Positions 1 to 64,000 of a stretch of 64,000 nt of DNA are shown piece by piece. Where the stretch lies: positions 62,001 through 126,000 of the forward strand of contig JAHBTI010000003.1 in NCBI GenBank assembly GCA_019638705.1. Reading direction: 5' to 3'. The position numbers and the translations under genes were made by a program. This stretch comes from Bacteroidota bacterium. Its GTDB lineage: Bacteria; Bacteroidota; Bacteroidia; B-17B0; Aurantibacillaceae. Each line of letters begins with the position of its first letter. The stretch's first letter is position 1. The notes below the pieces were generated by a model that saw only the letters and a program-made list of their open reading frames with translations, was not told where the DNA came from and searched no databases.

Positions 1-363
1 GATATTATCCGTATTGATTTTATGCTTGGTTTCCGTGTGCTGCCGCGCATAAATTTTATGTTTCGCAAAGTGGTGGAAGATATGGTGGAAAGAAAAGAAG
101 TGGACATTACAAGCCGCTATACCTCATTAAATAAAAATAATGTGATTGGCGATTTTAAATTTGTGGTTCTGGAAAAATTTTTATCGTTAGACAATGAATT
201 GCCTCTGTTTGAAAAAATTGTGCTGCAAATTTATTTTTTCTTAAAGCATTTTAGCATCAGCGAAGCGCGTGCCTTTGGTTTAGATAACAGTTCGGTTAAA
301 ATTGAAAAATTTCCTATGGTGATTAAAGAACCGAAAGGAATTAAGTTGCACCGAATTGAATAA
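1..363 (+). CDS. kup: Kup-type potassium uptake protein, C-terminal part (5' end outside window)
   Basis: The reading frame is open from base 1 to the stop at 363, so only the last 120 codons are seen. They match my memory of the cytoplasmic tail of Bacteroidota Kup/HAK proton-potassium symporters: a stretch around residues 8-27 (MLGFRVLPRINFMFRKVVED), then a DITSRY segment, GDFKFVV, and an AFGLD segment before a short basic end. No membrane helices fall in the visible part, as expected for this tail. The first ATG, at 22, is internal and should not be taken as the start. The family call is by remembered similarity. Confidence 0.8.
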   Translation, partial: DIIRIDFMLGFRVLPRINFMFRKVVEDMVERKEVDITSRYTSLNKNNVIGDFKFVVLEKFLSLDNELPLFEKIVLQIYFFLKHFSISEARAFGLDNSSVKIEKFPMVIKEPKGIKLHRIE

Positions 364-562
364 CTTTCAGGGTTAAATTCTATGATTTTGGGCAAATTTG
401 AGTAAAAAGGCAGTTTCACACCATTTTTACCCGTTTCGCACATTTATTGCTATTAGTTTAAAAATAAATATCTTACCTTTCGTGAAAATTTTAACTTAAC
501 AGATTTTTAGATTTGTGGCACGATTTTTGCAATACTATATAACAGATAAAAAACAACTATTT

Positions 563-2923
563 ATGAACAGAAAAATTTACACCCTTACGCTTGTGCTTTT
601 TAGTGCTTTAGTTTCTTTCTCGCAAAATCAACTTTCTAAATGGTATTTTGGACATCATGCTGCTTTAGATTTTATGACCACTCCACCCACTATTTTAGAC
701 AGCAGTGCTATGAGTACGGGTGAGGGTTGTTCAAGCATGGCAGACCCTGCAGGCAATTTATTGTTTTATACCGACGGAATAAAAGTATGGAACAGAAAAC
801 ATCTTGTAATGGAAAATGGTTCGGGATTATTGGGTAACTCATCATCATCACAATCTTCCATTATTGTTAAACAATCGGGCAATACCAATATTTATTACAT
901 TTTTACAATGGCAGCCGGAGCAAGCACCGTAGGGCTAAATTACTCAGTAGTGAATATGGATTTAGCTGCAGGCTTGGGTTCTGTTACCGTGCTTAATGCG
1001 CCTTTATATAACAACCAGTGTACAGAGCAAATTACCGCTACCCAACATGCCAATGGTGTAGATTTTTGGATAGTTATTCATGAATTTAATTCGCTTAATT
1101 TCAGGGCTTATCAACTTACTTCAACCGGAGTAAATACAACGGCTGTTATTTCGGGCTTTTTTGGTACTGTGTATAATGGTATGTATGGGAATTTAAAATT
1201 TTCTCCCAATGGACAGAAATTAGCTTCTGCCATAGAAGTTTCTGTTCCGTTGGTAGAATTGTATGATTTTAATACTAATACAGGAGTAGTAAGCAATCCA
1301 TTTCCTTTATCAACCGCAAGTACCACAGCCGGTGCAAGCAGTTTTTATGCTGCTTACGGCTGCGAGTTTTCGCCTGACGGAACAAAATTTTACAGCAGCG
1401 GTTGGGGTTATTATGCTATAAGGCAATGGGATTTAAGTGCAGGTTCTCCGGGGGCTGTTATTTCCTCCTCTGTGGCAATATCTTCACCTACCATTGCCAT
1501 GTGCGGTGCTATGCAATTAGCCCCCAACGGAAAAATATATGTTGCTACAAATACAGGTTCGCTTCATGTGATTAATGACCCGAACGTAGCGGGAGCAAGT
1601 TGTAATTATGCAGCCTTTGGGCAACCTGTTTCAACAACAGTTTCTGTAGTTACTAATACTAATACCGGCAGCACTTCTACTTTTATCTCCAAATCAAATA
1701 TTGGCTTGCCTAATATATTTGCAGCAAAATGTGCTTTTGGTTACGCCATACAAGGCAACAACGTGGTGTGTAACAACGGAAGCACAGCTACTGCAAGCGT
1801 TGTAAATCTTGTGGGTAATCATGGCAGCGTAAATTATTCTTGGACAAACGGCTCACTTACATACTATACAGCACAAGTAAATGCATTAACAATTGGCAAT
1901 TGGACGATTACCGTAATAGACAGTGTTGGTTGTGAAGTAAAAAAATTGTACACGGTTTCACAAACCACAACTGCGCTGGCTATTATGACAAGCAATGCTA
2001 ATTCCTGTGCCGGCAGCCCTGTTACATTAAGCGCAGGTGGTGCAAGCACTTATACATGGAGTACGGGTTCACAAGCAGCAAGCATTGTAGTAAATCCAAC
2101 CATTTCCACTCAATATTCCGTTTCCGCCACCGACCAATATAATTGTGTGTTTAACAATGTTGTAAGCATTAATGTTACGGCAATTCCAGAAGTTTCGCTT
2201 AATACAGGCAGCGACAATTATACTATTTGTGCAGGTGATGCACTTGTTTTATCTGCAAATGGTGCAAATTCTTATGCGTGGAGTGCAAACGGTAATGTTA
2301 TAGCAAACACACAAACGCTTGCTGTTGCACCACTACATAATGCAATCTATTACGTTACAGGTATTACTCCGGACGGCTGTGAAAGTTTGAGTATTCCTGT
2401 CAGCGTAACAGTTTTTCCTAAACCAACACTTAGCGTAAGTAATTCTACCACATATTGCAGCCCACAAATACTTACGCTCACCGCTTCGGGTACAAAAAGT
2501 TATTACTGGGAATGGAATAATGTAAATATTATCTCAACAGCCATTATTGTTAAAGTTAATACAACTACTCAATACACGGTTACGGGTACGGACGAACGCG
2601 GCTGCAAAAGCGTAGAAGTAGTTACGGTTACTATTGGCTGCGTGGGGGTTGATGAATTGAATGTAAAGACGGGTAGTTATCCGTCTTTACGAGTTTACCC
2701 GAACCCTGTGAATGAAGTTTTAAATGTGGAATACAACAGTTCCCTAATCTCCAAAGGGGGAACAATTAAAGTTTTTAATACGTTGGGCAGTATTGTTTTG
2801 GAACAGACAATCACTCCTCCTTTGGAAGGGAAGAGGGAGGTTGCTATTAACGTAAGCGAATTACCAAAGGGAATTTATTTTGTGAAAGTGGGAAATGAAG
2901 TGCTAAGGTTTATGAAGGAGTGA
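563..2923 (+). CDS. Secreted beta-propeller protein with PKD/Ig-like repeats and a T9SS type A sorting domain
   Basis: I start the gene at the ATG at 563. The frame is open further upstream, but residues from 563 form a clean signal peptide (MNRKIYTLTLVLFSALVSFS, cleavage near SQNQ). Residues about 20-400 look like the WD40-like propeller common in Bacteroidota surface proteins (KWYFGHHAALDF, LLFYTDGIKVWN, FSPDGTKFY). Three or four short Ig/PKD-like repeats follow, each with a Cys, a TLSA-type strand and a YTWS or YAWS motif. The last 75 residues are a T9SS type A signal (YPNPVNE, then GIYFVKV). It is therefore expected to cross the outer membrane by T9SS and be released or anchored at the surface. 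Substrate unknown. A terminator follows. Confidence 0.8.
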   Translation: MNRKIYTLTLVLFSALVSFSQNQLSKWYFGHHAALDFMTTPPTILDSSAMSTGEGCSSMADPAGNLLFYTDGIKVWNRKHLVMENGSGLLGNSSSSQSSIIVKQSGNTNIYYIFTMAAGASTVGLNYSVVNMDLAAGLGSVTVLNAPLYNNQCTEQITATQHANGVDFWIVIHEFNSLNFRAYQLTSTGVNTTAVISGFFGTVYNGMYGNLKFSPNGQKLASAIEVSVPLVELYDFNTNTGVVSNPFPLSTASTTAGASSFYAAYGCEFSPDGTKFYSSGWGYYAIRQWDLSAGSPGAVISSSVAISSPTIAMCGAMQLAPNGKIYVATNTGSLHVINDPNVAGASCNYAAFGQPVSTTVSVVTNTNTGSTSTFISKSNIGLPNIFAAKCAFGYAIQGNNVVCNNGSTATASVVNLVGNHGSVNYSWTNGSLTYYTAQVNALTIGNWTITVIDSVGCEVKKLYTVSQTTTALAIMTSNANSCAGSPVTLSAGGASTYTWSTGSQAASIVVNPTISTQYSVSATDQYNCVFNNVVSINVTAIPEVSLNTGSDNYTICAGDALVLSANGANSYAWSANGNVIANTQTLAVAPLHNAIYYVTGITPDGCESLSIPVSVTVFPKPTLSVSNSTTYCSPQILTLTASGTKSYYWEWNNVNIISTAIIVKVNTTTQYTVTGTDERGCKSVEVVTVTIGCVGVDELNVKTGSYPSLRVYPNPVNEVLNVEYNSSLISKGGTIKVFNTLGSIVLEQTITPPLEGKREVAINVSELPKGIYFVKVGNEVLRFMKE

Positions 2924-2959
2924 TGCAGCGCAGAAATGTGTCATTACAAGTCTGTAAAA

Positions 2960-2993
2960 AACGCCACGAATGTAAACCTCGTGGCGTTTTTTT
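2960..2993 (+). terminator. Rho-independent terminator after the T9SS protein gene
   Basis: A perfect 10-bp stem (AACGCCACGA at 2960-2969 with TCGTGGCGTT at 2979-2988) with a 9-nt loop runs directly into a T run ending near 2993. It lies 37 nt after the stop of the propeller gene and separates it from the thiolase gene. Confidence 0.88.
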
Positions 2994-3044
2994 GTTTTTA
3001 AAATAGTACCTTAGCCGCGCAAAAAATTTTAATCAAAAAAGAAT

Positions 3045-4223
3045 ATGAAAGAAGTATATATCGTTTCCGCAGTAAGAACCGCTATCGGTTCGTTCGGGGG
3101 AACTTTAGCAGGAATTTCTGCTACACAATTGGGTGCTGTGGCTATTAAAGGCGCGCTAAACAAAATAAAATTAGACGGAAATTTAGTGCAGGAGGTTTAC
3201 ATGGGTTCGGTATTGCAAGCCAATTTGGGGCAAGCACCTGCCCGCCAAGCCGCTAAATTTGCAGGTTTGCCGGATAGTGTAAATTGCACCACAATAAACA
3301 AAGTGTGCGCAAGCGGCATGAAATCTATTGCTTTGGCGGCTCAAAGCATTATGTTAGGCGAAAACGACATTGTGGTTGCAGGCGGTATGGAAAGCATGAG
3401 CAATGCTCCGTTTTATTCCGGCAACACACGCTGGGGCGCAAAATACGGCGACACAAAATTAATTGACGGTTTGGCAAAAGACGGCTTAACCGATGTATAT
3501 GGCAATGTGCCTATGGGTAACTGCGCCGAATTGTGCGCTAAAGACATGACATTTTCGCGAGAAGACCAAGATAATTTTGCGATTGAATCTTACAAACGCT
3601 CGGCAGCTGCATGGAGTGCAGGAAAATTTAAAGAAGAAATTGTTCCCGTTACCGTAAAAACAAAAAAGGGGGATATTGAATTTATTGAAGACGAAGAATA
3701 CAAAAACGTAAACTTTGAAAAAATTCCTGCTTTAAAACCTGTGTTTCAAAAAGACGGAACAGTTACCGCCGCCAACGCCAGCACCATGAACGACGGAGCG
3801 GCAGCACTTGTTTTAATGAGTAAAGAAAAAGCCGAAGAGTTGGGTTTAAAACCTTTGGCAAAAATTAAGAGTTTTGCCGACGGCGAACAAGCCCCTGAAT
3901 GGTTTACTACCGCCCCAAGTTTGGCAGTACCAAAAGCCGCAAAAAAAGCAGGACTTGAGTTGAAAGACATTAGCTATTTTGAACTTAACGAAGCATTCAG
4001 CGTGGTGGGTTTGGCAAATATTAAACTGATGAACTTAGACGCTGCCAAAGTAAACGTAAACGGCGGCGCGGTTTCTTTGGGGCACCCTTTGGGTTGCAGC
4101 GGTGCGCGTATTATTGTTACTTTAATTAATGTATTGAAACAAAACAAAGCCAAATACGGCGCAGCAGGTATATGCAACGGCGGCGGCGGCGCAAGTGCCA
4201 TGGTTATTGAAAATGTGGATTAG
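3045..4223 (+). CDS. Acetyl-CoA C-acetyltransferase (thiolase II)
   Basis: A 392-residue thiolase of normal length, which condenses two acetyl-CoA or cleaves acetoacetyl-CoA. The catalytic residues are visible: the nucleophilic Cys in NKVCASGMKS (residues about 86-95), the His in VSLGHPLGCSGAR (about residue 347), and the C-terminal base Cys in GICNGGGGAS (about residue 377). GGMESMSNAP is the usual thiolase core. It is a cytosolic tetramer in the family. It stands alone between two terminators. Elsewhere in the window, acyl-CoA carboxylase, IcmF and enoyl-CoA hydratase give it likely partners in acyl-CoA breakdown, but an AtoB-type biosynthetic role cannot be separated from a degradative one by sequence alone. 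Confidence 0.92.
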   Translation: MKEVYIVSAVRTAIGSFGGTLAGISATQLGAVAIKGALNKIKLDGNLVQEVYMGSVLQANLGQAPARQAAKFAGLPDSVNCTTINKVCASGMKSIALAAQSIMLGENDIVVAGGMESMSNAPFYSGNTRWGAKYGDTKLIDGLAKDGLTDVYGNVPMGNCAELCAKDMTFSREDQDNFAIESYKRSAAAWSAGKFKEEIVPVTVKTKKGDIEFIEDEEYKNVNFEKIPALKPVFQKDGTVTAANASTMNDGAAALVLMSKEKAEELGLKPLAKIKSFADGEQAPEWFTTAPSLAVPKAAKKAGLELKDISYFELNEAFSVVGLANIKLMNLDAAKVNVNGGAVSLGHPLGCSGARIIVTLINVLKQNKAKYGAAGICNGGGGASAMVIENVD

Positions 4224-4245
4224 TTACATTTTTAAAACGAATATA

Positions 4246-4283
4246 AAAAAACTCCTTTCAGCAAAAATGAAAGGAGTTTTTTT
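4246..4283. terminator. Bidirectional terminator between convergent thiolase and methyltransferase genes
   Basis: An inverted repeat with a 15-bp stem (AAAAAACTCCTTTCA at 4246-4260, TGAAAGGAGTTTTTT at 4268-4282) and a 7-nt loop. It has A runs on one side and T runs on the other, so it works in both directions. The stop codon of the minus-strand gene lies in its right arm. Confidence 0.9.
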
Positions 4284-5043
4284 ATTGCTTTAACTGCCTG
4301 AAAAATTCTGATGCAATAACAGAACCTGCCATGGCAGCGTTTAAAGATTCTGTGCTGTTTTGCGCATGAGCAGGAATGGTAATTGGCTGCGTGATGAATT
4401 TAAAATTTTCTTCTCGAATACCGTTGGCTTCGTTGCCGATAATGATTAAGCCGTTTTGCAATGTTTCACGGTACAAATTTTTTCCGTTTAAGAGTGCCCC
4501 GTAAACGGTTTTAATGTTTTGCTCTTTAATTAAATTCTCTAATTCGGTATAAACTACTTTTACGCGCAAAAACGCTCCCATAGCAGCCTGAATGACTTTA
4601 GGATTATAAATATCGCAACTGCTTGGCGAGCAAAACACCGTGTTGATGCCAAACCAAGAAGACAAGCGAACCAACGTGCCGAAATTTCCCGGGTCGCGCA
4701 CATCATCAAGATAAAATGCAAAGTTGTTGTTAAAATCAAAGGCTGTTTCCGTTTCTTCAAAATAACCACAGGTTGCCAAAACGCCGTTGGGCGAAGATTG
4801 CAGGCTTATTTTTTCCAATTCTTCTTTACTCACTTCCACATAATTAATATTTAATTTTTGAAAAAGTATTTTGTGTGTTTCAATAAAATCTTTCATGCCA
4901 AAAACGGTGTTTACCAAATGCGGCACAGTGTTTATAAGCTCCTGCACGGTTTTCACACCTTCGGCAATAAACAGTTTTTTCAAGGCTCTGTTTTTTTTCA
5001 GGTGCAGGGCTTGTATTTCTTTTATTTGATTTTTACTAAGCAT
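4282..5043 (-). CDS. TrmH/SpoU-family RNA 2'-O-methyltransferase
   Basis: A 253-residue SPOUT methyltransferase. The N-terminal third (KKNRALKKLFIAEGVKTVQE) is the RNA-binding L30e-like part. The C-terminal part has the three SpoU motifs: LDDVRDPGNFGTLVR (about 114-128), IIIGNEANGI (about 203-212) and SLNAAMAGSVIASE (about 233-246). These form the knotted S-adenosylmethionine site. It should methylate a ribose 2'-OH in rRNA or tRNA; the length and domain order are close to RlmB, but the exact target is not readable. It is transcribed divergently from tamL with only 42 bp between the starts. Confidence 0.87.
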   Translation of the reverse strand: MLSKNQIKEIQALHLKKNRALKKLFIAEGVKTVQELINTVPHLVNTVFGMKDFIETHKILFQKLNINYVEVSKEELEKISLQSSPNGVLATCGYFEETETAFDFNNNFAFYLDDVRDPGNFGTLVRLSSWFGINTVFCSPSSCDIYNPKVIQAAMGAFLRVKVVYTELENLIKEQNIKTVYGALLNGKNLYRETLQNGLIIIGNEANGIREENFKFITQPITIPAHAQNSTESLNAAMAGSVIASEFFRQLKQ

Positions 5044-5085
5044 ATTTTTTTTAATCCTAATTTAGCGTAATTTTCAGCATTTCTG

Positions 5086-7644
5086 TTGAACACAGCCACA
5101 AAAATACCGACTAAGAATTTAAAAAACTATTTAGCTGCACTTTTGCTCGCTGTTAGCCTTGTTTCCTGCAATCCCACAAAAAAATTGCTGCCAAATCAGT
5201 TTATGGTGGATAAGGTTGAAGTAAAAAACAACCGCGAAACCAACATTCCCAAAGAAAATTTTGAAAACTTTTTTCGCCAAAAACCAAACCGAAAAATTTT
5301 CAGCGGTGTTGAAAAACTGAACCGAAAGCTTTTGAACGGCATTGATTTTTATGTGTGGTGGTACAATTTGTTTGACAATGAAAAAATTGCCCGCAAACGC
5401 GAAACCCGCAATTTGAAGTACGACCAAAAAAATACAAAAAAATCGCTGCACGTTGAAAAGAAAAATGAACGCCGTGCCAAAAAAGGCAAGAAGCCGAAAA
5501 CGCCACGCTTAAAAGATAAAGAAAGCCCCCTGTTTTTAGAAAGTCTGCGAGATATGGGCGAACCTGCGGTAATTTTTGACTCGCTGCTTATGGAACAAAC
5601 ACGTTTGCAACTGAGTCGTTATTTATTCAGCAAAGGTTTTTTTAATAACTCGGTAAAAAATACCGTGCAGTTACACAAGAAACGTGCAAAAATTAACTAC
5701 ATTTTGTATCCTAAAAAACCTTACATCATTCATAAAATTTTTTACCGCTTAGAAGACGAAGAGTTAGGAAAATTAATTCTTCAGGATACCGTAAACTCTT
5801 TACTGAAACGCGGTATGCAATATGACGAAGAAAAATTACAAGCCGAGCGGCAACGCATAACCGACAAGGCTTTAAACAACGGATATTATTATTTTGAAAA
5901 TGCTTACATCAGCTTTAGTGTGGACTCGGCGTTTAACAACAGTTCCGTTTCGGTGGAAGTGCGCCTCGCAAAATTTTCAAAGCAATACAGCTCAGGCAAC
6001 GATTCGTTAGTGAAAGTTAATCACCCGAAATTTAAAATTGAAAACGTTTACATCATTACCGAACAAACGCTCGGCAACATCCGCGATGCACATTTCAGCG
6101 ACACATCAAGCACCCGAAGAGAGGGCACGGTTTTTTTATTGAACGATGACATGGCTTTTAAGAAAAGGTTGTTGTTGCGCAACATAGACATTTATCGCGG
6201 ACAGTTGTTTCGGCGCGATACGGCACAGCAAACGTATAAACAGCTTTCGGGACTTGGCGTGTTTCGCAACGTTACCATTCAGTTTTTTGAAAACGATACT
6301 TACAAGGATAACCGTTTGGATTGTTACATTGTGTGTAATCCTTTAAAGAAACAACAATTCGGCATGGAGGTTCAAGGCACAAATACATCGGGCAACTTGG
6401 GTATTGACGGCAACGTGTTGTATCAGAACAAAAATTCGTTTAAAGGCGGCGAACTTTTGGAATTTAGAATTCGCGGGGCTTTGATTGCGCAACGGCAGTT
6501 ATCTCAAGACAGTAATTACATTAAACGACTGAACGACATCGCCGATTTTAGAAAACTACAGGAAACATTCAGCACCATTCAGTTTGGTCCTGAATTGCGC
6601 TTTTCCGTTCCCCGTGCCATTTTTCCGTTTTCGCTGTTTCCTTTCAGAAAAGACCAGCAGCCGCGCACTTATGTAAAAACTTCGCTCAACTATCAGACAA
6701 GTCCTGTGTTTAGCCGCGTAATTGCCGATATTGAATACGGCTTCACCTTTAAAGCCCTGAACGGAAGATTAAAACACGAACTCATTCCTTTTGAAGCGTA
6801 CCTTGTAAGAGCGCGGTTAGTGCCGAGTTACGAGGAATTCATCACAGACCAAAACGATGCTTTTTTATTAAATTCATTTCAAGACCACATTACCATTTTA
6901 TCTAAGTATGGTGTGTCGTTTACTTCAAAAGAAAACTCGGTGCACGGTTCCCACCCCGCATATTTTGTAAAACTAAACATGCAATCCGCAGGTTCGGGTT
7001 TAAGAGAAGCCTATAAACTTGCAGGAATACAGCCTGACACACTGGGGCATTATTTACTGTTTAATATTCCCTTTGCGCAATTCATAAAAGTTGATACGGA
7101 TTTGCGCGTGTATATTCCTTTCGGTAAAAAAAGCCGTTGGGTGTATCGCGTGGCAGGCGGCATTGGCAGACCGTTGAAAAATTTGGGTGTGCTGCCCTAC
7201 GAACAAAGTTTTTTTAGCGGCGGACCAAACAGCGTGCGTGCGTGGCGTGCGCGGACACTTGGTCCGGGCGGATATACTCCTCTGGGTACAATTCAAACAC
7301 GTTACGATAAAATCGGCGATATTTTGCTGGAGGGGAATGCAGAATTTCGTTTCCATATTTTTAAAGCCTTTAACGGCGCGCTGTTTGTGGATGCAGGAAA
7401 TATCTGGCGTTTGTATCCTGATGAAAATAAACCAAACGGGGAATTTTTAGTCAGCAATTTTATTAATGAAATTGCCATTGGCGGAGGTTTTGGTTTGCGT
7501 TGGGATTTGGATTTTTTTGTATTACGCCTTGACCTTGCCGTGCCTCTCAAAGACCCGAAATTACCTGTTGGTCAGCGGTGGACATTTGACAGAAAACCTT
7601 GGAATTACACGGTGTTTAATTTCGGCATTGGTTATCCGTTTTAG
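5086..7644 (+). CDS. tamL: TamL-type outer-membrane assembly lipoprotein (Omp85 family)
   Basis: I choose the TTG at 5086: it gives a lipoprotein signal (KNLKNYLAALLLAVSLVSC, lipobox Cys near residue 28) and no ATG is available before the lipobox. The mature protein begins NPTKKLLPNQFMVDKVEV, typical of the Bacteroidota TamA homologue that is a lipoprotein (TamL). POTRA-like segments cover about residues 180-430 and a 16-strand Omp85 barrel the C-terminal 400 residues, with FSGGPNSVRAWRARTLGPGG (about 707-726) as the conserved barrel motif and a final aromatic residue. Role in the family: insertion of outer-membrane proteins together with TamB. No tamB lies next to it here. Confidence 0.85.
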   Translation: MNTATKIPTKNLKNYLAALLLAVSLVSCNPTKKLLPNQFMVDKVEVKNNRETNIPKENFENFFRQKPNRKIFSGVEKLNRKLLNGIDFYVWWYNLFDNEKIARKRETRNLKYDQKNTKKSLHVEKKNERRAKKGKKPKTPRLKDKESPLFLESLRDMGEPAVIFDSLLMEQTRLQLSRYLFSKGFFNNSVKNTVQLHKKRAKINYILYPKKPYIIHKIFYRLEDEELGKLILQDTVNSLLKRGMQYDEEKLQAERQRITDKALNNGYYYFENAYISFSVDSAFNNSSVSVEVRLAKFSKQYSSGNDSLVKVNHPKFKIENVYIITEQTLGNIRDAHFSDTSSTRREGTVFLLNDDMAFKKRLLLRNIDIYRGQLFRRDTAQQTYKQLSGLGVFRNVTIQFFENDTYKDNRLDCYIVCNPLKKQQFGMEVQGTNTSGNLGIDGNVLYQNKNSFKGGELLEFRIRGALIAQRQLSQDSNYIKRLNDIADFRKLQETFSTIQFGPELRFSVPRAIFPFSLFPFRKDQQPRTYVKTSLNYQTSPVFSRVIADIEYGFTFKALNGRLKHELIPFEAYLVRARLVPSYEEFITDQNDAFLLNSFQDHITILSKYGVSFTSKENSVHGSHPAYFVKLNMQSAGSGLREAYKLAGIQPDTLGHYLLFNIPFAQFIKVDTDLRVYIPFGKKSRWVYRVAGGIGRPLKNLGVLPYEQSFFSGGPNSVRAWRARTLGPGGYTPLGTIQTRYDKIGDILLEGNAEFRFHIFKAFNGALFVDAGNIWRLYPDENKPNGEFLVSNFINEIAIGGGFGLRWDLDFFVLRLDLAVPLKDPKLPVGQRWTFDRKPWNYTVFNFGIGYPF

Positions 7645-7720
7645 TGTTGTTACCACGGCAGCCCTCTCAACCCACATTTTTTTATTTTGATAATTACATT
7701 ATTCCAAATACTTTTAGCCT

Positions 7721-8578
7721 ATGAGCATAAAAGAAATTGTTTGCGTGTTTTGTTTGTTGGGGTTGGCGGCATGTACTTCTTCAAACGAACCGAAAGGAAA
7801 AAATACCACTAAATTAATAGCCAAAGCGGGCAATGAAGAACTGCACGAAGATGAGTTTAACGAACGCTTTATTTCAACAGGCATAATTAAGGATAAAAAG
7901 TTTTATGCCAAAAAAGCCATTGAAAACTGGGCTATTGAGGCTTTGTTTTATCAGGAGGCATTAAGCAAGCTGCATAAAGACGAAATGGACATTGAACAGC
8001 AAGTGGAAGATTACCGCAAAAGTTTGGTGAATTACATTTATCAGACAAAAATTATTGAAGCTAATTTAGACACGGTTATTTCCCGCAATGAAATAGAGGA
8101 ATATTACAACACACACCGCGATAATTTTATTTTGAAAGAAAATATTTTGAAAGTGAATTACATTAAAGTGCCTGTGCTTGCACCTGCGGTAGAAAAAATT
8201 AAACGTTTGGTACATTCTTATGTTCCAAAAGACATGGAACTCTTGCAACAACTCTGCGAGCAAAACGCCGAAAATTATTTTATGAACGACAGCACCTGGT
8301 TGTATTTGGAAGACATAAGAAAGGAAATTCCCTCATTGCGCGAACAACCCGATGCGAGCCTTTATACAGGCAGAGTTATTGAACTTACCGATAATACCTA
8401 TTACTACTACCTGAAAGTAAAAGACATCAGAGTAAAAAACGGACTTTCGCCCTTGGCGTTTGAACAGCAAAACATCAAAAAATTTATCATCAACAACCGA
8501 AAAACACAACTCATTAACCGGTACAGACAAATTATGCTTGACAAAGCCAAAGCGAATAAAAGTTTTAAGGTTTACTAA
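7721..8578 (+). CDS. SurA/PpiC-like periplasmic chaperone lipoprotein
   Basis: 285 residues with a lipoprotein signal (CVFCLLGLAACTSS, lipidated Cys about residue 18). After it comes an all-helical SurA N-terminal-like region (KAGNEELHEDEFNERF, then NEIEEYYNTHRDNF at about 125-138), the usual beginning of periplasmic peptidyl-prolyl isomerases. I cannot point to a complete parvulin domain, so it may be a chaperone without isomerase activity. It follows tamL by 76 bp on the same strand, which fits a role in outer-membrane protein delivery. Its 3' end overlaps the end of the convergent carboxylase gene by 4 bp. Confidence 0.6.
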   Translation: MSIKEIVCVFCLLGLAACTSSNEPKGKNTTKLIAKAGNEELHEDEFNERFISTGIIKDKKFYAKKAIENWAIEALFYQEALSKLHKDEMDIEQQVEDYRKSLVNYIYQTKIIEANLDTVISRNEIEEYYNTHRDNFILKENILKVNYIKVPVLAPAVEKIKRLVHSYVPKDMELLQQLCEQNAENYFMNDSTWLYLEDIRKEIPSLREQPDASLYTGRVIELTDNTYYYYLKVKDIRVKNGLSPLAFEQQNIKKFIINNRKTQLINRYRQIMLDKAKANKSFKVY

Positions 8579-10215
8579 GTCTGTAACACCCCCACATTAT
8601 ATTGTTTCGTAATCGGCGCGTGGTTTGCTGCTTCAATGCCCATGCTGATGACTTTGCGTGTTTCAAGCGGGTCAATAATCGCATCAATCCATAAACGCGA
8701 AGCGGCATAATACGGTGTAGTTTGCTGGTCGTAACGCTCTTTTATTTTATTGAACATTGCCTGTTCTTTTTCGGGCGTAATTTCTTCGCCTTTTGCTTTT
8801 AAACTTGCTACTTCAATTTGCAATAACACTTTTGCCGCTTGTGCGCCGCCCATTACCGCAATTTGCGCAGTAACCCAACCTAATATTAAACGCGGGTCAT
8901 ACGCTTTTCCGCACATGGCATAATTTGCCGCGCCGTAGCTGTTTCCAATCACGATTGTAAACTTTGGCACAACGCTGTTGCTCATGGCGTTTACCATTTT
9001 TGCGCCGTCTTTAATAATGCCGCCCTGCTCGCTGCGTGAGCCAACCATAAAGCCTGTGGCATCTTGCAAAAACACAAGCGGAATTTTTTTCTGATTGCAG
9101 TTCATAATAAAACGCGCGGCTTTGTCTGCACTGTCGCTGTAAATGACACCGCCAAACTGCATTTCATTACTGTTGGCGGGTTTCTTGGCTTTTACCACTT
9201 TGCGCTGATTGGCTACAATGCCTACTGCCCAACCGTCAATGCGAGCGTAGGTGCAAATAATGCTTTGCCCGTATTTTTCTTTGTATTCTTCGTGTTCGCC
9301 CTTATCAACCAAACGCTCAATAATTTCGTGCATATCATATTGCTTGTCGCGGGTGTCGGGCAAAATGCCGTAAATTTCTTTTTGGTCTTTTTTTGGCAAT
9401 GCAGGCGCAATGCGGTTAAAACCCGCTTTTTCGTAATCACCTACTTTGCTCATAATGTTGCGAATGCGCGTGAGGCAATCCGCATCATCTTTGCATTTGT
9501 AATCGGTAACACCGCTTATTTCGCAATGCGTAGTTGCGCCGCCCAATGTTTCGTTGTCAATGTTTTCGCCGATTGCAGCTTTTACCAAATAACTTCCCGC
9601 CAAAAAAATTGAGCCTGTTTTGTCCACAATCATGGCTTCATCACTCATAATTGGTAAGTAAGCACCGCCCGCCACGCAACTGCCCATAACGGCGGCAATT
9701 TGCAAAATGCCCATGCTGCTCATCACAGCATTATTGCGGAAAATTCTGCCAAAATGTTCTTTGTCGGGAAAAATTTCGTCTTGCATCGGCAAGTAAACGC
9801 CTGCGCTGTCCACCAGATAAATAATCGGCAACTTATTTTCCATAGCAATTTCCTGTGCGCGTAAATTTTTCTTGCCTGTAATGGGAAACCACGCGCCTGC
9901 TTTCACCGTTGCATCGTTTGCCACAACAATACATTGCTTGCCGCTAACATAACCAATCACCACCACTACGCCACCTGCGGGACAACCGCCATGTTCGGGG
10001 TACATCTCGTAACCTGCAAACGCGCCCATTTCCACACGCGGCGTGTCTTTATCCAACAAAAAATCTATGCGCTCGCGCGCAGTCATTTTTCCTTGCTCGT
10101 GTTGCTTGTCAATGCGCGATTTGCCACCGCCCAAATAAATTTTTTGCAGGCGTTGTTCCATTTGCGAAATCAGCAAACGCATTTTGTCTTCGTTTTTATT
10201 AAATTCTATGTCCAT
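8575..10215 (-). CDS. Acyl-CoA carboxylase carboxyltransferase (beta) subunit, methylcrotonyl-CoA type
   Basis: 546 residues, the usual length for the biotin-dependent carboxyltransferase beta subunit of methylcrotonyl- or propionyl-CoA carboxylase. Seen: TARERIDFLLD (about 45-55), a glycine-rich oxyanion region MGSCVAGGAYLPIMSDE (about 188-204), and GFMVGSRSEQGGIIKDGAK and GNSYGAANYAMCGKAYDPR in the second half. It transfers carboxyl from biotin to the acyl-CoA. The order of motifs resembles MccB most, which suggests leucine catabolism. The alpha (biotin carboxylase) subunit is not in the window. It is the last gene of a minus-strand run after the WG-repeat gene (8-bp gap). Confidence 0.85.
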   Translation of the reverse strand: MDIEFNKNEDKMRLLISQMEQRLQKIYLGGGKSRIDKQHEQGKMTARERIDFLLDKDTPRVEMGAFAGYEMYPEHGGCPAGGVVVVIGYVSGKQCIVVANDATVKAGAWFPITGKKNLRAQEIAMENKLPIIYLVDSAGVYLPMQDEIFPDKEHFGRIFRNNAVMSSMGILQIAAVMGSCVAGGAYLPIMSDEAMIVDKTGSIFLAGSYLVKAAIGENIDNETLGGATTHCEISGVTDYKCKDDADCLTRIRNIMSKVGDYEKAGFNRIAPALPKKDQKEIYGILPDTRDKQYDMHEIIERLVDKGEHEEYKEKYGQSIICTYARIDGWAVGIVANQRKVVKAKKPANSNEMQFGGVIYSDSADKAARFIMNCNQKKIPLVFLQDATGFMVGSRSEQGGIIKDGAKMVNAMSNSVVPKFTIVIGNSYGAANYAMCGKAYDPRLILGWVTAQIAVMGGAQAAKVLLQIEVASLKAKGEEITPEKEQAMFNKIKERYDQQTTPYYAASRLWIDAIIDPLETRKVISMGIEAANHAPITKQYNVGVLQT

Positions 10216-10223
10216 AATATTTT

Positions 10224-11063
10224 TTACTCTTTTATTTTATTTCCGTTTTTATCAATGTAAAACATTTTTTTGCCAAGCGTTACTTGGACTTTGCCATTAT
10301 TAAAATAGCTCTCGGTATAGTTATATTTTAAAGGAATAATTATTTTGCCTGTTCTGTCAATAAACCCCCATTTATCTTTAAGACAAACTGCTGCAAGACT
10401 TTCTGAAAAAGAATGTGCAGAACTGTATTTTAATGGAATAATTTCTTTGTCTGTTTTGTCAATAAACCCACATTTACCGTTGAAGCAAACCCGCGCAAGA
10501 CCTTCAGAAAAAGAATTTGCATAGTTGTATTTTAATGGAATAATTTCGTTGCCGATTGTATCAATAAAACCACAGTTACGATTAAGGCAAACCACAGCAA
10601 AATTTTCCTGAAAATTAATCACATAGTCATATTTTAATGGAATAATTTCTTTTCCTGTTATATCAATAAAACCCCATTTATCATTGAATTTAACTGCCAG
10701 ACGGCGATTGGGAAAACAATACGCTTCATCGTATTTCAAAGGTGTTATCTCTATACCGTTTTCATTGATATAACCATGTTTATACTTGACGATAGATTTT
10801 AGAGTAAAAGTAGGACTATGGTATTCTTTCTCTTTATAATAAATTACTGTATCAATAACACTAACTTTTGTAATACCTATTTTGTATCTAAAACTTTCTG
10901 CAATGTCATACTTTGGCTGTATAACAATATTCCCTACGGAATCTTTGTAGCCGTATTTTCCGTTTTCAAAAAATGGTTTTAAATTCACTCGTTGAGCAAA
11001 GGCATGAAATGAAAATGCAATGAAGATAAGTGTTGTGTATTTTCTTGTTTTCATTGTTTTCAA
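10224..11063 (-). CDS. Secreted WG-repeat protein
   Basis: 279 residues with a signal peptide (TLIFIAFSFHAFAQ, cleavage near AFAQ). The rest is a series of about six WG/KWG repeats, each roughly 30-35 residues: GKYGYKDSVGNIVIQPKYD, then four copies of the form WGFID or CGFID, a T-G-K or T-D-K turn, EIIPLKY and a variable tail. Such repeats fold as beta units and probably bind partners or carbohydrate, but no activity is known. It overlaps the previous gene by 4 bp, so it is translated in the nrnA operon. Two in-frame ATGs at 11063 and 11054 are both possible starts. Confidence 0.85.
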   Translation of the reverse strand: MKTMKTRKYTTLIFIAFSFHAFAQRVNLKPFFENGKYGYKDSVGNIVIQPKYDIAESFRYKIGITKVSVIDTVIYYKEKEYHSPTFTLKSIVKYKHGYINENGIEITPLKYDEAYCFPNRRLAVKFNDKWGFIDITGKEIIPLKYDYVINFQENFAVVCLNRNCGFIDTIGNEIIPLKYNYANSFSEGLARVCFNGKCGFIDKTDKEIIPLKYSSAHSFSESLAAVCLKDKWGFIDRTGKIIIPLKYNYTESYFNNGKVQVTLGKKMFYIDKNGNKIKE

Positions 11064-11566
11064 ACTTTAATCATTTTCAAATAACGCAAAACATCATTCA
11101 AATATGAAATTAAATTGTACGGTTCTGTGCGGTGAATGATAATGTTTACATCGTTAAACTTGCCTGAATGTCCTGTTTTAAAGGCGGCAGGTATGGCAGC
11201 GCAAATTGATGTGGCAAAAATTTCTTCTTCGTGGCAAGTGTTAATTACCAAATCAAATTGTTTTTTGTGTAACTCATCTAACACAATTTTTTTCGGAAGA
11301 TTGAACGTGTTTTTGTCTTTCTTTGAAAAGCATTGCCAATCGCCAAATGTAGCTTGTTTGGATTTTAATTCCACATAAAAAACTTCAATGTTTTTTTTGC
11401 TGTCTGAAATAAATTTATCTAAGGCACTTTTGTTAAAGTCATTGTGTCCGCTTACAATCAGGGCAATTTTTTGCACACTATCCCAAGCCATAAATTGTTT
11501 TTTTACGCCTGAGTTATCTTTTTTTATCTGCGAACGCAATAGTATTTCTGCAATGCCGTGAAACAT
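11060..11566 (-). CDS. Conserved Bacteroidota protein (DUF6913-like)
   Basis: 168 residues without signal peptide or membrane segment. It has an alternating alpha/beta look: KIALIVSGHNDFNKSALDKF (about 31-50), IEVFYVELKSK, FDLVINTCHEEEIFATSICA (about 104-123), and a closing NDVNIIIHRTEPYNLISYLN. I recall this pattern from a Bacteroidota family listed as DUF6913, function unknown. It sits 4 bp after nrnA and overlaps the WG-repeat gene, so all three are co-transcribed. The assignment to the family is from memory. Confidence 0.6.
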   Translation of the reverse strand: MFHGIAEILLRSQIKKDNSGVKKQFMAWDSVQKIALIVSGHNDFNKSALDKFISDSKKNIEVFYVELKSKQATFGDWQCFSKKDKNTFNLPKKIVLDELHKKQFDLVINTCHEEEIFATSICAAIPAAFKTGHSGKFNDVNIIIHRTEPYNLISYLNDVLRYLKMIKV

Positions 11567-11570
11567 AATT

Positions 11571-12575
11571 TTAAAACAATGTTTTTATGAGTTCAACAAA
11601 TTTAGCTTCGGTTTGCGCGAGTGTGTCGGTGCTTTTTCCGCCTGCCGCGTTAATGTGTCCGCCACCGTTAAAGTAAGTGCGGGCAAAGGTATTCACATCA
11701 ATAGTGCCTTTGCTGCGAAACGAAATTTTTATAATGCCTTCCGATTCATTAAACAGCGCGCAAACTTTTATGCCTTTAATGGAAAAAGGATAATTGACGA
11801 TGCCTTCGGTATCGCCTTTTTGATAATCAAAACGCTGCAATTCTTCTTCGCTTAAAGTAAAATACGCAACGGGATACCCGTTTATTATTTTTAATTTTTT
11901 GCTCAATGTGTAGCCCAATAATTTCAGGCGTTTGAGGCTGTAATTGTCGTACACCGCGCTGTGAATGTCGCTTGGTTTTATGTTTGTTTTCAGCAATTCG
12001 GAAACAATAAAATGCGTGCGGTAATTTACATTCGGGTAACGAAACGAGCCTGTATCGGTCATTAAACCTGTGTAAAGGCAAGCGGCAATTTTTTTATCAA
12101 TCAATTCTTTATCGCCCAAGCCTTCAATAAAATCAAACACCAACTCGCAAGTGCTGCAAGCCTCCACATCGTGAAAATAATAGGTCGGGTAATCATCGGG
12201 CTGCTGGTGGTGGTCAATCAACACTTTTGGCACTTTGGCATTTTCTAAAATATCACCCAGTTTTTCCAAACGTTTGTAAGAATTAAAATCCAACGTAAAA
12301 ATTACATCGGCTTTAGTCAGAATTTCGCTTGCTTTTTCTTCGTGATTTTGAAAATTGACGATTTCATGTGTGTTTGGCAGCCATTGTAAAAATTCGGGAT
12401 AAGAATTTGGAACAATCACACTCGCATTTTTATCCAACTTTTTTAAATAATGAAACAGCCCCAAACTGCTGCCAATGGCATCGCCGTCGGGATTCCAATG
12501 GGTGATAATGGCAATATTCTGTACGTTTTGAAGTAGCTCTTTAAATGTTTCGGGACTGTCTTTTCTCATAAGCAA
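11571..12575 (-). CDS. nrnA: DHH-family bifunctional oligoribonuclease / pAp phosphatase (NrnA-like)
   Basis: 334 residues. Motifs of the DHH phosphoesterases are in order: THWNPDGDAIGSSLGL (about 21-36), TLDFNSYKRL (about 93-102), the name-giving VLIDHHQQPDDYP (about 117-129), and the C-terminal DHHA1 substrate motif GGGHINAAGGKS (about 306-317). The Asp and His residues bind two metal ions. Known role of the family: degradation of 2-5 nt RNA oligomers and dephosphorylation of pAp. It heads the minus-strand operon that continues through the DUF6913-like, WG-repeat and carboxylase genes. An ATG at 12569 is an alternative start. Confidence 0.88.
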   Translation of the reverse strand: MLMRKDSPETFKELLQNVQNIAIITHWNPDGDAIGSSLGLFHYLKKLDKNASVIVPNSYPEFLQWLPNTHEIVNFQNHEEKASEILTKADVIFTLDFNSYKRLEKLGDILENAKVPKVLIDHHQQPDDYPTYYFHDVEACSTCELVFDFIEGLGDKELIDKKIAACLYTGLMTDTGSFRYPNVNYRTHFIVSELLKTNIKPSDIHSAVYDNYSLKRLKLLGYTLSKKLKIINGYPVAYFTLSEEELQRFDYQKGDTEGIVNYPFSIKGIKVCALFNESEGIIKISFRSKGTIDVNTFARTYFNGGGHINAAGGKSTDTLAQTEAKFVELIKTLF

Positions 12576-12694
12576 ACGGCAAATTTAGAAACTGTTTGAA
12601 AACTTGTCGTGTTATGTGGTTTAAATGTTGAAAACTCCACCTCCACATTGCGCCTAATAGAATTACATTTCGCTTAAACAAAAACACAAGTATC

Positions 12695-13024
12695 ATGGAA
12701 AAAGAAGAAATACAAAAACTCTACTATTCCATTAGTGAAGTTTCGGAGATGTTTGACCTGAACGCGAGCACCCTGCGCTTTTGGGAAAAAGAATTTACAG
12801 GCTTGCGCCCCACCAAAAACAAAAAAGGAAACCGCTTGTTTACGCAAAAAGACATTGACCACATTGCCAAAATTGTGGACTTGGTAAAACACCGTGGCTT
12901 TACTATTCAGGGGGCAAAAGAGCAGTTGAAACACAAAAGCAAAGCAGCCGACAGCCACCAAGAAGTGATTAAACGACTGCAAGAAATTAAAGCCAAACTG
13001 CTTGATATGGACAATAATCTTTAG
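12695..13024 (+). CDS. MerR-family transcriptional regulator
   Basis: 109 residues. The N-terminal half is a winged-helix MerR DNA-binding domain: YYSISEVSEMFDLNASTLRF (about 10-29), then WEKEFTGLRPTKNKKGNRLF, and a second helix pair KDIDHIAKIVDLVKHRGFTI. A short coiled segment (VIKRLQEIKAKLLDMDNNL) ends the protein, so there is no effector domain. This small type is common in Bacteroidota. A TACATTTC sequence at 12665-12672 is a near match to the Bacteroidota -7 box. The first BIME copy begins 6 bp after its stop codon. Confidence 0.85.
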   Translation: MEKEEIQKLYYSISEVSEMFDLNASTLRFWEKEFTGLRPTKNKKGNRLFTQKDIDHIAKIVDLVKHRGFTIQGAKEQLKHKSKAADSHQEVIKRLQEIKAKLLDMDNNL

Positions 13025-13029
13025 CAGTT

Positions 13030-13182
13030 GAAGTTGTGTAAAGTCCCCCTGTCACTTCGAGTAGCCCGAAGAATGAGGGCATATCGAGAAGTGATTTTAC
13101 GGTTTCAGTTCTCGATAAGGTTTGCAAAGAGGCAGCAAACCTACTCGAACTGACAATTCTTTATTGGACTTTAGACAATTTC
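13030..13182 (+). repeat. BIME-like element copy A (153 bp, GTAG-REP pair with terminal inverted repeats)
   Basis: Outer inverted repeats (GAAGTTGTGTAAAGTCC at the left, GGACTTTAGACAATTTC at the right) enclose an inner inverted repeat beginning GTCACTTCGAG and ending CTCGAACTGAC. Inside are two GTAG-plus-hairpin units facing each other: GTAG at 13061 with the GCCC/GGGC stem, and CTAC at 13141 (GTAG on the minus strand) with the GGTTTGC/GCAAACC stem. Copy B at 14209 has the same length and differs at only about 5 positions. Shortened and enlarged relatives lie at 20094 and 27292. Confidence 0.85.
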
Positions 13183-13187
13183 GTTGT

Positions 13188-13195
13188 TAAATTTG
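13188..13195 (+). promoter_or_regulatory. Bacteroidota-type -7 promoter box of the ACMSD gene
   Basis: TAAATTTG matches the TAnnTTTG consensus exactly. A TTG at 13164-13166, in the right terminal repeat of copy A, lies 21 nt upstream and could serve as the -33 box, so the mobile-type repeat may supply part of the promoter. The start codon follows 19 nt after the box. Confidence 0.6.
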
Positions 13196-13214
13196 CGCCC
13201 TGAAAAAATAATTT

Positions 13215-14204
13215 ATGTTTACAATAGATACGCACACGCACATCATTCCAAAAACCTTACCTGATTTTTCAAAAAAATTCGGTTACGGAGATTTTATTAC
13301 CTTGGAACATCACACGCAGGGCAAAGCCCGCATAATGCAGGGCGGAAAATTTTTCAGAGAAATTCTTGAAAACTGCTGGAACGCAGAAATTCGCCTGAAA
13401 GAAATGGAAGAGCATAAAGCGGATATGCAGGTTATTTGCACCATTCCCGTGATGTTCAGCTATTGGGCAAAAGCAAATGATTGTTTGGAGTTGAGCAAAT
13501 TTTTGAACGATGATATTGTAACAACCGTAAACAAGTATCCGAAAAAATTTGTGGGTTTGGCAACTGTTCCCATGCAAGATACAAAACTTGCCATTCAGGA
13601 ATTGGAACGTTGCATGAAAAACGGATTTAAAGGCGTGCAAATTGGCAGCAACATCAACAACTTAAATTTAAACGAAAAACAATTTGACGAATTTTTTGCT
13701 GCTTGCGAAAGTTTAAATGCCGCAATCTTGGTACACCCATGGCAAATGATGGGACAAGAAAACATGACAAAATATTGGCTGCCTTGGTTGGTGGGAATGC
13801 CCGCAGAAATAAGCCGCGCAATATGCAGCATGATTTTTGGCGGCGTGTTTGAAAAATACAAAAACTTAAAAGTTTGTTTTGCGCACGGCGGCGGCTCGTT
13901 TTTACCGACAATAGGGCGCATTGAACATGGCTGGGATTGCCGTCCCGATTTGGTTGCCATTGACAACGCAAAAAATCCCAAAGAATATCTCGGAAAATTT
14001 TGGGTGGACAGCCACACCTGCGACCACAAAATGCTGCAATACGTTATTGATTTGGTTGGCGCAGACAAAATTATGCAGGGCAGCGATTATCCTTTTCCTT
14101 TGGGTGAAGCTGTACCGGGCGACTTAGTACGCAGCGCACCCATTACGGAAAATGAAAAAGAAAAAATTTTGGGATTGAGTGCCAAAAGTTGGTTGGGGAT
14201 TTAA
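13215..14204 (+). CDS. Aminocarboxymuconate-semialdehyde decarboxylase-like amidohydrolase (ACMSD)
   Basis: 329 residues, the length of ACMSD. Similarity to the animal and bacterial enzyme runs end to end from memory: the zinc-binding start IDTHTHIIPKTLPDF (about 4-18), FGYGDFITLEHH, ENCWNAEIRLKEM, PVMFSYWAKAND, VHPWQMMGQENMTKYWLPW (about 174-192), CFAHGGGSFLPTIGRIEHGW with the catalytic His, and GSDYPFPLGE with the metal-binding Asp. The enzyme decarboxylates ACMS in the kynurenine branch of tryptophan breakdown, away from quinolinate. No other kynurenine gene is in the window. It is flanked by two direct copies of the 153-bp BIME element. Confidence 0.9.
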   Translation: MFTIDTHTHIIPKTLPDFSKKFGYGDFITLEHHTQGKARIMQGGKFFREILENCWNAEIRLKEMEEHKADMQVICTIPVMFSYWAKANDCLELSKFLNDDIVTTVNKYPKKFVGLATVPMQDTKLAIQELERCMKNGFKGVQIGSNINNLNLNEKQFDEFFAACESLNAAILVHPWQMMGQENMTKYWLPWLVGMPAEISRAICSMIFGGVFEKYKNLKVCFAHGGGSFLPTIGRIEHGWDCRPDLVAIDNAKNPKEYLGKFWVDSHTCDHKMLQYVIDLVGADKIMQGSDYPFPLGEAVPGDLVRSAPITENEKEKILGLSAKSWLGI

Positions 14205-14208
14205 TTAT

Positions 14209-14361
14209 GAAGTTGTCTAAAGTCCCCCTGTCACTTCGAGTAGCCCGAAGAATGAGGGCGTATCGAGAAGTGACTTTACGGCTTCAGTTCTCGATAAGGT
14301 TTGCAAAGAGGCAGCAAACCTACTCGAACTGACAATTCTTTATTGGACTTTAGACAACTTC
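14209..14361 (+). repeat. BIME-like element copy B (153 bp)
   Basis: Same orientation and length as copy A, with perfect 17-bp terminal inverted repeats (GAAGTTGTCTAAAGTCC and its complement). It starts 5 bp after the ACMSD stop codon and ends 25 bp before the stop of the convergent Omp85 gene. It may also act as a terminator hairpin for both genes. The five differences from copy A include both outer ends and single bases in the loops; the two GTAG hairpins are intact. Confidence 0.85.
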
Positions 14362-14385
14362 AACTTGAAAATTATACTGCTGTAT

Positions 14386-15774
14386 TTAAAATGCCTGTCC
14401 AATTCCGAAGAAAAACAACCTGTCTTCTTTGGAAAGTCCATAATCAAATGAAAGAACGGTTGATTGATTCCACGCAATTCTTAAACCACCACCATACGAG
14501 TATTTGATGTTTTTAAAGCTCAAATCCTGCCAACGGTCGTGTACAGTTCCCGCATCAAAGAAAGGAGCTATACCAAATGCAAAGCGTTGTTTTCCTAATT
14601 TTGTTTCTGCTAATCGTACTCTTAATTCCACATTTGCAAAAGCTACCGACCTTGCCAAAAAACGGTTGGCTCTGTATCCGCGCAAAGATTGTCTGCCACC
14701 CAAAGAATTAATGCTTCCGTCGGGCGACCATTGGTCTTGAAACTCAAAGAATGGCGCGTTATTTCCAAAAATATTGCCTACTCCAAAACGACCTGCTAAA
14801 ACAGTTCGTGAGCCGACAGGTATTTTTTGATAATAACGACCTTGTATAAATAATTTATCAAAGTCAAATTGCGAACCGATGTATTTGCCTGAATATTCAT
14901 TCCCAATTTCAAAGTATGCCCCGCGTGTAGGGTCGGGTTCAAAATCCCGTGTGTCGTAAATCAATGCTGTTTGAATAATGGAAACCCAACCGCCTTTTAA
15001 TCCTGAAATTAATCCGTTGTCAAAATCGCGCTGCAAGAGTGAAAAACCGTTTGGCGCTTTGATGTTGTTGTCTGTTGCGGGGTCAATGGCTTCTGCTTCC
15101 AAGCCTTCAAAAGTGGCATAGCTTAAATGCTGAATTTCATAGCCGCTCATTACTCGCCACTTGCCTTTTCCAAGCGCATAATCGGCTTTCAGGTTCAGCA
15201 TAAATTCTGTTTCGCGGAAACGGTTGGAAAGAGCATCTGTAACAAAAGCGGCTTCGCCAACTTCGCCGGCACGCAAGGTTTTTCTTGCTCTGTTAAATTC
15301 TTTGTAGGTTGAAAAAGTTGTGTTTTCGTCTGACGGAAGATGTAAATCGCCCAATGTTTTTTCGGTAAGTCCAAAATATAAGTTGGCGGGATTTTGCTGT
15401 GCTTTAAAATCTATTTTGAACCGCCAGCGTGTGCCTTTGTAATAAGGCACGTCCAACGACAAAACCAATTCTCTTGCGTTGGAAGTGTAATACGCGGCAT
15501 TTGCTTTTAGCTTGGCAAGGTATGGCGTGTATGGAAAAAGTGGATTTGTCCGCTCACCGTTCCAGTAAACATTGCTGCGAATACCAAAGCCAAAACCTGT
15601 TACAGGGTCGGAAGAAATATCGGGAATGCCTGTAATAAAAGTTCCTTCCCGTTTTTTTGCAAGGTCGGCATCTGACATTCGTTTTGATTTGATAAAGGAA
15701 AGCGTATCGGTGTGTTGTGCATGAATAATTGAGATTGAAAATAAACACAACAAGAATGCAATTAATCGCTTCAT
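14386..15774 (-). CDS. BamA/TamA-family outer-membrane beta-barrel protein without POTRA domains
   Basis: 462 residues with a signal peptide (LIAFLLCLFSISIIHAQ). After the segment GTFITGIPDISSDPVTGFGFG (given here as residues about 44-64), the whole chain reads as alternating strands of an Omp85-type barrel, ending in an aromatic residue (FFFGIGQAF). The barrel signature SLGGRQSLRGYRANRF (about 354-369) matches the conserved RGxR-type motif of surface antigens in this superfamily. There is no POTRA region, unlike TamL at 5086, so it may be a passive or transport barrel. Function unknown. Confidence 0.8.
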   Translation of the reverse strand: MKRLIAFLLCLFSISIIHAQHTDTLSFIKSKRMSDADLAKKREGTFITGIPDISSDPVTGFGFGIRSNVYWNGERTNPLFPYTPYLAKLKANAAYYTSNARELVLSLDVPYYKGTRWRFKIDFKAQQNPANLYFGLTEKTLGDLHLPSDENTTFSTYKEFNRARKTLRAGEVGEAAFVTDALSNRFRETEFMLNLKADYALGKGKWRVMSGYEIQHLSYATFEGLEAEAIDPATDNNIKAPNGFSLLQRDFDNGLISGLKGGWVSIIQTALIYDTRDFEPDPTRGAYFEIGNEYSGKYIGSQFDFDKLFIQGRYYQKIPVGSRTVLAGRFGVGNIFGNNAPFFEFQDQWSPDGSINSLGGRQSLRGYRANRFLARSVAFANVELRVRLAETKLGKQRFAFGIAPFFDAGTVHDRWQDLSFKNIKYSYGGGLRIAWNQSTVLSFDYGLSKEDRLFFFGIGQAF

Positions 15775-15835
15775 ACGGATAAATTTTTATTTTATCCTGC
15801 AAAACTCCGAAGCGATTTAGAAGAAATTTAGAATT

Positions 15836-17128
15836 TCAGAACTGTACAGAAAAAGAGTGAAAATTATTTTCAAAAGAGTAGTTAATATGCCAACCGTAGC
15901 GGTTGCATATTTCTTTCACTATCGCCAATCCTAAACCGCTATTGGCAGTTTTAGAAGATGAAACGGAAAAACGGTCAAAAATTTTCTTGTTGTCTAATGC
16001 TGTTTTGCCTGTATTGGAAACCGTTAATGTTTTGGCTGAAAAATCAATGTTGATTTTTCCGTTTTCAACATTGTGAACAATGGCATTGATAAACAAATTA
16101 CTGATAAGAATTTCAAGCAATGTTTTGTTACAAGTAAGAGTTAATGTTTCAGCAAGGTTTTTATTAACGGTAATTTGTTTTGCTGAAATGTAATCAGTCA
16201 GTAATTCAAGCGTTTCGTTTATCAGTTCCGTTACTTCAATGTTTTCCTTGTCTGCAAACTGATTGTTTTCAATCTTTGCCAAGAGCAATAAATTTTTGTT
16301 TATCCGCGTCATTCTTGCAAGTGGCAATTCAATTGCTGACAGTATTTCGGATTGTTCGTTTGTAATGTTCTTGTTTTGCAAAAGTAAATCCATTTTTGAT
16401 TTTAAAACCGCCAAAGGTGTTTGCAATTCGTGTGAAGCATTTTCAATAAATGTTTTTTGTTGATTGTAAACTGAAATATTTTTGTCAATCAGCTTTTGCA
16501 ATGACTGATTTAATTCTTCAAATTCTTCTATGTCTGTCTTATCAAACGAAACGGTTTGTTGCGTAGTCAAATCAAACGACTTTAGTTTTTCAAGCGTGTT
16601 GCGGAATGGTTGCCATAATTTTTGTGAAAGCCTTTTGTTCAAAACCCAAAACCCGACAACCAAAATAAGGAAAAACAAAAGTGTAACAATCGCAATGTAA
16701 GCAACGGTTTCTTCGTTTTCTTCCATATTGGTTTCAATGGTCAGCGTAAAATTTCCATTGTTAATTTTAACATTGGTAATCAAAATTCTGAATTGGTCTA
16801 TATCTTCCTGTTTGGAATAGCGGTTTTGTTTGCGAATAGTATAAACACTGTCTTTCCGGAATGTTTTAAGAACAGGTTCAATTTTTCCGACGGATTGTAT
16901 GTCGTTCCAAAACGCAATACTCCCGGCTAATTTTTCTTCGCTGATGTGCTGTTCGTTAAATTCATTTTCTATACGTTGTGCAATCAGCTTATTGTTTTCG
17001 TCCAATTCTTTCAGCCAAATCCAATTCACTAAAAGAAAATAGGTCGGAATGCTCAATGCAAACACAATAAATGCAAATACGGTCAGCGGTTTGAGTTGTT
17101 TTTGCAGTAAATTTTTCATACTTCCCAT
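15836..17128 (-). CDS. Sensor histidine kinase of an OmpR-type two-component system
   Basis: 430 residues. A membrane helix near the N terminus (LTVFAFIVFALSIPTYFLL) and a second at about 140-160 (VAYIAIVTLLFFLILVVGF) bracket a short periplasmic sensor part. The kinase core has the H-box ENASHELQTPLAVLKSKMDL (about 228-247, phosphorylated His), an N-box NLFINAIVHN, and GLGLAIVKEICNRYGW as the G-box. The start at 17128 overlaps the regulator gene by 13 bp, so the pair is coupled. The stimulus cannot be read from the sequence. Confidence 0.92.
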   Translation of the reverse strand: MGSMKNLLQKQLKPLTVFAFIVFALSIPTYFLLVNWIWLKELDENNKLIAQRIENEFNEQHISEEKLAGSIAFWNDIQSVGKIEPVLKTFRKDSVYTIRKQNRYSKQEDIDQFRILITNVKINNGNFTLTIETNMEENEETVAYIAIVTLLFFLILVVGFWVLNKRLSQKLWQPFRNTLEKLKSFDLTTQQTVSFDKTDIEEFEELNQSLQKLIDKNISVYNQQKTFIENASHELQTPLAVLKSKMDLLLQNKNITNEQSEILSAIELPLARMTRINKNLLLLAKIENNQFADKENIEVTELINETLELLTDYISAKQITVNKNLAETLTLTCNKTLLEILISNLFINAIVHNVENGKINIDFSAKTLTVSNTGKTALDNKKIFDRFSVSSSKTANSGLGLAIVKEICNRYGWHINYSFENNFHSFSVQF

Positions 17129-17790
17129 TTATATCCCGTTCCGTAAATTGTTTTGATGTAGTTGCCGTAACCTGCATCGGTCAGTTTCTTTTTTAAGTTT
17201 TTGATGTGGGCATAAATAAAATCGTGATTGTCAAACATATCGGCAATGTCGCCCGAAAGATGTTCTGCTAATGCTCCTTTTGAGAGAACTCGGTTTTTGT
17301 TTCCGATGAAAAAGAGCAATAAATCAAGTTCTTTTTTTGTCAGGTTTATTTCAAGGTTATTCACTTTTACTGTTTTGCCTAACAAGTCAATCGTTATTTC
17401 ATTTTGCTGTATGATGTTTGAACCGGTAAACTGTTTCCTGCGAATAAGAGAGTGTATTCGTGCCGACAATTCCGAAAGATGAAAAGGTTTTGCCAAATAA
17501 TCGTCTGCACCAATTTGTAAACCTTTTACTTTGTCCTCAATAGAATTTTTGGCTGAAATAATAATGACACCGTCTTGCTTTTTTTGTTGCTTTAAAAGTT
17601 CCAATAAATCAAGCCCGCTTCCGTTCGGAAGCATTAAGTCCAACAAAATGCAATCGTAATCATATATTGAAATTTTTTCGCTTGCCTGTTTAAAATCCGC
17701 AGCCACTTCACACACATAGTTTTCGCCCGACAGGTATTTTTCCATATCCTGTGCAAGCTCTTTTTCATCTTCAACAATCAAAATTTTCAT
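17116..17790 (-). CDS. OmpR-family response regulator
   Basis: 224 residues. Receiver domain about 1-115: acidic pair in VEDEKELAQDM, phosphorylated Asp in CILLDLMLPNGSG (about residue 51), Lys in DDYLAKPFHLSEL. The C-terminal winged helix (about 125-224) has TKKELDLLLFFIGNKNRVLS and HIKNLKKKLTDAG, ending IKTIYGTGYKWEV. It is translated first and overlaps the kinase gene. A short intergenic gap of 130 bp to trmH upstream probably holds its promoter. Targets unknown. Confidence 0.93.
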   Translation of the reverse strand: MKILIVEDEKELAQDMEKYLSGENYVCEVAADFKQASEKISIYDYDCILLDLMLPNGSGLDLLELLKQQKKQDGVIIISAKNSIEDKVKGLQIGADDYLAKPFHLSELSARIHSLIRRKQFTGSNIIQQNEITIDLLGKTVKVNNLEINLTKKELDLLLFFIGNKNRVLSKGALAEHLSGDIADMFDNHDFIYAHIKNLKKKLTDAGYGNYIKTIYGTGYKWEV

Positions 17791-17883
17791 CAGGTGTTAT
17801 TTATTTTCTTAAAGGTCTGATGGAACATAAATGTTTCACTCGGCTAATTTACCGATTGAATTTTGAAGAAATTTAGAACCGAA

Positions 17884-17907
17884 AGCCCCGAATTGTTGTT
17901 CGGGGCT
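17884..17907 (-). terminator. Probable terminator hairpin after trmH
   Basis: A 9-bp perfect stem (AGCCCCGAA at 17884-17892, TTCGGGGCT at 17899-17907) with a 6-nt loop lies 14 nt beyond the trmH stop. The T run on the minus strand is short (TTTC), so it is a weaker terminator than the others in the window. Confidence 0.6.
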
Positions 17908-17920
17908 GATAAAAAACTTT

Positions 17921-18604
17921 CTACTTTGAACTCAAAAATTTCTTAATCAACGCCTCACTGTGCTCCACACTTGTTTTAAGCCATTCCAAATAAACATCGG
18001 TTCGTTCTTCTTGGCTCAATAAATAATTCGGTACAGATTTTCTTATGCGTGTAGTGAGTTCGTACATACACAAAGCCGCGCTCACGCTCACATTAAAGCT
18101 TTCGGTAAAACCAAACATGGGTATTCTTACAAACTCGTCTGCCATATCATACACATCTTGCGAAATGCCGTCTATTTCCGTACCAAAAACCAAAGCTAAT
18201 TTTTTGTCCACAGGCAATTCGCTGATGAGGCAATCTTTTTCGTGCGGTGTGGTGGCTACAAGGCGGTAACCTTCATTTTTTAACTGTTGCAAAGTTTCCC
18301 GCGTATTATTTTCTGTTCCCCTGTGGCGATGAATGGTAAGCCAGTTGCTGCTGCCCATGGCAACATCGTCGCTTATGCGTAAATGATTTCTGTTTTCAAT
18401 AAAATGAACGTGCTGAATGCCGAAACAATCGCAACTGCGCAACACCGCGCTGGCATTATGCGCCTGATACATATTTTCCAGCACAATTTGTAAATGCCCC
18501 GTGCGCTGCTCAATCACTTCATCAAAACGCGCTTTACGCTTTTCAGAAATAAAACTGCTGAGGTAATTTATTAATTCAATCTTTAAAGAATTTTCCATGA
18601 ACAA
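17921..18604 (-). CDS. trmH: tRNA (guanosine-2'-O)-methyltransferase TrmH
   Basis: 227 residues of the SPOUT class. Motifs: VLENMYQAHNASAVLRSCDC (about 36-55), LALVFGTEIDGIS (about 138-150), and MFGFTESFNVSVSAALCMYE (about 162-181) with the deep-knot SAM pocket. The last motif, with FTESFNVS rather than SLNAA, separates TrmH from RlmB-type enzymes such as the one at 4282. It should methylate G18 of tRNAs. The first codons MFMEN allow starts at 18604 or 18598. It is divergent from the DUF4270 gene. Confidence 0.88.
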   Translation of the reverse strand: MFMENSLKIELINYLSSFISEKRKARFDEVIEQRTGHLQIVLENMYQAHNASAVLRSCDCFGIQHVHFIENRNHLRISDDVAMGSSNWLTIHRHRGTENNTRETLQQLKNEGYRLVATTPHEKDCLISELPVDKKLALVFGTEIDGISQDVYDMADEFVRIPMFGFTESFNVSVSAALCMYELTTRIRKSVPNYLLSQEERTDVYLEWLKTSVEHSEALIKKFLSSK

Positions 18605-18663
18605 GGCTGCAAAGAAAAGATAAATTCTTTTTTAAAAGCCTGTTTTTGAAGTCTTAATTTAAC

Positions 18664-18671
18664 TACTTTTG
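18664..18671 (+). promoter_or_regulatory. -7 promoter box of the DUF4270 gene
   Basis: TACTTTTG is an exact TAnnTTTG match. It overlaps the TTG at 18669 that would otherwise lengthen the reading frame, so it argues for the GTG start at 18687. The -33 box is not clear; a TTTTTG run at 18643-18648 is closer than usual. Confidence 0.55.
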
Positions 18672-18686
18672 CGCGGTTTGTTTTTA

Positions 18687-20084
18687 GTGAAAATTTTTAA
18701 GAAAATACTTTTTTTCGGTCTTACGTTTCTTATGCTTACGCAATGCAAAAAAGACCAATCTGTTTTAAATACAAGTGTGCAACCGGCAGGAGATTTGCTG
18801 AATACGGATTTCAACGGCTCTTTGCCTGTGTATGCTCACACCGTAAAATACGATTCCATTGCTATGGCTGACGACCGCTATAAATACCTCGGCAGCAATC
18901 ACGACCCCATTTTTGGCAGAACCGACATTGGTTTATACCTAAACGCCAACATGAACCTTACTTTTGTAAATTTTGGTTCAAATGCGAGTTACCTGTCTTC
19001 CGAAATTATTTTGGCTTTGTCAATAGACAGCACTTATATTATGGGAAGCCTTGGCGCAAGCCTTAATTATTCTGTCTTTACGTTAGATTCTGTGTTAAAC
19101 CCCTATCGCATTTATTATTCAACCAAAGCCAACTTACATAACCCAACTGCTTTGGTGGGTTCTTTTACAGGCAGCCTCACCACATTAAACGGAAAAGGAG
19201 CGTTGCGCATTCCGATTAACGATGATTATGCAAAAAGTATTTTCAATAATCCCGACAATCTTGTCAATAACGAAACGTTTCAAAAGGCATACAAAGGTTT
19301 TTACATTACGGCAGCAGGTACTTCGCTAAATTCAGGCAACGAAGGTGTTATCTTCAAATGCAATTTAGATGATGCCTTGAGCGGATTTTATTTGCGTTAT
19401 CAAAAACAAGATTCAACAGGCGTAAAAACAGACACCATGAGGTTTACGTTTACAGGTGTTACGGCTTCGCGGTTTAACAATGCCAAATTTGATTTTAACA
19501 ACGGCGGAAACTTGAATTTGATACAGCAAGTAATTAATAAAGACACAAGTGCTGGCAGCCAAAGTTTGTTTTTAAAAGGTATGGGTGCAAGCAAGCTGAA
19601 AGTTTATATTCCCGCGCTTACAAGTTATGTTGATTCTGCTTTCACGCTTGCCATAAACAGAGCAGAGGTTGAGTTTAAATTAGACCCGACTTTTGAAAAT
19701 GACATTAAAACACCAACGCGCCGTTACATAGTACCGCCGCGTTTATTGTTGTTGCCAATGGATTCGTTAGGGCGTGAAATTTATGCACCCGACCAGTCAA
19801 ACAGCGCGCGCTACGACGGCGTTTATGATTCAGGCAACAAACGCTATGTGTTTAACATTGCCCGTTATGCGCAGCAGGTAATTAAAGGTCAGCGAAAAAA
19901 TTACGGCTTTTATTTGGTGGTGGCTAATACCGATTTGTTGTACAGCCCTGTGTACGACGGCAACGCCAAAGAATTGCTTACTGTGCGCCGAGATAATTTT
20001 ATAGAGCGCGTGGTGCTGTCAGGAAACAACGGCACTAAAAAACCTGTGCTTAATTTGAGCTGCATTAAGCTGAAAAAAAATTAG
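18687..20084 (+). CDS. DUF4270-family lipoprotein
   Basis: 465 residues from the GTG at 18687. The start gives a compact lipoprotein signal (MKIFKKILFFGLTFLMLTQC), and the upstream TTG lies inside the promoter box. The family hallmark LGSNHDPIFGRTDIGLYLN is at about residues 67-85. The rest is beta-rich with repeated short strands and a C-terminal region with many polar residues (LLLLPMDSLGREIY). DUF4270 proteins are Bacteroidota cell-surface lipoproteins without a known activity. A REP-type repeat begins 9 bp after the stop codon. Confidence 0.8.
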   Translation: MKIFKKILFFGLTFLMLTQCKKDQSVLNTSVQPAGDLLNTDFNGSLPVYAHTVKYDSIAMADDRYKYLGSNHDPIFGRTDIGLYLNANMNLTFVNFGSNASYLSSEIILALSIDSTYIMGSLGASLNYSVFTLDSVLNPYRIYYSTKANLHNPTALVGSFTGSLTTLNGKGALRIPINDDYAKSIFNNPDNLVNNETFQKAYKGFYITAAGTSLNSGNEGVIFKCNLDDALSGFYLRYQKQDSTGVKTDTMRFTFTGVTASRFNNAKFDFNNGGNLNLIQQVINKDTSAGSQSLFLKGMGASKLKVYIPALTSYVDSAFTLAINRAEVEFKLDPTFENDIKTPTRRYIVPPRLLLLPMDSLGREIYAPDQSNSARYDGVYDSGNKRYVFNIARYAQQVIKGQRKNYGFYLVVANTDLLYSPVYDGNAKELLTVRRDNFIERVVLSGNNGTKKPVLNLSCIKLKKN

Positions 20085-20093
20085 CTTTGCGTT

Positions 20094-20199
20094 GTCAGTT
20101 CGAGTAGCCGACGACAGGAGGCGTATCGAGAAATGACATTACGAAGAAATCAGTTCTCGATATGGTTTGCAAAGAGGCAGCAAACCTACTCGAACTGAC
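20094..20199 (+). repeat. BIME-like element copy C (inner module only, 106 bp)
   Basis: Bounded by the inner inverted repeat GTCAGTTCGAGTAG (20094-20107) and CTACTCGAACTGAC (20186-20199). It lacks the outer TTGTCTAAAGTCC arms of copies A, B and D, so the inner module can exist alone. The first hairpin differs in sequence (GTAGCCGACGACAGGAGGC) yet keeps a GCC/GGC pairing. The GTTTGC/GCAAAC hairpin of the second arm is identical to the others. Confidence 0.8.
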
Positions 20200-20222
20200 A
20201 GAGAAAACCTTAGATTTACCAA

Positions 20223-21557
20223 ATGCTTGACAAACAAAGTTTAAATATTGATGTTAAACCAAACGCGCCAAACTTTATTGTCTATGCCGAAAGCAAAACA
20301 CCGCGCCTGCAATACGTTTGCGAATTTATTTTTAATCACGCGCTGAATGTAAATGTTGTTGTAACCGATAATTGGCGGGAGTTTCAGGCTTCACCGTATT
20401 TTAAAATAAATTATTCTCAAAAACCTTGCGAAGGTGTTTTTCAAATAAATCCCAAAGGCATTTTGTTTCAAAAAACAGTGTTTGAAAAAAAGCCCGAAGC
20501 CGTTTTTAAAAACGACATGATTTATTTTTTTGAACACGATGTGTTTGCCGCCGTGTTTTATTTCATCTCGCGTTACGAGGAATGGCAATCTGTTAAACTT
20601 GATGTACACCGCCGTTTTGAAGTAAGGCAAAGTTTGTTGTTTCAACACAAATTTCATTTAAAACCTGTGGTGGATAGTTGGATTTTAGAATTAAAAAATA
20701 CGCTGCAAAATTTTTATCCCGAAATTAATTTTCCCGAAAAAAACTTTAAAGCAATCAGCACCATAGATGTGGATAATTTGTTTGCATTTAAACACAAAGG
20801 ATTTTTAAGAACATTGGGAGCAAGTGCAAAAGATATTTTCAAAGCGGATTTTAAAAATTTGTCTGAACGCATTTCTGTGTTAATCGGCAAGAAAAAAGAC
20901 CCTTTTGATATTTACGAAGATGTATCAAAGTTTTGTTTGGACAATAACATTCCTTTGTTCTTTTTCTTTTTGTTTAAAACAGGCACAAATTACGATAGAA
21001 CCGTAAATCCACAATCTTCCGCTTTTCAAAACGTATTTCAAATTTTGAAAAAAAACAAAGCAAACATCGGTATTCACCCCTCTTATAATTCGGCTTACGA
21101 AAAAAAATTAATGAAAGAAGAAATTAATTTACTTGCCGAAAAATCTGAACAAAAAATAAATTTTTCACGCCAGCATTATTTGCGTTTTAATATTCGTACC
21201 ACACCAAATTTATTAATCAAAAAGGGAATTATTGCCGATTTTACAATGGGTTTCGCTTCTTCGGTTGGTTTCAGAGCGGGAACATCTTTACCGTTTTATT
21301 ATTATGATTTTAATGCCGAGAGAAAAAATGAATTGCTCTTTGTCCCTTTCTGCGCTATGGACGGCGCATATTTTGTTTACAATAAACTAAATGCCGAAAC
21401 TGCTTTTAATTCCTTACTCAATCTTGCCAACGAAATAAAAAAAGTAAACGGAAATTTCATCACCGTGTTTCACGAGCGCACATTTTCAGCGCGTTTGTAC
21501 CCTGATTTCGGGTCTTTGTACAAAAAAATTTATTTGAAATTAAAAGAGGGAGCTTGA
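20223..21557 (+). CDS. Polysaccharide deacetylase-like protein (DUF7033 type)
   Basis: 444 residues, cytosolic by appearance (no signal peptide). The N-terminal half with VFAAVFYFISRYEEWQ (about 103-118) is the pattern I know from Bacteroidota proteins with a DUF7033 domain before a NodB-like fold. The second part has ISTIDVDNLFAFKHKG (about 179-194) with an Asp-x-Asp pair as in metal-dependent deacetylases, and IGIHPSYNSAYEK (about 284-296) with the metal His. It probably modifies cell-wall or capsule sugar, but the substrate is unknown. It ends 9 bp before the left 102-bp repeat of the island. Confidence 0.7.
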   Translation: MLDKQSLNIDVKPNAPNFIVYAESKTPRLQYVCEFIFNHALNVNVVVTDNWREFQASPYFKINYSQKPCEGVFQINPKGILFQKTVFEKKPEAVFKNDMIYFFEHDVFAAVFYFISRYEEWQSVKLDVHRRFEVRQSLLFQHKFHLKPVVDSWILELKNTLQNFYPEINFPEKNFKAISTIDVDNLFAFKHKGFLRTLGASAKDIFKADFKNLSERISVLIGKKKDPFDIYEDVSKFCLDNNIPLFFFFLFKTGTNYDRTVNPQSSAFQNVFQILKKNKANIGIHPSYNSAYEKKLMKEEINLLAEKSEQKINFSRQHYLRFNIRTTPNLLIKKGIIADFTMGFASSVGFRAGTSLPFYYYDFNAERKNELLFVPFCAMDGAYFVYNKLNAETAFNSLLNLANEIKKVNGNFITVFHERTFSARLYPDFGSLYKKIYLKLKEGA

Positions 21558-21566
21558 TTAAATTCG

Positions 21567-21668
21567 CTCTGAAATTTTTCAGGTTATGATTGAAACTGTT
21601 CCTTACCAAACCAAAAATAAAGTTCGTATTGTTACCGCAGCAGCCTTGTTTGACGGGCACGATGCAGC
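21567..21668 (+). repeat. Left 102-bp direct repeat of the R-M island
   Basis: The 102 bases from CTCT to GATGCAGC are repeated at 27515-27616 with one mismatch (the base after CTCT). They carry the last part of the icmF leader and its first 27 codons. Beyond the repeat the two copies share nothing: this one runs into the end of the res gene after 7 bp. Confidence 0.95.
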
Positions 21669-21672
21669 GTAA
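21586..21672 (+). pseudogene. Duplicated 5' fragment of icmF (28 codons)
   Basis: ATG at 21586 begins a frame identical to the first 27 codons of icmF, then one more codon (GCG) and a TAA formed at the junction. The peptide would end in FDGHDAA, in the middle of the cobalamin-binding motif, so it has no function. It lies between the deacetylase-like gene and res and marks where icmF began before the island arrived. Confidence 0.85.
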
Positions 21673-21675
21673 ATT

Positions 21676-24228
21676 CTATTCACTCAACACACTTTCTAAT
21701 GTTAATTTAAACTCATTTTCTCTGTCGTAGTTATAAAACGGAACGGCTGTAATGCGATACGTGTCGGTATGAATTTTTACTGTTTTCTTATCCTTGCGAA
21801 GTGCTTGCAAAAAATCTTCTTTCCATTTATCGTGAGAAATCAAATGCGTTCCTTTCGGCTCTATGAAAACCTGATATGTCAATAAATTATTTTGCTTTTG
21901 TTTACAAAACAATACAAAGTCAGGCTCAAAGGCTCTGCCTTTTTCATCAATAACTTTTATTTCACGCTCATTGCGTATCAAATAAATATTATCAAATTTC
22001 TCTTTTAAATTTTCAAAACGCCTTGAAAACAATTCCACAAATTTTTTCTCTTCACTTGTGCCATAATTTGCATTATACACATACCACGCTTCGTTGGCAA
22101 CCAAGTTTTCTTGCCCATTGGCGCGCTCACTATCTTTGTTAATGCGAAGTTCTTTGTCTTTAAAAATTTTGTGTACATAATCTTTGATATATTCAGAGCC
22201 TTCGTATTCTGTTGTATTTGTTTTTATATCAGTTTCAATGTTTCGCAGTAATCCGTTTAGTGCTTGCAGGTAATCATAATGCGAAATTTCCTGTAAGCGG
22301 CTATACGTCCCGTTAAATGTAAGCTCCAAATCACCCAAAAAATCATTACTTGCAATAAATTCAAATTGTGAATTCAAATTCGGAAAATAGCGTTGTAAAT
22401 TATCAAAATAATAAAACGGATTTCGCTCTAATGCACACCAAATAACGTGTTTCTGAATATCAACAAGTTTCACGTCTTTGCTTTTAATTACTTCGTCATT
22501 TGAAATCGTATTCTCCATTTCAAAAAACACACTCGACATTCTGCCCACGCCCGATGAAAGCGTATGGCGATAATTCACTTTCTTTACACCTAAATCGGAA
22601 AATGATTTTATTTTTTGATAATCTCTTTCTTGAAGTTTATTAAATATGACTTGACCTGTTCTGTAAAATTCAGTCTTTTTGAATTCATCTTTTAGTGTAA
22701 GTTGTTTTGTAACCAAATTTGTGTCGTCTTCATAAATTCCTGATTCTACAAGAGCTTTTTTGATTTCGGAAATGTAGCGACTGTCTTCTTTTGTATGGTA
22801 ATACAATTCTTCCAGCACTTTTAAATCGTTGGAAATATCATCGTCAAATTTTCTGGTGTATTTATCTTGTTTTGCTTCTAACACAAAAGGAAAATATCTT
22901 GCACCACGCCCAATTAACTGCGCTTCCGACAAAGTTGTTTTACCCGGTTTTCCGTCTTTTCCGTCACGGTCTTCGTACAAACGAACAATGTCAAACAAAT
23001 TCAAAACGTCCCAACCTTCATTTAATTTCTGTACGGCAAAAATGGCACGGATTGGATTGTTTTCATCTTCTAACGTGTTCAGTAAAATTTGATTTTTATC
23101 GGCTTCGGTATCGTTGTTTGCGCTCAAACAATTTTCAAAACGGAAATTGGCTTGTACGCGTTTTACAATTTCATTTTCCGAAATTCCTTTACTTGCAAAG
23201 AATTTAAAGGCTTTTTGAACGATTGAAACAGTTGCCGTTTTTTGAATTTTCTCAATCATTGAAACCGAAAAATCATCAATCAACTTGTGAAACTTTTCTT
23301 TGTTTTGTTCAGATTCCGAAATTGTCTTTTTCGCTTTGAAAAGAATTACAGGCTTTAGATTGATGTTGTTTGATGTGGCTAATTCTTGCCGATACAAATT
23401 CAAAATTAGGGCTTGTATGATGCGTTCTTGCTCGTCATACTGCGAACGAATAAGATTAATTTCTTTTGAATACTTGTCAATGCGAAATTGAGCAAGGTCG
23501 TATTTGTAAATTACTTTGTCTTGGTATTTGTTTACAATTTCTCGGCTTTCGTAATCCAATGTAGCGGTAAATTCTAAAAGAATGTTGTCAAAACTTTGAT
23601 TGAGAATTTGCATTACCGTTTGTTCCCAACTGCCAAACAAATCGCCACTTTTTGTGCCACTGTTCAAATGGTGGGCTTCATCGGCAATCAACACTATTTT
23701 TTTGTTTTCAAAGTCTTCGTAAGTAACGCTGTTTTCTTTGGTGTTGTTTAGGTCAATGTGCAGTTGCTGAATGGTGGTAAATTTGATGTTGATGTTTTGC
23801 GTGTCGGCTTCTTCAAAGTTTTCAATTTCCTTTATCTGCACATCTTTTCCGCCAATTACGATTTTGTTCTTGAACAGATATTTTGAAGCGTTTGCGTTCA
23901 AAAAATTGTCTTTTGTTTTTTGAATGATGTTGTTTGAGTTTACAAAAAACAAAAAGTTGCGATAACCCTTTTCGTACAAGTTCAAAATTAAACCTGCCAT
24001 TACTAAGGTTTTTCCGCTTCCTGTTGCCATATTGAACAACAAATGATACGGTTTTTTCGGTTTTTCTTCAAAGTTTTCTTGCTCTAAATACAAGTAGCGT
24101 TTAAATGCTTCTTCTTGGTACGGACGTATGCCGTATTTCAAATTATCGGTAATGCAGTTTGCTATTTCAACTTGCGACAAAGCTTTTTTAGCAAACGGAT
24201 TGTTGAATATCTCGTGTAAAAATGCCAT
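21676..24228 (-). CDS. res: Type III restriction enzyme subunit (Res)
   Basis: 850 residues. Superfamily 2 helicase motifs in order: LLFNMATGSGKTLVMAGLIL (Walker A, about 63-82), LIADEAHHLNSG (DEAH, about 179-190), LEFTATLDY (motif III), and NEGWDVLNLFDIVRLYED with QLIGRGARYFPF as motifs V and VI. The C-terminal PD-(D/E)xK nuclease is visible as EPDFVLFCKQ followed by VFIEPKGTHL (about 763-795). It cuts DNA after ATP-driven communication between two unmethylated sites, with Mod. It lies 3 bp after mod. Length is slightly shorter than EcoP15I Res but all motifs are present, so it looks intact. Confidence 0.92.
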   Translation of the reverse strand: MAFLHEIFNNPFAKKALSQVEIANCITDNLKYGIRPYQEEAFKRYLYLEQENFEEKPKKPYHLLFNMATGSGKTLVMAGLILNLYEKGYRNFLFFVNSNNIIQKTKDNFLNANASKYLFKNKIVIGGKDVQIKEIENFEEADTQNINIKFTTIQQLHIDLNNTKENSVTYEDFENKKIVLIADEAHHLNSGTKSGDLFGSWEQTVMQILNQSFDNILLEFTATLDYESREIVNKYQDKVIYKYDLAQFRIDKYSKEINLIRSQYDEQERIIQALILNLYRQELATSNNINLKPVILFKAKKTISESEQNKEKFHKLIDDFSVSMIEKIQKTATVSIVQKAFKFFASKGISENEIVKRVQANFRFENCLSANNDTEADKNQILLNTLEDENNPIRAIFAVQKLNEGWDVLNLFDIVRLYEDRDGKDGKPGKTTLSEAQLIGRGARYFPFVLEAKQDKYTRKFDDDISNDLKVLEELYYHTKEDSRYISEIKKALVESGIYEDDTNLVTKQLTLKDEFKKTEFYRTGQVIFNKLQERDYQKIKSFSDLGVKKVNYRHTLSSGVGRMSSVFFEMENTISNDEVIKSKDVKLVDIQKHVIWCALERNPFYYFDNLQRYFPNLNSQFEFIASNDFLGDLELTFNGTYSRLQEISHYDYLQALNGLLRNIETDIKTNTTEYEGSEYIKDYVHKIFKDKELRINKDSERANGQENLVANEAWYVYNANYGTSEEKKFVELFSRRFENLKEKFDNIYLIRNEREIKVIDEKGRAFEPDFVLFCKQKQNNLLTYQVFIEPKGTHLISHDKWKEDFLQALRKDKKTVKIHTDTYRITAVPFYNYDRENEFKLTLESVLSE

Positions 24229-24231
24229 TGC

Positions 24232-25938
24232 TTATTTGGTTAGTTGGTAAAAATCTTTGGTTATTCTCTTTTCCTCTTCGGTACATTTAAACTGTTTGTC
24301 GTTAAGCGAAGCAAGGTTTACATAAAGCTGGTTTTTGTTGAGCAATTCGCACAAATGTTGCTTTTGTTCTGCCAACTCCAACGCTTTAAATTCTTCAATA
24401 TGTTCGTCTTGTTTTTTGATGTCCACATTGTAATTGAGGAACGATTTTTCTTTCATCAATTCCCAAATTTTCAATAATGCTTTTGTGTCTTTGGCTTCTT
24501 CAATTTGCTCAATAAATGTTTGGTTGTATTTTTTGAGTTCAAGGTAAACGTAATTTATTTCCTTAGACCTGTCTTTGATTATTGAATGAGTGTTTTCAAG
24601 TTGCTCAACTAAAATGAATTGTCTGTTTAAGTAATCCGAAACAAAACCTGTCGTTCCGCTTCCTGCGAAAAAATCAAGAACAATGTCATTTTCGTTTGAA
24701 TGAGCCTTAATTAAACGTTCAATAAGTTTGTATGGTTTTTCGGTTAGATAACCCGAACGTTTTTTTCCGTCAACTCTAATTCGTGCGGCAACTGCTATTT
24801 TCCACCAATCTTTATTTTGAACTTTTTCGTACTCGTCATATAAAGCTGACATTTCTTCAACAAACTCATTTTTATCTCGCCCTGCTTCCCACCAATCTTC
24901 TGGAATTTTTCCTTTGTTTGTATATTCATCGCTAACATCAGCACTCATTTCATTATTAAAACCACCAACGTGCACTTCCGAAGTCATACGCACATCATCA
25001 CCATTGAAAACCCAATTATTATTGGATTTTGAGTACCACAAAATATTGTCGTGCTTTCTGTTGTACTGCTTCATTTTAGGCGAACCTGGTCCGTGATACG
25101 CCCAAATAATTTCATTTCTAAAATTTTCTCTGTCAAAAACAGAATCAAGCAAAATCTTCACATAGTGAATTTCATTCCAGTCGGCTTGTACTAATATACT
25201 GCCGTCATTTGAAAGAAGTTCTTTTGCTGCTTCCAAACGGTTTTTCATAAATGTTAGCCAAGATGAATGATTAAATCTGTCATTATATCCAAATGAATCT
25301 CCACCTGTGTTGTAAGGCGGGTCTATGTAAATGAGTTTTACTTTTCCTGCAAATTCTTCTTTGAGCGTATGCAATGCCAAAAGGTTATTACCTTTTACAA
25401 TAAGATTATCGGTAATTGTACTGTCTGCGTTGCGGTTAAATTGGTCAAGCGGTTTTTCTCCGCTTGTGTCAATGCGTTTTACGTTGGTTAAAACTTTAGG
25501 GTCTAAAAGTTGGGTAATTTCGTCTTGTGCTAAAATTTCGTTGAAGAAAATTTCTTCTCGTTTATCTTCTTCACGGCTTTGTCCGCCCTCCAAAACGCAA
25601 TCTTTAAATGGCCACACTAAAGAAACTTCGTTGCGTTGTTTTAGAAATTTGTTACCTATAGTTAAGCCAACTTTGTTTTTGTATTGTGTATAACTATCGT
25701 TCAGATAATTTTTCTGTTCCAAAAACTGAATGAAAAGATTTTGATTGAAAACAGTCGCTCCTGAAACTGTTTTGAAAAATTTGCTTTTCAATTCTGCGTT
25801 GTCAAGCAACAACGCCAAAAGTTCTTCGTCAAAATTTTGTGCTTTGTTAATTACAACCCATTTTTTTAGTTCGCCATTGTCGGCAACGTAATTGTTTTCT
25901 TTTTTGAGTTGTGTTTCGAGAATTTTAAATAGTTTCAT
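24232..25938 (-). CDS. mod: Type III DNA adenine methyltransferase (Mod)
   Basis: 568 residues from the ATG at 25938. A longer frame runs into a palindrome and is rejected because MKLFKILETQ is a typical Mod beginning. Class beta order: motif IV IYIDPPYNTGGDSFGYNDRF (about 204-223) precedes motif I VLDFFAGSGTTGFVSDYLNR (about 422-441). The variable recognition region lies between them (about 285-400). It methylates adenine in one strand of an asymmetric site and is needed for Res to recognise DNA. The target sequence cannot be read here. It is followed after 3 bp by res. Confidence 0.93.
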   Translation of the reverse strand: MKLFKILETQLKKENNYVADNGELKKWVVINKAQNFDEELLALLLDNAELKSKFFKTVSGATVFNQNLFIQFLEQKNYLNDSYTQYKNKVGLTIGNKFLKQRNEVSLVWPFKDCVLEGGQSREEDKREEIFFNEILAQDEITQLLDPKVLTNVKRIDTSGEKPLDQFNRNADSTITDNLIVKGNNLLALHTLKEEFAGKVKLIYIDPPYNTGGDSFGYNDRFNHSSWLTFMKNRLEAAKELLSNDGSILVQADWNEIHYVKILLDSVFDRENFRNEIIWAYHGPGSPKMKQYNRKHDNILWYSKSNNNWVFNGDDVRMTSEVHVGGFNNEMSADVSDEYTNKGKIPEDWWEAGRDKNEFVEEMSALYDEYEKVQNKDWWKIAVAARIRVDGKKRSGYLTEKPYKLIERLIKAHSNENDIVLDFFAGSGTTGFVSDYLNRQFILVEQLENTHSIIKDRSKEINYVYLELKKYNQTFIEQIEEAKDTKALLKIWELMKEKSFLNYNVDIKKQDEHIEEFKALELAEQKQHLCELLNKNQLYVNLASLNDKQFKCTEEEKRITKDFYQLTK

Positions 25939-25978
25939 AATGCTACGGTAAAAAATCGCGCAGGCTAATTGCTTTCTC

Positions 25979-26090
25979 GTAGCTGAGGTTCTCGAATACC
26001 TGTACAACAAAGAAAAGCAACGCCTACGCTTACCGTAGGCGCTGTGCTTTTACTTCCCTGTTGTACCTAAATTTTCGAGATTTCAGCTAC
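25979..26090. repeat. 112-bp imperfect palindrome upstream of mod
   Basis: Four blocks pair in order: GTAGCTGA with TCAGCTAC at the outer ends, TCTCGAA with TTCGAGA, GTACAAC with GTTGTAC, and CGCCTACG with CGTAGGCG around a 5-nt loop (26029-26033). An additional CTACGGTA at 25943-25950 repeats the inner arm. The long hairpin begins 40 bp upstream of the mod start codon and could form a cruciform or an RNA hairpin in the mod leader. No protein-coding content fits it. Confidence 0.85.
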
Positions 26091-26158
26091 AGGTTGTTTA
26101 GCAAAACGCTAATGTGTTATGTAATTAATTTTATTTTTTAATTCAATTCTTCTTTAGT

Positions 26159-26599
26159 TTACAATAATGCTTTGTATTTCCGTTTTACTGTTTTTGAATT
26201 TTTAAAACAGTTTATTATTTCGTTAAAAACAGTTTGTGTCATTTTGCCCCATACTTCATAGTTTAACCCTTCCACAGGATAAATTTCATTCATCAATTTT
26301 GTTTCGTAAGTATCGAGTTAATGTCCATATAAATGCGTTTTAAACTGAAAACCTTTTCCGTTAGTAGTTATTTGCGCATTAGGCGCAATTACAAAACAAT
26401 TAAAGTTGCTTTCGGGCAGTTCCACACAACCCATTTGTGTTTCGTGGGTTTGTGGCACAAAATCTTTGCTGCTTGGCAGGGAAGCCAATATGCTTTTTCC
26501 CTCAAAAACTTTAAGCACTATAAAATACTTGGATTTGGCAAGGTTTCCGTTTTTAAAATAAAAAGGGTCAAAATAAATAATGTTGCCTTGCTCAAACAT
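26159..26599 (-). pseudogene. Partner gene of the Panacea antitoxin, split by an in-frame stop codon
   Basis: The first 93 codons (26599 to 26321) begin GNIIYFDPFYFKNGNLAKSK, reminiscent of the start of PemK/MazF-like toxins. A TAA follows at 26320-26318. In the same frame 52 more codons continue without interruption (LDTYETK, then NEIYPVEGLNYEVWGKM, ending KRKYKALL) to a stop at 26161-26159. The second part has protein-like composition, with Trp, Tyr and a basic end. A single C-to-T change of a CAA codon would explain the stop. The whole product would be about 146 residues. It begins 3 bp after the SocA-domain gene. Confidence 0.7.
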
Positions 26600-26602
26600 A
26601 TC

Positions 26603-27181
26603 TTAATTATTTTCTAAGTAATCGCGATATATTTCTTTTTTTACGGCATCGTGCTCTACTAAAAGGCTCAAATCAATTAAAAATTCGGTGTTGTTTATTT
26701 CTGCTTTTTCCAACATCTGTAATACCGAATTTTCTATGGCAGCATTGTGCCAAGGCGAGTTTGGGCGATGTGTGTATGCAATTAATTCTTTTGCCGATTT
26801 GTTGCCGAAAGTTTTTATCACTTCATTCATCAAGTCAATATCGTTATCGGAAAATTCGCTGTCGTCAAACTGTTTTTTTGCTTTGATGATAACGGTGGTT
26901 TCATTTTCATAAACCTTGTCAATGTATTTTGCCAACAAAGTGGTTTCAGAAGATAAATCAATAAACAATTCTTCCGAAACGGGACCGAATTTCCACACCT
27001 TGTATTTTAAATTCAAAAACGGAATACCGCTTTTTTTAATGGACAATTCATCTAAAATATACAATAATTTAAGCAATTTGGTTTTAGAAAGTTGCGGAAT
27101 ATGTTCACTTAAATACACCGTTGTATTCCCGATTTTTTCTAATTGTTCTTTGCTGAATTTTATATACGGAACTGTACTCAT
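26603..27181 (-). CDS. Panacea/SocA-domain antitoxin
   Basis: 192 residues from the ATG at 27181; a strong promoter lies directly upstream, which excludes the 43-codon longer frame. The Panacea (SocA, DUF4065) core is visible: SKTKLLKLLYILDELSIKKS (about 31-50), LKYKVWKFGPVSEELFIDLS (about 57-76), and AKELIAYTHRPNSPWHNA (about 136-153), where the late THRPNSPW pattern is typical. Panacea proteins neutralise many unrelated toxins encoded beside them. Here the partner lies 3 bp downstream and is broken. The pair sits inside the R-M island, so it may have served for island maintenance. Confidence 0.8.
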   Translation of the reverse strand: MSTVPYIKFSKEQLEKIGNTTVYLSEHIPQLSKTKLLKLLYILDELSIKKSGIPFLNLKYKVWKFGPVSEELFIDLSSETTLLAKYIDKVYENETTVIIKAKKQFDDSEFSDNDIDLMNEVIKTFGNKSAKELIAYTHRPNSPWHNAAIENSVLQMLEKAEINNTEFLIDLSLLVEHDAVKKEIYRDYLENN

Positions 27182-27188
27182 GGTCAGG

Positions 27189-27218
27189 CAAAAGTAAAAT
27201 TTCTTTTGGAGGCACAAA
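27189..27218 (-). promoter_or_regulatory. Promoter of the Panacea/toxin operon
   Basis: On the minus strand TTTG (27218-27215) and TACTTTTG (27196-27189) are separated by 18 nt, an exact Bacteroidota -33/-7 pair. Transcription would start within a few bases of the ATG at 27181, giving an almost leaderless mRNA. Confidence 0.65.
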
Positions 27219-27291
27219 AATACTGCTTTTTGTATAAGGTTCAGCTTTTGCACCATTCGCACAATCAGCAACATCATTTCTCTTTTTAAAA

Positions 27292-27480
27292 GAAGCTGTC
27301 TAAAGTCCAATCAAGAATTGTCAGTTCGAGTAGGTTTGCTGCCTCTTTGCAAACTGCGGCAATAATGCAGGTCATTATTGAGCGAGCTTGTGGGAAAGAG
27401 AACTGAAGCCGTAAAATCACTTCTCGATACGCCCTCATTCTTCGGGCTACCCGAAGTGACAGGTGACTTTAGACAACTTC
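27292..27480 (-). repeat. BIME-like element copy D (189 bp, inverted, with internal extra palindrome)
   Basis: Inverse orientation to copies A and B. Terminal repeats are GAAGCTGTCTAAAGTCC and GACTTTAGACAACTTC. Relative to copy B about 36 bp more are present in the middle, including AATAATG CAGGT CATTATT at 27361-27379. The GTAG hairpins are otherwise kept. It lies 34 bp inside the right 102-bp repeat of the R-M island and upstream of the Panacea promoter. Confidence 0.85.
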
Positions 27481-27514
27481 ACCAAGAAATCCCTAAAAAA
27501 TCGTAGATTTATCC

Positions 27515-27616
27515 CTCTAAAATTTTTCAGGTTATGATTGAAACTGTTCCTTACCAAACCAAAAATAAAGTTCGTATTGTTACCGCAGCAGCCTTGTTTG
27601 ACGGGCACGATGCAGC
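27515..27616 (+). repeat. Right 102-bp direct repeat of the R-M island
   Basis: It matches 21567-21668 with one mismatch. This copy is part of the intact icmF gene: 19 bp of leader plus the first 27 codons and two bases of codon 28. The DNA between the repeats (21669-27514, 5846 bp) carries only res, mod, the palindrome, the Panacea pair and BIME copy D. Confidence 0.95.
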
Positions 27617-30600
27617 CATTAATATTATGCGCCGTGTGATGCAAAGTTCGGGTGCGGAAATTATTCACTTGGGACACGACCGCAGCGTAAAAGAAATTGT
27701 GGACTGCGCCATTCAGGAAGATGCCAACGCCATTGCCATTACAAGCTATCAGGGCGGACACAACGAATATTTCAAATACATGTACGACTTGCTGAAAGAA
27801 CGCGGTTGTTCACACATCAAAATTTTCGGCGGCGGCGGCGGAACAATTTTGCCTTCCGAAATTGAAGATTTACATAATTACGGCATTGCCCGCATTTATC
27901 ACCCTGACGATGGTCGCGCTATGGGCTTGCAAGGCATGATTAACGATGTGCTGAAACAAAGCGATTTTGCCACAGGCGCAAATTTGAACGGCGAAGTAAA
28001 ACATCTCAAAGAAAAAGATTACAAATCCATTGCGCGATTAATTTCTGCGGCAGAAAATTTTAACGAAGAAAGCAAAGCCATTTTAGAGCCCATTCGCAAA
28101 GAAGCAAAAACTTCTAAAACGCCTATACTTGGCATTACAGGCACAGGCGGCGCAGGAAAATCATCTTTGGTTGATGAATTGGTGCGTCGTTTCTTGTTGG
28201 ATTTTCCCGACAAAAAAATCGGTATCATTTCCGTTGACCCAAGCAAACGCAAAACAGGTGGCGCGTTGCTCGGCGACAGAATTCGCATGAACTCTATCCG
28301 AAACGAACGTGTGTATATGCGCTCACTCGCTACTCGTCAAAGCAATTTAGCGTTGAGTAAATATGTACACGATGCTTTGGATATTTTAAAAGTGTCAAAC
28401 TTTGATTTAATCATTATTGAAACGGCGGGTATCGGACAAAGCGATACCGAGATTATTGAGCACAGCAACATGAGCCTCTATATTATGACGCCCGAATTTG
28501 GTGCAGCATCGCAGTTAGAGAAAATTGACATGCTGGAGTTCGCCGACATTGTTGCCATAAATAAATTTGACAAACGCGGTGCGCAAGATGCTTTGCGCGA
28601 TGTGAAAAAACAATACAAACGCAATCACAATTTGTTTGATGCCAAAGATGAAGATTTGCCTGTGTATGGTACAATTGCTTCGCAGTTTAACGACCCGGGA
28701 ACAAACTCTTTGTACAAAGCCGTAATGGATAAAATGGTGGAAAAAACAGGTGCAAATCTTAAATCCAACTTTAAGATTACGGACGAAATGAGCGAAAAAA
28801 TTTACATCATTCCGCCAAGCAGAACACGTTATTTGAGCGAGATTTCAGAAACTTCGCGCAACTATGACAAATGGGCGAACGAGCAAAGCAACATTGCCTT
28901 GAAACTGCAAAGCATTCGTGAAACCATTGTTACCATTAAAAATTCCAAAATGACGGACAAAGACCGTTTGATAAAAAGTTTGGAAGAACAAGCCGAAATT
29001 ATTCGCTTGGAAATTGACCCGAAAAATTTGAAAACATTGGAAACTTTTGGCGATAAGAAAAAAAATTATCAAAACGAGTTTTACATTTTCAAAGTGCGCG
29101 ACAAGGAAATTAAAATTAAAACGCATTACGAAAGTTTGTCGCACACGCAAGTACCAAAAGTTGCCGTGCCGAGCTACACAGGTTGGGCCGATATTTTAAA
29201 ATGGAGTTTGCGCGAAAATTTTCCCGGTGAATTTCCTTACACGTCGGGCATTTATCCGTTTAAGCGTGAAGGCGAAGACCCGACAAGAATGTTTGCAGGC
29301 GAAGGTGGACCTGAACGCACCAACAAACGTTTTCACTATGTAAGTTTGGGAATGCCCGCGCACCGCTTGAGTACAGCCTTTGACAGCGTTACGCTTTACG
29401 GAAACGACCCCGACCACCGTCCTGATATTTACGGAAAAATCGGCAACTCAGGAGTGAGCGTGTGTTGCTTGGACGATGCAAAAAAATTGTACAGCGGCTT
29501 CAATCTCTCTGACCCGAAAACTTCTGTGTCCATGACGATTAACGGTCCTGCGGCGACAATCGCAGCGTTTTTTATGAATGCTGCCATTGACCAACAATGC
29601 GAATTGTATATCAAGCAAAACGGTTTGGAAAAAGAAGTCAATAAAAAAATTGAAGACATTTATAAAGCAAAAGGTACGAAACGCCCTCAATACAATGCTT
29701 CCGAACTGCCCGAAGGAAACAACGGATTAGGTTTAATGTTGCTTGGCGTTACAGGCGACCAAGTGTTGCCGAAAGATGTGTACGAAAAAATAAAAGCGCA
29801 AACTTTGTCGCACGTGCGCGGCACGGTGCAAGCCGATATTTTGAAAGAAGACCAGGCGCAAAACACTTGCATTTTTTCAACGGAATTTTCGTTGCGCGTT
29901 ATGGGTGATGTGCAGCAATATTTTATTGATAAGAATGTGCGCAATTTTTATTCTGTTTCAATTAGTGGTTATCACATTGCCGAAGCGGGTGCAAATCCTA
30001 TTTCGCAGTTGGCATTTACTTTGTCAAACGGATTTACCTTTGTGGAATATTATTTAAGTCGCGGCATGAACATTAATGATTTCGCACCGAACTTATCGTT
30101 CTTTTTCAGCAACGGCATTGACCCTGAATATTCGGTGATTGGTCGCGTAGCCCGCCGTATATGGGCAAAAGCAATGAAGAACAAATACGGTGCAAATGAA
30201 CGCAGTCAAATGTTGAAATATCATATTCAAACTTCTGGTCGTAGTTTGCACGCGCAGGAAATTGATTTCAATGACATTCGTACAACACTTCAAGCTCTTT
30301 ACGCAATTTACGACAACTGCAATTCGCTTCACACCAATGCTTACGACGAAGCGATTACCACGCCAACGGAAGAAAGCGTGCGCCGCGCTATGGCAATTCA
30401 GTTAATCATTAACCGCGAATTAGGTTTGGCGAAAAACGAAAATCCTTTGCAAGGCTCTTTCATTATTGAAGAATTAACGGACTTGGTGGAAGAAGCTGTG
30501 TTGAGCGAGTTTGACCGCATTACAGAACGCGGCGGTGTTCTCGGCGCAATGGAAACCATGTATCAACGCGGAAAAATTCAGGAAGAAAGTTTGTATTACG

Positions 30601-30917
30601 AAACTTTGAAACATAATGGCGAATATCCGATTATCGGTGTGAATACATTTTTGAGTTCAAAAGGCAGCCCTACTATTTTACCGAAAGAAGTTATCCGTTC
30701 CACTACCGAAGAAAAAGAAGCGCAAATTGCCACGCGCAACAACCTTTGGGAAACGCACAAAGACACAGGCGCACAAGCTTTGAAAGATTTGCAGCACGCA
30801 GCCATTCAAAACAAAAATATGTTTGAAGGCTTAATGGAAGCCGTAAAATATTGTTCGCTCGGACAAATTACAAATGCTTTGTTTGAAGTGGGCGGGCAGT
30901 ATAGGAGGAATATGTAG
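27534..30917 (+). CDS. icmF: Fused isobutyryl-CoA mutase (IcmF)
   Basis: 1127 residues, the length of IcmF. Domains: N-terminal cobalamin-binding ([13 protein letters not shown], about 23-35; [11 protein letters not shown]), a MeaB-like G-protein chaperone ([20 protein letters not shown], about 200-219; [18 protein letters not shown]), a helical linker, and the C-terminal acyl-CoA mutase barrel from [20 protein letters not shown] (about 574-593) onward. The Phe in the IYPFKR segment, where methylmalonyl-CoA mutase has Tyr, fits isobutyryl specificity. It interconverts isobutyryl-CoA and n-butyryl-CoA with adenosylcobalamin. Its 5' end was duplicated when the R-M island entered. Confidence 0.92.
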
Positions 30918-30942
30918 TTTAATTATGAATTAGGAATTAAGA

Positions 30943-31329
30943 ATGATACAATCTCAATTTGTAAAAGATATTTTAGATTTATTGTTTGACGGAGATGAGT
31001 TTGGTTTGTCAACTCGTAAACAAATGGATTTTTTAACAGAAAGCAAATATGATTATACTGGAATAGGCGTATTCATTCATTTTATCCATACAGAAGGAAT
31101 AAATCAATATAGATTAAACGAAGATGATGTAATATTGGGAGTAAAAGTTAAAGATGATAAGAATAGCATTGATGGATATGCACAAGTTTTTACTAAAAAT
31201 GGAATTGTTGATTATTTAGAAATAGTTAACGATATTGGAGATTACCCCAAAAAAGAATTAGACAATTATATTTTGATACAGGAGTGGAAAGGAGCACCCG
31301 GCAGAACTATAGTAAGAAATAAAGGTTAA
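30943..31329 (+). CDS. Hypothetical protein, first gene of a formerly coupled pair
   Basis: 128 residues with no signal peptide and no family I recognise. It is acidic, with a helical start (FVKDILDLLFDGDEFGLSTR) and beta-rich middle (GIGVFIHFIHTEG, DDVILGVKVKDD, GYAQVFTKNGIVDYLEI). The ORF is clean and begins 25 bp after icmF. Its TAA overlaps an ATG (TAATG at 31327-31331) that was the start of the gene now at 32101, before the zeta-toxin module moved in between. A size of 128 residues and a lone small acidic fold would suit an immunity-type or regulatory protein, but this is only a guess. Confidence 0.7.
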   Translation: MIQSQFVKDILDLLFDGDEFGLSTRKQMDFLTESKYDYTGIGVFIHFIHTEGINQYRLNEDDVILGVKVKDDKNSIDGYAQVFTKNGIVDYLEIVNDIGDYPKKELDNYILIQEWKGAPGRTIVRNKG

Positions 31330-31359
31330 TGAAAAAAAAATCTTCGCCACATATTTAAA
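31328..31359 (+). repeat. Left copy of the 31/32-bp duplication flanking the zeta module
   Basis: AATG, nine A, TCTTCGCCACATATTTAAA. The right copy at 32100-32130 is the same with eight A. This copy preserves the original TAATG junction with the preceding gene; the additional A makes it out of frame, so it encodes only a 9-residue stub. Confidence 0.85.
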
Positions 31360-31361
31360 CA

Positions 31362-31931
31362 ATGCCTAATTTATACATCATAGCGGGTTGTAATGGCGCG
31401 GGAAAAACTACGGCAAGTCTTACAATTTTGCCTGATGTTTTGCAATGCAATGAATTTGTAAATGCCGATAGCATCGCAAAAGGATTGTCGCCATTTAATG
31501 AGGAAGCAGTTGCTTTTGAAGCGGGACGAATTATGCTTAATCGCATTCAAGAGTTGCTTCACAAAAAAACAGATTTCGCCATTGAAACCACTTTGGCAAG
31601 CAAAAGTTATGCTTCATTAATTCGTCAGGCTAAAAAATCAGGTTACGAAGTTCACTTGATTTTCTTTTGGTTAAATTCCGTTGAATTAGCGAAAGAGCGT
31701 GTACAACAACGGGTTTTAAACGGCGGACATAATATTGATAAAGCTGTGATAGAAAGAAGATACAAAGCGGGCTTACAAAATTTCAATAAAATATTTTGTA
31801 ATTTGGTTGACAATTGGTTTATCTATGACAATTCAAATAATGAGACAGAGCCGATTGCCGAAAAAATTAAAGGATTTGATTTGAAAATTTTTAACATTGA
31901 AAAATATAAAAGGATAGAAAATGAAAACTAA
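31362..31931 (+). CDS. Zeta-toxin family kinase
   Basis: 189 residues. Walker A IIAGCNGAGKTTASL (about 6-20), the catalytic region FVNADSIAKGLSPFNEE (about 31-47), and FAIETTLASKSYASLI (about 70-85) with the conserved Glu-Thr-Thr-Leu. The Arg-rich lid is in RVQQRVLNGGHNID (about 115-128). Family members phosphorylate UDP-N-acetylglucosamine and so block cell-wall synthesis. It shares 11 nt with the next small gene. Both lie inside a module flanked by a 31/32-bp duplication. Confidence 0.85.
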   Translation: MPNLYIIAGCNGAGKTTASLTILPDVLQCNEFVNADSIAKGLSPFNEEAVAFEAGRIMLNRIQELLHKKTDFAIETTLASKSYASLIRQAKKSGYEVHLIFFWLNSVELAKERVQQRVLNGGHNIDKAVIERRYKAGLQNFNKIFCNLVDNWFIYDNSNNETEPIAEKIKGFDLKIFNIEKYKRIENEN

Positions 31932-32094
31932 AATTGAAAATTTATCTGAAAAAATCCGCAGGGGGTTGCGTTTATCATACATCAAATTGATAAAAGAAAA
32001 AGCAAAAGAAGACAGTGATTTGATATTTAGCGACAACGGAAAAATTGTGCGCGTAAAAGCCAAACAATTGTTGAGTGAATTGAATATTCATTAA
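31921..32094 (+). CDS. Small basic partner protein of the zeta toxin (57 residues)
   Basis: The ATG at 31921 lies inside the last codons of the zeta gene (11-nt overlap in another frame). The product begins MKTKIENLSEKIRRGLRL, continues with a helical Lys-rich segment and a short hairpin (DLIFSDNGKIVRVKAKQL), and ends LSELNIH. Helix plus GKIVRVK is a pattern I recall in small proteins next to chromosomal zeta-like ATPases of Bacteroidota. An antitoxin role is likely from position and overlap but not shown. Confidence 0.65.
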   Translation: MKTKIENLSEKIRRGLRLSYIKLIKEKAKEDSDLIFSDNGKIVRVKAKQLLSELNIH

Positions 32095-32099
32095 AAAAC

Positions 32100-32130
32100 A
32101 ATGAAAAAAAATCTTCGCCACATATTTAAA
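32100..32130 (+). repeat. Right copy of the 31/32-bp duplication flanking the zeta module
   Basis: AATG, eight A, TCTTCGCCACATATTTAAA: the first ten codons of the 104-residue gene starting at 32101. It differs from the left copy only in the length of the A run. Confidence 0.85.
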
Positions 32131-32415
32131 AACAAAGATTATTTGTTGGACGAGCCTGAAGTGCAAGAGTTATTGGATTATTGCGAAGAATTGCAAGAAG
32201 AATTAATTGAAGCGAATTTTAAAGAAGACAAAAATAAAGAAGCCGTTTTAAAAGAAATGTTGGAAGATATTTTGGCTTCTTGCCGAAAAGTGCAAAAAGA
32301 ACAGGAAGAACATGTGCGTTTCGGCTATCCGCCTGCCAATTTTGAAGCAGCGATTGAGAATTTGAAAAAGTACATTATTGTTCGTTGCAGGGACGAAAAA
32401 ATTTACATTAATTAG
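32101..32415 (+). CDS. Hypothetical coiled-coil protein, second gene of the formerly coupled pair
   Basis: 104 residues, predicted mostly helical: VQELLDYCEELQEELIEANF (about 21-40), KEAVLKEMLEDILASCRK (about 46-63), then a short domain with HVRFGYPPANFEAAIENLKK (about 71-90) and a basic end. It could bind nucleic acid or a partner, but I do not recognise the family. Its first ten codons are duplicated at 31329, so the zeta module separates it from its former neighbour at 30943. The gene itself remained intact because the module carries or regenerated its 5' end. Confidence 0.7.
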   Translation: MKKNLRHIFKNKDYLLDEPEVQELLDYCEELQEELIEANFKEDKNKEAVLKEMLEDILASCRKVQKEQEEHVRFGYPPANFEAAIENLKKYIIVRCRDEKIYIN

Positions 32416-32424
32416 CCTTTCGGT

Positions 32425-33909
32425 TTATTCTTCTTTTGCTTTAATTTTTAATGTTTGACCGATTTGTAAATTGCTGCTTGTGGCGTTGTTCAAATCTTTC
32501 AAGTCGTTTACTGTTACATGATATTTTTGTGCAATGCTTGAATAAGTTTCGCCACCCTTTACCTTGTGATAAATGTATTCTGTTTTGTTTTGGGCTAACT
32601 GTTTATTTTCAGGTTTGGCAGCAGTTGCCACGTTGTTATTATTGTTGTTTGGGGAAACTGTTTTTTGCTCACGCACATACACGGTTAATTTTCTGCCCGG
32701 ATATGCACCATTTTTCTTATTAATAATATTCCACGTTTTTAAATCGGCAACGGTGCAGCCGTATTTACGCGCAATGGTACTCAAATTTTCGCCTTGACGA
32801 ATGGTGTGAACTTTTTTTACTTCGGTAATTAAGCCAACACCGTTTTCTTTACGTTTATCTTCAATGGCAGCGTAAATTTCTTGTTCCTTGCTCAAAAACA
32901 AAGCAATTTTTTCTTTTGGCAAGCACAAAGAATGTCCGCCCGAAGGAACTAAATTTTTTCTGTATTGCGGATTGAAGTACAACAATTCGTCACTGCCCAC
33001 ATTTAAGGCTTGCGAAATTTCCTCAAAGGTCATTTGCTCTTTTACAATCACGGTATCCACTTCAAAATACGTTTTCAATGGATTGGCAGGATATAAATTA
33101 TGTTCCGCGCAATAATTCATCACATAATTTGCGGCAATAAACGCAGGCACATAGCCTTGTGTTTCGCGTGGCAGATACGGACGGATTTCCCAGTATGTTT
33201 TTTTACCGCCGCTTCTTCTTATGGCTTTACTGATTGTACCCGGACCCGCATTGTACGCAGCCAGCACCATTTGCCAGTCGCCAAACATGGTGTACAAACT
33301 TTTTAAATATTCGGCTGCTGCAACGGTGGCTTTGTACGGGTCGCAGCGTTGGTCAATGTATGAGGTTACGTTTAAGTTATACATTTTCCCCGTAGGGTAC
33401 ATAAATTGCCATAAGCCCATTGCACCTGCACGCGAGCGGGCGTAAGGAATTAAAGCACTTTCAATCACCGCCAAATGTTTTAATTCCAAAGGAATGTTGT
33501 ATCTGTCCATCACTTCTTCAAACATGGGGTAATACAGTTGCGACATTCCCAACATACGGCTCACACTCTCGCGTTTGCGCACGGTGTATAAATCAATAAA
33601 CGATTTTACATGCGCGTTGTAAACCAAATCAAACGGCGAAAGTGCGTCTAACTTTGCCAAACGCGCTTGGTAAGTATAATCGTCGTATCGCGGAACGCTG
33701 TCTTCGGCAAATTTGTATTTGTTGTTTTTATTAAAAGTTGGTCTGCTGAAAGCGGTTGCAAACATTTTTTGCGTAGAAAGGCTGTCCAACATATCGGCAA
33801 TGGCAAATTCTGCATCAACGGTGGTGGAAACTGTGTCTTGCTGCGCCTTTGAAGAAAGTCCAAAGGTCAAAACCGTTACTGCAATACAAATTTTTTTCGT
33901 CAGATTCAT
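32425..33909 (-). CDS. mltD: Membrane-bound lytic murein transglycosylase with LysM domains (MltD-like)
   Basis: 494 residues from the ATG at 33909, which begins a signal peptide (KKICIAVTVLTFGLSSKAQ); ATG 33930 would only add 7 residues. The SLT domain has ELKHLAVIESALIPYARSRA (catalytic Glu, about residue 149), GAMGLWQFMYPTGKMY and MVLAAYNAGPGTISKAIRR. Two LysM domains follow: HTIRQGENLSTIARKYGCTV (about 367-386) and YHKVKGGETYSSIAQKYHVT (about 442-461). It cleaves the glycan strands of peptidoglycan in the periplasm. It is convergent with the 104-residue gene and divergent from the 34091 gene. Confidence 0.9.
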   Translation of the reverse strand: MNLTKKICIAVTVLTFGLSSKAQQDTVSTTVDAEFAIADMLDSLSTQKMFATAFSRPTFNKNNKYKFAEDSVPRYDDYTYQARLAKLDALSPFDLVYNAHVKSFIDLYTVRKRESVSRMLGMSQLYYPMFEEVMDRYNIPLELKHLAVIESALIPYARSRAGAMGLWQFMYPTGKMYNLNVTSYIDQRCDPYKATVAAAEYLKSLYTMFGDWQMVLAAYNAGPGTISKAIRRSGGKKTYWEIRPYLPRETQGYVPAFIAANYVMNYCAEHNLYPANPLKTYFEVDTVIVKEQMTFEEISQALNVGSDELLYFNPQYRKNLVPSGGHSLCLPKEKIALFLSKEQEIYAAIEDKRKENGVGLITEVKKVHTIRQGENLSTIARKYGCTVADLKTWNIINKKNGAYPGRKLTVYVREQKTVSPNNNNNNVATAAKPENKQLAQNKTEYIYHKVKGGETYSSIAQKYHVTVNDLKDLNNATSSNLQIGQTLKIKAKEE

Positions 33910-33946
33910 AGTTTTGTTTTTAGTAGTCATCTTAAAATTTTGTTGT

Positions 33947-33976
33947 GCAAGATACAATTATTATTTATCACACAAA
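33947..33976 (-). promoter_or_regulatory. Promoter of the lytic transglycosylase gene
   Basis: On the minus strand TTTG (33976-33973), 18 nt, then TATCTTGC (33954-33947), a near match to TAnnTTTG. Both candidate start codons lie 17-38 nt downstream. Confidence 0.5.
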
Positions 33977-34090
33977 CTCATGTTTTACATTATTTAAAAC
34001 TCCAATATTACATAAACGGAGTATTAACAAATTTTGAAATTAAAGCCGTGCCAAGCCCTTGCAAGCGGGTTTAATTTTTAACTTCGCCCT

Positions 34091-34522
34091 GTGAAAAACG
34101 AAAAAATAGAAACACCGCTTGTTAATATTGAACGCAGTATAATTCTGCTTTCCTTTTGTATTCTGATGTGCGCGGGCATTAGTTATTATACTTACACCCT
34201 GTTTCAAAAATTTAGTCCGTTGGGATTTATGATGATGATACCTGCTGCCATTTTATTTTTTCAATGCCTGTGGTGGATAGTCAATCCCTTTGCCATGATA
34301 TTTGAAAACCGTTTGGAAATAAAATATTCTATGTTTAGCGGCAGGGAAATTTATTTTACCGACATTAAAAAAATTACCGAAAACAAACGCGGAAAATTAT
34401 TTGTTGTTTATACCGACGATGAAGCCGAACCTTTGAATTTATTCGGTATTCGCACTTCGCATTTAAGTTTGCTGAAAAGCGAAATGGAAAAACAGATTGC
34501 GGCTAATTTGCAAAAACAATAA
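34091..34522 (+). CDS. Small membrane protein with two helices and a PH-like tail
   Basis: 143 residues from a GTG at 34091; no ATG precedes the first membrane helix. Helix 1 is about 17-35 (ILLSFCILMCAGISYYTYTL), helix 2 about 45-65 (FMMMIPAAILFFQCLWWIVN). The soluble tail (FAMIFENRLEIKYSMFSGRE, then YFTDIKKITENKRGKLFVVY) is beta-rich like bacterial PH domains. Function unknown. The next 146 bp to the minus-strand gene end hold no gene I can support. Confidence 0.7.
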   Translation: MKNEKIETPLVNIERSIILLSFCILMCAGISYYTYTLFQKFSPLGFMMMIPAAILFFQCLWWIVNPFAMIFENRLEIKYSMFSGREIYFTDIKKITENKRGKLFVVYTDDEAEPLNLFGIRTSHLSLLKSEMEKQIAANLQKQ

Positions 34523-34668
34523 GGGGTTAGTTTGAGTGTGAACATTACAAAAAACCGGTACTTTGTAATTTCTATTTTTCACATCAGCCGCAAGATTACC
34601 TCTGCTCTTGCCAATGCTCAAAATCCTGTGGAGCGGTGGCGGAGGTATTAGCACCAGTTTTTCTTTCT

Positions 34669-35490
34669 TTATTCGTAGTATTCATATTCATAAGTCCATA
34701 CAAACTGTGGTTGCCCTTGTCGGTCATACTCAATTTTTTTAGTTCTTTCTCCCTTTGTGTTAAAGTAAATCGTCTCTGTCAAGGTTTTGTCTTTTGCCGT
34801 AAATCCATAATAAGTAGTCATCTGGTTTCCCTTTTTGTCAGTTCTTATTTCTACGTCTGATTTATGGCTAGGAACAAAAAAAGTTTCTCGTTTTATTACT
34901 TTATTGTCTTGGTCTTTTTCGTATTCATAAACATAAACTCGTTTTATGTGTTTCTCCCCACCAAAAAAGCCATATTCAATTTGTTGCATTAATAGTCCGA
35001 TTGTGTCATAAAAAAACTCATACTCAGCAAAGTCCTCATTTTTGTTATCAGAATGTTTTTTATTGAGCAACTTTCCGTTTGCGTCATAAATGAAATAACA
35101 TTTGTAATTGTTTTTATCCTTATACATATATGGTAGTTGCTCGTTTTTTCTGTAAACATATTCATCTCCTTTCATCCATTTTTTAAGAAATCTGTTATAC
35201 CAAATATCTTTGTCAACCGTTCCATTTTTGTTTAAGCTGTATTGTCTTAGTGAGGTCGTATCCCCATTATACTCAATATATAAAACTTGTTTGATTTGTC
35301 CTGTTGGATAATATACTCTATGTGATTTTAACCACTTGTCTTTTTCGTGAGTTTTTGTTGTGTCTGCCCACTGTTTATATTCTTTCACTGACTTCAAATT
35401 TGTCAAATGAGGGAAATCAAAGTCGTCCACAAAACTTGATAGTAGTATTATTGAAAAAAGCCCAAGCGTTATTATTACTTTCTTTGTCAT
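34669..35490 (-). CDS. Exported YD/MORN-like repeat protein
   Basis: 273 residues from the ATG at 35490; an upstream frame is rejected because promoter boxes lie at 35535-35563. The start KKVIITLGLFSIILLSSF is a signal or membrane anchor. The rest consists of repeats of about 25-35 residues with strands such as SHRVYYPTGQIKQVLYIEYN, YFIYDANGKLLNKKHSD, YEFFYDTIGLLMQQIEYG and IYFNTKGERTKKIEYDRQGQ. They resemble the repeats of YwqK-like and RHS/YD proteins. A surface role is likely; the activity is not known. Confidence 0.7.
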   Translation of the reverse strand: MTKKVIITLGLFSIILLSSFVDDFDFPHLTNLKSVKEYKQWADTTKTHEKDKWLKSHRVYYPTGQIKQVLYIEYNGDTTSLRQYSLNKNGTVDKDIWYNRFLKKWMKGDEYVYRKNEQLPYMYKDKNNYKCYFIYDANGKLLNKKHSDNKNEDFAEYEFFYDTIGLLMQQIEYGFFGGEKHIKRVYVYEYEKDQDNKVIKRETFFVPSHKSDVEIRTDKKGNQMTTYYGFTAKDKTLTETIYFNTKGERTKKIEYDRQGQPQFVWTYEYEYYE

Positions 35491-35534
35491 TGTTGGTAAT
35501 CCTATAATTGGTGCTAACTTGCTTATATATGTAA

Positions 35535-35563
35535 CAAACGTACACAAATATACCCAATGCAAA
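35535..35563 (-). promoter_or_regulatory. Promoter of the YD/MORN-like repeat gene
   Basis: On the minus strand TTTG (35563-35560), 17 nt, then TACGTTTG (35542-35535), an exact TAnnTTTG. The leader to the ATG at 35490 is about 40 nt. Confidence 0.65.
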
Positions 35564-35614
35564 TGTGTTTGTGTAATTTTTCACAAATCACAATCCAATG
35601 AAAAATAAAATAAG

Positions 35615-35622
35615 TAAATTTG
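35615..35622 (+). promoter_or_regulatory. -7 box of the RelE/ParE toxin-antitoxin operon
   Basis: TAAATTTG, an exact TAnnTTTG, 30 nt before the antitoxin ATG at 35653. I see no clear palindromic operator around it. Confidence 0.5.
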
Positions 35623-35652
35623 GATATTCACTTAATAAATTCTTAAACAAAT

Positions 35653-35889
35653 ATGAAAGCCATTGCCATAAAAAAAGAAATGTATCATGCCATTGACGTG
35701 ATTGAGGATAAAGATTTTTTAAAAGCTATTTATACTTTGTTGAATGACAAATCAAAGGAATACGATTATGAATTAACTGATGATGATAAAGCCGAATTGG
35801 ATAGTTTGAAAAAGCAAAACAAAGCGGGCAAACTCAAATCCACAACTTTAGAACAAATCAGGAAAAATGCTCACAGCAAAAACCGATAA
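35653..35889 (+). CDS. Antitoxin of a RelE/ParE-type pair
   Basis: 78 residues. The N-terminal helix pair (KKEMYHAIDVIEDKDFLKAI) and a charged helical tail (TDDDKAELDSLKKQNKAGKL, then TTLEQIRKNAHSK) fit the small addiction-module antitoxins of Bacteroidota, whose tails bind the toxin. Its TAA overlaps the toxin ATG by 1 bp (TAATG), so the two are translationally coupled. Confidence 0.8.
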   Translation: MKAIAIKKEMYHAIDVIEDKDFLKAIYTLLNDKSKEYDYELTDDDKAELDSLKKQNKAGKLKSTTLEQIRKNAHSKNR

Positions 35890-36185
35890 TGAAATATGTT
35901 TTAGACATAAAAATATCGGCTGAAAAAGGCGTGCTGAAAGCATTTGATTATTACGAGTCAAAACAACAAGGCTTAGGTGAGCGTTTTTTAGAACGTTGGG
36001 AAGTAAAAATTGAACTTATTAAGCAAAACCCTTTACTGTTTCAAAAAAAGTACAAAAATTTTCGGCAAGTTTTATTAGAACCTTATCCTTATCATATCGT
36101 TTATGAGGTAGAGGAAAATATAATAAGCGTGTATAAAGTTATTTACGCAGGCAGAAGTTCCCGTAAACGTTACAGCAAGAAGTAA
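35889..36185 (+). CDS. RelE/ParE-family toxin
   Basis: 98 residues. ISAEKGVLKAFDYYESKQQG (about 9-28), LGERFLERWEVKIELIKQNP, FRQVLLEPYPYHIVYEVEEN (about 58-77) and a final strand VYKVIYAGRSSRKRY are the helical pair and sheet of the RelE/ParE fold. Members cut mRNA on the ribosome or poison gyrase; sequence does not decide which. No frame damage is seen. Confidence 0.87.
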   Translation: MKYVLDIKISAEKGVLKAFDYYESKQQGLGERFLERWEVKIELIKQNPLLFQKKYKNFRQVLLEPYPYHIVYEVEENIISVYKVIYAGRSSRKRYSKK

Positions 36186-36237
36186 ATAAAGGATTTGTTA
36201 AATCTCAATCTTATTTCAATTCCGTAAATTCGCCCCC

Positions 36238-37398
36238 ATGATTTTAAATCACAATCCCGAAACTATTTTAGCGAGTTCTCAATATTCATCGGAACTGAAA
36301 TCTATTGCCAAAAAAGTATTGAACGGCGAGCGTATTTCCTTTGACGAGGGCGTAACGCTTTACAAAAAAGCAGACTTAGGTTTTGTGGGCGCGCTTGCCA
36401 ATTTTGTGCGCGAAAAAAAGAACGGAAACCACGTTTATTTTAATCATAATTTTCATGTGGAGCCTACCAATGTGTGCGTGTATTCATGCGCTTTTTGCTC
36501 TTATTCGCGTTTAATAAAAAATCGTGAGCAAGGTTGGGAATTGAGCGTGGAGCAAATCATGGACATCATAAAAAAATACGATGAACAAGCTGTAACCGAA
36601 GTTCACATTACAGGCGGCGTTGTGCCCAAACAAGATTTGGAGTTTTATACCACACTTTTCAAAAAAATAAAAGCGCACCGTCCCGATTTGCACATTAAAG
36701 CATTAACGCCAGTTGAGTTTCATTACATTTTTAAAAAAGCAAAAGTCAGTTACGAAGAAGGTTTGAAACTGATGCAGGAAGCGGGTTTGGGAAGTTTGCC
36801 CGGTGGCGGCGCGGAAATTTTTGACAAAACAATCCGCGACCAAATTGCAGGCGGAAAATGTACTTCGGAAGAATGGTTGTCCATTCATGAAATTTGGCAC
36901 AACATGGGAAATCAATCAAACGCCACCATGTTGTACGGACACATTGAAACCTTTGAACATCGCATAGACCATATAGAACGTCTGCGCCAACTGCAAGATA
37001 AAACCAAGGGTTTCAACGCATTTATTCCCTTGAAATTTCGCAACAAAGAAAATCAAATGGCGCATGTGCCCGAAGTGAGCGTGATTGAAGATTTGCGCAA
37101 TTACGCCATTGCACGCATTTATTTGGATAATTTTCCGCACATCAAAGCCTATTGGGCAATGATTGGGCGAAACACCGCTCAACTTTCATTGAACTTTGGC
37201 GCAGACGATTTAGACGGAACAATTGACGACACCACAAAAATTTACAGCATGGCAGGTTCGGAAGAACAATCGCCAAAACTGACAACACAAGAATTAGTTG
37301 ATTTAATTAAAGCCGTTGGCAGAACGCCCGTGCAGCGTGATACCTTGTATAATGTGGTGAAAGAATATTCCGACAATGAAAATGTGGGAATAATTTGA
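36238..37398 (+). CDS. mqnE: Aminofutalosine synthase MqnE
   Basis: 386 residues, a radical SAM enzyme. The cluster motif is CVYSCAFCSYSR (CxxxCxxC, about 79-90). Other marks are HITGGVVPKQDLEFY (about 122-136), LGSLPGGGAEIF (about 181-192), NATMLYGHIETFEHR (about 224-238) and the late MAGSEEQSPKLTTQELVDLI. It joins a 3-[(1-carboxyvinyl)oxy]benzoate unit to SAM to make aminofutalosine, a committed step of the futalosine menaquinone route. It is alone here; mqnA, B, C and D are not in the window. A TAAATTCG box lies directly before the ATG. Confidence 0.92.
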   Translation: MILNHNPETILASSQYSSELKSIAKKVLNGERISFDEGVTLYKKADLGFVGALANFVREKKNGNHVYFNHNFHVEPTNVCVYSCAFCSYSRLIKNREQGWELSVEQIMDIIKKYDEQAVTEVHITGGVVPKQDLEFYTTLFKKIKAHRPDLHIKALTPVEFHYIFKKAKVSYEEGLKLMQEAGLGSLPGGGAEIFDKTIRDQIAGGKCTSEEWLSIHEIWHNMGNQSNATMLYGHIETFEHRIDHIERLRQLQDKTKGFNAFIPLKFRNKENQMAHVPEVSVIEDLRNYAIARIYLDNFPHIKAYWAMIGRNTAQLSLNFGADDLDGTIDDTTKIYSMAGSEEQSPKLTTQELVDLIKAVGRTPVQRDTLYNVVKEYSDNENVGII

Positions 37399-37456
37399 TT
37401 TTGCGATACAGGATTTTGAATTAATTTTGAAACCAATTTTAAAGTTACTTACAAGT

Positions 37457-38440
37457 ATGAAGAAAATTACTCTCTCTCTCTTAGCAATTCTTTCATTGGA
37501 AACTTTTGCAAACAACAACTTAACCCTCACAAAAGACAGCTTAGCAACAGACAGCGCAAAAAAAGAAAAGAACTGGAAAACTTCAGGCTTCTTTGGCGTT
37601 AATGCCAGCCAAACGTCGCTCAGCAACTGGCAAGGCGGCGGTCAAGACAACGTGGCGTTCAATTTCATTTTCAATTTACAAGCCGATTACACCAAAGGGA
37701 AGCATTCGTGGACAAATAAATTAGATGCGCAATACGGCATTATGAAACCCGGCGTTGGCATTTTCAGAAAAAACATTGACCAGTTATTTGCCATGTCAAA
37801 ATATTCTATCAATGCATTCAGCAAATACTGGTTTTATTCAGCGCAAGCCGATTACCGCACACAGTTTGCACCGGGCTACAATTATGTCGGCGACAGCATT
37901 GCAGGCAACGCAACTTCTGATATGAACTCACCGGGATACATTCAGTTAGCTTTAGGTTTGGATTACAAACCCGCCGATTATTTTTCGGTAACGTTTGCAC
38001 CTGTTGCAGGAAAAATTACCCGCGTTAATCGTCAATATTTAGCTGATGAAGGTGCGTATGGTGTTACAGCAGCAACGTATGATGCAAACGGAATTATGCT
38101 TGCTCACGGAAAACGTACCCGTGCCGAGTTTGGGGGAAGAATTGTAGTGAAATTCAAAAAAGATATTGCGAAAAACGTGAACTGGGATTCTTATTTGGAT
38201 TTATTCTCTAACTATATGAACAATCCTCAAAATATTGATGTAGTGTTTAACAACTTAGTTACCATTAAAGTGAGCAAATTTTTTTCCGTGAATTTAATTT
38301 CTCAAATGATTTACGACGATGACATCATTATTAGACGCGATTGGAATCAAGACGGTTTGTACGATAATCCAAATGATATTAACGGACCTCGCTTGCAATT
38401 GCTTACTACGCTTGCAGTCGGTTTCGGGTATAAATTTTAA
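37457..38440 (+). CDS. DUF3078 outer-membrane protein
   Basis: 327 residues from the ATG at 37457, which gives a signal peptide (KKITLSLLAILSLETFANNN). The DUF3078 start GFFGVNASQTSLSNWQGGGQ is at about residues 42-61, followed by alternating strands of a beta-barrel and the closing aromatic end LAVGFGYKF. The family is Bacteroidota-specific with no known function. It follows mqnE by 58 bp and may share its transcript; a terminator follows. Confidence 0.88.
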   Translation: MKKITLSLLAILSLETFANNNLTLTKDSLATDSAKKEKNWKTSGFFGVNASQTSLSNWQGGGQDNVAFNFIFNLQADYTKGKHSWTNKLDAQYGIMKPGVGIFRKNIDQLFAMSKYSINAFSKYWFYSAQADYRTQFAPGYNYVGDSIAGNATSDMNSPGYIQLALGLDYKPADYFSVTFAPVAGKITRVNRQYLADEGAYGVTAATYDANGIMLAHGKRTRAEFGGRIVVKFKKDIAKNVNWDSYLDLFSNYMNNPQNIDVVFNNLVTIKVSKFFSVNLISQMIYDDDIIIRRDWNQDGLYDNPNDINGPRLQLLTTLAVGFGYKF

Positions 38441-38470
38441 GCCACAAATTACACGAATTGACAAAAAAAA

Positions 38471-38497
38471 GCCGTGAGAAATTCTTGCGGCTTTTTT
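38471..38497 (+). terminator. Terminator after the DUF3078 gene
   Basis: GCCGTGAGAA (38471-38480) pairs with TTCTTGCGGC (38482-38491), including two wobble pairs, followed by a run of six T. It is preceded by an A run. Confidence 0.75.
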
Positions 38498-38498
38498 G

Positions 38499-38554
38499 TT
38501 TCTGTCATTTCGAGCGAAGTCCTTTCTGTCATTTCGAGCGAAGTCGAGAAATGA
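38499..38554 (+). repeat. TTTCGAGCGAAGTC palindrome with a tandem-duplicated left half
   Basis: TTTCTGTCATTTCGAGCGAAGTC occurs at 38499-38521 and again at 38523-38545. The second copy continues into GAGAAATGA, making the palindrome TCATTTC, spacer, GAAATGA. It touches the stop codon of the enoyl-CoA hydratase gene. A related sequence is at 52641-52692. Confidence 0.8.
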
Positions 38555-39313
38555 TTACGCCTTCTGTTTAAACTTATTTATCGCATTCACCGTAAACTCG
38601 CTCAATACCAATTTGCCACTCATGCCTGCGCGTTCAATTAAAAGTGTGTCCCAATTTTCTGTGCCTTCCCACATTACTTTTTTCAGCATTGCCATAGCTT
38701 CGGGATTGCTTGAAGCTAATTTTATTGCGAGTGTTTCAATGCCTTTGTCCATGTCGGCGGCAGAAGAAAATAATTCGGCGTACATACCTTTTTCTTTTGC
38801 CCATTGCGCGCTTTGCCATTCGGTAGCGTTTATCGTTAATTGACAAAAAGCCGAAGTGCCAACTTTGCGCTCCACTGCGGGACCAACCACAAAGGGACCA
38901 ATACCAACGGCTAATTCGCTTAATTTTACTGCGGCGGCTTCGGTTGCAAAGGTATAATCTGCGCTGCAAGCAATGCCCACGCCACCGCCAACGGCTTTGC
39001 CTTGCACGCGGGCAATCACAAATTTGGGAGCTTTGCGCATGGCGTTAATTACCGCCGCAAATCCCGAAAAGAATTTTAATCCTGTGTCAATGTCTTTAAT
39101 GGAAATCAATTCGTCAAAACTTGCGCCTGCACAAAAGGCTTTGTCGCCTTCGCTTTTTAAAATGATGACTTTGGCATTATCGTCTTTTCCTAATTTTTCA
39201 ATTTCGGCGGCTAAGTTGCGCAACTGCAAGCCGGGCATGGAATTACTTTGAGGGTGAAAAAAAGTAATTGTGCCAATGCCGTTTTTTATTTCTGATTTTA
39301 CAAATGCTTCCAT
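38555..39313 (-). CDS. Enoyl-CoA hydratase/isomerase family protein
   Basis: 252 residues of the crotonase fold. GDKAFCAGASFDELI (about 56-70) and QGKAVGGGVGIACSADYTFA (about 104-123) form the oxyanion hole. In the second, the usual catalytic Glu positions (AVKLSELAVGIGPFVV, about 127-142) appear as Glu and Gly, so I cannot say whether hydratase or isomerase. It may act on 3-methylglutaconyl-CoA in leucine breakdown, which would fit the carboxylase at 8575, but this is inference. A REP-type repeat abuts its stop codon. Confidence 0.82.
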   Translation of the reverse strand: MEAFVKSEIKNGIGTITFFHPQSNSMPGLQLRNLAAEIEKLGKDDNAKVIILKSEGDKAFCAGASFDELISIKDIDTGLKFFSGFAAVINAMRKAPKFVIARVQGKAVGGGVGIACSADYTFATEAAAVKLSELAVGIGPFVVGPAVERKVGTSAFCQLTINATEWQSAQWAKEKGMYAELFSSAADMDKGIETLAIKLASSNPEAMAMLKKVMWEGTENWDTLLIERAGMSGKLVLSEFTVNAINKFKQKA

Positions 39314-39441
39314 GTGTGAAATGTTAAATGATGAATGTTTAGTGATTAGTTTTTAATGTTTGTTTTTTCCCTGTTTCATAAATTAAGAAATCAAAAAAAC
39401 ATTCAGTAGAATTACAAATTTTGTGGAGTGAGTATGAGAAA

Positions 39442-40095
39442 TTAATAATGCCAATTTTTATCGTACTTTAGTTTCACGTTGCCCGTTTTCACAAAATCTC
39501 CACTCTTCTCGCTATACTCTATTTTTTCCATTGAAATTTCATCATTATTTATCCATTCAGCTTCTGAAATACCCCAATTTTCATCTGCATAGTATTCTTT
39601 TATAATCTTGTCGTTTTCTATTCTATAAATAGCAATTCCATTTGTGGTATATCCAGATATATCAAAGTTACATATCAAAAATCGTTTTCTATCAGGAGAT
39701 AAAACAGGAACTTCAAATATTAGTGCCGTGTCTCCTTTAGCTTTGTTTATTAATAAATAATCACCACCCTCATAATATTGAACGTTTAGAATATATGAAT
39801 TTAAATCTTCGTCGTATTCCCTATAATTGTAATAAACACAGCCGTCTCCATTTGTTTCTTCAGTTTTATCTATAATTTTTTTTGTTTTGCCATTGTTCAG
39901 TTTTAGAAACAATGTATCTTTTTCCCTTCTTACATTTTCAGAATTTAAAGGCAATTGATATTTTTCAATAGCAATAAAGCAGTTGTGTGAATTATCAATG
40001 CCTTTACAAATTTCTTCCAAATCAAGTTTTTCCTTTTTTGTAGTGCAGCAAGTTACTAATGCTATTAAAATTATGAGAATTACTGCGTTTTTCAT
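39442..40095 (-). CDS. Lipoprotein of unknown function
   Basis: 217 residues. The signal MKNAVILIILIALVTCCTTK with a Cys pair at about 16-17 marks a lipoprotein. The body is beta-rich (DTLFLKLNNGKTKKIIDK, then YILNVQYYEGGDYLLIN, PVLSPDRKRFLIC), resembling small WD40-like or DUF-type exported proteins, but I recognise no family. It begins 8 bp after the orphan antitoxin-like gene and reads in the direction of the PDH genes. Confidence 0.7.
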   Translation of the reverse strand: MKNAVILIILIALVTCCTTKKEKLDLEEICKGIDNSHNCFIAIEKYQLPLNSENVRREKDTLFLKLNNGKTKKIIDKTEETNGDGCVYYNYREYDEDLNSYILNVQYYEGGDYLLINKAKGDTALIFEVPVLSPDRKRFLICNFDISGYTTNGIAIYRIENDKIIKEYYADENWGISEAEWINNDEISMEKIEYSEKSGDFVKTGNVKLKYDKNWHY

Positions 40096-40103
40096 TTTTT
40101 ATT

Positions 40104-40295
40104 TCAATTTAATTTTTTCTGATTGCTTTTATTTTTCCATGCCGCCAAAATATCTTTTCTAAAATCTTCAAAACTGCTCAAAGGTTTAAACGTACCTTTT
40201 TCGGCTTCTTTTATTAAAACAACAAATTCTTCTTGCGACATCGGCTCTCCCGGAATTGCAAGGTTTATTTTATTCCTAACTTTTGATGAACGCAT
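40104..40295 (-). CDS. Small antitoxin-like protein without a toxin partner
   Basis: 63 residues. GEPMSQEEFVVLIKEAEKGT (about 16-35) and SSFEDFRKDILAAWKNKS (about 40-57) form an amphipathic helical tail like those of Bacteroidota addiction-module antitoxins. No toxin gene is next to it: upstream is PDH E2 (17 bp), downstream the lipoprotein. Confidence is limited by size. Confidence 0.55.
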   Translation of the reverse strand: MRSSKVRNKINLAIPGEPMSQEEFVVLIKEAEKGTFKPLSSFEDFRKDILAAWKNKSNQKKLN

Positions 40296-40312
40296 GACTT
40301 ATTTCAGTTCCA

Positions 40313-41923
40313 TTAAACCAACATCGTTACAGGATTTTCAATAAAGGTTTTTAATGTTTGCAGGAAAGCCGCGCCTGTTGCACCGTCCACAGTGCGGTGG
40401 TCGCAAGCGAGAGATAACATCATGGTATTTCCCGGAACTACCGCGCCGTTTTTCACCACAGGCACTTGACGGATTGCGCCAACCGACAAAATACACGATT
40501 CAGGTTGATTGATGATAGAAGTAAAGGATTCTATGCCGAACATACCGAGATTGGAAACAGTAAATGTGTTTCCCTCCCAATCGGCGGGTTGCAATTTTTT
40601 GTCGCGGGCACGTTTGCCCAAATCTTTTGCATCAGCCGAAATTTGCGATAAGGATTTTTGGTCAGCAAAACGAATAACGGGAACTAACAAACCATCTTCC
40701 ACCGCTACCGCCATACCAATATGAATGTGCGAGTAATAACGCACTTTGTCACCGAGCCAAGAACTGTTTACTTTCGGGTGTTTACGCAATGCCATAGCAC
40801 AGGCTTTTATCACCAAATCGTTAAACGAAACTTTTGTGTCGGGAATGGCATTCATGGCTTCACGCGCTTTCATGGCGTTTTCCATATCCACTTCAATATT
40901 CAATATAAAACTTGGAACGCTGCTTGTGCTTTCGTGCAAACGGCGGGCAATGGTTTTGCGCATTTGCGATGCAGGTTCATCGTAATAACTTTCAACACCA
41001 AGCGCAACCGAAGAACTTACCGAACTTGATTTTGCCGAAGCATCGGGTTTGTAATTTTCAATATCGGCTTTGGTAACGCGACCGTTTTCTGCCGTTCCTT
41101 TTACTTTAGAAATATCAATGCCTTTTTCTTTTGCTAATGCTTTTGCTAACGGAGAGGCTTTAAGCCTTCCCCCAGCCACTTCCACAGGAAGGGGAGTTGG
41201 AGCAGAACTTGTAACAGAACTTTTGTTTGAAGCATTACTTGAATTTTCAGTTGGGGCTGAAATCCCCCCTTGGGGGGTTGGGGGGGCTTGGGCATTTTTC
41301 AATATCGCATTTACATCTTCACCGCCTTTTCCAAGAATAGCGAGAATACTGTCAACAGGCGCAGTGCCTTTTTCCTGAACACCGATATAAATTAACACAC
41401 CGTCTTGAAAGGATTCAAATTCCATCGTGGCTTTGTCGGTTTCAATGTCAGCAAGCAGTTCGCCGCTTTTCACTTTGTCGCCAACTTTTTTGTGCCACTT
41501 TGCAACAACGCCGTCCGTCATGGTATCGCTGAGTTTTGGCATACGCACAATTTCAACGCCTTCGGGAAGTTTGTTTGTTTCTTGTTTCGTGTTGTTTGAA
41601 ACTGTTTCTTGTTTTGGTGCAGTAGTTTGTGCGCTTCCGTTTGTTTTAGTTCCTGCACCTGCAATTAAAGCAGAAACATCTTCACCTGTATTCCCTAAAA
41701 TTGCAATCACCGAGTTCACAGGCACGGCTTGTTTTTCCTGAACACCGATATATAAAAGAACACCGTCTTGAAAGGATTCAAATTCCATAGTGGCTTTGTC
41801 GGTTTCAATGTCTGCAAGCAAATCGCCGCTTTTAATTTTGTCGCCAACTTTTTTGTGCCATTTCGCGATAACGCCATCTGTCATGGTATCGCTTAGTTTG
41901 GGCATTTTTACTACTTCAGCCAT
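40313..41923 (-). CDS. pdhC: Pyruvate dehydrogenase E2 (dihydrolipoyllysine acetyltransferase) with two lipoyl domains
   Basis: 536 residues. Two lipoyl domains: MPKLSDTMTDGVIAKWHKKV (about 7-26) and a second at about 128-147, each with the lipoylated Lys in ETDKATMEF. A peripheral-subunit-binding domain follows at about 255-290 (LKASPLAKALAKEKGIDISK). The catalytic domain ends with DHRTVDGATGAAFLQ (about 511-525), holding the active His and Asp. It transfers acetyl from lipoyl to CoA. It is 79 bp after pdhA on the same strand. Confidence 0.95.
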   Translation of the reverse strand: MAEVVKMPKLSDTMTDGVIAKWHKKVGDKIKSGDLLADIETDKATMEFESFQDGVLLYIGVQEKQAVPVNSVIAILGNTGEDVSALIAGAGTKTNGSAQTTAPKQETVSNNTKQETNKLPEGVEIVRMPKLSDTMTDGVVAKWHKKVGDKVKSGELLADIETDKATMEFESFQDGVLIYIGVQEKGTAPVDSILAILGKGGEDVNAILKNAQAPPTPQGGISAPTENSSNASNKSSVTSSAPTPLPVEVAGGRLKASPLAKALAKEKGIDISKVKGTAENGRVTKADIENYKPDASAKSSSVSSSVALGVESYYDEPASQMRKTIARRLHESTSSVPSFILNIEVDMENAMKAREAMNAIPDTKVSFNDLVIKACAMALRKHPKVNSSWLGDKVRYYSHIHIGMAVAVEDGLLVPVIRFADQKSLSQISADAKDLGKRARDKKLQPADWEGNTFTVSNLGMFGIESFTSIINQPESCILSVGAIRQVPVVKNGAVVPGNTMMLSLACDHRTVDGATGAAFLQTLKTFIENPVTMLV

Positions 41924-42002
41924 ATTTTTAATTAGTTAATTTGATAATTAGTTAATTCGGCAATGAGGGATAATTGTCTAATTGTCACATTATCTCATTG
42001 TC

Positions 42003-43016
42003 TCATTCTATGATATAAGGATAATTCGGTTCTGAATACACATCGTTGTACAATTCTTCGGGTTCGGGGTAAGGACTTTCTTCCGCAAATTTTACCGACT
42101 CGTCAACCAATGCTTTTACTCGCGCTTCGGCAGCTTCAATGCCTGCATCATCAATCCATTTATTGTTTTTTAATGTTTGAAGAACTTTCTCAATCGGGTC
42201 TTGTTGTTGATATTCTTTTACTTCTTCTTTGGTGCGGTAGGTTTGCGCATCGCTCATACTGTGTCCTTTGTAGCGATAGGTTTTCATTTCCAAAAATGTT
42301 GGTCCATCGCCGCGACGAGCGCGGGCAACAGCTTCTTCAATGGCTTCGTGAACGGCTTCTACCGTCAATCCGTCCACAGGCTTACTTGGCATATCGTAAG
42401 CCAAACCGAGTTTCCATAAATCGTGTACGTTGCTGGTGCGCTCCACCGAAGTTCCCATAGCATACATATTATTTTCAACAATAAATATTACAGGCAATTT
42501 CCAGGTCATTGCCATATTAAATGCTTCGTGCAGCGCACCTTGACGCACCGCGCCGTCGCCCATAGAGCAAACACAAATATTGTCCGTTCCCAAATATTTT
42601 TCGGCAAAAGCAATGCCCGCGCCCAAAGGAACTTGCCCGCCTACGATGCCGTGCCCGCCCACAAAACCATGTTCTTTGCTGAAAATGTGCATACTTCCGC
42701 CTTTGCCTTTGCTGCAACCTGTAATTTTTGCATACATTTCTGCCATAACATATTTCGGGTGCAATCCCAAACCGATTGGGTGCGCGTGGTCGCGATAAGC
42801 GGTAATGTGTTTGTCGCCTTTTTTAGTTGCGCTCACCGTGCCCGCCACAATGGCTTCCTGCCCGATATACAAATGACAAAAGCCTTTTATTTTTTGTTGC
42901 ACATACACCTGCCCTGTTTTTTCCTCAAACTTGCGCATGAGCAACATGGATTCGTACCATTGCAAATATTGTTCTTTGGTGAACTTCAATTTTTTTTCTG
43001 TCGCTGTTTTAGCCAT
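42003..43016 (-). CDS. pdhA: Pyruvate dehydrogenase E1 component, alpha subunit
   Basis: 337 residues from the ATG at 43016. Thiamine diphosphate motifs: GDGAVRQGALHEAFNMA (about 158-174) with the metal ligands, and NNMYAMGTSVERTS (about 182-195). KGKGGSMHIF (about 103-112) is the E1-alpha signature and the phosphorylation-loop region YRYKGHSMSDAQTYR is at about 250-264. The E1-beta gene is not beside it, as in many Bacteroidota. A -7 box TATTTTTG lies upstream at 43048-43041 on the minus strand. Confidence 0.94.
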   Translation of the reverse strand: MAKTATEKKLKFTKEQYLQWYESMLLMRKFEEKTGQVYVQQKIKGFCHLYIGQEAIVAGTVSATKKGDKHITAYRDHAHPIGLGLHPKYVMAEMYAKITGCSKGKGGSMHIFSKEHGFVGGHGIVGGQVPLGAGIAFAEKYLGTDNICVCSMGDGAVRQGALHEAFNMAMTWKLPVIFIVENNMYAMGTSVERTSNVHDLWKLGLAYDMPSKPVDGLTVEAVHEAIEEAVARARRGDGPTFLEMKTYRYKGHSMSDAQTYRTKEEVKEYQQQDPIEKVLQTLKNNKWIDDAGIEAAEARVKALVDESVKFAEESPYPEPEELYNDVYSEPNYPYIIE

Positions 43017-43040
43017 TATTTCAATATCTAAAAGAAGACA

Positions 43041-43048
43041 CAAAAATA
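43041..43048 (-). promoter_or_regulatory. -7 promoter box of the pdhA-pdhC operon
   Basis: TATTTTTG on the minus strand, an exact TAnnTTTG, 24 nt before the pdhA ATG. No clear -33 TTTG at the right distance. Confidence 0.5.
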
Positions 43049-43228
43049 AGAGAAAAATAATATGGAAACGTTTTAATATTGGTGATTGAACGATTAAGAG
43101 GCAGAGAATGTTAATTATTCTTTACTCAACATTAAGCACCAAACGTTAAACACAACATCAGATGTGAAAAAAATTTGCCTCTGTCGTTTTAATGGAATAA
43201 ATTTACTCTGCACAAAAAAATTAAAGTC

Positions 43229-46200
43229 ATGAACAAAATTTATTCTCTTTTAAAAGTTGCACTATTATTAGTGGTGTTTTTAAATTCAAAAGCGCAAACA
43301 CCTATCACTTACAGTTACACGGGCGCGGTGCAAACCCTAAACGTTTCGGCAGGTATGTATCAAATAGAGTGCTGGGGAGCAAATGGAGGGGATGGTGGAG
43401 ATGTTTCTATAAGTGTATTTGGCGGTAAAGGCGGTTATAGCAAGGGTGTTTACACAGTACCCACAGCTACAACCCTATACATTTATGTGGGAGGAAAAGG
43501 TCAAACAACAAATACTTCAGGTAACGTAATGGTTACAGCACCGGGTGGTTGGAATGGTGGTGGTGGTGGTTTTAATGGATCTTCCAATAATAGTTACAGA
43601 GGTGGCGGTGGTGGCGGCACAGATGTTAGAACTACTTTAAATGCTGTTTATGCAAACAGGATAATTGTTGCCGGTGGTGGTGGGGGCGCTAGTGGCTCTT
43701 ATAATACAGGTTATATTGGAAATGGTGGCAATGGTGGAGGTACATTAGGTCAAGACGGTATATTAGGAATTTCTCAAGTTAATCACAATGGTAAAGGAGG
43801 AACGCAAACTACAGGTGGTACTGGTGGTGTATATAGTAGCAGTATAGGGCAAGCCGGTAGTTTTGGTATTGGTGGAAATGGAGGAAGTATAACCGGCAAC
43901 GTTTTCCCTGCCGGCGGTGGCGGCGGCGGTTGGTACGGTGGGGGTGGCGGGGCAACTCAGGGTGGTTCTGGCGGCGGCGGTTCCGGCTACATAGGCGGTG
44001 TAACTAGTGGTACAACTATCATGTTCGGTCAATCTGGTTTTATAACCAATCCCATTAATACAGGGGACGGTTATGTCATTATCACACCCTTAATATTTAT
44101 AAATATTGCAGCTTCATCAACGGCAATTTGTTCAGGCAATACAGCTACTTTAACAGCAAGTGGCGTTTCAACCTACACATGGCTGCCTGTTGGTGGTTTT
44201 GGCGGTTCTAATTCACCAACCATTACCGTTAGCCCTACGGTAACGACTGTTTATACCGTGCAGGGTACAAACTCTTCGGGTATGTCCACTACCAACACCA
44301 TTCAGGTTAATGTGTTTGGTTCGCTACCAAGCATAACAGCTAACTCCTCATCAACTCTTTTATGCAGCGGCAACACGGCAACGGTAAACTACACAGGCAC
44401 GGGCGTTTTAACCCACACATGGAGCAACAGCCTGCAAACAGGGACATCTTTTATCCCTGCCACAGGCACTAATAATTACACTTTAACCGCTCAAAACAGT
44501 TGCGGTACAACAACGGCGGTAACAAGCATTACGGTAAACCCAACACCAACTTTGGTAGTAAGCACAACAACTAACCAAGTGTGTGCAGGCGGTACAACCA
44601 CACTATCGGTAACGGGTGCAAACGCTTACACTTGGACAACGGTTAGTCAAACAGGCTCGCAAGTGGTGGTTAGTCCGGGTGGCACAAGCAATTATGTGGT
44701 AAACGGCTTGAGCGCATTGGGTTGCCCTTCAAGCACCACACAGCTTATCAGCGTGGTAGCCCCACCCAATGTGCAAATATCAGGACCAAGCACAAGCCTC
44801 TGCGTTAATTCGCCGATAACGCTTAACGCATCGGGTGCAAGTTCTTACACTTGGTTTTCAGGCTCAAACGCCACCAGCGAAACAACGGTGGTAACAGGCT
44901 TTACTACTTACACGGTTGTGGGTATGAACGGTAATCCCTCAAACAATTGCATTACCACAGCGGTTTACAATGCTTCGGTGGATTTTGCCGTGCCAAGCCC
45001 AACGGTAAACGCCAGTGCCACGGTAATATGCAGCGGTAATCAGGTAACCCTGTTTGCCATAGGTGCTACCACTTACACCTGGACAAATGGAGTTACAAAT
45101 TATGTAAACAACGTACCTTTTGTACCAAATACAACAACTACTTACACGCTGACAGGCGGCAACAGCTGCGGTTCAAGTCTTCAGGAAACGGTAACAGTGA
45201 TTGTAAACCCAACCCCGACATTGCAGATAGAATCTTCTCACAACTCGGTATGTCAGGGCAGTTCTGTATCGTTTACGGCAAGCGGTGCAGATAACTATGT
45301 ATGGTTGCCTGGCGGTTTCACGGGCTCACACATTTCCCTCTCGCCGACAGGCAGCATTACCTACACGCTCAGCGGTTCAAGCAATCTTGGCTGCCCTGCG
45401 GCAAGCAACGTTACCAAATCCATTACGGTAAACCAGCTGCCTAATGTGGGCGCAGCCATAAACAATTCGGTGGCTTGCGGCAGCGGCACGGCATTTATTA
45501 CCCGCACCTTTAACGGCTCGGGAGCATCATCATACACCTGGACGAACGGCGGCACAGTTTACGGCAACGCGCAGGCACTTACGGTAAACACAAGTTCTAT
45601 GCCGGGCGGTTTGTATTATGTAACAGGGGCAAATGCCTTTGGCTGCACAGCCACGGCGCATGTGTTTCTGGTGGTGCTTAACCCGACGGTTCAAATCAGC
45701 GCACCTGCGCAAATTTGCAAAGGCAAACCCGTAACATTAGATGCCACAGGTTCACCGGGCAATTACAGGTGGCTGAACGACAATTCTGTGTTCACTTCCA
45801 TGACGGCAACCCCGCAAATAAACACCACTTACACGGTAACGGTTTCACAAACACAAAACGGTGTAACCTGTATCAGCCCACCGGCTACCCGTCTTGTAAC
45901 GGTATTGGACAATCCTGTACTGAGCGTATCGGCAAATCCTGCCGAAGTGTGCCGTGGCGAGGACACGGAACTGAGCGTGAGCGGTGCAGGCACTTACACA
46001 TGGAGCAATCTTTCCAACGCCACTACTCAGCAGGTATCTCCTACTAAAACACAGCATTACATAGTAACAGGTACAGACAACAACAGCTGCCAAAGTACAC
46101 ACAGCGTGCAGGTGGTGGTGGCTTTGTGTATGGGGGTTGATGAGTTGAAGACGGAAAACCTAAACATAAATGTATATCCAAATCCTACCAACGGCGAGTT

Positions 46201-46372
46201 TACAGTAGAAGCTCCTGACAACACACACCTCATCATCATGAACGCGACAGGACAAATTGTTTTGGAGCAAACAAGCACTTCCAACAAAACCGAAATTTCA
46301 CTCGGCAATTTTGCCAACGGCATTTACTTTGTAAAAGCAGGTAGTGTGGTGAAGAAGGTGGTGAAGGAATAA
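43229..46372 (+). CDS. Glycine-rich secreted protein with PKD/Ig-like repeats and T9SS type A signal
   Basis: 1047 residues with a signal peptide (LLKVALLLVVFLNSKAQ). Residues about 25-270 are a Gly-rich domain (many GGGGG runs, GGWNGGGGGFNGSS, GGGGGGWYGGGGG) like the Gly_rich domain (PF12810). About eight Ig/PKD-like repeats of 75-85 residues follow, each with a Cys, a Thr/Ser-rich strand and a Y-T-W motif. The C-terminal T9SS type A domain (NVYPNPTNGEFTVEA, then NGIYFVKAGSVV) directs secretion. The final motif CMGVDELKT is shared with the propeller protein at 563 (CVGVDELNV), which suggests a common origin of their 3' ends. The intergenic 180 bp upstream hold no gene I can support. Confidence 0.85.
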   Translation: MNKIYSLLKVALLLVVFLNSKAQTPITYSYTGAVQTLNVSAGMYQIECWGANGGDGGDVSISVFGGKGGYSKGVYTVPTATTLYIYVGGKGQTTNTSGNVMVTAPGGWNGGGGGFNGSSNNSYRGGGGGGTDVRTTLNAVYANRIIVAGGGGGASGSYNTGYIGNGGNGGGTLGQDGILGISQVNHNGKGGTQTTGGTGGVYSSSIGQAGSFGIGGNGGSITGNVFPAGGGGGGWYGGGGGATQGGSGGGGSGYIGGVTSGTTIMFGQSGFITNPINTGDGYVIITPLIFINIAASSTAICSGNTATLTASGVSTYTWLPVGGFGGSNSPTITVSPTVTTVYTVQGTNSSGMSTTNTIQVNVFGSLPSITANSSSTLLCSGNTATVNYTGTGVLTHTWSNSLQTGTSFIPATGTNNYTLTAQNSCGTTTAVTSITVNPTPTLVVSTTTNQVCAGGTTTLSVTGANAYTWTTVSQTGSQVVVSPGGTSNYVVNGLSALGCPSSTTQLISVVAPPNVQISGPSTSLCVNSPITLNASGASSYTWFSGSNATSETTVVTGFTTYTVVGMNGNPSNNCITTAVYNASVDFAVPSPTVNASATVICSGNQVTLFAIGATTYTWTNGVTNYVNNVPFVPNTTTTYTLTGGNSCGSSLQETVTVIVNPTPTLQIESSHNSVCQGSSVSFTASGADNYVWLPGGFTGSHISLSPTGSITYTLSGSSNLGCPAASNVTKSITVNQLPNVGAAINNSVACGSGTAFITRTFNGSGASSYTWTNGGTVYGNAQALTVNTSSMPGGLYYVTGANAFGCTATAHVFLVVLNPTVQISAPAQICKGKPVTLDATGSPGNYRWLNDNSVFTSMTATPQINTTYTVTVSQTQNGVTCISPPATRLVTVLDNPVLSVSANPAEVCRGEDTELSVSGAGTYTWSNLSNATTQQVSPTKTQHYIVTGTDNNSCQSTHSVQVVVALCMGVDELKTENLNINVYPNPTNGEFTVEAPDNTHLIIMNATGQIVLEQTSTSNKTEISLGNFANGIYFVKAGSVVKKVVKE

Positions 46373-46412
46373 AGTTTGTGGGGGTGGACGATTGTTTGCC
46401 TGTGCGAGATGA

Positions 46413-46446
46413 AAAATAAACACCGAATTAATTCGGTGTTTATTTT
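46413..46446 (+). terminator. Strong terminator after the glycine-rich T9SS gene
   Basis: A perfect 16-bp stem (AAAATAAACACCGAAT at 46413-46428 with ATTCGGTGTTTATTTT at 46431-46446) and a 2-nt centre, followed by more T. It is palindromic, so it can act in both directions. Confidence 0.9.
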
Positions 46447-46497
46447 TTTGTGATATTACAACAGCGTATAATTAAAAACTTTAAAATTTTAAATTTC

Positions 46498-47952
46498 TTG
46501 AAAGCCGATTATATTTTAAGCAAAACATCGTTTTTAAAATTTGAGCAATGCGATAAAGCATTTTTTCTGTATAAAAATTATCCGTACTTGCGCGATAAAT
46601 TAAGCATTGATAAACAACTCACCTTTAAACGCGGACATGATGTCGGTTTTTTTGCACAACAGTTGTTTTCGGGCGGCATTGATGTATCAAAAGAAGCACG
46701 CGGAGCAACCGCACAATTTGAACTCACAAAAAAATTAATTGAAAACAAAACCCCTGTAATTTACGAAGCCACTTTTATGCACAACGGCGTTTTAATTATG
46801 GTGGATATTTTGACCTTTGACGGTGAAAACTATACGGCTTATGAAGTAAAAAGTTCGTTGAAGGTGTCGGAGGTTTATATAAAAGATGCGTGTTTGCAAT
46901 ACTATGTGCTGAAAGCGAGTTTGTCGGGGTTTGATGATTTGTTTTTGGTTACGCTCAACGATAATTATGTTTTGAACGGTGAAATAGAAGTGAAAAAACT
47001 ATTTAAAAAACGCAGCGTAAAAGAGCAAGCCGAAAAAAACATTCCGTACTTCATTCACAAAATCAGCGAGGCTTATTTTACGTTAGAGAAAAATATTATT
47101 CCGAATGTGAGTATTGGTGAGCGGTGTTTCCGCCCTTATCAGTGCGATTTTTTTGGTTCGTGTTGGAAAAATACAATCAGTGAAACAAGCATTTTTAATT
47201 TGCCGCAAGTAAACAAAGCGAAAGTGTTTGAATGGTTTAACGCAGGCATAAAAGAAATCAGTCAGGTAGGAGATGAAATGTTGGAAAAAGAAAATGCAAT
47301 CATCGCAAAAAAATCTTTTTTAAATAACACGCCGTTTGTTAATCAAAAAAACATTCAACAATTTTTATCGCGCATAAAACTTCCCGTAACGGCAATGGAC
47401 ATGGAAATTTGGAATCCTGCCATTCCTGAACTGCAAGGCACAAAGCCTTTTGAACAAAATCCGTTTTTGGTGTGTTTTTATGACGGAGAAAATTATTTTC
47501 ATTTTTTCAGCGATTATAAACATGACGACAGAAAATTGTTTGCCGAAAAATTAATTGAGCTGTCAGAAAATTATGCAAGCATTTTAGTTTACGACAAATC
47601 ATTGGAAGTAAACATTATTAACGCGCTCATTAAAAATTTTCCCGAACATGAAAATGCGCTTCAAGCCCTGAAAAGCAAGATTGTTGATGTGTTTGACGTG
47701 TTTGTGAATATGGATTATTATCACCCTGCGTTTAAAAATAATTTTTCGTTAAAAGGTGTTTCTTTGGCGTTGATGAAAGAAATACAGTATTCAAAAATTA
47801 CTTCGGGCATGGAAGCCATGAGTTATTATCAGCAATACCGCTTGCTTGAAAACGAGATTGAAAAACAAAGCATTGAGGCGGAACTGATTGAGTATTGCAA
47901 CACCGACAGTTTTGCCACGTTTAAGCTGTTTGAGTTTTTAACCCAGCTTTAA
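46498..47952 (+). CDS. DUF2779-type nuclease-like protein with Cas4-like Cys set
   Basis: 484 residues. I take the TTG at 46498, because the frame upstream runs into the terminator at 46446. Residues 1-230 resemble Cas4/AddB-type PD-(D/E)xK nucleases: LSKTSFLKFEQCDKAFFLYK (first Cys), VDILTFDGENYTAYEVKSSL (Asp and Glu-x-Lys) and a CxxxxxCxxxxxC cluster in CFRPYQCDFFGSCW that could bind Fe-S. The second half (AMDMEIW, then YCNTDSFATFKLFEFL at the end) looks like the RNase H-like region of DUF2779 proteins. Function unproven; the neighbours on the minus strand are the cco genes. Confidence 0.65.
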   Translation: MKADYILSKTSFLKFEQCDKAFFLYKNYPYLRDKLSIDKQLTFKRGHDVGFFAQQLFSGGIDVSKEARGATAQFELTKKLIENKTPVIYEATFMHNGVLIMVDILTFDGENYTAYEVKSSLKVSEVYIKDACLQYYVLKASLSGFDDLFLVTLNDNYVLNGEIEVKKLFKKRSVKEQAEKNIPYFIHKISEAYFTLEKNIIPNVSIGERCFRPYQCDFFGSCWKNTISETSIFNLPQVNKAKVFEWFNAGIKEISQVGDEMLEKENAIIAKKSFLNNTPFVNQKNIQQFLSRIKLPVTAMDMEIWNPAIPELQGTKPFEQNPFLVCFYDGENYFHFFSDYKHDDRKLFAEKLIELSENYASILVYDKSLEVNIINALIKNFPEHENALQALKSKIVDVFDVFVNMDYYHPAFKNNFSLKGVSLALMKEIQYSKITSGMEAMSYYQQYRLLENEIEKQSIEAELIEYCNTDSFATFKLFEFLTQL

Positions 47953-48357
47953 TTACTTTCTTTTTTCGTAATACACAGGGTCGCCGTGAATATCGGCAAT
48001 TTCTGTTTTAAATTTTTGAATGATGGCGTTCTCCTCTGCTGTTACAGGCGGATAGGCTTTCGCAATTTTCTCAATCACTTTCACAAAGGTTTCTTTCAGC
48101 TCGGGGCTTAGGTAATGGCTGTTCAGGCGAATTTGGTTCATTGACCACATATAGGCATCTTGTGTGGATGTTTTTTCCTTATCCATTATTTTAAAAATAA
48201 TGTCAGACACATTAAATTCAAAACCCCGGCAACGCAATTCTGCTTCCACAATCTTGTGAAATTTTTCGCGCTCTTCGTTTTGCACTTTTCCGTCGGAGTT
48301 GGCAATGGCATAAGCAAGCTGACCTATGGCATAATGTAAATTTTCATTCGGGCTCAT
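47953..48357 (-). CDS. TerB-like protein
   Basis: 134 residues, all helical. HYAIGQLAYAIANSDGKVQN (about 7-26) with the Asp-Gly-x-Val turn is the TerB metal-binding-like motif. The rest (EREKFHKIVEAELRCRG; LSPELKETFVKVIEKIAKAY; TAEENAIIQKFKTEIADI) repeats helical pairs. Stop codons of this gene and the DUF2779 gene are adjacent (convergent, 0 bp apart). It starts 6 bp after the SafE-like gene and may be the last gene of the cco operon. Function unknown. Confidence 0.7.
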   Translation of the reverse strand: MSPNENLHYAIGQLAYAIANSDGKVQNEEREKFHKIVEAELRCRGFEFNVSDIIFKIMDKEKTSTQDAYMWSMNQIRLNSHYLSPELKETFVKVIEKIAKAYPPVTAEENAIIQKFKTEIADIHGDPVYYEKRK

Positions 48358-48363
48358 GGTATT

Positions 48364-49092
48364 TTATTTTTTGGTTTGACAACAATTTATTTGTGGCGAA
48401 TGACATTCCACCGATTTTTCTTCCGACAATTTAGGACTTATATAATTGATACCCAAATTTGCACCGCGCAAAATGAGCAGCACCGCCATAATGCCCACCA
48501 TTATGGGAACTGATTTTCGTAACACATTGCGCACTTTTACGCTGATTAAATTTTGTGAGTAAGTAATTGCAAACATCATGGGCAGTGTTCCTGCACCAAA
48601 CACAGCCATAAACAGCGCACTTTTATATACATCGCCCGTGGCTACTGCGCCTGCAATGGCAATATACACCATACCGCAAGGCAACAAACCGTTTAATAAA
48701 CCAATGCTGAAAAACGAACGGATACCGTGTTTTGAAAATTGCGCCGCGAGTTTTGATTTTAGTTTATTAAGCAAGCCAAACGTTTTGGAAGAAAATTTTG
48801 ATGAAGAAAAAACTTTCGGGAAAATGAGCGCAATTAAAATAATAACACCAACTGAAACGGAAAGCCATTGTTGATAACCAAACAGGGCAACACTTTGACC
48901 AAGTATGCCAAACAAAACACCGAACAAAGTGTAAGTAATTATTCGCCCGAAATTATATGTGAGAATAGCGAGAATTTTTTCGCTTTGTGTTTTTTGATGA
49001 ACAGGCAAAGCCAAAGCAATTGGTCCGCACATACCCACGCAATGGAAACTTCCGAGAAATCCGAGTGATATGGCTGCGAGTAGAAATTCCAT
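48364..49092 (-). CDS. TauE/SafE-family membrane protein of the cbb3 cluster
   Basis: 242 residues with about six membrane helices: GFLGSFHCVGMCGPIALAL (about 12-30) with the Cys pair CVGMC, FGRIITYTLFGVLFGILGQS, QWLSVSVGVIILIALIFPKV, SIGLLNGLLPCGMVYIAIAG, AVATGDVYKSALFMAVFGAG. The Cys-containing helices and Gly-Met-Cys-Gly-Pro are typical of SafE or DsbD_2-type proteins near ccoGH. It may move reductant or copper for oxidase assembly. It is the next gene after ccoH (87-bp gap with CATAG repeats) and overlaps no other gene. Confidence 0.8.
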   Translation of the reverse strand: MEFLLAAISLGFLGSFHCVGMCGPIALALPVHQKTQSEKILAILTYNFGRIITYTLFGVLFGILGQSVALFGYQQWLSVSVGVIILIALIFPKVFSSSKFSSKTFGLLNKLKSKLAAQFSKHGIRSFFSIGLLNGLLPCGMVYIAIAGAVATGDVYKSALFMAVFGAGTLPMMFAITYSQNLISVKVRNVLRKSVPIMVGIMAVLLILRGANLGINYISPKLSEEKSVECHSPQINCCQTKK

Positions 49093-49110
49093 TTGTTAAA
49101 AAATTAAATA

Positions 49111-49168
49111 CATAGGTACATAGTTTTCATAGTTTTACTATCCAGACTATGCCTCTATGTGGTCTATG
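49111..49168. repeat. CATAG/CTATG cluster between ccoH and the SafE-like gene
   Basis: Three CATAG units (49111, 49119, 49128) are followed by three CTATG units (49147, 49155, 49164), i.e. the same word on the other strand. Similar units occur at 51136-51150 (AACCACATAGAACACATAG). I read it as a dispersed intergenic repeat, not a gene. Confidence 0.6.
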
Positions 49169-49179
49169 TGGTTCCAAAA

Positions 49180-49614
49180 TTAAATGGTTATAACCTGTTC
49201 TTTGTAATACGTTTTGTTATTGTTATTCCAAGAAATACATATTTTGTAAATGCCCTTACTCAATAGTGCTTTGCTGATTTTTTGCTCGCCGTTTTTATCA
49301 AAACTTAAATTGATTTTTAAATCTTTTGAAGCATCGGAAGGACGAAAAAAAAGCAGTTCACCCGAAAAATCAGAGCTTATGTTTTCCAACGGAAAAGATA
49401 AAATTAAACTGTCGTTTTCAATCTTGTAATCAATGCTTGTCTGCAAGTTTTTTTCGTTGTCAATGGCATCAATTTTTTCCTGATATTTTAATTCCTGCGC
49501 GTAATAATCTTTTGCAACCAAATCACTTTTGTGCTTGCTGCTGATAAACACCATGCTCACAATCAGCACCACAAAGCCGATATAGACGATTGTTATTTTT
49601 GTTCCCCAATTCAT
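49180..49614 (-). CDS. ccoH: FixH/CcoH family protein
   Basis: 144 residues. One N-terminal membrane helix (KITIVYIGFVVLIVSMVFIS, about 6-25), then DLVAKDYYAQELKYQEKIDA (about 31-50), which is the FixH signature in Bacteroidota, and a periplasmic beta-domain. It is needed for assembly of cbb3 oxidase in the known systems. It is downstream of ccoG (78 bp) and upstream of the SafE-like gene. Confidence 0.87.
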   Translation of the reverse strand: MNWGTKITIVYIGFVVLIVSMVFISSKHKSDLVAKDYYAQELKYQEKIDAIDNEKNLQTSIDYKIENDSLILSFPLENISSDFSGELLFFRPSDASKDLKINLSFDKNGEQKISKALLSKGIYKICISWNNNNKTYYKEQVITI

Positions 49615-49643
49615 TACATAATAGTTTTTAATTTTTAGTGATT

Positions 49644-49673
49644 AGTTTTTAATAAACATAGCTATTAAAAACT
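49644..49673. repeat. 11-bp inverted repeat between ccoG and ccoH
   Basis: AGTTTTTAATA (49644-49654) and TATTAAAAACT (49663-49673) around an 8-nt loop. The nearby TAGTTTTTAATTTTTAGTGA is a partial further copy. It may be an RNA stability or processing hairpin; it lacks a terminator-type GC stem. Confidence 0.6.
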
Positions 49674-49692
49674 AAAAACTCAACACTCATAA

Positions 49693-51096
49693 TTACAATG
49701 CGTAACCCAAAAAATTTGTTTTCACGGTTTTAATTAATTTTCCGTGACTGTATATTTCAATGTTTAATTCTGTTTTTCGTTGTTTAATGTCGTTTTTATC
49801 CAAGAACAAAAAGAAACCTCCCTGCGTTACATCTTCTTTTTTTACTTCCAAATCTTTGCCAACCACTTCAATTTTTGCGTTGGGATAATCGCGCACTTTC
49901 AATTCTACAGGAAATTCTTTGCGCGTTTTGTTTACTAATTTAATGGTGTACAAATTACTTAATTGATTGTTTGGTTGCTCCTGATACAACATTCCTTTGG
50001 CGCGAATAATGGTGGCATCGTAATCGGAACGTGTGATTAACAAAGTGGTTTCAATGCCGATTAATGCCAACAACACCAAGCTGTAAGCTTTCATTCTTCC
50101 CGTAAACGCCAATTTCACTTTGTTTTTAATGCCGTTTTCAGAATCAAAGCGAATTAATCCTTTTGGCAAACCAACACTTTCCATGATATGGTCGCAGGCA
50201 TCAATACAAGCCGTGCAGTTCACACATTCCAACTGCGTTCCGTTTCTTATGTCAATACCTGTGGGGCAAACTTTCACGCACAAATTGCAATCAATACAAT
50301 CGCCGCCTGTGCGCACTTCGTTCTTTTTAAATTTATGTCGGTTTTCACCGCGTACATAATCGTAAGCAACCACCACCGAATTTCGGTCTAACAACACCCC
50401 TTGCATTCTTCCGTAAGGACAAACAATAATGCACACCTGCTCACGAAACCACGAATACACAAAAAAGAACACACCGGTAAAAATTAAAATGGCTGTGAAG
50501 CCGCCTTTGTGTTGGCTCACAGGCTCACGGATAATGGCAAACAATTCGTCAATGCCGATAATGTAAGCCAAAAAAGTATTGGCAATTAAAAATGACAAGA
50601 GAAAAAACAAAATGTATTTTGTTGTGCGCTTAAAGATTTTTTTCGCGTCCCATGGAGCTTTTTTCAGAGCTTTTTGGTGAGGGGCATCGCCCTCAATCCA
50701 ATATTCAATGCGGCGAAACAACATTTCCATAAAAATAGTTTGAGGACAAGCCCAACCGCAAAACACACGCCCGAAAATAACGGTGAACAACGCAATGAAC
50801 ACAATAAAAATTAACAATCCCAAACCGAAAATGAAAAAATCCTGCGACCAAAAAATCATGCCGAACAAAATAAATTTCCGTTCCAACACGTTTATCATAA
50901 ACAAGGGTTCGCCCTGCACTTTAATAAAAGGCAGAGTAAAAAACACAATTAGATACAGGTAACTTAAATATTTTCTGAGGTTGTAAAGTTTACCGAAAGG
51001 CTTGGTAGGATAAATCCATTTTCGTTTTCCCTGTTCGTCCATCGTGCCAATATGGTCGCGGAAATCATCGTGGTTTATCGTATCGGAGTTAGACAT
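49693..51096 (-). CDS. ccoG: Cytochrome c oxidase accessory protein CcoG (FixG)
   Basis: 467 residues. Several membrane helices (YLIVFFTLPFIKVQGE; FFIFGLGLLIFIVFIALFTV; YILFFLLSFLIANTFLAYII) bracket WACPQTIFMEMLFRRIEYWI (about 134-153), the CcoG signature. Two 4Fe-4S clusters follow: CIDCNLCVKVCPTGID (about 267-282) and CVNCTACIDACDHIM (about 293-307). The C-terminal beta-domain is periplasmic. CcoG reduces copper for the oxidase active site in known systems. Confidence 0.95.
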   Translation of the reverse strand: MSNSDTINHDDFRDHIGTMDEQGKRKWIYPTKPFGKLYNLRKYLSYLYLIVFFTLPFIKVQGEPLFMINVLERKFILFGMIFWSQDFFIFGLGLLIFIVFIALFTVIFGRVFCGWACPQTIFMEMLFRRIEYWIEGDAPHQKALKKAPWDAKKIFKRTTKYILFFLLSFLIANTFLAYIIGIDELFAIIREPVSQHKGGFTAILIFTGVFFFVYSWFREQVCIIVCPYGRMQGVLLDRNSVVVAYDYVRGENRHKFKKNEVRTGGDCIDCNLCVKVCPTGIDIRNGTQLECVNCTACIDACDHIMESVGLPKGLIRFDSENGIKNKVKLAFTGRMKAYSLVLLALIGIETTLLITRSDYDATIIRAKGMLYQEQPNNQLSNLYTIKLVNKTRKEFPVELKVRDYPNAKIEVVGKDLEVKKEDVTQGGFFLFLDKNDIKQRKTELNIEIYSHGKLIKTVKTNFLGYAL

Positions 51097-51163
51097 GAGA
51101 GAGATATTGTAAGTGCAATCAAAATTTATTTAACCACATAGAACACATAGTTTTTTATGTTTT

Positions 51164-51242
51164 CGTCATTGCGAGTGATAACGATAACGAAGCAATCTCT
51201 TTTTTTGGACAGATTGCTTCATCGTTCCTCCTCGCAATGACG
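51164..51242. repeat. GTCATTGCGAG palindrome between ccoP and ccoG
   Basis: Terminal inverted repeats CGTCATTGCGAG (51164-51175) and CTCGCAATGACG (51231-51242) enclose a second pair GAAGCAATCT / AGATTGCTTC. Sequences of this kind are dispersed in many Bacteroidota and other genomes. It lies in the 169-bp spacer after the ccoP stop and could act as an RNA hairpin. Confidence 0.8.
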
Positions 51243-51265
51243 AGTTGTGCCCTCATGTGGTTTTT

Positions 51266-52411
51266 CTATTGCTGTAATTTTACTTCGTCATTAGCAACCG
51301 CTTCTTTTTCGCTGTCAATAACAACGTTTGCATTGTCAGTTTTCACGGCTGTTGTATCGCTCGGCAGTTCTTTTTCTTCATACAAATCGCCCTGTGCTTC
51401 TTTAGCACCTGCCGGATTTGTGCCTTGCAAACTTTTTACAAAACTTGTAATCTGTGCCATTTGCATGGGCGAATAATCGTCTTTCCATGCTTTCATGCCT
51501 TTGTCCACCCAACCGTATTTTATGGATTTAAAAATATCGGCAACGCTTCCGCCGTGCAGCCAATAGGCATCAGCCAAATTTGGACCGACAGTGCCTTGCC
51601 CGTCTTTACCATGGCAAGCAGCGCATTGCCCGATATACAATTCTTTTCCTGCTGCAATGTCTTCTGCGCCCAACATTTTTACGTTGGTTTCGTCCACATT
51701 GCCGGCAGAGTTTTTCATGTATTCTTCAATTTCCAATTTTGCTTTGGCAACCGATTTGTCGTATTCGGCAATCTGCAAATCGCCTGTGTGCGTAACGTGA
51801 TAATTAATCATGTAAATAACGCCAATCACTATGGTTAAATAAAAACCGTATTTCCACCATGGCGGCAAATCGTTGTCCAATTCTCTGATGCCGTCATAAT
51901 CGTGGTCAAGCATAATGTCGTGCTCTTTTTCAACATCAACGGAAGCATTGAGGGTATCAAAAATGCTTTTTGTTTTTACTTGTTCCTTTACCGCAACTTT
52001 TGGCACTTCATCGTTCTTGATGAGGTACATAAACGTTCTGTATAAACTGTAAATCACAATCAGTTCAATAATGATGATTGTCATCATAAAGAAAAACACG
52101 GGCTGCTCAATGCCACCAATGTACCAAGTGTCGGCAGGTTGTGCATTTGCCGAAAGTGCGAACATCATAAATGCAAGCAACGACAACGTTTTTGTTCCGT
52201 TGTTGTTTTTGTTTTTAAACAAATCGCTTTGCCCTATGTTTTTTAATGCCTGACCTAAGGCTACAATCACAATAAGCAAAGCAATAATCACCACCAATAA
52301 GGTATTGAACAAGGCGTTTGAAAAATACGTTGTTCCCGAACTGCCGTCTTGCGCAAATGTGAAAGCAGGTAATAATAAACTCAATGCTAAAAATTTATTT
52401 TTCATACTCAT
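51266..52411 (-). CDS. ccoP: cbb3-type cytochrome c oxidase subunit CcoP (mono-haem form)
   Basis: 381 residues. N-terminal helices (FLALSLLLPAFTFAQ; FNTLLVVIIALLIVIVALGQ; FFMMTIIIIELIVIYSLYRT) and a further one at about 187-207 (WWKYGFYLTIVIGVIYMINY) precede one cytochrome c domain with a single haem motif CAACHG (about residue 268) and the axial Met in GWVDKGMKAW. Classical CcoP has two haems; one haem is typical in Bacteroidota. Start ATG overlaps the ccoQ stop region by 17 bp. Start codons at 52411 and 52405 are both possible. Confidence 0.9.
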   Translation of the reverse strand: MSMKNKFLALSLLLPAFTFAQDGSSGTTYFSNALFNTLLVVIIALLIVIVALGQALKNIGQSDLFKNKNNNGTKTLSLLAFMMFALSANAQPADTWYIGGIEQPVFFFMMTIIIIELIVIYSLYRTFMYLIKNDEVPKVAVKEQVKTKSIFDTLNASVDVEKEHDIMLDHDYDGIRELDNDLPPWWKYGFYLTIVIGVIYMINYHVTHTGDLQIAEYDKSVAKAKLEIEEYMKNSAGNVDETNVKMLGAEDIAAGKELYIGQCAACHGKDGQGTVGPNLADAYWLHGGSVADIFKSIKYGWVDKGMKAWKDDYSPMQMAQITSFVKSLQGTNPAGAKEAQGDLYEEKELPSDTTAVKTDNANVVIDSEKEAVANDEVKLQQ

Positions 52412-52595
52412 TTAAATTTTGGGTTAATGTTTCGCTGTTGTTTAATGGAAGCTGAGAAAGCGTATCAAAATATTCTTTTCTGCCTTTGATGAGATACACA
52501 CCTACGGCAATGAAAAAAAGAAAAAATATCATCAGCGAAATAAGCGGATAAACGCCCACTCCTGTTATGCTTTCCAAATAGTTAATGAATTTCAT
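52395..52595 (-). CDS. ccoQ: CcoQ-like small subunit of cbb3 oxidase
   Basis: 66 residues with one membrane helix (VGVYPLISLMIFFLFFIAVG, about 14-33) and a soluble tail (YLIKGRKEYFDTLSQLPL, about 34-51). It lies between ccoNO and ccoP and overlaps ccoP by 17 bp. Its size and position match CcoQ, which stabilises the complex. Confidence 0.82.
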   Translation of the reverse strand: MKFINYLESITGVGVYPLISLMIFFLFFIAVGVYLIKGRKEYFDTLSQLPLNNSETLTQNLNEYEK

Positions 52596-52640
52596 AATCT
52601 TATACCTTTTATTTTTGTTATAATATCAAAGCGTGTAATT

Positions 52641-52692
52641 TCGAGCGAAGTCGAGAAATGAACTTACAGCAGCACGTCTCGACTTCGCTCGA
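52641..52692. repeat. TCGAGCGAAGTCGAGA inverted repeat between ccoNO and ccoQ
   Basis: TCGAGCGAAGTCGAGA (52641-52656) and TCTCGACTTCGCTCGA (52677-52692) form a 16-bp stem with a 20-nt loop; the right arm also contains the nested CACGTC/GACGTG pair. The family matches the repeat at 38499-38554. Confidence 0.8.
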
Positions 52693-52757
52693 CGTGACAT
52701 AACATTTATTCAAATCTTTCAACGACTTAATCATCTTCGGTTTCACTTATTAGCAGT

Positions 52758-54872
52758 TTATTTCTTTTCCTTTTTAATATCTGTACCCATGCGTTGCAAA
52801 TAAGCAATCAGCGCAACAATTTCTCTGTCAGGCAAGGTTTCAATGCCGTCTTTTTTCAGCCGTGCCGCAATTTTATTGGCTTGTTTTTCCATGTCTTGTG
52901 CGGCAATGTTTTCGTAACCTTCAGGATACGGAACACCCAAACGTTTCATGGCTTTAATTTTTGCAACGGTTGATGAAACATCTACTTGGTCGTCAAGCAA
53001 CCAAGGGTAAGCGGGCATGATAGAACCCGGCGACATAGAGGTTGGGTCATCCATGTGATTGTAATGCCAAGAGTCAGGATATTTTCCGCCCACGCGCGCC
53101 AAATCAGGTCCTGTGCGTTTTGAACCCCACTGAAAAGGATAGTCGTAAACAAATTCACCTGCTTTTGAGTAGTCGCCGTAGCGGGCTGTTTCATCTCTGA
53201 ACGGACGTATCATTTGTGAGTGGCAGGTGTAACAGCCCTCGCGCAAATAAATATCTCTGCCCTGTAATTCAAGCGGTGTGTATGGTTTTACGCTTGTAAT
53301 GGTTGGGATATTTGATTTCACCAAAAAGGTCGGCACAAATTCTATAATGCCGCCAATGGCTACAACCACCAAACTCACAATCATCATTTGAATGGGTCTG
53401 CGTTCAATCCAGCGATGCCAGTGCTGTTTTCCGTGCGATACAAATTCTTTTTCCAAGGCAGGGGCTTCGGCATCTTCATTTGCCAAAAAGCTGCCTGCTT
53501 TTACGGTTTTAATTAAGTTGTAAACCATAATGATTGCACCCACTAAATACAGAGTTCCGCCAATGGCACGGGTTGCGTAGAATGGTATCATTTTGGTAAC
53601 AGTGTCCATAAACTGCCACTTCAACTGTCCTTCGGGAGTAAATTCTTTCCACATTAAACTTTGCATAATGCCGCCAACATACATTGGCACGGCGTATAAT
53701 ACAATTCCCAACGTGCCAATCCAAAAATGCGTGTTGGCTAATTTTTTAGAATACAATTCGGTGCGGAATAATCTCGGGATTAACCAGTACAACACTCCGA
53801 AAGTGAGAAAACCGTTCCAGCCCAATGCACCAACGTGAACGTGAGCCACAATCCAATCGGTGTAATGAGAAATAGAACTCACACTTTTTAAGGACAGCAT
53901 AGGTCCTTCAAAAGTTGCCATACCGTAAGCAGTAATGGCTACCACCATAAATTTTAATACGGCATCTTCGCGCACTTTGTCCCACGCGCCACGCAGGGTT
54001 AAAAGTCCGTTCATCATACCGCCCCAGCTTGGCGCAATGAGCATCACCGAAAACACAACGCCCAAAGACTGCGCCCAGTCAGGAACGGCGGTGTAAAGCA
54101 AATGGTGAGGACCTGCCCAGATGTAAATAAAAATCAACGCCCAAAAGTGAATGATTGACAAACGGTAAGAATACACAGGGCGGTTAGCGGCTTTCGGCAA
54201 AAAGTAATACATCAAACCCAAGTATGGCGTGGTGAGGAAAAACGCCACGGCATTGTGTCCGTACCACCATTGCACCAAGGCATCTTGCACACCTGCGTAC
54301 CACGAATACGATTTCCAAAACGAAACAGGAATTTCAATGGAGTTTACAATGTGAAGCATGGCAACAGTTACCCATGTGCCAATGTAAAACCAAATAGCCA
54401 CATACAAATGGCGTTCGCGGCGGCGAATGATGGTGCCAAACATATTCCAACCAAACACAACCCAAATGAGGGTAATTAAAATGTCAATAGGCCACTCCAA
54501 CTCTGCGTATTCTTTGCCTGTGGTTTTGCCTAAAAGCAAGGTTACTGCGGCAAGTACAATAATTAACTGCCAGCCCCAAAAATGTATTTTGCTTAAAAAA
54601 TCGCTGAACATTCTTGCCTTTACCAAGCGTTGCAGGGAATAATAAACGCCCATAAAAATGCCGTTTCCTACAAAAGCAAAAATTACGGCGTTGGTATGCA
54701 CGGGGCGCACACGCCCGAAAGTGGTGTAAGGCAATTCTAAATTGGTGGCAGGAATAAAGAGTTGCAGCGCAGCAACCAAGCCCGCAAGCATTCCCACAAT
54801 TCCCCAAAACATGGTGGCGTAAGCGAATTGTTTTACAATTTTGTTATCGTACTGAAATTTTTGTACTTCCAT
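52758..54872 (-). CDS. ccoNO: Fused cbb3 oxidase subunits CcoN and CcoO
   Basis: 704 residues. The CcoN part (residues about 1-480) has 12 or more membrane helices with His ligands for haem and CuB: VRPVHTNAVIFAFVGNGIFM (about 55-74), WYGHNAVAFFLTTPYLGLMY (about 204-223) and the later HYTDWIVAHVHVGALGWNGF (about 336-355). The CcoO part (about 490-704) has one anchor helix (MMIVSLVVVAIGGIIEFVPT) and haem c motif CYTCHSQMIRPF (about 559-570), ending LIAYLQRMGTD. The fusion replaces separate ccoN and ccoO. It is the catalytic oxygen-reducing unit, proton-pumping with high oxygen affinity. Confidence 0.95.
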   Translation of the reverse strand: MEVQKFQYDNKIVKQFAYATMFWGIVGMLAGLVAALQLFIPATNLELPYTTFGRVRPVHTNAVIFAFVGNGIFMGVYYSLQRLVKARMFSDFLSKIHFWGWQLIIVLAAVTLLLGKTTGKEYAELEWPIDILITLIWVVFGWNMFGTIIRRRERHLYVAIWFYIGTWVTVAMLHIVNSIEIPVSFWKSYSWYAGVQDALVQWWYGHNAVAFFLTTPYLGLMYYFLPKAANRPVYSYRLSIIHFWALIFIYIWAGPHHLLYTAVPDWAQSLGVVFSVMLIAPSWGGMMNGLLTLRGAWDKVREDAVLKFMVVAITAYGMATFEGPMLSLKSVSSISHYTDWIVAHVHVGALGWNGFLTFGVLYWLIPRLFRTELYSKKLANTHFWIGTLGIVLYAVPMYVGGIMQSLMWKEFTPEGQLKWQFMDTVTKMIPFYATRAIGGTLYLVGAIIMVYNLIKTVKAGSFLANEDAEAPALEKEFVSHGKQHWHRWIERRPIQMMIVSLVVVAIGGIIEFVPTFLVKSNIPTITSVKPYTPLELQGRDIYLREGCYTCHSQMIRPFRDETARYGDYSKAGEFVYDYPFQWGSKRTGPDLARVGGKYPDSWHYNHMDDPTSMSPGSIMPAYPWLLDDQVDVSSTVAKIKAMKRLGVPYPEGYENIAAQDMEKQANKIAARLKKDGIETLPDREIVALIAYLQRMGTDIKKEKK

Positions 54873-54884
54873 AAGAGATTTGAT

Positions 54885-55142
54885 TTAAGAGTTGAGATTT
54901 TGAGATTTAAGATTGTTCTCTGTCATTCTGAGCGAGAGCGAAGAATCTGTATTCGTAGAGATGCTTCGTTCCTCAGCATGACAAACGGTGCTTTGTTGTT
55001 TAGTTTCGTTGTCAAATAAAATGCGAACGGAAGGCGTGTAATCGTCTTCGTACTGATTGTTTTTTACCGACCATATAAAGGCAATTAAAAAACCTACGGC
55101 TATTAAAAGACTTGCGGAAATAAGTATAAAAATTACACCCAT
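54885..55142 (-). CDS. ccoS: CcoS assembly protein with a tail encoded by a palindromic repeat
   Basis: 85 residues. MGVIFILISASLLIAVGFLI with the following FIWSVKNNQYEDDYTPSVRI is the whole CcoS core (about 1-50; one membrane helix and a conserved acidic end). The last 25 or so residues (from VCHAEERSI to SLRMTEN) are the translation of the palindromic element 54922-54982. Normal CcoS is about 45-60 residues. It is 12 bp upstream of ccoNO and thus first in the operon. CcoS is needed for cofactor insertion in cbb3 oxidases. No ccoI copper ATPase gene is beside it. Confidence 0.85.
   Translation of the reverse strand: MGVIFILISASLLIAVGFLIAFIWSVKNNQYEDDYTPSVRILFDNETKQQSTVCHAEERSISTNTDSSLSLRMTENNLKSQNLNS
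54922..54982. repeat. GTCATTCTGAGCG palindrome inside ccoS
   Basis: Outer pair GTCATTCTGAG / CTCAGCATGAC, inner pair GAAGAATCT / AGATGCTTC. This is one of the common dispersed palindromes of bacterial genomes. Here it lies fully inside the open reading frame of ccoS and contributes about 20 codons. Confidence 0.85.
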
Positions 55143-55562
55143 GCGTTTTGTTGTTTAATTAAACGTTGCGAAACTATATGTTTGTTTTTTTAAAAGAAAC
55201 AGTCTTAAACAATTTAGAATGTGTTTAAATAAATGTGCGTTATAACTTGTTTGCCGTTTTATTGTTGTATCCATTTACTGTTGCCGTTTTATTTGTTGGC
55301 AAAGGTGGCGTAAGTGTAAATAATAATAAATGAGATTTGTCAGTTATGAAATATGATTTTTGTCAGTTTTTTTAAATTTGAAATGATTATAAATAAAAAA
55401 GTATGTTTGTGATGATGTGAATTAAACTTGTGTAAAGCCGACTGATTTTGGGTGGATTTGCGTAGTTTTATTGCGGATATTTGAGAGTTATGCGGCAGCT
55501 TAAAAGACGACAAAGCAAACAATGAGCGAAGACAATTTATATCTAACCCAAGTTGCTAGTTA
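55143..55562. other. 420-bp intergenic region upstream of ccoS; no gene supported
   Basis: AT-rich. On the minus strand a TAGTTTCG box lies at 55177-55170, a 7 of 8 match to the -7 consensus 27 nt from the ccoS start. I see no FNR-type TTGAT palindrome. The right part, from about 55440, may be decayed sequence of the T9SS gene whose last domain survives at 55563. Confidence 0.5.
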
Positions 55563-55826
55563 ATGGCTGTTGTTTTTATAAGGAGTAAGCCAAAAATAAA
55601 GAGCGTTAGTTTTACAATTAAGTACGTTTTACCTCAAAGTGTAAACGCTGCGTATTTGACAGTTTACGACCTAAGTGGAAAACAATTAGCTACGTTTCCT
55701 ATGGAAAAAGGTAATACTTCTTTAACCATAAGCGGCAATGACTTGGCAGCAGGCATCTACTTGTATTCCATTATTGCCGACGGCAATGTAATGGGAACAA
55801 AACGTATGGTGATTGCAGGAAAATAA
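55563..55826 (+). pseudogene. Orphan T9SS type A sorting domain (5'-truncated gene)
   Basis: 87 codons. The protein starts with IRSKPKIKSVSFTIKYVLPQ and continues YLTVYDLSGKQLATFPMEKG, then LAAGIYLYSIIADGNV and a final GTKRMVIAGK: the last 75 residues of a T9SS type A C-terminal signal. The usual LYQNAPNPF start is missing, as are signal peptide and passenger. So it is the 3' end of a lost gene. A strong terminator follows, which also fits the end of a former transcript. Confidence 0.75.
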
Positions 55827-55840
55827 TCTTGAAATTTATT

Positions 55841-55879
55841 AAACAATCCTTCGGATTTAAAATCCGAAGGATTGTTTAT
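55841..55879. terminator. Terminator after the orphan sorting domain
   Basis: TAAACAATCCTTCGGATTT (55841-55859) and its perfect complement at 55861-55879, then a T run to 55886. A 19-bp stem, bidirectional in form. Confidence 0.9.
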
Positions 55880-55901
55880 TTTTTGTAACTTTCCCACTGC
55901 A

Positions 55902-58900
55902 TTGGCTTACATTCACAAATATTCTTTTCTGTTTGTGCTTTTTATTTGTACAGGAAAAAATTTTTCCCAAACCGTTCTGTATTACGAACCCTTTAACAGT
56001 AGCCTAAACACTTGCACGGCTGTTAATTCATCAAACGCTTCTTGGATATGGACAAACTCATGCGCATACAGCAATTTTGGAGGACACAGCGCAAGTGGTT
56101 CGGCTTTTTTTTCGGGTAGCGGCTGTCAGTTTGGAAACAGTAACCTAACAGTCAGCGGAAATTTAATTACTCCAACTATTGCCATTGGTGCTTTGGGAGG
56201 TATATTAACTTTTAATTACATAAGGTATGGTGAAAGTGCTTGTAACACAATATGCGATGTACTTACGGTACAGATTTCGAATAACAACGGTATAAGTTAT
56301 ACTAATGTGCTTAGTACAAATCCGTCGCCAGGTGGGCTCTTAGGCTATATAGCCACAACGCCAACTGCCAATGTTGTATGGCAGCAGGCTTGCTACAATC
56401 TTGCAAGTTATACCAACCAAACCATTACCGTCAGATTTAATTTTAATTCAGTGGACGGGATATTCAATAATTATGACGGTATATATGTAGATGATATTAT
56501 GATAACAGAGCCATTTTCTCTTTCTGTGGGGCAGTCGGCAAATAATATTTGTGTGGGTGGGGCTGTTACGCTTACCACCAATGCCGTTGGCAATTATTCT
56601 TGGAGTACAGGTGCTACAACACCAAGTGTTGTTGTTTCGCCTACCGTTACCACAACCTATTCCGTTATTCCCGATGTTTGTTTAAGCGGCGGGGGAGGCA
56701 CAAATACCTTAGTCGTCAATGTTAACCCTCAACCGAGTTTAAGTATTATATCTTCTAATCCAAGCCCTACACTTTGTGTAAACGGTATTGTAAATTATAC
56801 AGCAAACGCTTCGGGCGGCACACCAAATTATACCTACACTTGGCAAGGCGTAAGCACAAGCAGCACATACACCACCACCCAAAGCACACAAGGCACATAC
56901 ATATACACGGCAAGCGTTACAGATGTTAATAATTGTACGGCAAGCAATGCCATTGCTTTAATTTATTATGATAATCCCACATTAAACATTAGCCCCAACC
57001 AAACCCTTTGCACCGCACAATCCACCACACTTAACGTGAGTGGCGCAAACACTTATACATGGCAACCAAACAATGTGGTTTCAAACTCACTTGTGGTTAC
57101 GCCTACACTTGTTGCCACTACCATTTACACCGTTGTCGGTACAAGCACCAACCAATGCAGCAGCACTAATACATTGGCGGTAAGTTTTTACACCAATCCA
57201 ATATTAATTGTTACGCCCACCCAAACTATTTGCACCAATCAGTCAGCCACACTCAACGCGAGCGGAGCGAGCGTTTACACATGGCAGCCAAACAGCATTG
57301 TTTCAAATTCAATCGTTGTCAGTCCAACTGTACCAATAACCATTTACACAGTTACGGCAACAAACAACATATGCGCCACCAGCGAAACTGTGCAGGTAAA
57401 TTTTTATTCAAATCCAAATTTAACCTTTACGCCAACTCAAAGCATTTGCCCAAACTTTACGGCAAACTTAAATGCGAGTGGTGCTAATACTTATACATGG
57501 TTGCCAAATAATACCGTTTCCAATGCAATCACCGTTTCACCGCCAAGTACAAGTATTTACACGGTTACAGGCACAGGCATTGGCGGTTGTGAGAGCACAG
57601 AAACAACAGAGGTTTTTGTTTTTCCACTACCAACTTTTACTTTTAACACTTACACCATTACTTGCGCCAATCTCGGTTCAGCAACTGTTACACCAAGCGG
57701 CGGCTACGGTGCATATAACTACACATGGCAACCCACCAACCAAAACGGTGCGGTAGCCACAGGTTTAAACCCCAACACCTATACCGTTACCGCTTACGAT
57801 ATTGGCACAGGCTGCTACAAAGACAGCATTGTTACATTTTCATCTTTAATTCCCCTTACAGGAAATTTATACAATCAAAGTGCTTTGCTTTGTAACAGTG
57901 TAAACACAGGCACAGCTTATTTCACCAACCTTTCAGGCGGTTCGGGAAATGAAAATTATGTTTGGAATAATGGCACAAGCACACACACAAATTCTTCACC
58001 TACAAATTTAAGCGCAGGCAATTGGAGTGTTACCGTAGCCGATGCCCTCACAGGTTGCCAAATTTATTCTGTATTTACCATTACCCAACCGCCCGCTTTA
58101 ACATTAAACGTTGCAAGCACAGACCAAAACATTTGTACAGGCTATAATTTTACGCTTGCTGCCAATGCTTCGGGTGGCGTTGGTGGCTATTCCTACTCAT
58201 GGTTAAGCGCACCCGCTTCGGGTTCACAATTTACGGTAACGCCAAGCAATGCAGGTGTTCATACTTTTACTGCAAACGCTTACGATTATAATAATTGTTT
58301 TGTGAGCAATACCATAAACATAAATGTTGTTTCTCCGCCAAGCTTAACCATTTCGTTAAGCAGTCCGAGTATGTGCGCACAAGCCTTTAGCGGCTCTGCA
58401 AACACCATTACCTTAACATCAAGCGGCGCAAATTCTTATACTTTGCAAACGCCCAATCAAATTGCAAGCACACATTCTTTAAACCCTGTTTCAGAGCTTA
58501 ACTCGCAACCGCCTTATGTGCCCGCAGGCTTAACAACCGCCACACTTTTGGGAAGCAACGGTGTTTGTACCGTAAGCACGACAGCCAATTTCTCTGTTGT
58601 TCCAAATCCAACGGTTACCGTCAATAATTACACGCCAGTCATTTGCGCGGGACAGAGTTATACATACACAAGTCAGGGTGCAAGTTCTTATACATGGACA
58701 AGTGCAACGCCAAATTCAACATTATATACTTATGGAAACATCGCTGTTACCAATCCAAGCATTAATTCGGTGTTTGCCGTTGTGGGTGGAAGTTTGGGTT
58801 GTTACTCGCCCATTGTAACTACAAGCATTACGGTAAATCCCATTCCTGAAGTTTTTGTTACGCCCACACAAACGTATGTGTGTACAGGAAACTCAATTCC

Positions 58901-60083
58901 ACTCACCGCAAGCGGAACAAACGGAAATACTTATTCATGGCTGCCGAATAAAGATTTAGACCAAAACACAGGTAATGTTGTTTTTGCAAGTCCGCAAGTG
59001 CAACAAACTTATACCGTGATTGCAAGTTTAAATAACTGCACCAATGCTGCGGTAGCAACGGTTTCAATAAAACCTTTGCCAACACCGCAAATACAACTTA
59101 TTAAAAACGGAGCTTGCGTAAACGACAGCATTATTTTGAAAGGCAGCGGTGGCATGGCTTACCAATGGATTGCACCTAACGGACAAACCTTGTGGGGTTT
59201 TGAAGAGTTGAGAATAAAAGCAAACCACGAAAGTTTTTCGGGAAATTATACGCTGACGGTTTATGATTTTTATTCATGCGCTAATTCAAAAACGCAAAGT
59301 GTTACGATTAATCCGTTGCCCACAGGTTTTGTAAAAGCAGAAAAATTTGAGGGTTGTGTGCCACTTTGCAACGAATATGTTTTTGTGTCAAGCAAGCAAA
59401 ACACAACATTAATGAATGTAAGTTGGAACATAAACAACAAAAAATTTTCGGGCAACAAATTAGATTATTGTTTTAACCAAGCAGGAACGTACACAATACA
59501 AGTAAATGTGAGAGATGAAAATTCTTGCGCTAATTCAATCGTAACACACGTTCTTGTTTATCCTCAACCAACAGCAGATTTTTCATACACCCCAACACAA
59601 CCCATTGAAAGTTTAGACGAAGTACAATTCATAAACACAAGCAAAAACGCAGAAAAATTTGAATGGAATATTTCCGTTATCAATCAAACATCACAAGAAA
59701 AAAATACAAGTGTTTTATTTGAAAACACAGGCACTTATGTGGTTGCCCTCACCGCGCAAAACGACAAACAATGTTTGGACACCGCAATAAAATCAATTTA
59801 TGTGCTTCCTGATTTCACCATTTTTGTTCCCAATATTTTTACACCAAACGGCGACAACCTCAACGAAACCTTTAAACCTGTTATAAGAGGTCAAAAAGAA
59901 TACCGTTTTCAAATTTTCAACCGTTGGGGGCAAAAAATCTTTGAAAGTACCAATGTCAATCAGGGTTGGGACGGTACGTTTAAAGGCGAACCCGCTAAAG
60001 CGGACAGCTACGTTTGGAAAATTACGGTGGTAAACGCTAAAGAAGAAAAAGTGCTGAATGGGACGGTAAGTTTGGAACGATAA
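55902..60083 (+). CDS. Giant secreted adhesin-like protein with T9SS type B (gliding-associated) sorting domain
   Basis: 1393 residues from the TTG at 55902. The frame is open to 55872, but that is inside the terminator. The start gives a signal peptide (HKYSFLFVLFICTGKNFSQ). Residues about 25-210 form a jelly-roll like domain (YYEPFNSSLNTCTAV; GGILTFNYIRYGESACN; VRFNFNSVDGIFNNYDGIYV). Then about ten Ig/PKD-like units follow, each with CxGQ- or CxxQ-type Cys, TLN/TLT strands and YTW. The last 90 residues are a gliding-motility-associated type B signal (FVPNIFTPNGDNLNETFKP, then IFNRWGQKIFES and GWDGTFKGE). TAACTTTC at 55887-55894 is a near -7 box. Likely surface-exposed; ligand unknown. Confidence 0.82.
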   Translation: MAYIHKYSFLFVLFICTGKNFSQTVLYYEPFNSSLNTCTAVNSSNASWIWTNSCAYSNFGGHSASGSAFFSGSGCQFGNSNLTVSGNLITPTIAIGALGGILTFNYIRYGESACNTICDVLTVQISNNNGISYTNVLSTNPSPGGLLGYIATTPTANVVWQQACYNLASYTNQTITVRFNFNSVDGIFNNYDGIYVDDIMITEPFSLSVGQSANNICVGGAVTLTTNAVGNYSWSTGATTPSVVVSPTVTTTYSVIPDVCLSGGGGTNTLVVNVNPQPSLSIISSNPSPTLCVNGIVNYTANASGGTPNYTYTWQGVSTSSTYTTTQSTQGTYIYTASVTDVNNCTASNAIALIYYDNPTLNISPNQTLCTAQSTTLNVSGANTYTWQPNNVVSNSLVVTPTLVATTIYTVVGTSTNQCSSTNTLAVSFYTNPILIVTPTQTICTNQSATLNASGASVYTWQPNSIVSNSIVVSPTVPITIYTVTATNNICATSETVQVNFYSNPNLTFTPTQSICPNFTANLNASGANTYTWLPNNTVSNAITVSPPSTSIYTVTGTGIGGCESTETTEVFVFPLPTFTFNTYTITCANLGSATVTPSGGYGAYNYTWQPTNQNGAVATGLNPNTYTVTAYDIGTGCYKDSIVTFSSLIPLTGNLYNQSALLCNSVNTGTAYFTNLSGGSGNENYVWNNGTSTHTNSSPTNLSAGNWSVTVADALTGCQIYSVFTITQPPALTLNVASTDQNICTGYNFTLAANASGGVGGYSYSWLSAPASGSQFTVTPSNAGVHTFTANAYDYNNCFVSNTININVVSPPSLTISLSSPSMCAQAFSGSANTITLTSSGANSYTLQTPNQIASTHSLNPVSELNSQPPYVPAGLTTATLLGSNGVCTVSTTANFSVVPNPTVTVNNYTPVICAGQSYTYTSQGASSYTWTSATPNSTLYTYGNIAVTNPSINSVFAVVGGSLGCYSPIVTTSITVNPIPEVFVTPTQTYVCTGNSIPLTASGTNGNTYSWLPNKDLDQNTGNVVFASPQVQQTYTVIASLNNCTNAAVATVSIKPLPTPQIQLIKNGACVNDSIILKGSGGMAYQWIAPNGQTLWGFEELRIKANHESFSGNYTLTVYDFYSCANSKTQSVTINPLPTGFVKAEKFEGCVPLCNEYVFVSSKQNTTLMNVSWNINNKKFSGNKLDYCFNQAGTYTIQVNVRDENSCANSIVTHVLVYPQPTADFSYTPTQPIESLDEVQFINTSKNAEKFEWNISVINQTSQEKNTSVLFENTGTYVVALTAQNDKQCLDTAIKSIYVLPDFTIFVPNIFTPNGDNLNETFKPVIRGQKEYRFQIFNRWGQKIFESTNVNQGWDGTFKGEPAKADSYVWKITVVNAKEEKVLNGTVSLER

Positions 60084-60094
60084 CCTCTTCAAAT

Positions 60095-60125
60095 TTTGTC
60101 AAAGCAGCATAAATCGTTATCTTGC
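60095..60125 (+). promoter_or_regulatory. Promoter of the bactofilin operon
   Basis: TTTG (60095-60098), 19 nt, then TATCTTGC (60118-60125), a near match to the Bacteroidota -33/-7 pair at the normal distance. The ATG is 28 nt downstream. Confidence 0.55.
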
Positions 60126-60153
60126 ACACACAAACTACAAAAAAACAATAATT

Positions 60154-60564
60154 ATGTTAGGAAAAACTTCATCAAAAAGTCAGTCGGCAGACCTTACTTC
60201 TGTTAATTTAATAGGGAGCGGTACAAAAATTACAGGCGACATTAACTCATCGGGCGATGTGAGAATTGACGGACACCTGAAAGGCAACATTGTTACTACC
60301 GGAAAATTTGTATTGGGCGTAAACGGTGTGGTGGACGGCAATGTAAGCAGCGAGCACGCCGATTTGAGCGGCGAAGTAAAAGGTACGGTAAACATTTCGG
60401 AACTGCTTGCACTAAAAAGCACAGCAAAAATTAACGGCGATATTGTTACAGGGAAATTATCTATTGAACCGGGTGCTTTGTTTACAGGCACTTGCAACAT
60501 GGGCGCAAAAGTAAAAGCCATTCACAACGAAGAACAAAGCAATGCAAAATCAAAAACAGCCTAA
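60154..60564 (+). CDS. Bactofilin (polymer-forming cytoskeletal protein)
   Basis: 136 residues. The central part is a right-handed beta-helix made of short repeats: TKITGDINSSGDVRIDGHLK (about 23-42), GNIVTTGKFVLGVNGVVDGN, ADLSGEVKGTVNISELLAL, TAKINGDIVTGKLSIEPGAL (about 92-111). A Gly-Thr-Cys-Asn turn ends the helix. Such proteins polymerise without nucleotide and organise the cell envelope. It overlaps the AtpZ-like gene by 23 bp. Confidence 0.92.
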   Translation: MLGKTSSKSQSADLTSVNLIGSGTKITGDINSSGDVRIDGHLKGNIVTTGKFVLGVNGVVDGNVSSEHADLSGEVKGTVNISELLALKSTAKINGDIVTGKLSIEPGALFTGTCNMGAKVKAIHNEEQSNAKSKTA

Positions 60565-60763
60565 TCTGTTTTTTAAATACAGCAACTTAGCTTTGCAAAT
60601 GGGTATAATTATTGGGCTTTCCGCTTGGGGAGGACAAAAATTAGACACACATTACAAAAACAAAACACCTGTTTTTACCATTGTATTGAGCTTATCGGGG
60701 ATTGCCCTTGCTTTGTATTTAGTGCTTAAAGATGTTATAAAACCAAAAAATGAAGATGATTAA
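60542..60763 (+). CDS. atpZ: AtpZ/AtpI-family small membrane protein
   Basis: 73 residues with two membrane helices: ALQMGIIIGLSAWGGQKLDT (about 17-36) and VFTIVLSLSGIALALYLVLK (about 44-63). The GxxxGxxxD-like first helix with WGGQKLD and the end DVIKP are the AtpZ pattern. It normally sits at the front of the atp operon, but atpB does not follow here. It overlaps both neighbours (bactofilin by 23 bp, next by 14 bp). Confidence 0.85.
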   Translation: MQNQKQPNLFFKYSNLALQMGIIIGLSAWGGQKLDTHYKNKTPVFTIVLSLSGIALALYLVLKDVIKPKNEDD

Positions 60764-61145
60764 AACAAGTTTGTTTCTAAAAAATATCATCTTCGTTTCT
60801 GTTTCAGGAAGTGTGGCGTTACTTGCTTCTTTTCTTTTAAATTTCTGCACGGTTTATCAGTTTAATCACACCAGTTATTTGCTTTTGTATTTTTGCGGCT
60901 TGTCTTTTGCTTCTAATTTGCTTTACACGTTCACGGCTTATTCTACGGCGTTTACCGAAATTATTCTCACGGGTTTAATTGCCAAATTATTGCTGGCTCT
61001 TGTAGTGGTGGTTATATACTCACTAAACAATTACGACACATTTTTTAATTTCTCTTTGCATTTTGTAACGCATTATATTTTGTTTACAATTTTTAGCGTT
61101 GCATATTTACTGCAATTAATAAAACACAAACACATAAAAATATGA
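60750..61145 (+). CDS. Four-helix membrane protein normally found near ATP synthase genes (DUF6168-like)
   Basis: 131 residues with four hydrophobic segments: NIIFVSVSGSVALLASFLLN, YLLLYFCGLSFASNLLYTFT, FTEIILTGLIAKLLLALVVV, FVTHYILFTIFSVAYLLQLI. Size and position after AtpZ match a Bacteroidota protein between atpZ and atpB that I remember as DUF6168. Its stop overlaps the C1 peptidase ATG by 4 bp. A role in ATP synthase assembly is inferred only from synteny in other genomes. Confidence 0.65.
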   Translation: MKMIKTSLFLKNIIFVSVSGSVALLASFLLNFCTVYQFNHTSYLLLYFCGLSFASNLLYTFTAYSTAFTEIILTGLIAKLLLALVVVVIYSLNNYDTFFNFSLHFVTHYILFTIFSVAYLLQLIKHKHIKI

Positions 61146-62311
61146 ACACAAAACACTTATTCATCACGGCTGTTCTCTGCTCGGCTTTATCAGTATCAGC
61201 GCAGGAAATAACCAACAAAAAAGACAGCGAATATAAATTTACGGTTGTAAAAACGCTGGACGCAACACCTGTTCAAAATCAAAATTCTACAAGCACCTGT
61301 TGGTCGTTTTCGTCTTTATCTTTTTTTGAAAGCGAAATTATTCGCTTAGGTAAGGGTAAAGATTTTAATTTGAGTGAAATGTTTGTGGTGCGCAAAGTAT
61401 ATCCGCAAAAAGCCGACAATTATGTGCGTATGCACGGCAAAACAAATTTTGGCGAAGGAGGCGGGTTTCCTGATGTGCTGCACGTTTTAAAAAATTTTGG
61501 TGCTATGCCCGAAGAACTTTACACAGGAAAAAAAGATGTTTCAAAACCGCACAATCACAAATTGCTGGAAAAAACTTTAACCAATATTTTAAAATCTGCG
61601 GCTGATGACGACACACGCAGCCTTGATTTTGATTTTATTCATAACTCGGTAAACGCCGTGTGTGACGAGTTTTTGGGTAAAGTTCCCGAAAAGTTTGAGT
61701 ATAAAGGAAAAACTTACACACCAAAATCTTACGCAGAAGCCACAGGTTTAAATGCCGATGATTATGTTTTCATTACTTCGTTTACACATCACCCCTTCTA
61801 TTCAAAATTTATATTGGAAGTACCCGATAACTGGAATTGGGAACAAGTATATAATGTGTCTTTAAACGAATTTAAAGAGGTAATGACAAACGCCATAAAC
61901 ACAGGTTATACGTTTGCTTGGGCGGCTGACGTGAGCGAAAAAACCTTTATGTTTAAAGACGGTTTGGCTATTGTTCCCGAAACGCCTTTTGAAACTATGA
62001 ACGATGACGACAAAAAAAATCTTTCCGTAAAACCGCAAAAACAATTAACCATTACACAAGAGCTTCGCCAAAAAGCATTTGATAATTACGACACGCAAGA
62101 CGACCACGGTATGCACATTACAGGTTTGGTAAAAGACCAAAACAACACGCCGTATTATGTGGTAAAAAACTCTTGGGGCAAAGACCGCAACCAATGCGAC
62201 GGTTATTTTTATGCCAGCGAAAGTTATGTGCTGTATAAAACCACCTGCATAATGCTTCACAAAAAAGCCCTGCCTGCGGAGATTGCAAAGAAATTGGGGA
62301 TTACACAGTAA
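61142..62311 (+). CDS. C1 (papain-like) peptidase, aminopeptidase C/bleomycin hydrolase type
   Basis: 389 residues with a signal peptide (HLFITAVLCSALSVSAQ), so it is periplasmic. Active site: Gln and Cys in TPVQNQNSTSTCWSFSSLSF (about 38-57), His in QDDHGMHITGLVKDQNNTPY (about 317-336) and Asn in VVKNSWGKDRNQCDGYF (about 338-354). The order matches the C1B aminopeptidases. It is coupled by an ATGA overlap to the four-helix membrane gene and has no terminator between. Confidence 0.88.
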   Translation: MNTKHLFITAVLCSALSVSAQEITNKKDSEYKFTVVKTLDATPVQNQNSTSTCWSFSSLSFFESEIIRLGKGKDFNLSEMFVVRKVYPQKADNYVRMHGKTNFGEGGGFPDVLHVLKNFGAMPEELYTGKKDVSKPHNHKLLEKTLTNILKSAADDDTRSLDFDFIHNSVNAVCDEFLGKVPEKFEYKGKTYTPKSYAEATGLNADDYVFITSFTHHPFYSKFILEVPDNWNWEQVYNVSLNEFKEVMTNAINTGYTFAWAADVSEKTFMFKDGLAIVPETPFETMNDDDKKNLSVKPQKQLTITQELRQKAFDNYDTQDDHGMHITGLVKDQNNTPYYVVKNSWGKDRNQCDGYFYASESYVLYKTTCIMLHKKALPAEIAKKLGITQ

Positions 62312-62330
62312 GAAAATTGTTTCTTAAATA

Positions 62331-62798
62331 TTACAATTTCACAACCTTTCTGAAAATTTTTTGGGCGGTATTTCCAAAATCAAGTTCAAGCAAATAAAAA
62401 CCTGATTTTAATTCATCAAGCGGAAGTGTAATATCTGAAATACCCGAACCATAGTTATAAGTTCCGCTTTTAGCAACGCGACTTGTTTCGTTTATAAAAC
62501 GGTAATTTACCTTGCCCGAAACAGGTGTTTTTATTTGAAAAAAGATTTCATTTTCGGCGGGGTTTGGTTTTATGGGCGATGCCAAAAACCCTGTTGGCGA
62601 GTTTAACACATAAATAATCGGCGAGTATTCGTAGCTTAAATCAAAATCAACCTGTTTAAGTCTGTAATAGCTTATTTCCGTTTCAATTTGTTTGTCTGTA
62701 AAAGCGTATGAACGAGGAAAAATGCTGTTTCCCGAACCTTTTATTTTGGCAAGGGAAGTCCAATTTTCTCCGTCGTAGTTTTTTAGATAAAACCGCTG
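62331..62798 (-). pseudogene. 3' remnant of a T9SS protein gene
   Basis: The frame is open to 62930, but recognisable T9SS sequence starts only near 62798: YLKNYDGENWTSLAKIKGSG, then YYRLKQVDFDLSYEYSPI and the C-terminal signal PIKPNPAENEIFFQI, GFYLLELDFGNTAQ. These are the last 150 residues typical of T9SS cargo. Signal peptide and passenger are missing, and the 5' part would overlap the LON-domain gene's promoter on the other strand. I call it a truncated remnant. Confidence 0.65.
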
Positions 62799-62920
62799 TA
62801 TTAAGGTTTTTAATTTTACCGTTTTTTCACAAAAAGGTTGTGTTTGAAAGGATAATAAAAAAACAGAACCCAACCTTTGCCATGTATTTATGCGTATTAT
62901 TACAAACAAGCGCACAGCAC

Positions 62921-63514
62921 ATGAACACAAGACACTTAACTATACCTATGTTTCCCCTGAACATAGTGTTGTTTCCGGGCGAAACAACCAAACTTTACAT
63001 TTTTGAAGAACGTTACAAGCAATTAATTGAAGATTGCATTGACAATAACGCCTCGTTTGGTATTCCTTTTGTAGAGAACGGCAAAATGAAAACGTTTGGC
63101 TGCGAGGTAAAAGTAAACCGCATTTTAAAAACGTATGATAACGGCAATATGGATATTTTGGTGGAAGCTACCGATGTTTTCCGCTTGCTTAATTTTTCAA
63201 ATGTGCTAAGTCCAAAATTGTACGGCGCAGGTTTGGTGGAATATTTAAACAAAACACAAAAAATTACCTTAAATAATTTGCAAGATGCCACAGTAAATTA
63301 TTTTGCCGGTGTTCAAAATAAATTAATTGATTATGACACCGTTTCAAAGCTGACGGTTTACAATGTAGCGGCTGCCTTGCAGCTCACCTATCCCGAAAAA
63401 TATAAATTAATTTCTTCCGCCAACCAACAGGTGCATTTGCTCAACCTGCTCAATTTTATTATTCACATTATTTCGGCAGAGCAAAAACTGAAAGACCGTT
63501 TTATTGAAAATTAG
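62921..63514 (+). CDS. Stand-alone LON substrate-binding domain protein
   Basis: 197 residues from the ATG at 62921; the longer frame upstream lies over the T9SS remnant and lacks family similarity. MFPLNIVLFPGETTKLYIFE (about 10-29) and ERYKQLIEDC (about 30-39) are the conserved start of the LON N-terminal (LAN) domain. Strands such as GIPFVENGKMKTFGCEVKVN and MDILVEATDVFRLLNF follow, then helices to the end. No ATPase or protease domain is present, as in the known small LON-domain proteins. Its partner is unknown. Confidence 0.85.
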   Translation: MNTRHLTIPMFPLNIVLFPGETTKLYIFEERYKQLIEDCIDNNASFGIPFVENGKMKTFGCEVKVNRILKTYDNGNMDILVEATDVFRLLNFSNVLSPKLYGAGLVEYLNKTQKITLNNLQDATVNYFAGVQNKLIDYDTVSKLTVYNVAAALQLTYPEKYKLISSANQQVHLLNLLNFIIHIISAEQKLKDRFIEN

Positions 63515-63517
63515 TTT

Positions 63518-64000
63518 TTACTTCAAATTAAAACGATAGCCCAAACCGTATTCAAAACAATAGGCTACGGCAAAGTGTGTGCGCAGACCCCAGTGCAATA
63601 TCAAGCCGCTTGATGTGTAATAGCGCGCACCTATACGGGTTACAATAGCAGCATCGGGGTTTGTTTTTTTTAACACATAATACCCCACTTCAAACGGAAA
63701 ACTTATGCGCCCCATGTTGTAAGAATAGCCCACTCTTGCGGCTATGCGCATTTTATCCAAACCCTGTGGGTCTGTGCCAAGCGTGTTTTTGTAATCCACA
63801 AAATAATTTTGGTCGCAAAAGAAATCAAAGCCTGCGCTGAATTTATGTCGGTTGCTTACATTGCGCTGATACACCGCCGATACCATATACGTTTTTAATT
63901 TGGGCGAAGCAATGCTGTGCTGATTGAAGCCAATGGCAGCATAAGTTAAAATTTCGTGTTTTGATTTGGCTTTTGTAGAACTGTCTATTTCGGTAATTAA
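63518..64000 (-). CDS. Probable acyloxyacyl hydrolase / lipid A deacylase (3' part only)
   Basis: The frame is open from 64000 to the stop at 63518, so 160 codons of a longer gene are seen; the ATG at 63886 is internal. Alternating strands (MVSAVYQRNVSNRHKFSAG, ISFPFEVGYYVLKK, GARYYTSSGLILHWGLRTHF) and the end AVAYCFEYGLGYRFNLK fit a small outer-membrane barrel such as the PagL-type family of Bacteroidota. The catalytic His-Ser part cannot be named safely. It ends 3 bp from the LON-domain gene, convergent. Confidence 0.5.
   Translation of the reverse strand, partial: LITEIDSSTKAKSKHEILTYAAIGFNQHSIASPKLKTYMVSAVYQRNVSNRHKFSAGFDFFCDQNYFVDYKNTLGTDPQGLDKMRIAARVGYSYNMGRISFPFEVGYYVLKKTNPDAAIVTRIGARYYTSSGLILHWGLRTHFAVAYCFEYGLGYRFNLK

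Follow-up and report, generated by a model that had tools for sequence, protein, structure and literature searches.

A zeta-type kinase gene and its small partner, probably inserted at a gene start with a 31-bp duplication, and the recurrence of such scars around related modules

The window, i.e. the whole analyzed stretch of 64,000 nucleotides of a genome from the phylum Bacteroidota, contains a zeta-type kinase gene and a small overlapping gene, both located between two copies of a short direct repeat. The features of this locus are as follows:
30943-31329, plus strand: 128-aa ORF upstream of zeta, without a Pfam or NCBIfam family
31328-31359, plus strand: left target copy, a stub of the 104-aa gene's start; its ATG overlaps the stop of the 128-aa ORF
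31362-31931, plus strand: zeta-type kinase gene, a putative toxin (Pfam match, Walker A motif GCNGAGKTT and other family-conserved residues)
31921-32094, plus strand: 57-aa partner gene, a putative antitoxin, overlapping zeta by 11 nt; a homolog follows zeta in most relatives
32100-32130, plus strand: right target copy, the 104-aa gene's native 5' end; similarity to relatives extends past the copy
32101-32415, plus strand: 104-aa ORF, with the probable insertion at its start; relatives occur in one further genus of this family and in a Flavobacterium-like genus

The zeta protein (189 aa) matches PF06414 (Zeta_toxin) with E=4e-15 and 56 bits, the curated cut-off being 22.3, and its sequence and alignment show that the Walker A motif and further family-conserved kinase residues are kept; no PDB relative was found by sequence at E<=0.001. 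Across the class, a loose criterion places a small gene directly downstream of zeta in 108 of 120 loci, the overlaps being mostly 11, 14 or 4 nt, and zeta with the 57-aa gene is a conserved two-gene unit across the class. The 57-aa protein has no Pfam or NCBIfam family match, and its model (pLDDT 90), in which a long helix is followed by a beta-hairpin and a second, short helix, has no significant fold match in PDB. Judging from sequence, zeta is a putative toxin here, and the 57-aa protein is probably its antitoxin. The Zeta_toxin kinase domain (PF06414) is common to this unit and the epsilon-zeta and PezAT systems. The canonical epsilon sits upstream of zeta, whereas the partner here is downstream, overlapping, about 48-63 aa long, and matches no Pfam, NCBIfam or solved fold. 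The ORF upstream of zeta in the window, encoding 128 aa, has no family match that would make it an epsilon-type antitoxin, and it is not found beside zeta elsewhere, the conserved partner being the downstream gene.

The two target copies match in 31 of 32 positions, the sole difference being a single A in a homopolymer that counts eight or nine residues, depending on the copy. The left copy is AATGAAAAAAAAATCTTCGCCACATATTTAAA, and the right one is one A shorter. Their identical core of 27 nt (31333-31359 and 32104-32130) is at the top of the direct-repeat list for 26-36 kb. The ATG of the left copy (31329-31331) overlaps the TAA of the 128-aa ORF (31327-31329) as TAATG; this copy ends 2 bp ahead of the zeta start codon, while the right one starts 5 bp past the stop of the 57-aa ORF and continues into the 104-aa ORF. 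Between the copies there are two sizeable sense-strand ORFs, zeta and the 57-aa gene, neither of them a recombinase, and thus no transposase or integrase is present in the unit. In all these points (the 31-bp duplication with an additional A at the left, the TAATG overlap and the content of the unit) the preliminary description was accurate.

The ungapped score of the left flank against the right one is 27, the maximum in 469 mismatched-flank pairs from other loci being 14, and the gapped score is 57 with the null maximum of 38; these null scores exclude a chance origin of the repeat. DNA similarity to relatives of the 104-aa gene runs beyond the right copy (AAAAACAAAGAT), and hence the right copy is native and the left one a stub. 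Both junctions carry the microhomology AAACAATG. The copies are too short and too alike to separate donor from recipient, and the target, being a gene start, is atypical compared to other duplicated zeta loci.

Relatives of the 104-aa protein with 61-69% identity were found in one further genus of the family, and others in the Flavobacterium-like genus g67. There are nine of them outside the source genome, and the upstream side was read in eight (the ninth is at a contig end): a SulP-type transporter gene is upstream in one case, a 2Fe-2S reductase gene is at or near seven, and no homolog of the 128-aa gene or zeta is present in any of the eight. A related-locus search with the 104-aa protein gave no match. 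The 128-aa gene has one convincing relative, which is broken and not accompanied by the 104-aa gene. The joined window flanks would put the 128-aa stop over the 104-aa start, and the preliminary description had treated the two genes as a former translationally coupled pair split by the toxin unit. The insertion with target duplication at the start of the 104-aa gene is upheld by our analysis; the former pair is implied by the left junction alone, and the relatives lend it no support. The proposed search for the two genes as direct neighbors without zeta yielded no such genome, the 104-aa relatives having other neighbors; among the sampled genomes, there was neither an adjacent pair nor an empty site corresponding to the window.

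The same description suggested looking for other zeta modules flanked by duplications. We compared the left and right flanks (450 bp each) of the unit in 117 zeta+57 loci, using as a control 413 equally spaced blocks (pseudo-modules) within the same loci, with a duplication threshold score of at least 50. Flanking direct duplications of 28-223 bp were found in 21 of 117 loci and in 5 of 413 control blocks (Fisher 9e-11). The strict count, leaving out L078, L092, L121 and L162 as probable dispersed repeats judged by eye from the sequences, is 17 of 117 (P=3e-8). Overall, roughly every sixth or seventh sampled relative of the module across the class bears a comparable scar. About 80% of zeta loci have no duplication; these may be older or otherwise inserted.

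The right copy starts 0-12 bp past the stop of the small gene (p57) in 13 of 23 listed cases, and the left copy ends 2-331 bp ahead of zeta. The duplicated sequence belongs in each case to the locus itself, the genes hit are unrelated, and it differs at nearly every site, mostly being a gene 3' end or a terminator; no repeat motif shared across the loci was seen, and no recombinase was recognized in the units read. The targets, with gene names read from the sequences, include:
L175: pyrH 3' end
L072: ALDH 3' end
L101: adenosylhomocysteinase 3' end
L105: protease-like gene
L111: RuvX 3' end
L186, L183, L150 and L152: terminators
L089: carB 3' end
The duplication in L163 is near the noise level. 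In the empty-site comparison, the far flank was not conserved beside the target at L072, L105 and L255 (for L072, the ALDH query was approximate, with only the first ~25 residues coming from this locus, and served only to locate ALDH genes).

Empty sites are found at the carB 3' end. In L089 (genome G185 of the Flavobacterium-like genus) zeta and p57 lie between two copies of ~111 bp, and the joined flanks with one copy match uninterrupted in at least 11 congeners (G377, the nearest with 98%, G478, G505, G457, G452, G379, G150, G444, G483, G481 and G423). Three other genomes have different occupants at this place: another zeta unit with a ~123-bp duplication in G465, a remnant ending in p57-like sequence with a ~115-bp duplication in G413, and a gene encoding a 610-aa ATPase (best NCBIfam match MAD3, far below the cut-off) with a ~107-bp duplication in G472. 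These four occupants may be separate insertions, or one insertion with exchanged cargo. The carB 3' end is variable among congeners in general (L240, L241, L242, L245, L246, L248, L249), with a ~180-aa lipoprotein-like gene, zeta units or the 610-aa ATPase gene in different congeners. Insertion with target duplication is thus supported by the same signature around many relatives and by the empty sites with a single copy seen among the congeners of one such relative, and to a lesser extent by the window alone.

Similar duplications are observed around other cargo. In a HigB sample of at most 30 loci, six have flanking duplications with scores of at least 50, behind HigA (null maximum 32). In particular, 164 bp of the mfd 3' end are duplicated at the HigBA locus of G032, and 77 bp behind an aquaporin-like gene at another one. 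The mfd 3' end is a hotspot: in G543 (L304), a stretch of 5 kb contains three additional fragments of this end, interspersed with accessory ORFs.

The window itself contains a second, longer duplication at the start of icmF, upstream of the 128-aa ORF:
21564-21668, plus strand: left copy of the second duplication (105 bp), a stub of the icmF 5' end
21676-27310, minus strand: cargo of the second insertion, R-M-like genes and a SocA/Panacea-like gene, namely the next four ORFs
21676-24228, minus strand: helicase/res-like ORF
24232-26010, minus strand: adenine methyltransferase gene (mod-like)
26318-26599, minus strand: 93-aa ORF
26603-27310, minus strand: SocA/Panacea-like gene
27512-27616, plus strand: right copy of the second duplication, the native icmF start
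27534-30917, plus strand: icmF, a 1127-aa fused methylmalonyl-CoA mutase-type gene, named from its own sequence and not by family search

The 105-bp copies have 2 differences and bracket the type III R-M region (21669-27511), confirming the other long duplication, 4 kb away, that had been remarked on earlier. The common local mechanism proposed from this proximity proved too local an explanation, as the signature recurs at unrelated genes class-wide and around HigBA. Dispersed near-identical repeats of up to about 150 bp are also present in the window (13029-13182, 14208-14361, 20150-20200 and, inverted, 27289-27463), two of them bracketing a 329-aa ORF (13215-14204). A small gene pair at 35653-36185 (78 and 98 aa) has a toxin-antitoxin-like look and no Pfam match.

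The opposite end of icmF is occupied in a relative. In G014 (L060, 10382-11121) zeta and the 57-aa gene are located directly after the icmF stop; this zeta is frameshifted, is the nearest relative of the window zeta in the tree, and has no detectable duplication around the unit. Thus, a location of the module close to this site may predate the present arrangement. In L050 (G012), a different P-loop kinase-like ORF (RGLPGAGKTTLAKLL) begins just downstream of icmF. Such genes may thus use the 3' end of icmF as a landing place.

In our view, the likely origin of the window arrangement is a homology-anchored insertion that placed the two-gene unit directly behind the 128-aa gene and ahead of the 104-aa gene and gave rise to the 31-bp duplication. 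A compact toxin-antitoxin-like unit with no recombinase of its own would have entered at this boundary, most likely by homologous/illegitimate recombination: homology would hold one end of the incoming DNA, the other end would be attached by chance or through microhomology, and the stretch between the two joins would consequently be present twice. The flanking copies could later allow exchange or loss of the unit by homologous recombination.

Codon differences between copies are informative here. In six zeta loci, 26 of 36 differences are synonymous (P=4e-9 against 25%); this count omits L112, whose ORF start is doubtful (1 synonymous, 5 not), and with it the count is 27 of 42. Such mostly synonymous differences, unlike those of a decaying stub, suggest that one copy came with donor DNA. 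Homology-anchored illegitimate recombination is favored by these differences, by the many copies that end close to gene ends, and by the microhomology found at both junctions in the window.

The strongest competitor, possible albeit with less than even probability, is true target duplication, where a staggered cut or replicative insertion by a trans-acting enzyme would produce both copies from recipient DNA. The differences at the carB hotspot resemble neutral decay (6 of 17 synonymous) and some copy pairs are identical or nearly so (both window duplications, L186, L183, L113, L255), which keeps this explanation viable. Single copies in the empty sites, the nearly same right junction at carB (query 419-423) in four genomes, and L255, where the left mfd gene lacks its last codons and the right fragment retains an mfd-like end, fit it as well. 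On the other hand, the duplications range from about 28 to 223 bp and the units share no common ends, the units read have no recognized recombinase, and the divergence is mostly synonymous at L175, L105, L138, L101 and, partly, L072. Both processes may occur.

It is rather unlikely that zeta and the 57-aa gene were first behind icmF, as their position in G014 and the affinity of the two zeta genes might suggest, with the 128-aa gene and the 104-aa stub brought later by icmF recombination from a strain with the order icmF-128-104. This would require the 104-aa gene to be behind the 57-aa gene before the 128-aa gene came, two events instead of one, and 19 of 20 sampled relatives have no zeta behind icmF. 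Insertions at gene 3' ends with repeats resemble attL/attR of genomic islands, but it is very improbable that the repeats are attachment-site cores of an element that lost its integrase, since almost every locus has a repeat of its own sequence and length, the 0.75-kb units carry just two genes, and the window site is a gene start. Finally, although the window repeat is short and includes an A-run, chance or an assembly error is hardly credible, given 27 exact nucleotides at both module edges, the far lower null maxima and the same geometry across many genomes.

Homology-anchored insertion has known parallels. According to PMC3874152 and PMC3031569, R-M systems insert with long target duplications of variable length, in the order of 100 bp (Nobusato et al. 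2000 and Furuta et al. 2010, as cited there). These are likewise addiction-type units without a transposase of their own, and here, too, the unit is bracketed by direct repeats that derive from the target and measure tens to hundreds of bp; the type III R-M module of the window fits directly. The differences from the R-M case are the toxin-antitoxin-like cargo (zeta+57 here, HigBA elsewhere) in another bacterial group, and the duplications (28-223 bp) that mostly affect the 3' ends of genes or terminators, with some copy pairs being donor/recipient-like. Homology-facilitated illegitimate recombination is described (e.g. in PMC3240628) from transformation and conjugation experiments, with one homologous and one illegitimate end and foreign DNA placed beside the homologous anchor, whereas here it is deduced from natural loci alone. 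In searches of open-access literature, judged mostly from titles and abstracts, we found no report of toxin-antitoxin modules with such target duplications. By its layout, the window scar matches insertion with long target duplication, which would thereby be extended from R-M systems to toxin-antitoxin units.

More generally, we tentatively propose, rating it as somewhat less probable than the opposite, that in this class chromosomal toxin-antitoxin units and other accessory genes commonly spread as repeat-flanked cassettes, with the duplicated stretch at either end. Homology-anchored recombination into gene 3' ends and terminators would create them, and the copies would permit exchange, stacking (as behind mfd in G543) or precise loss by homologous recombination. 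If true, such cassettes would be a form of general integrase-free mobility. The scar orients the insertions (by native copy, length and allele), making them countable and testable across genomes; it also connects toxin-antitoxin modules with restriction-modification systems, for which mobility has been proposed. It has long been asked how chromosomal toxin-antitoxin modules spread when no mobile element is in evidence, and the recurrent scar points to a route by which modules of the zeta+57 type could move although they encode neither transposase nor integrase.
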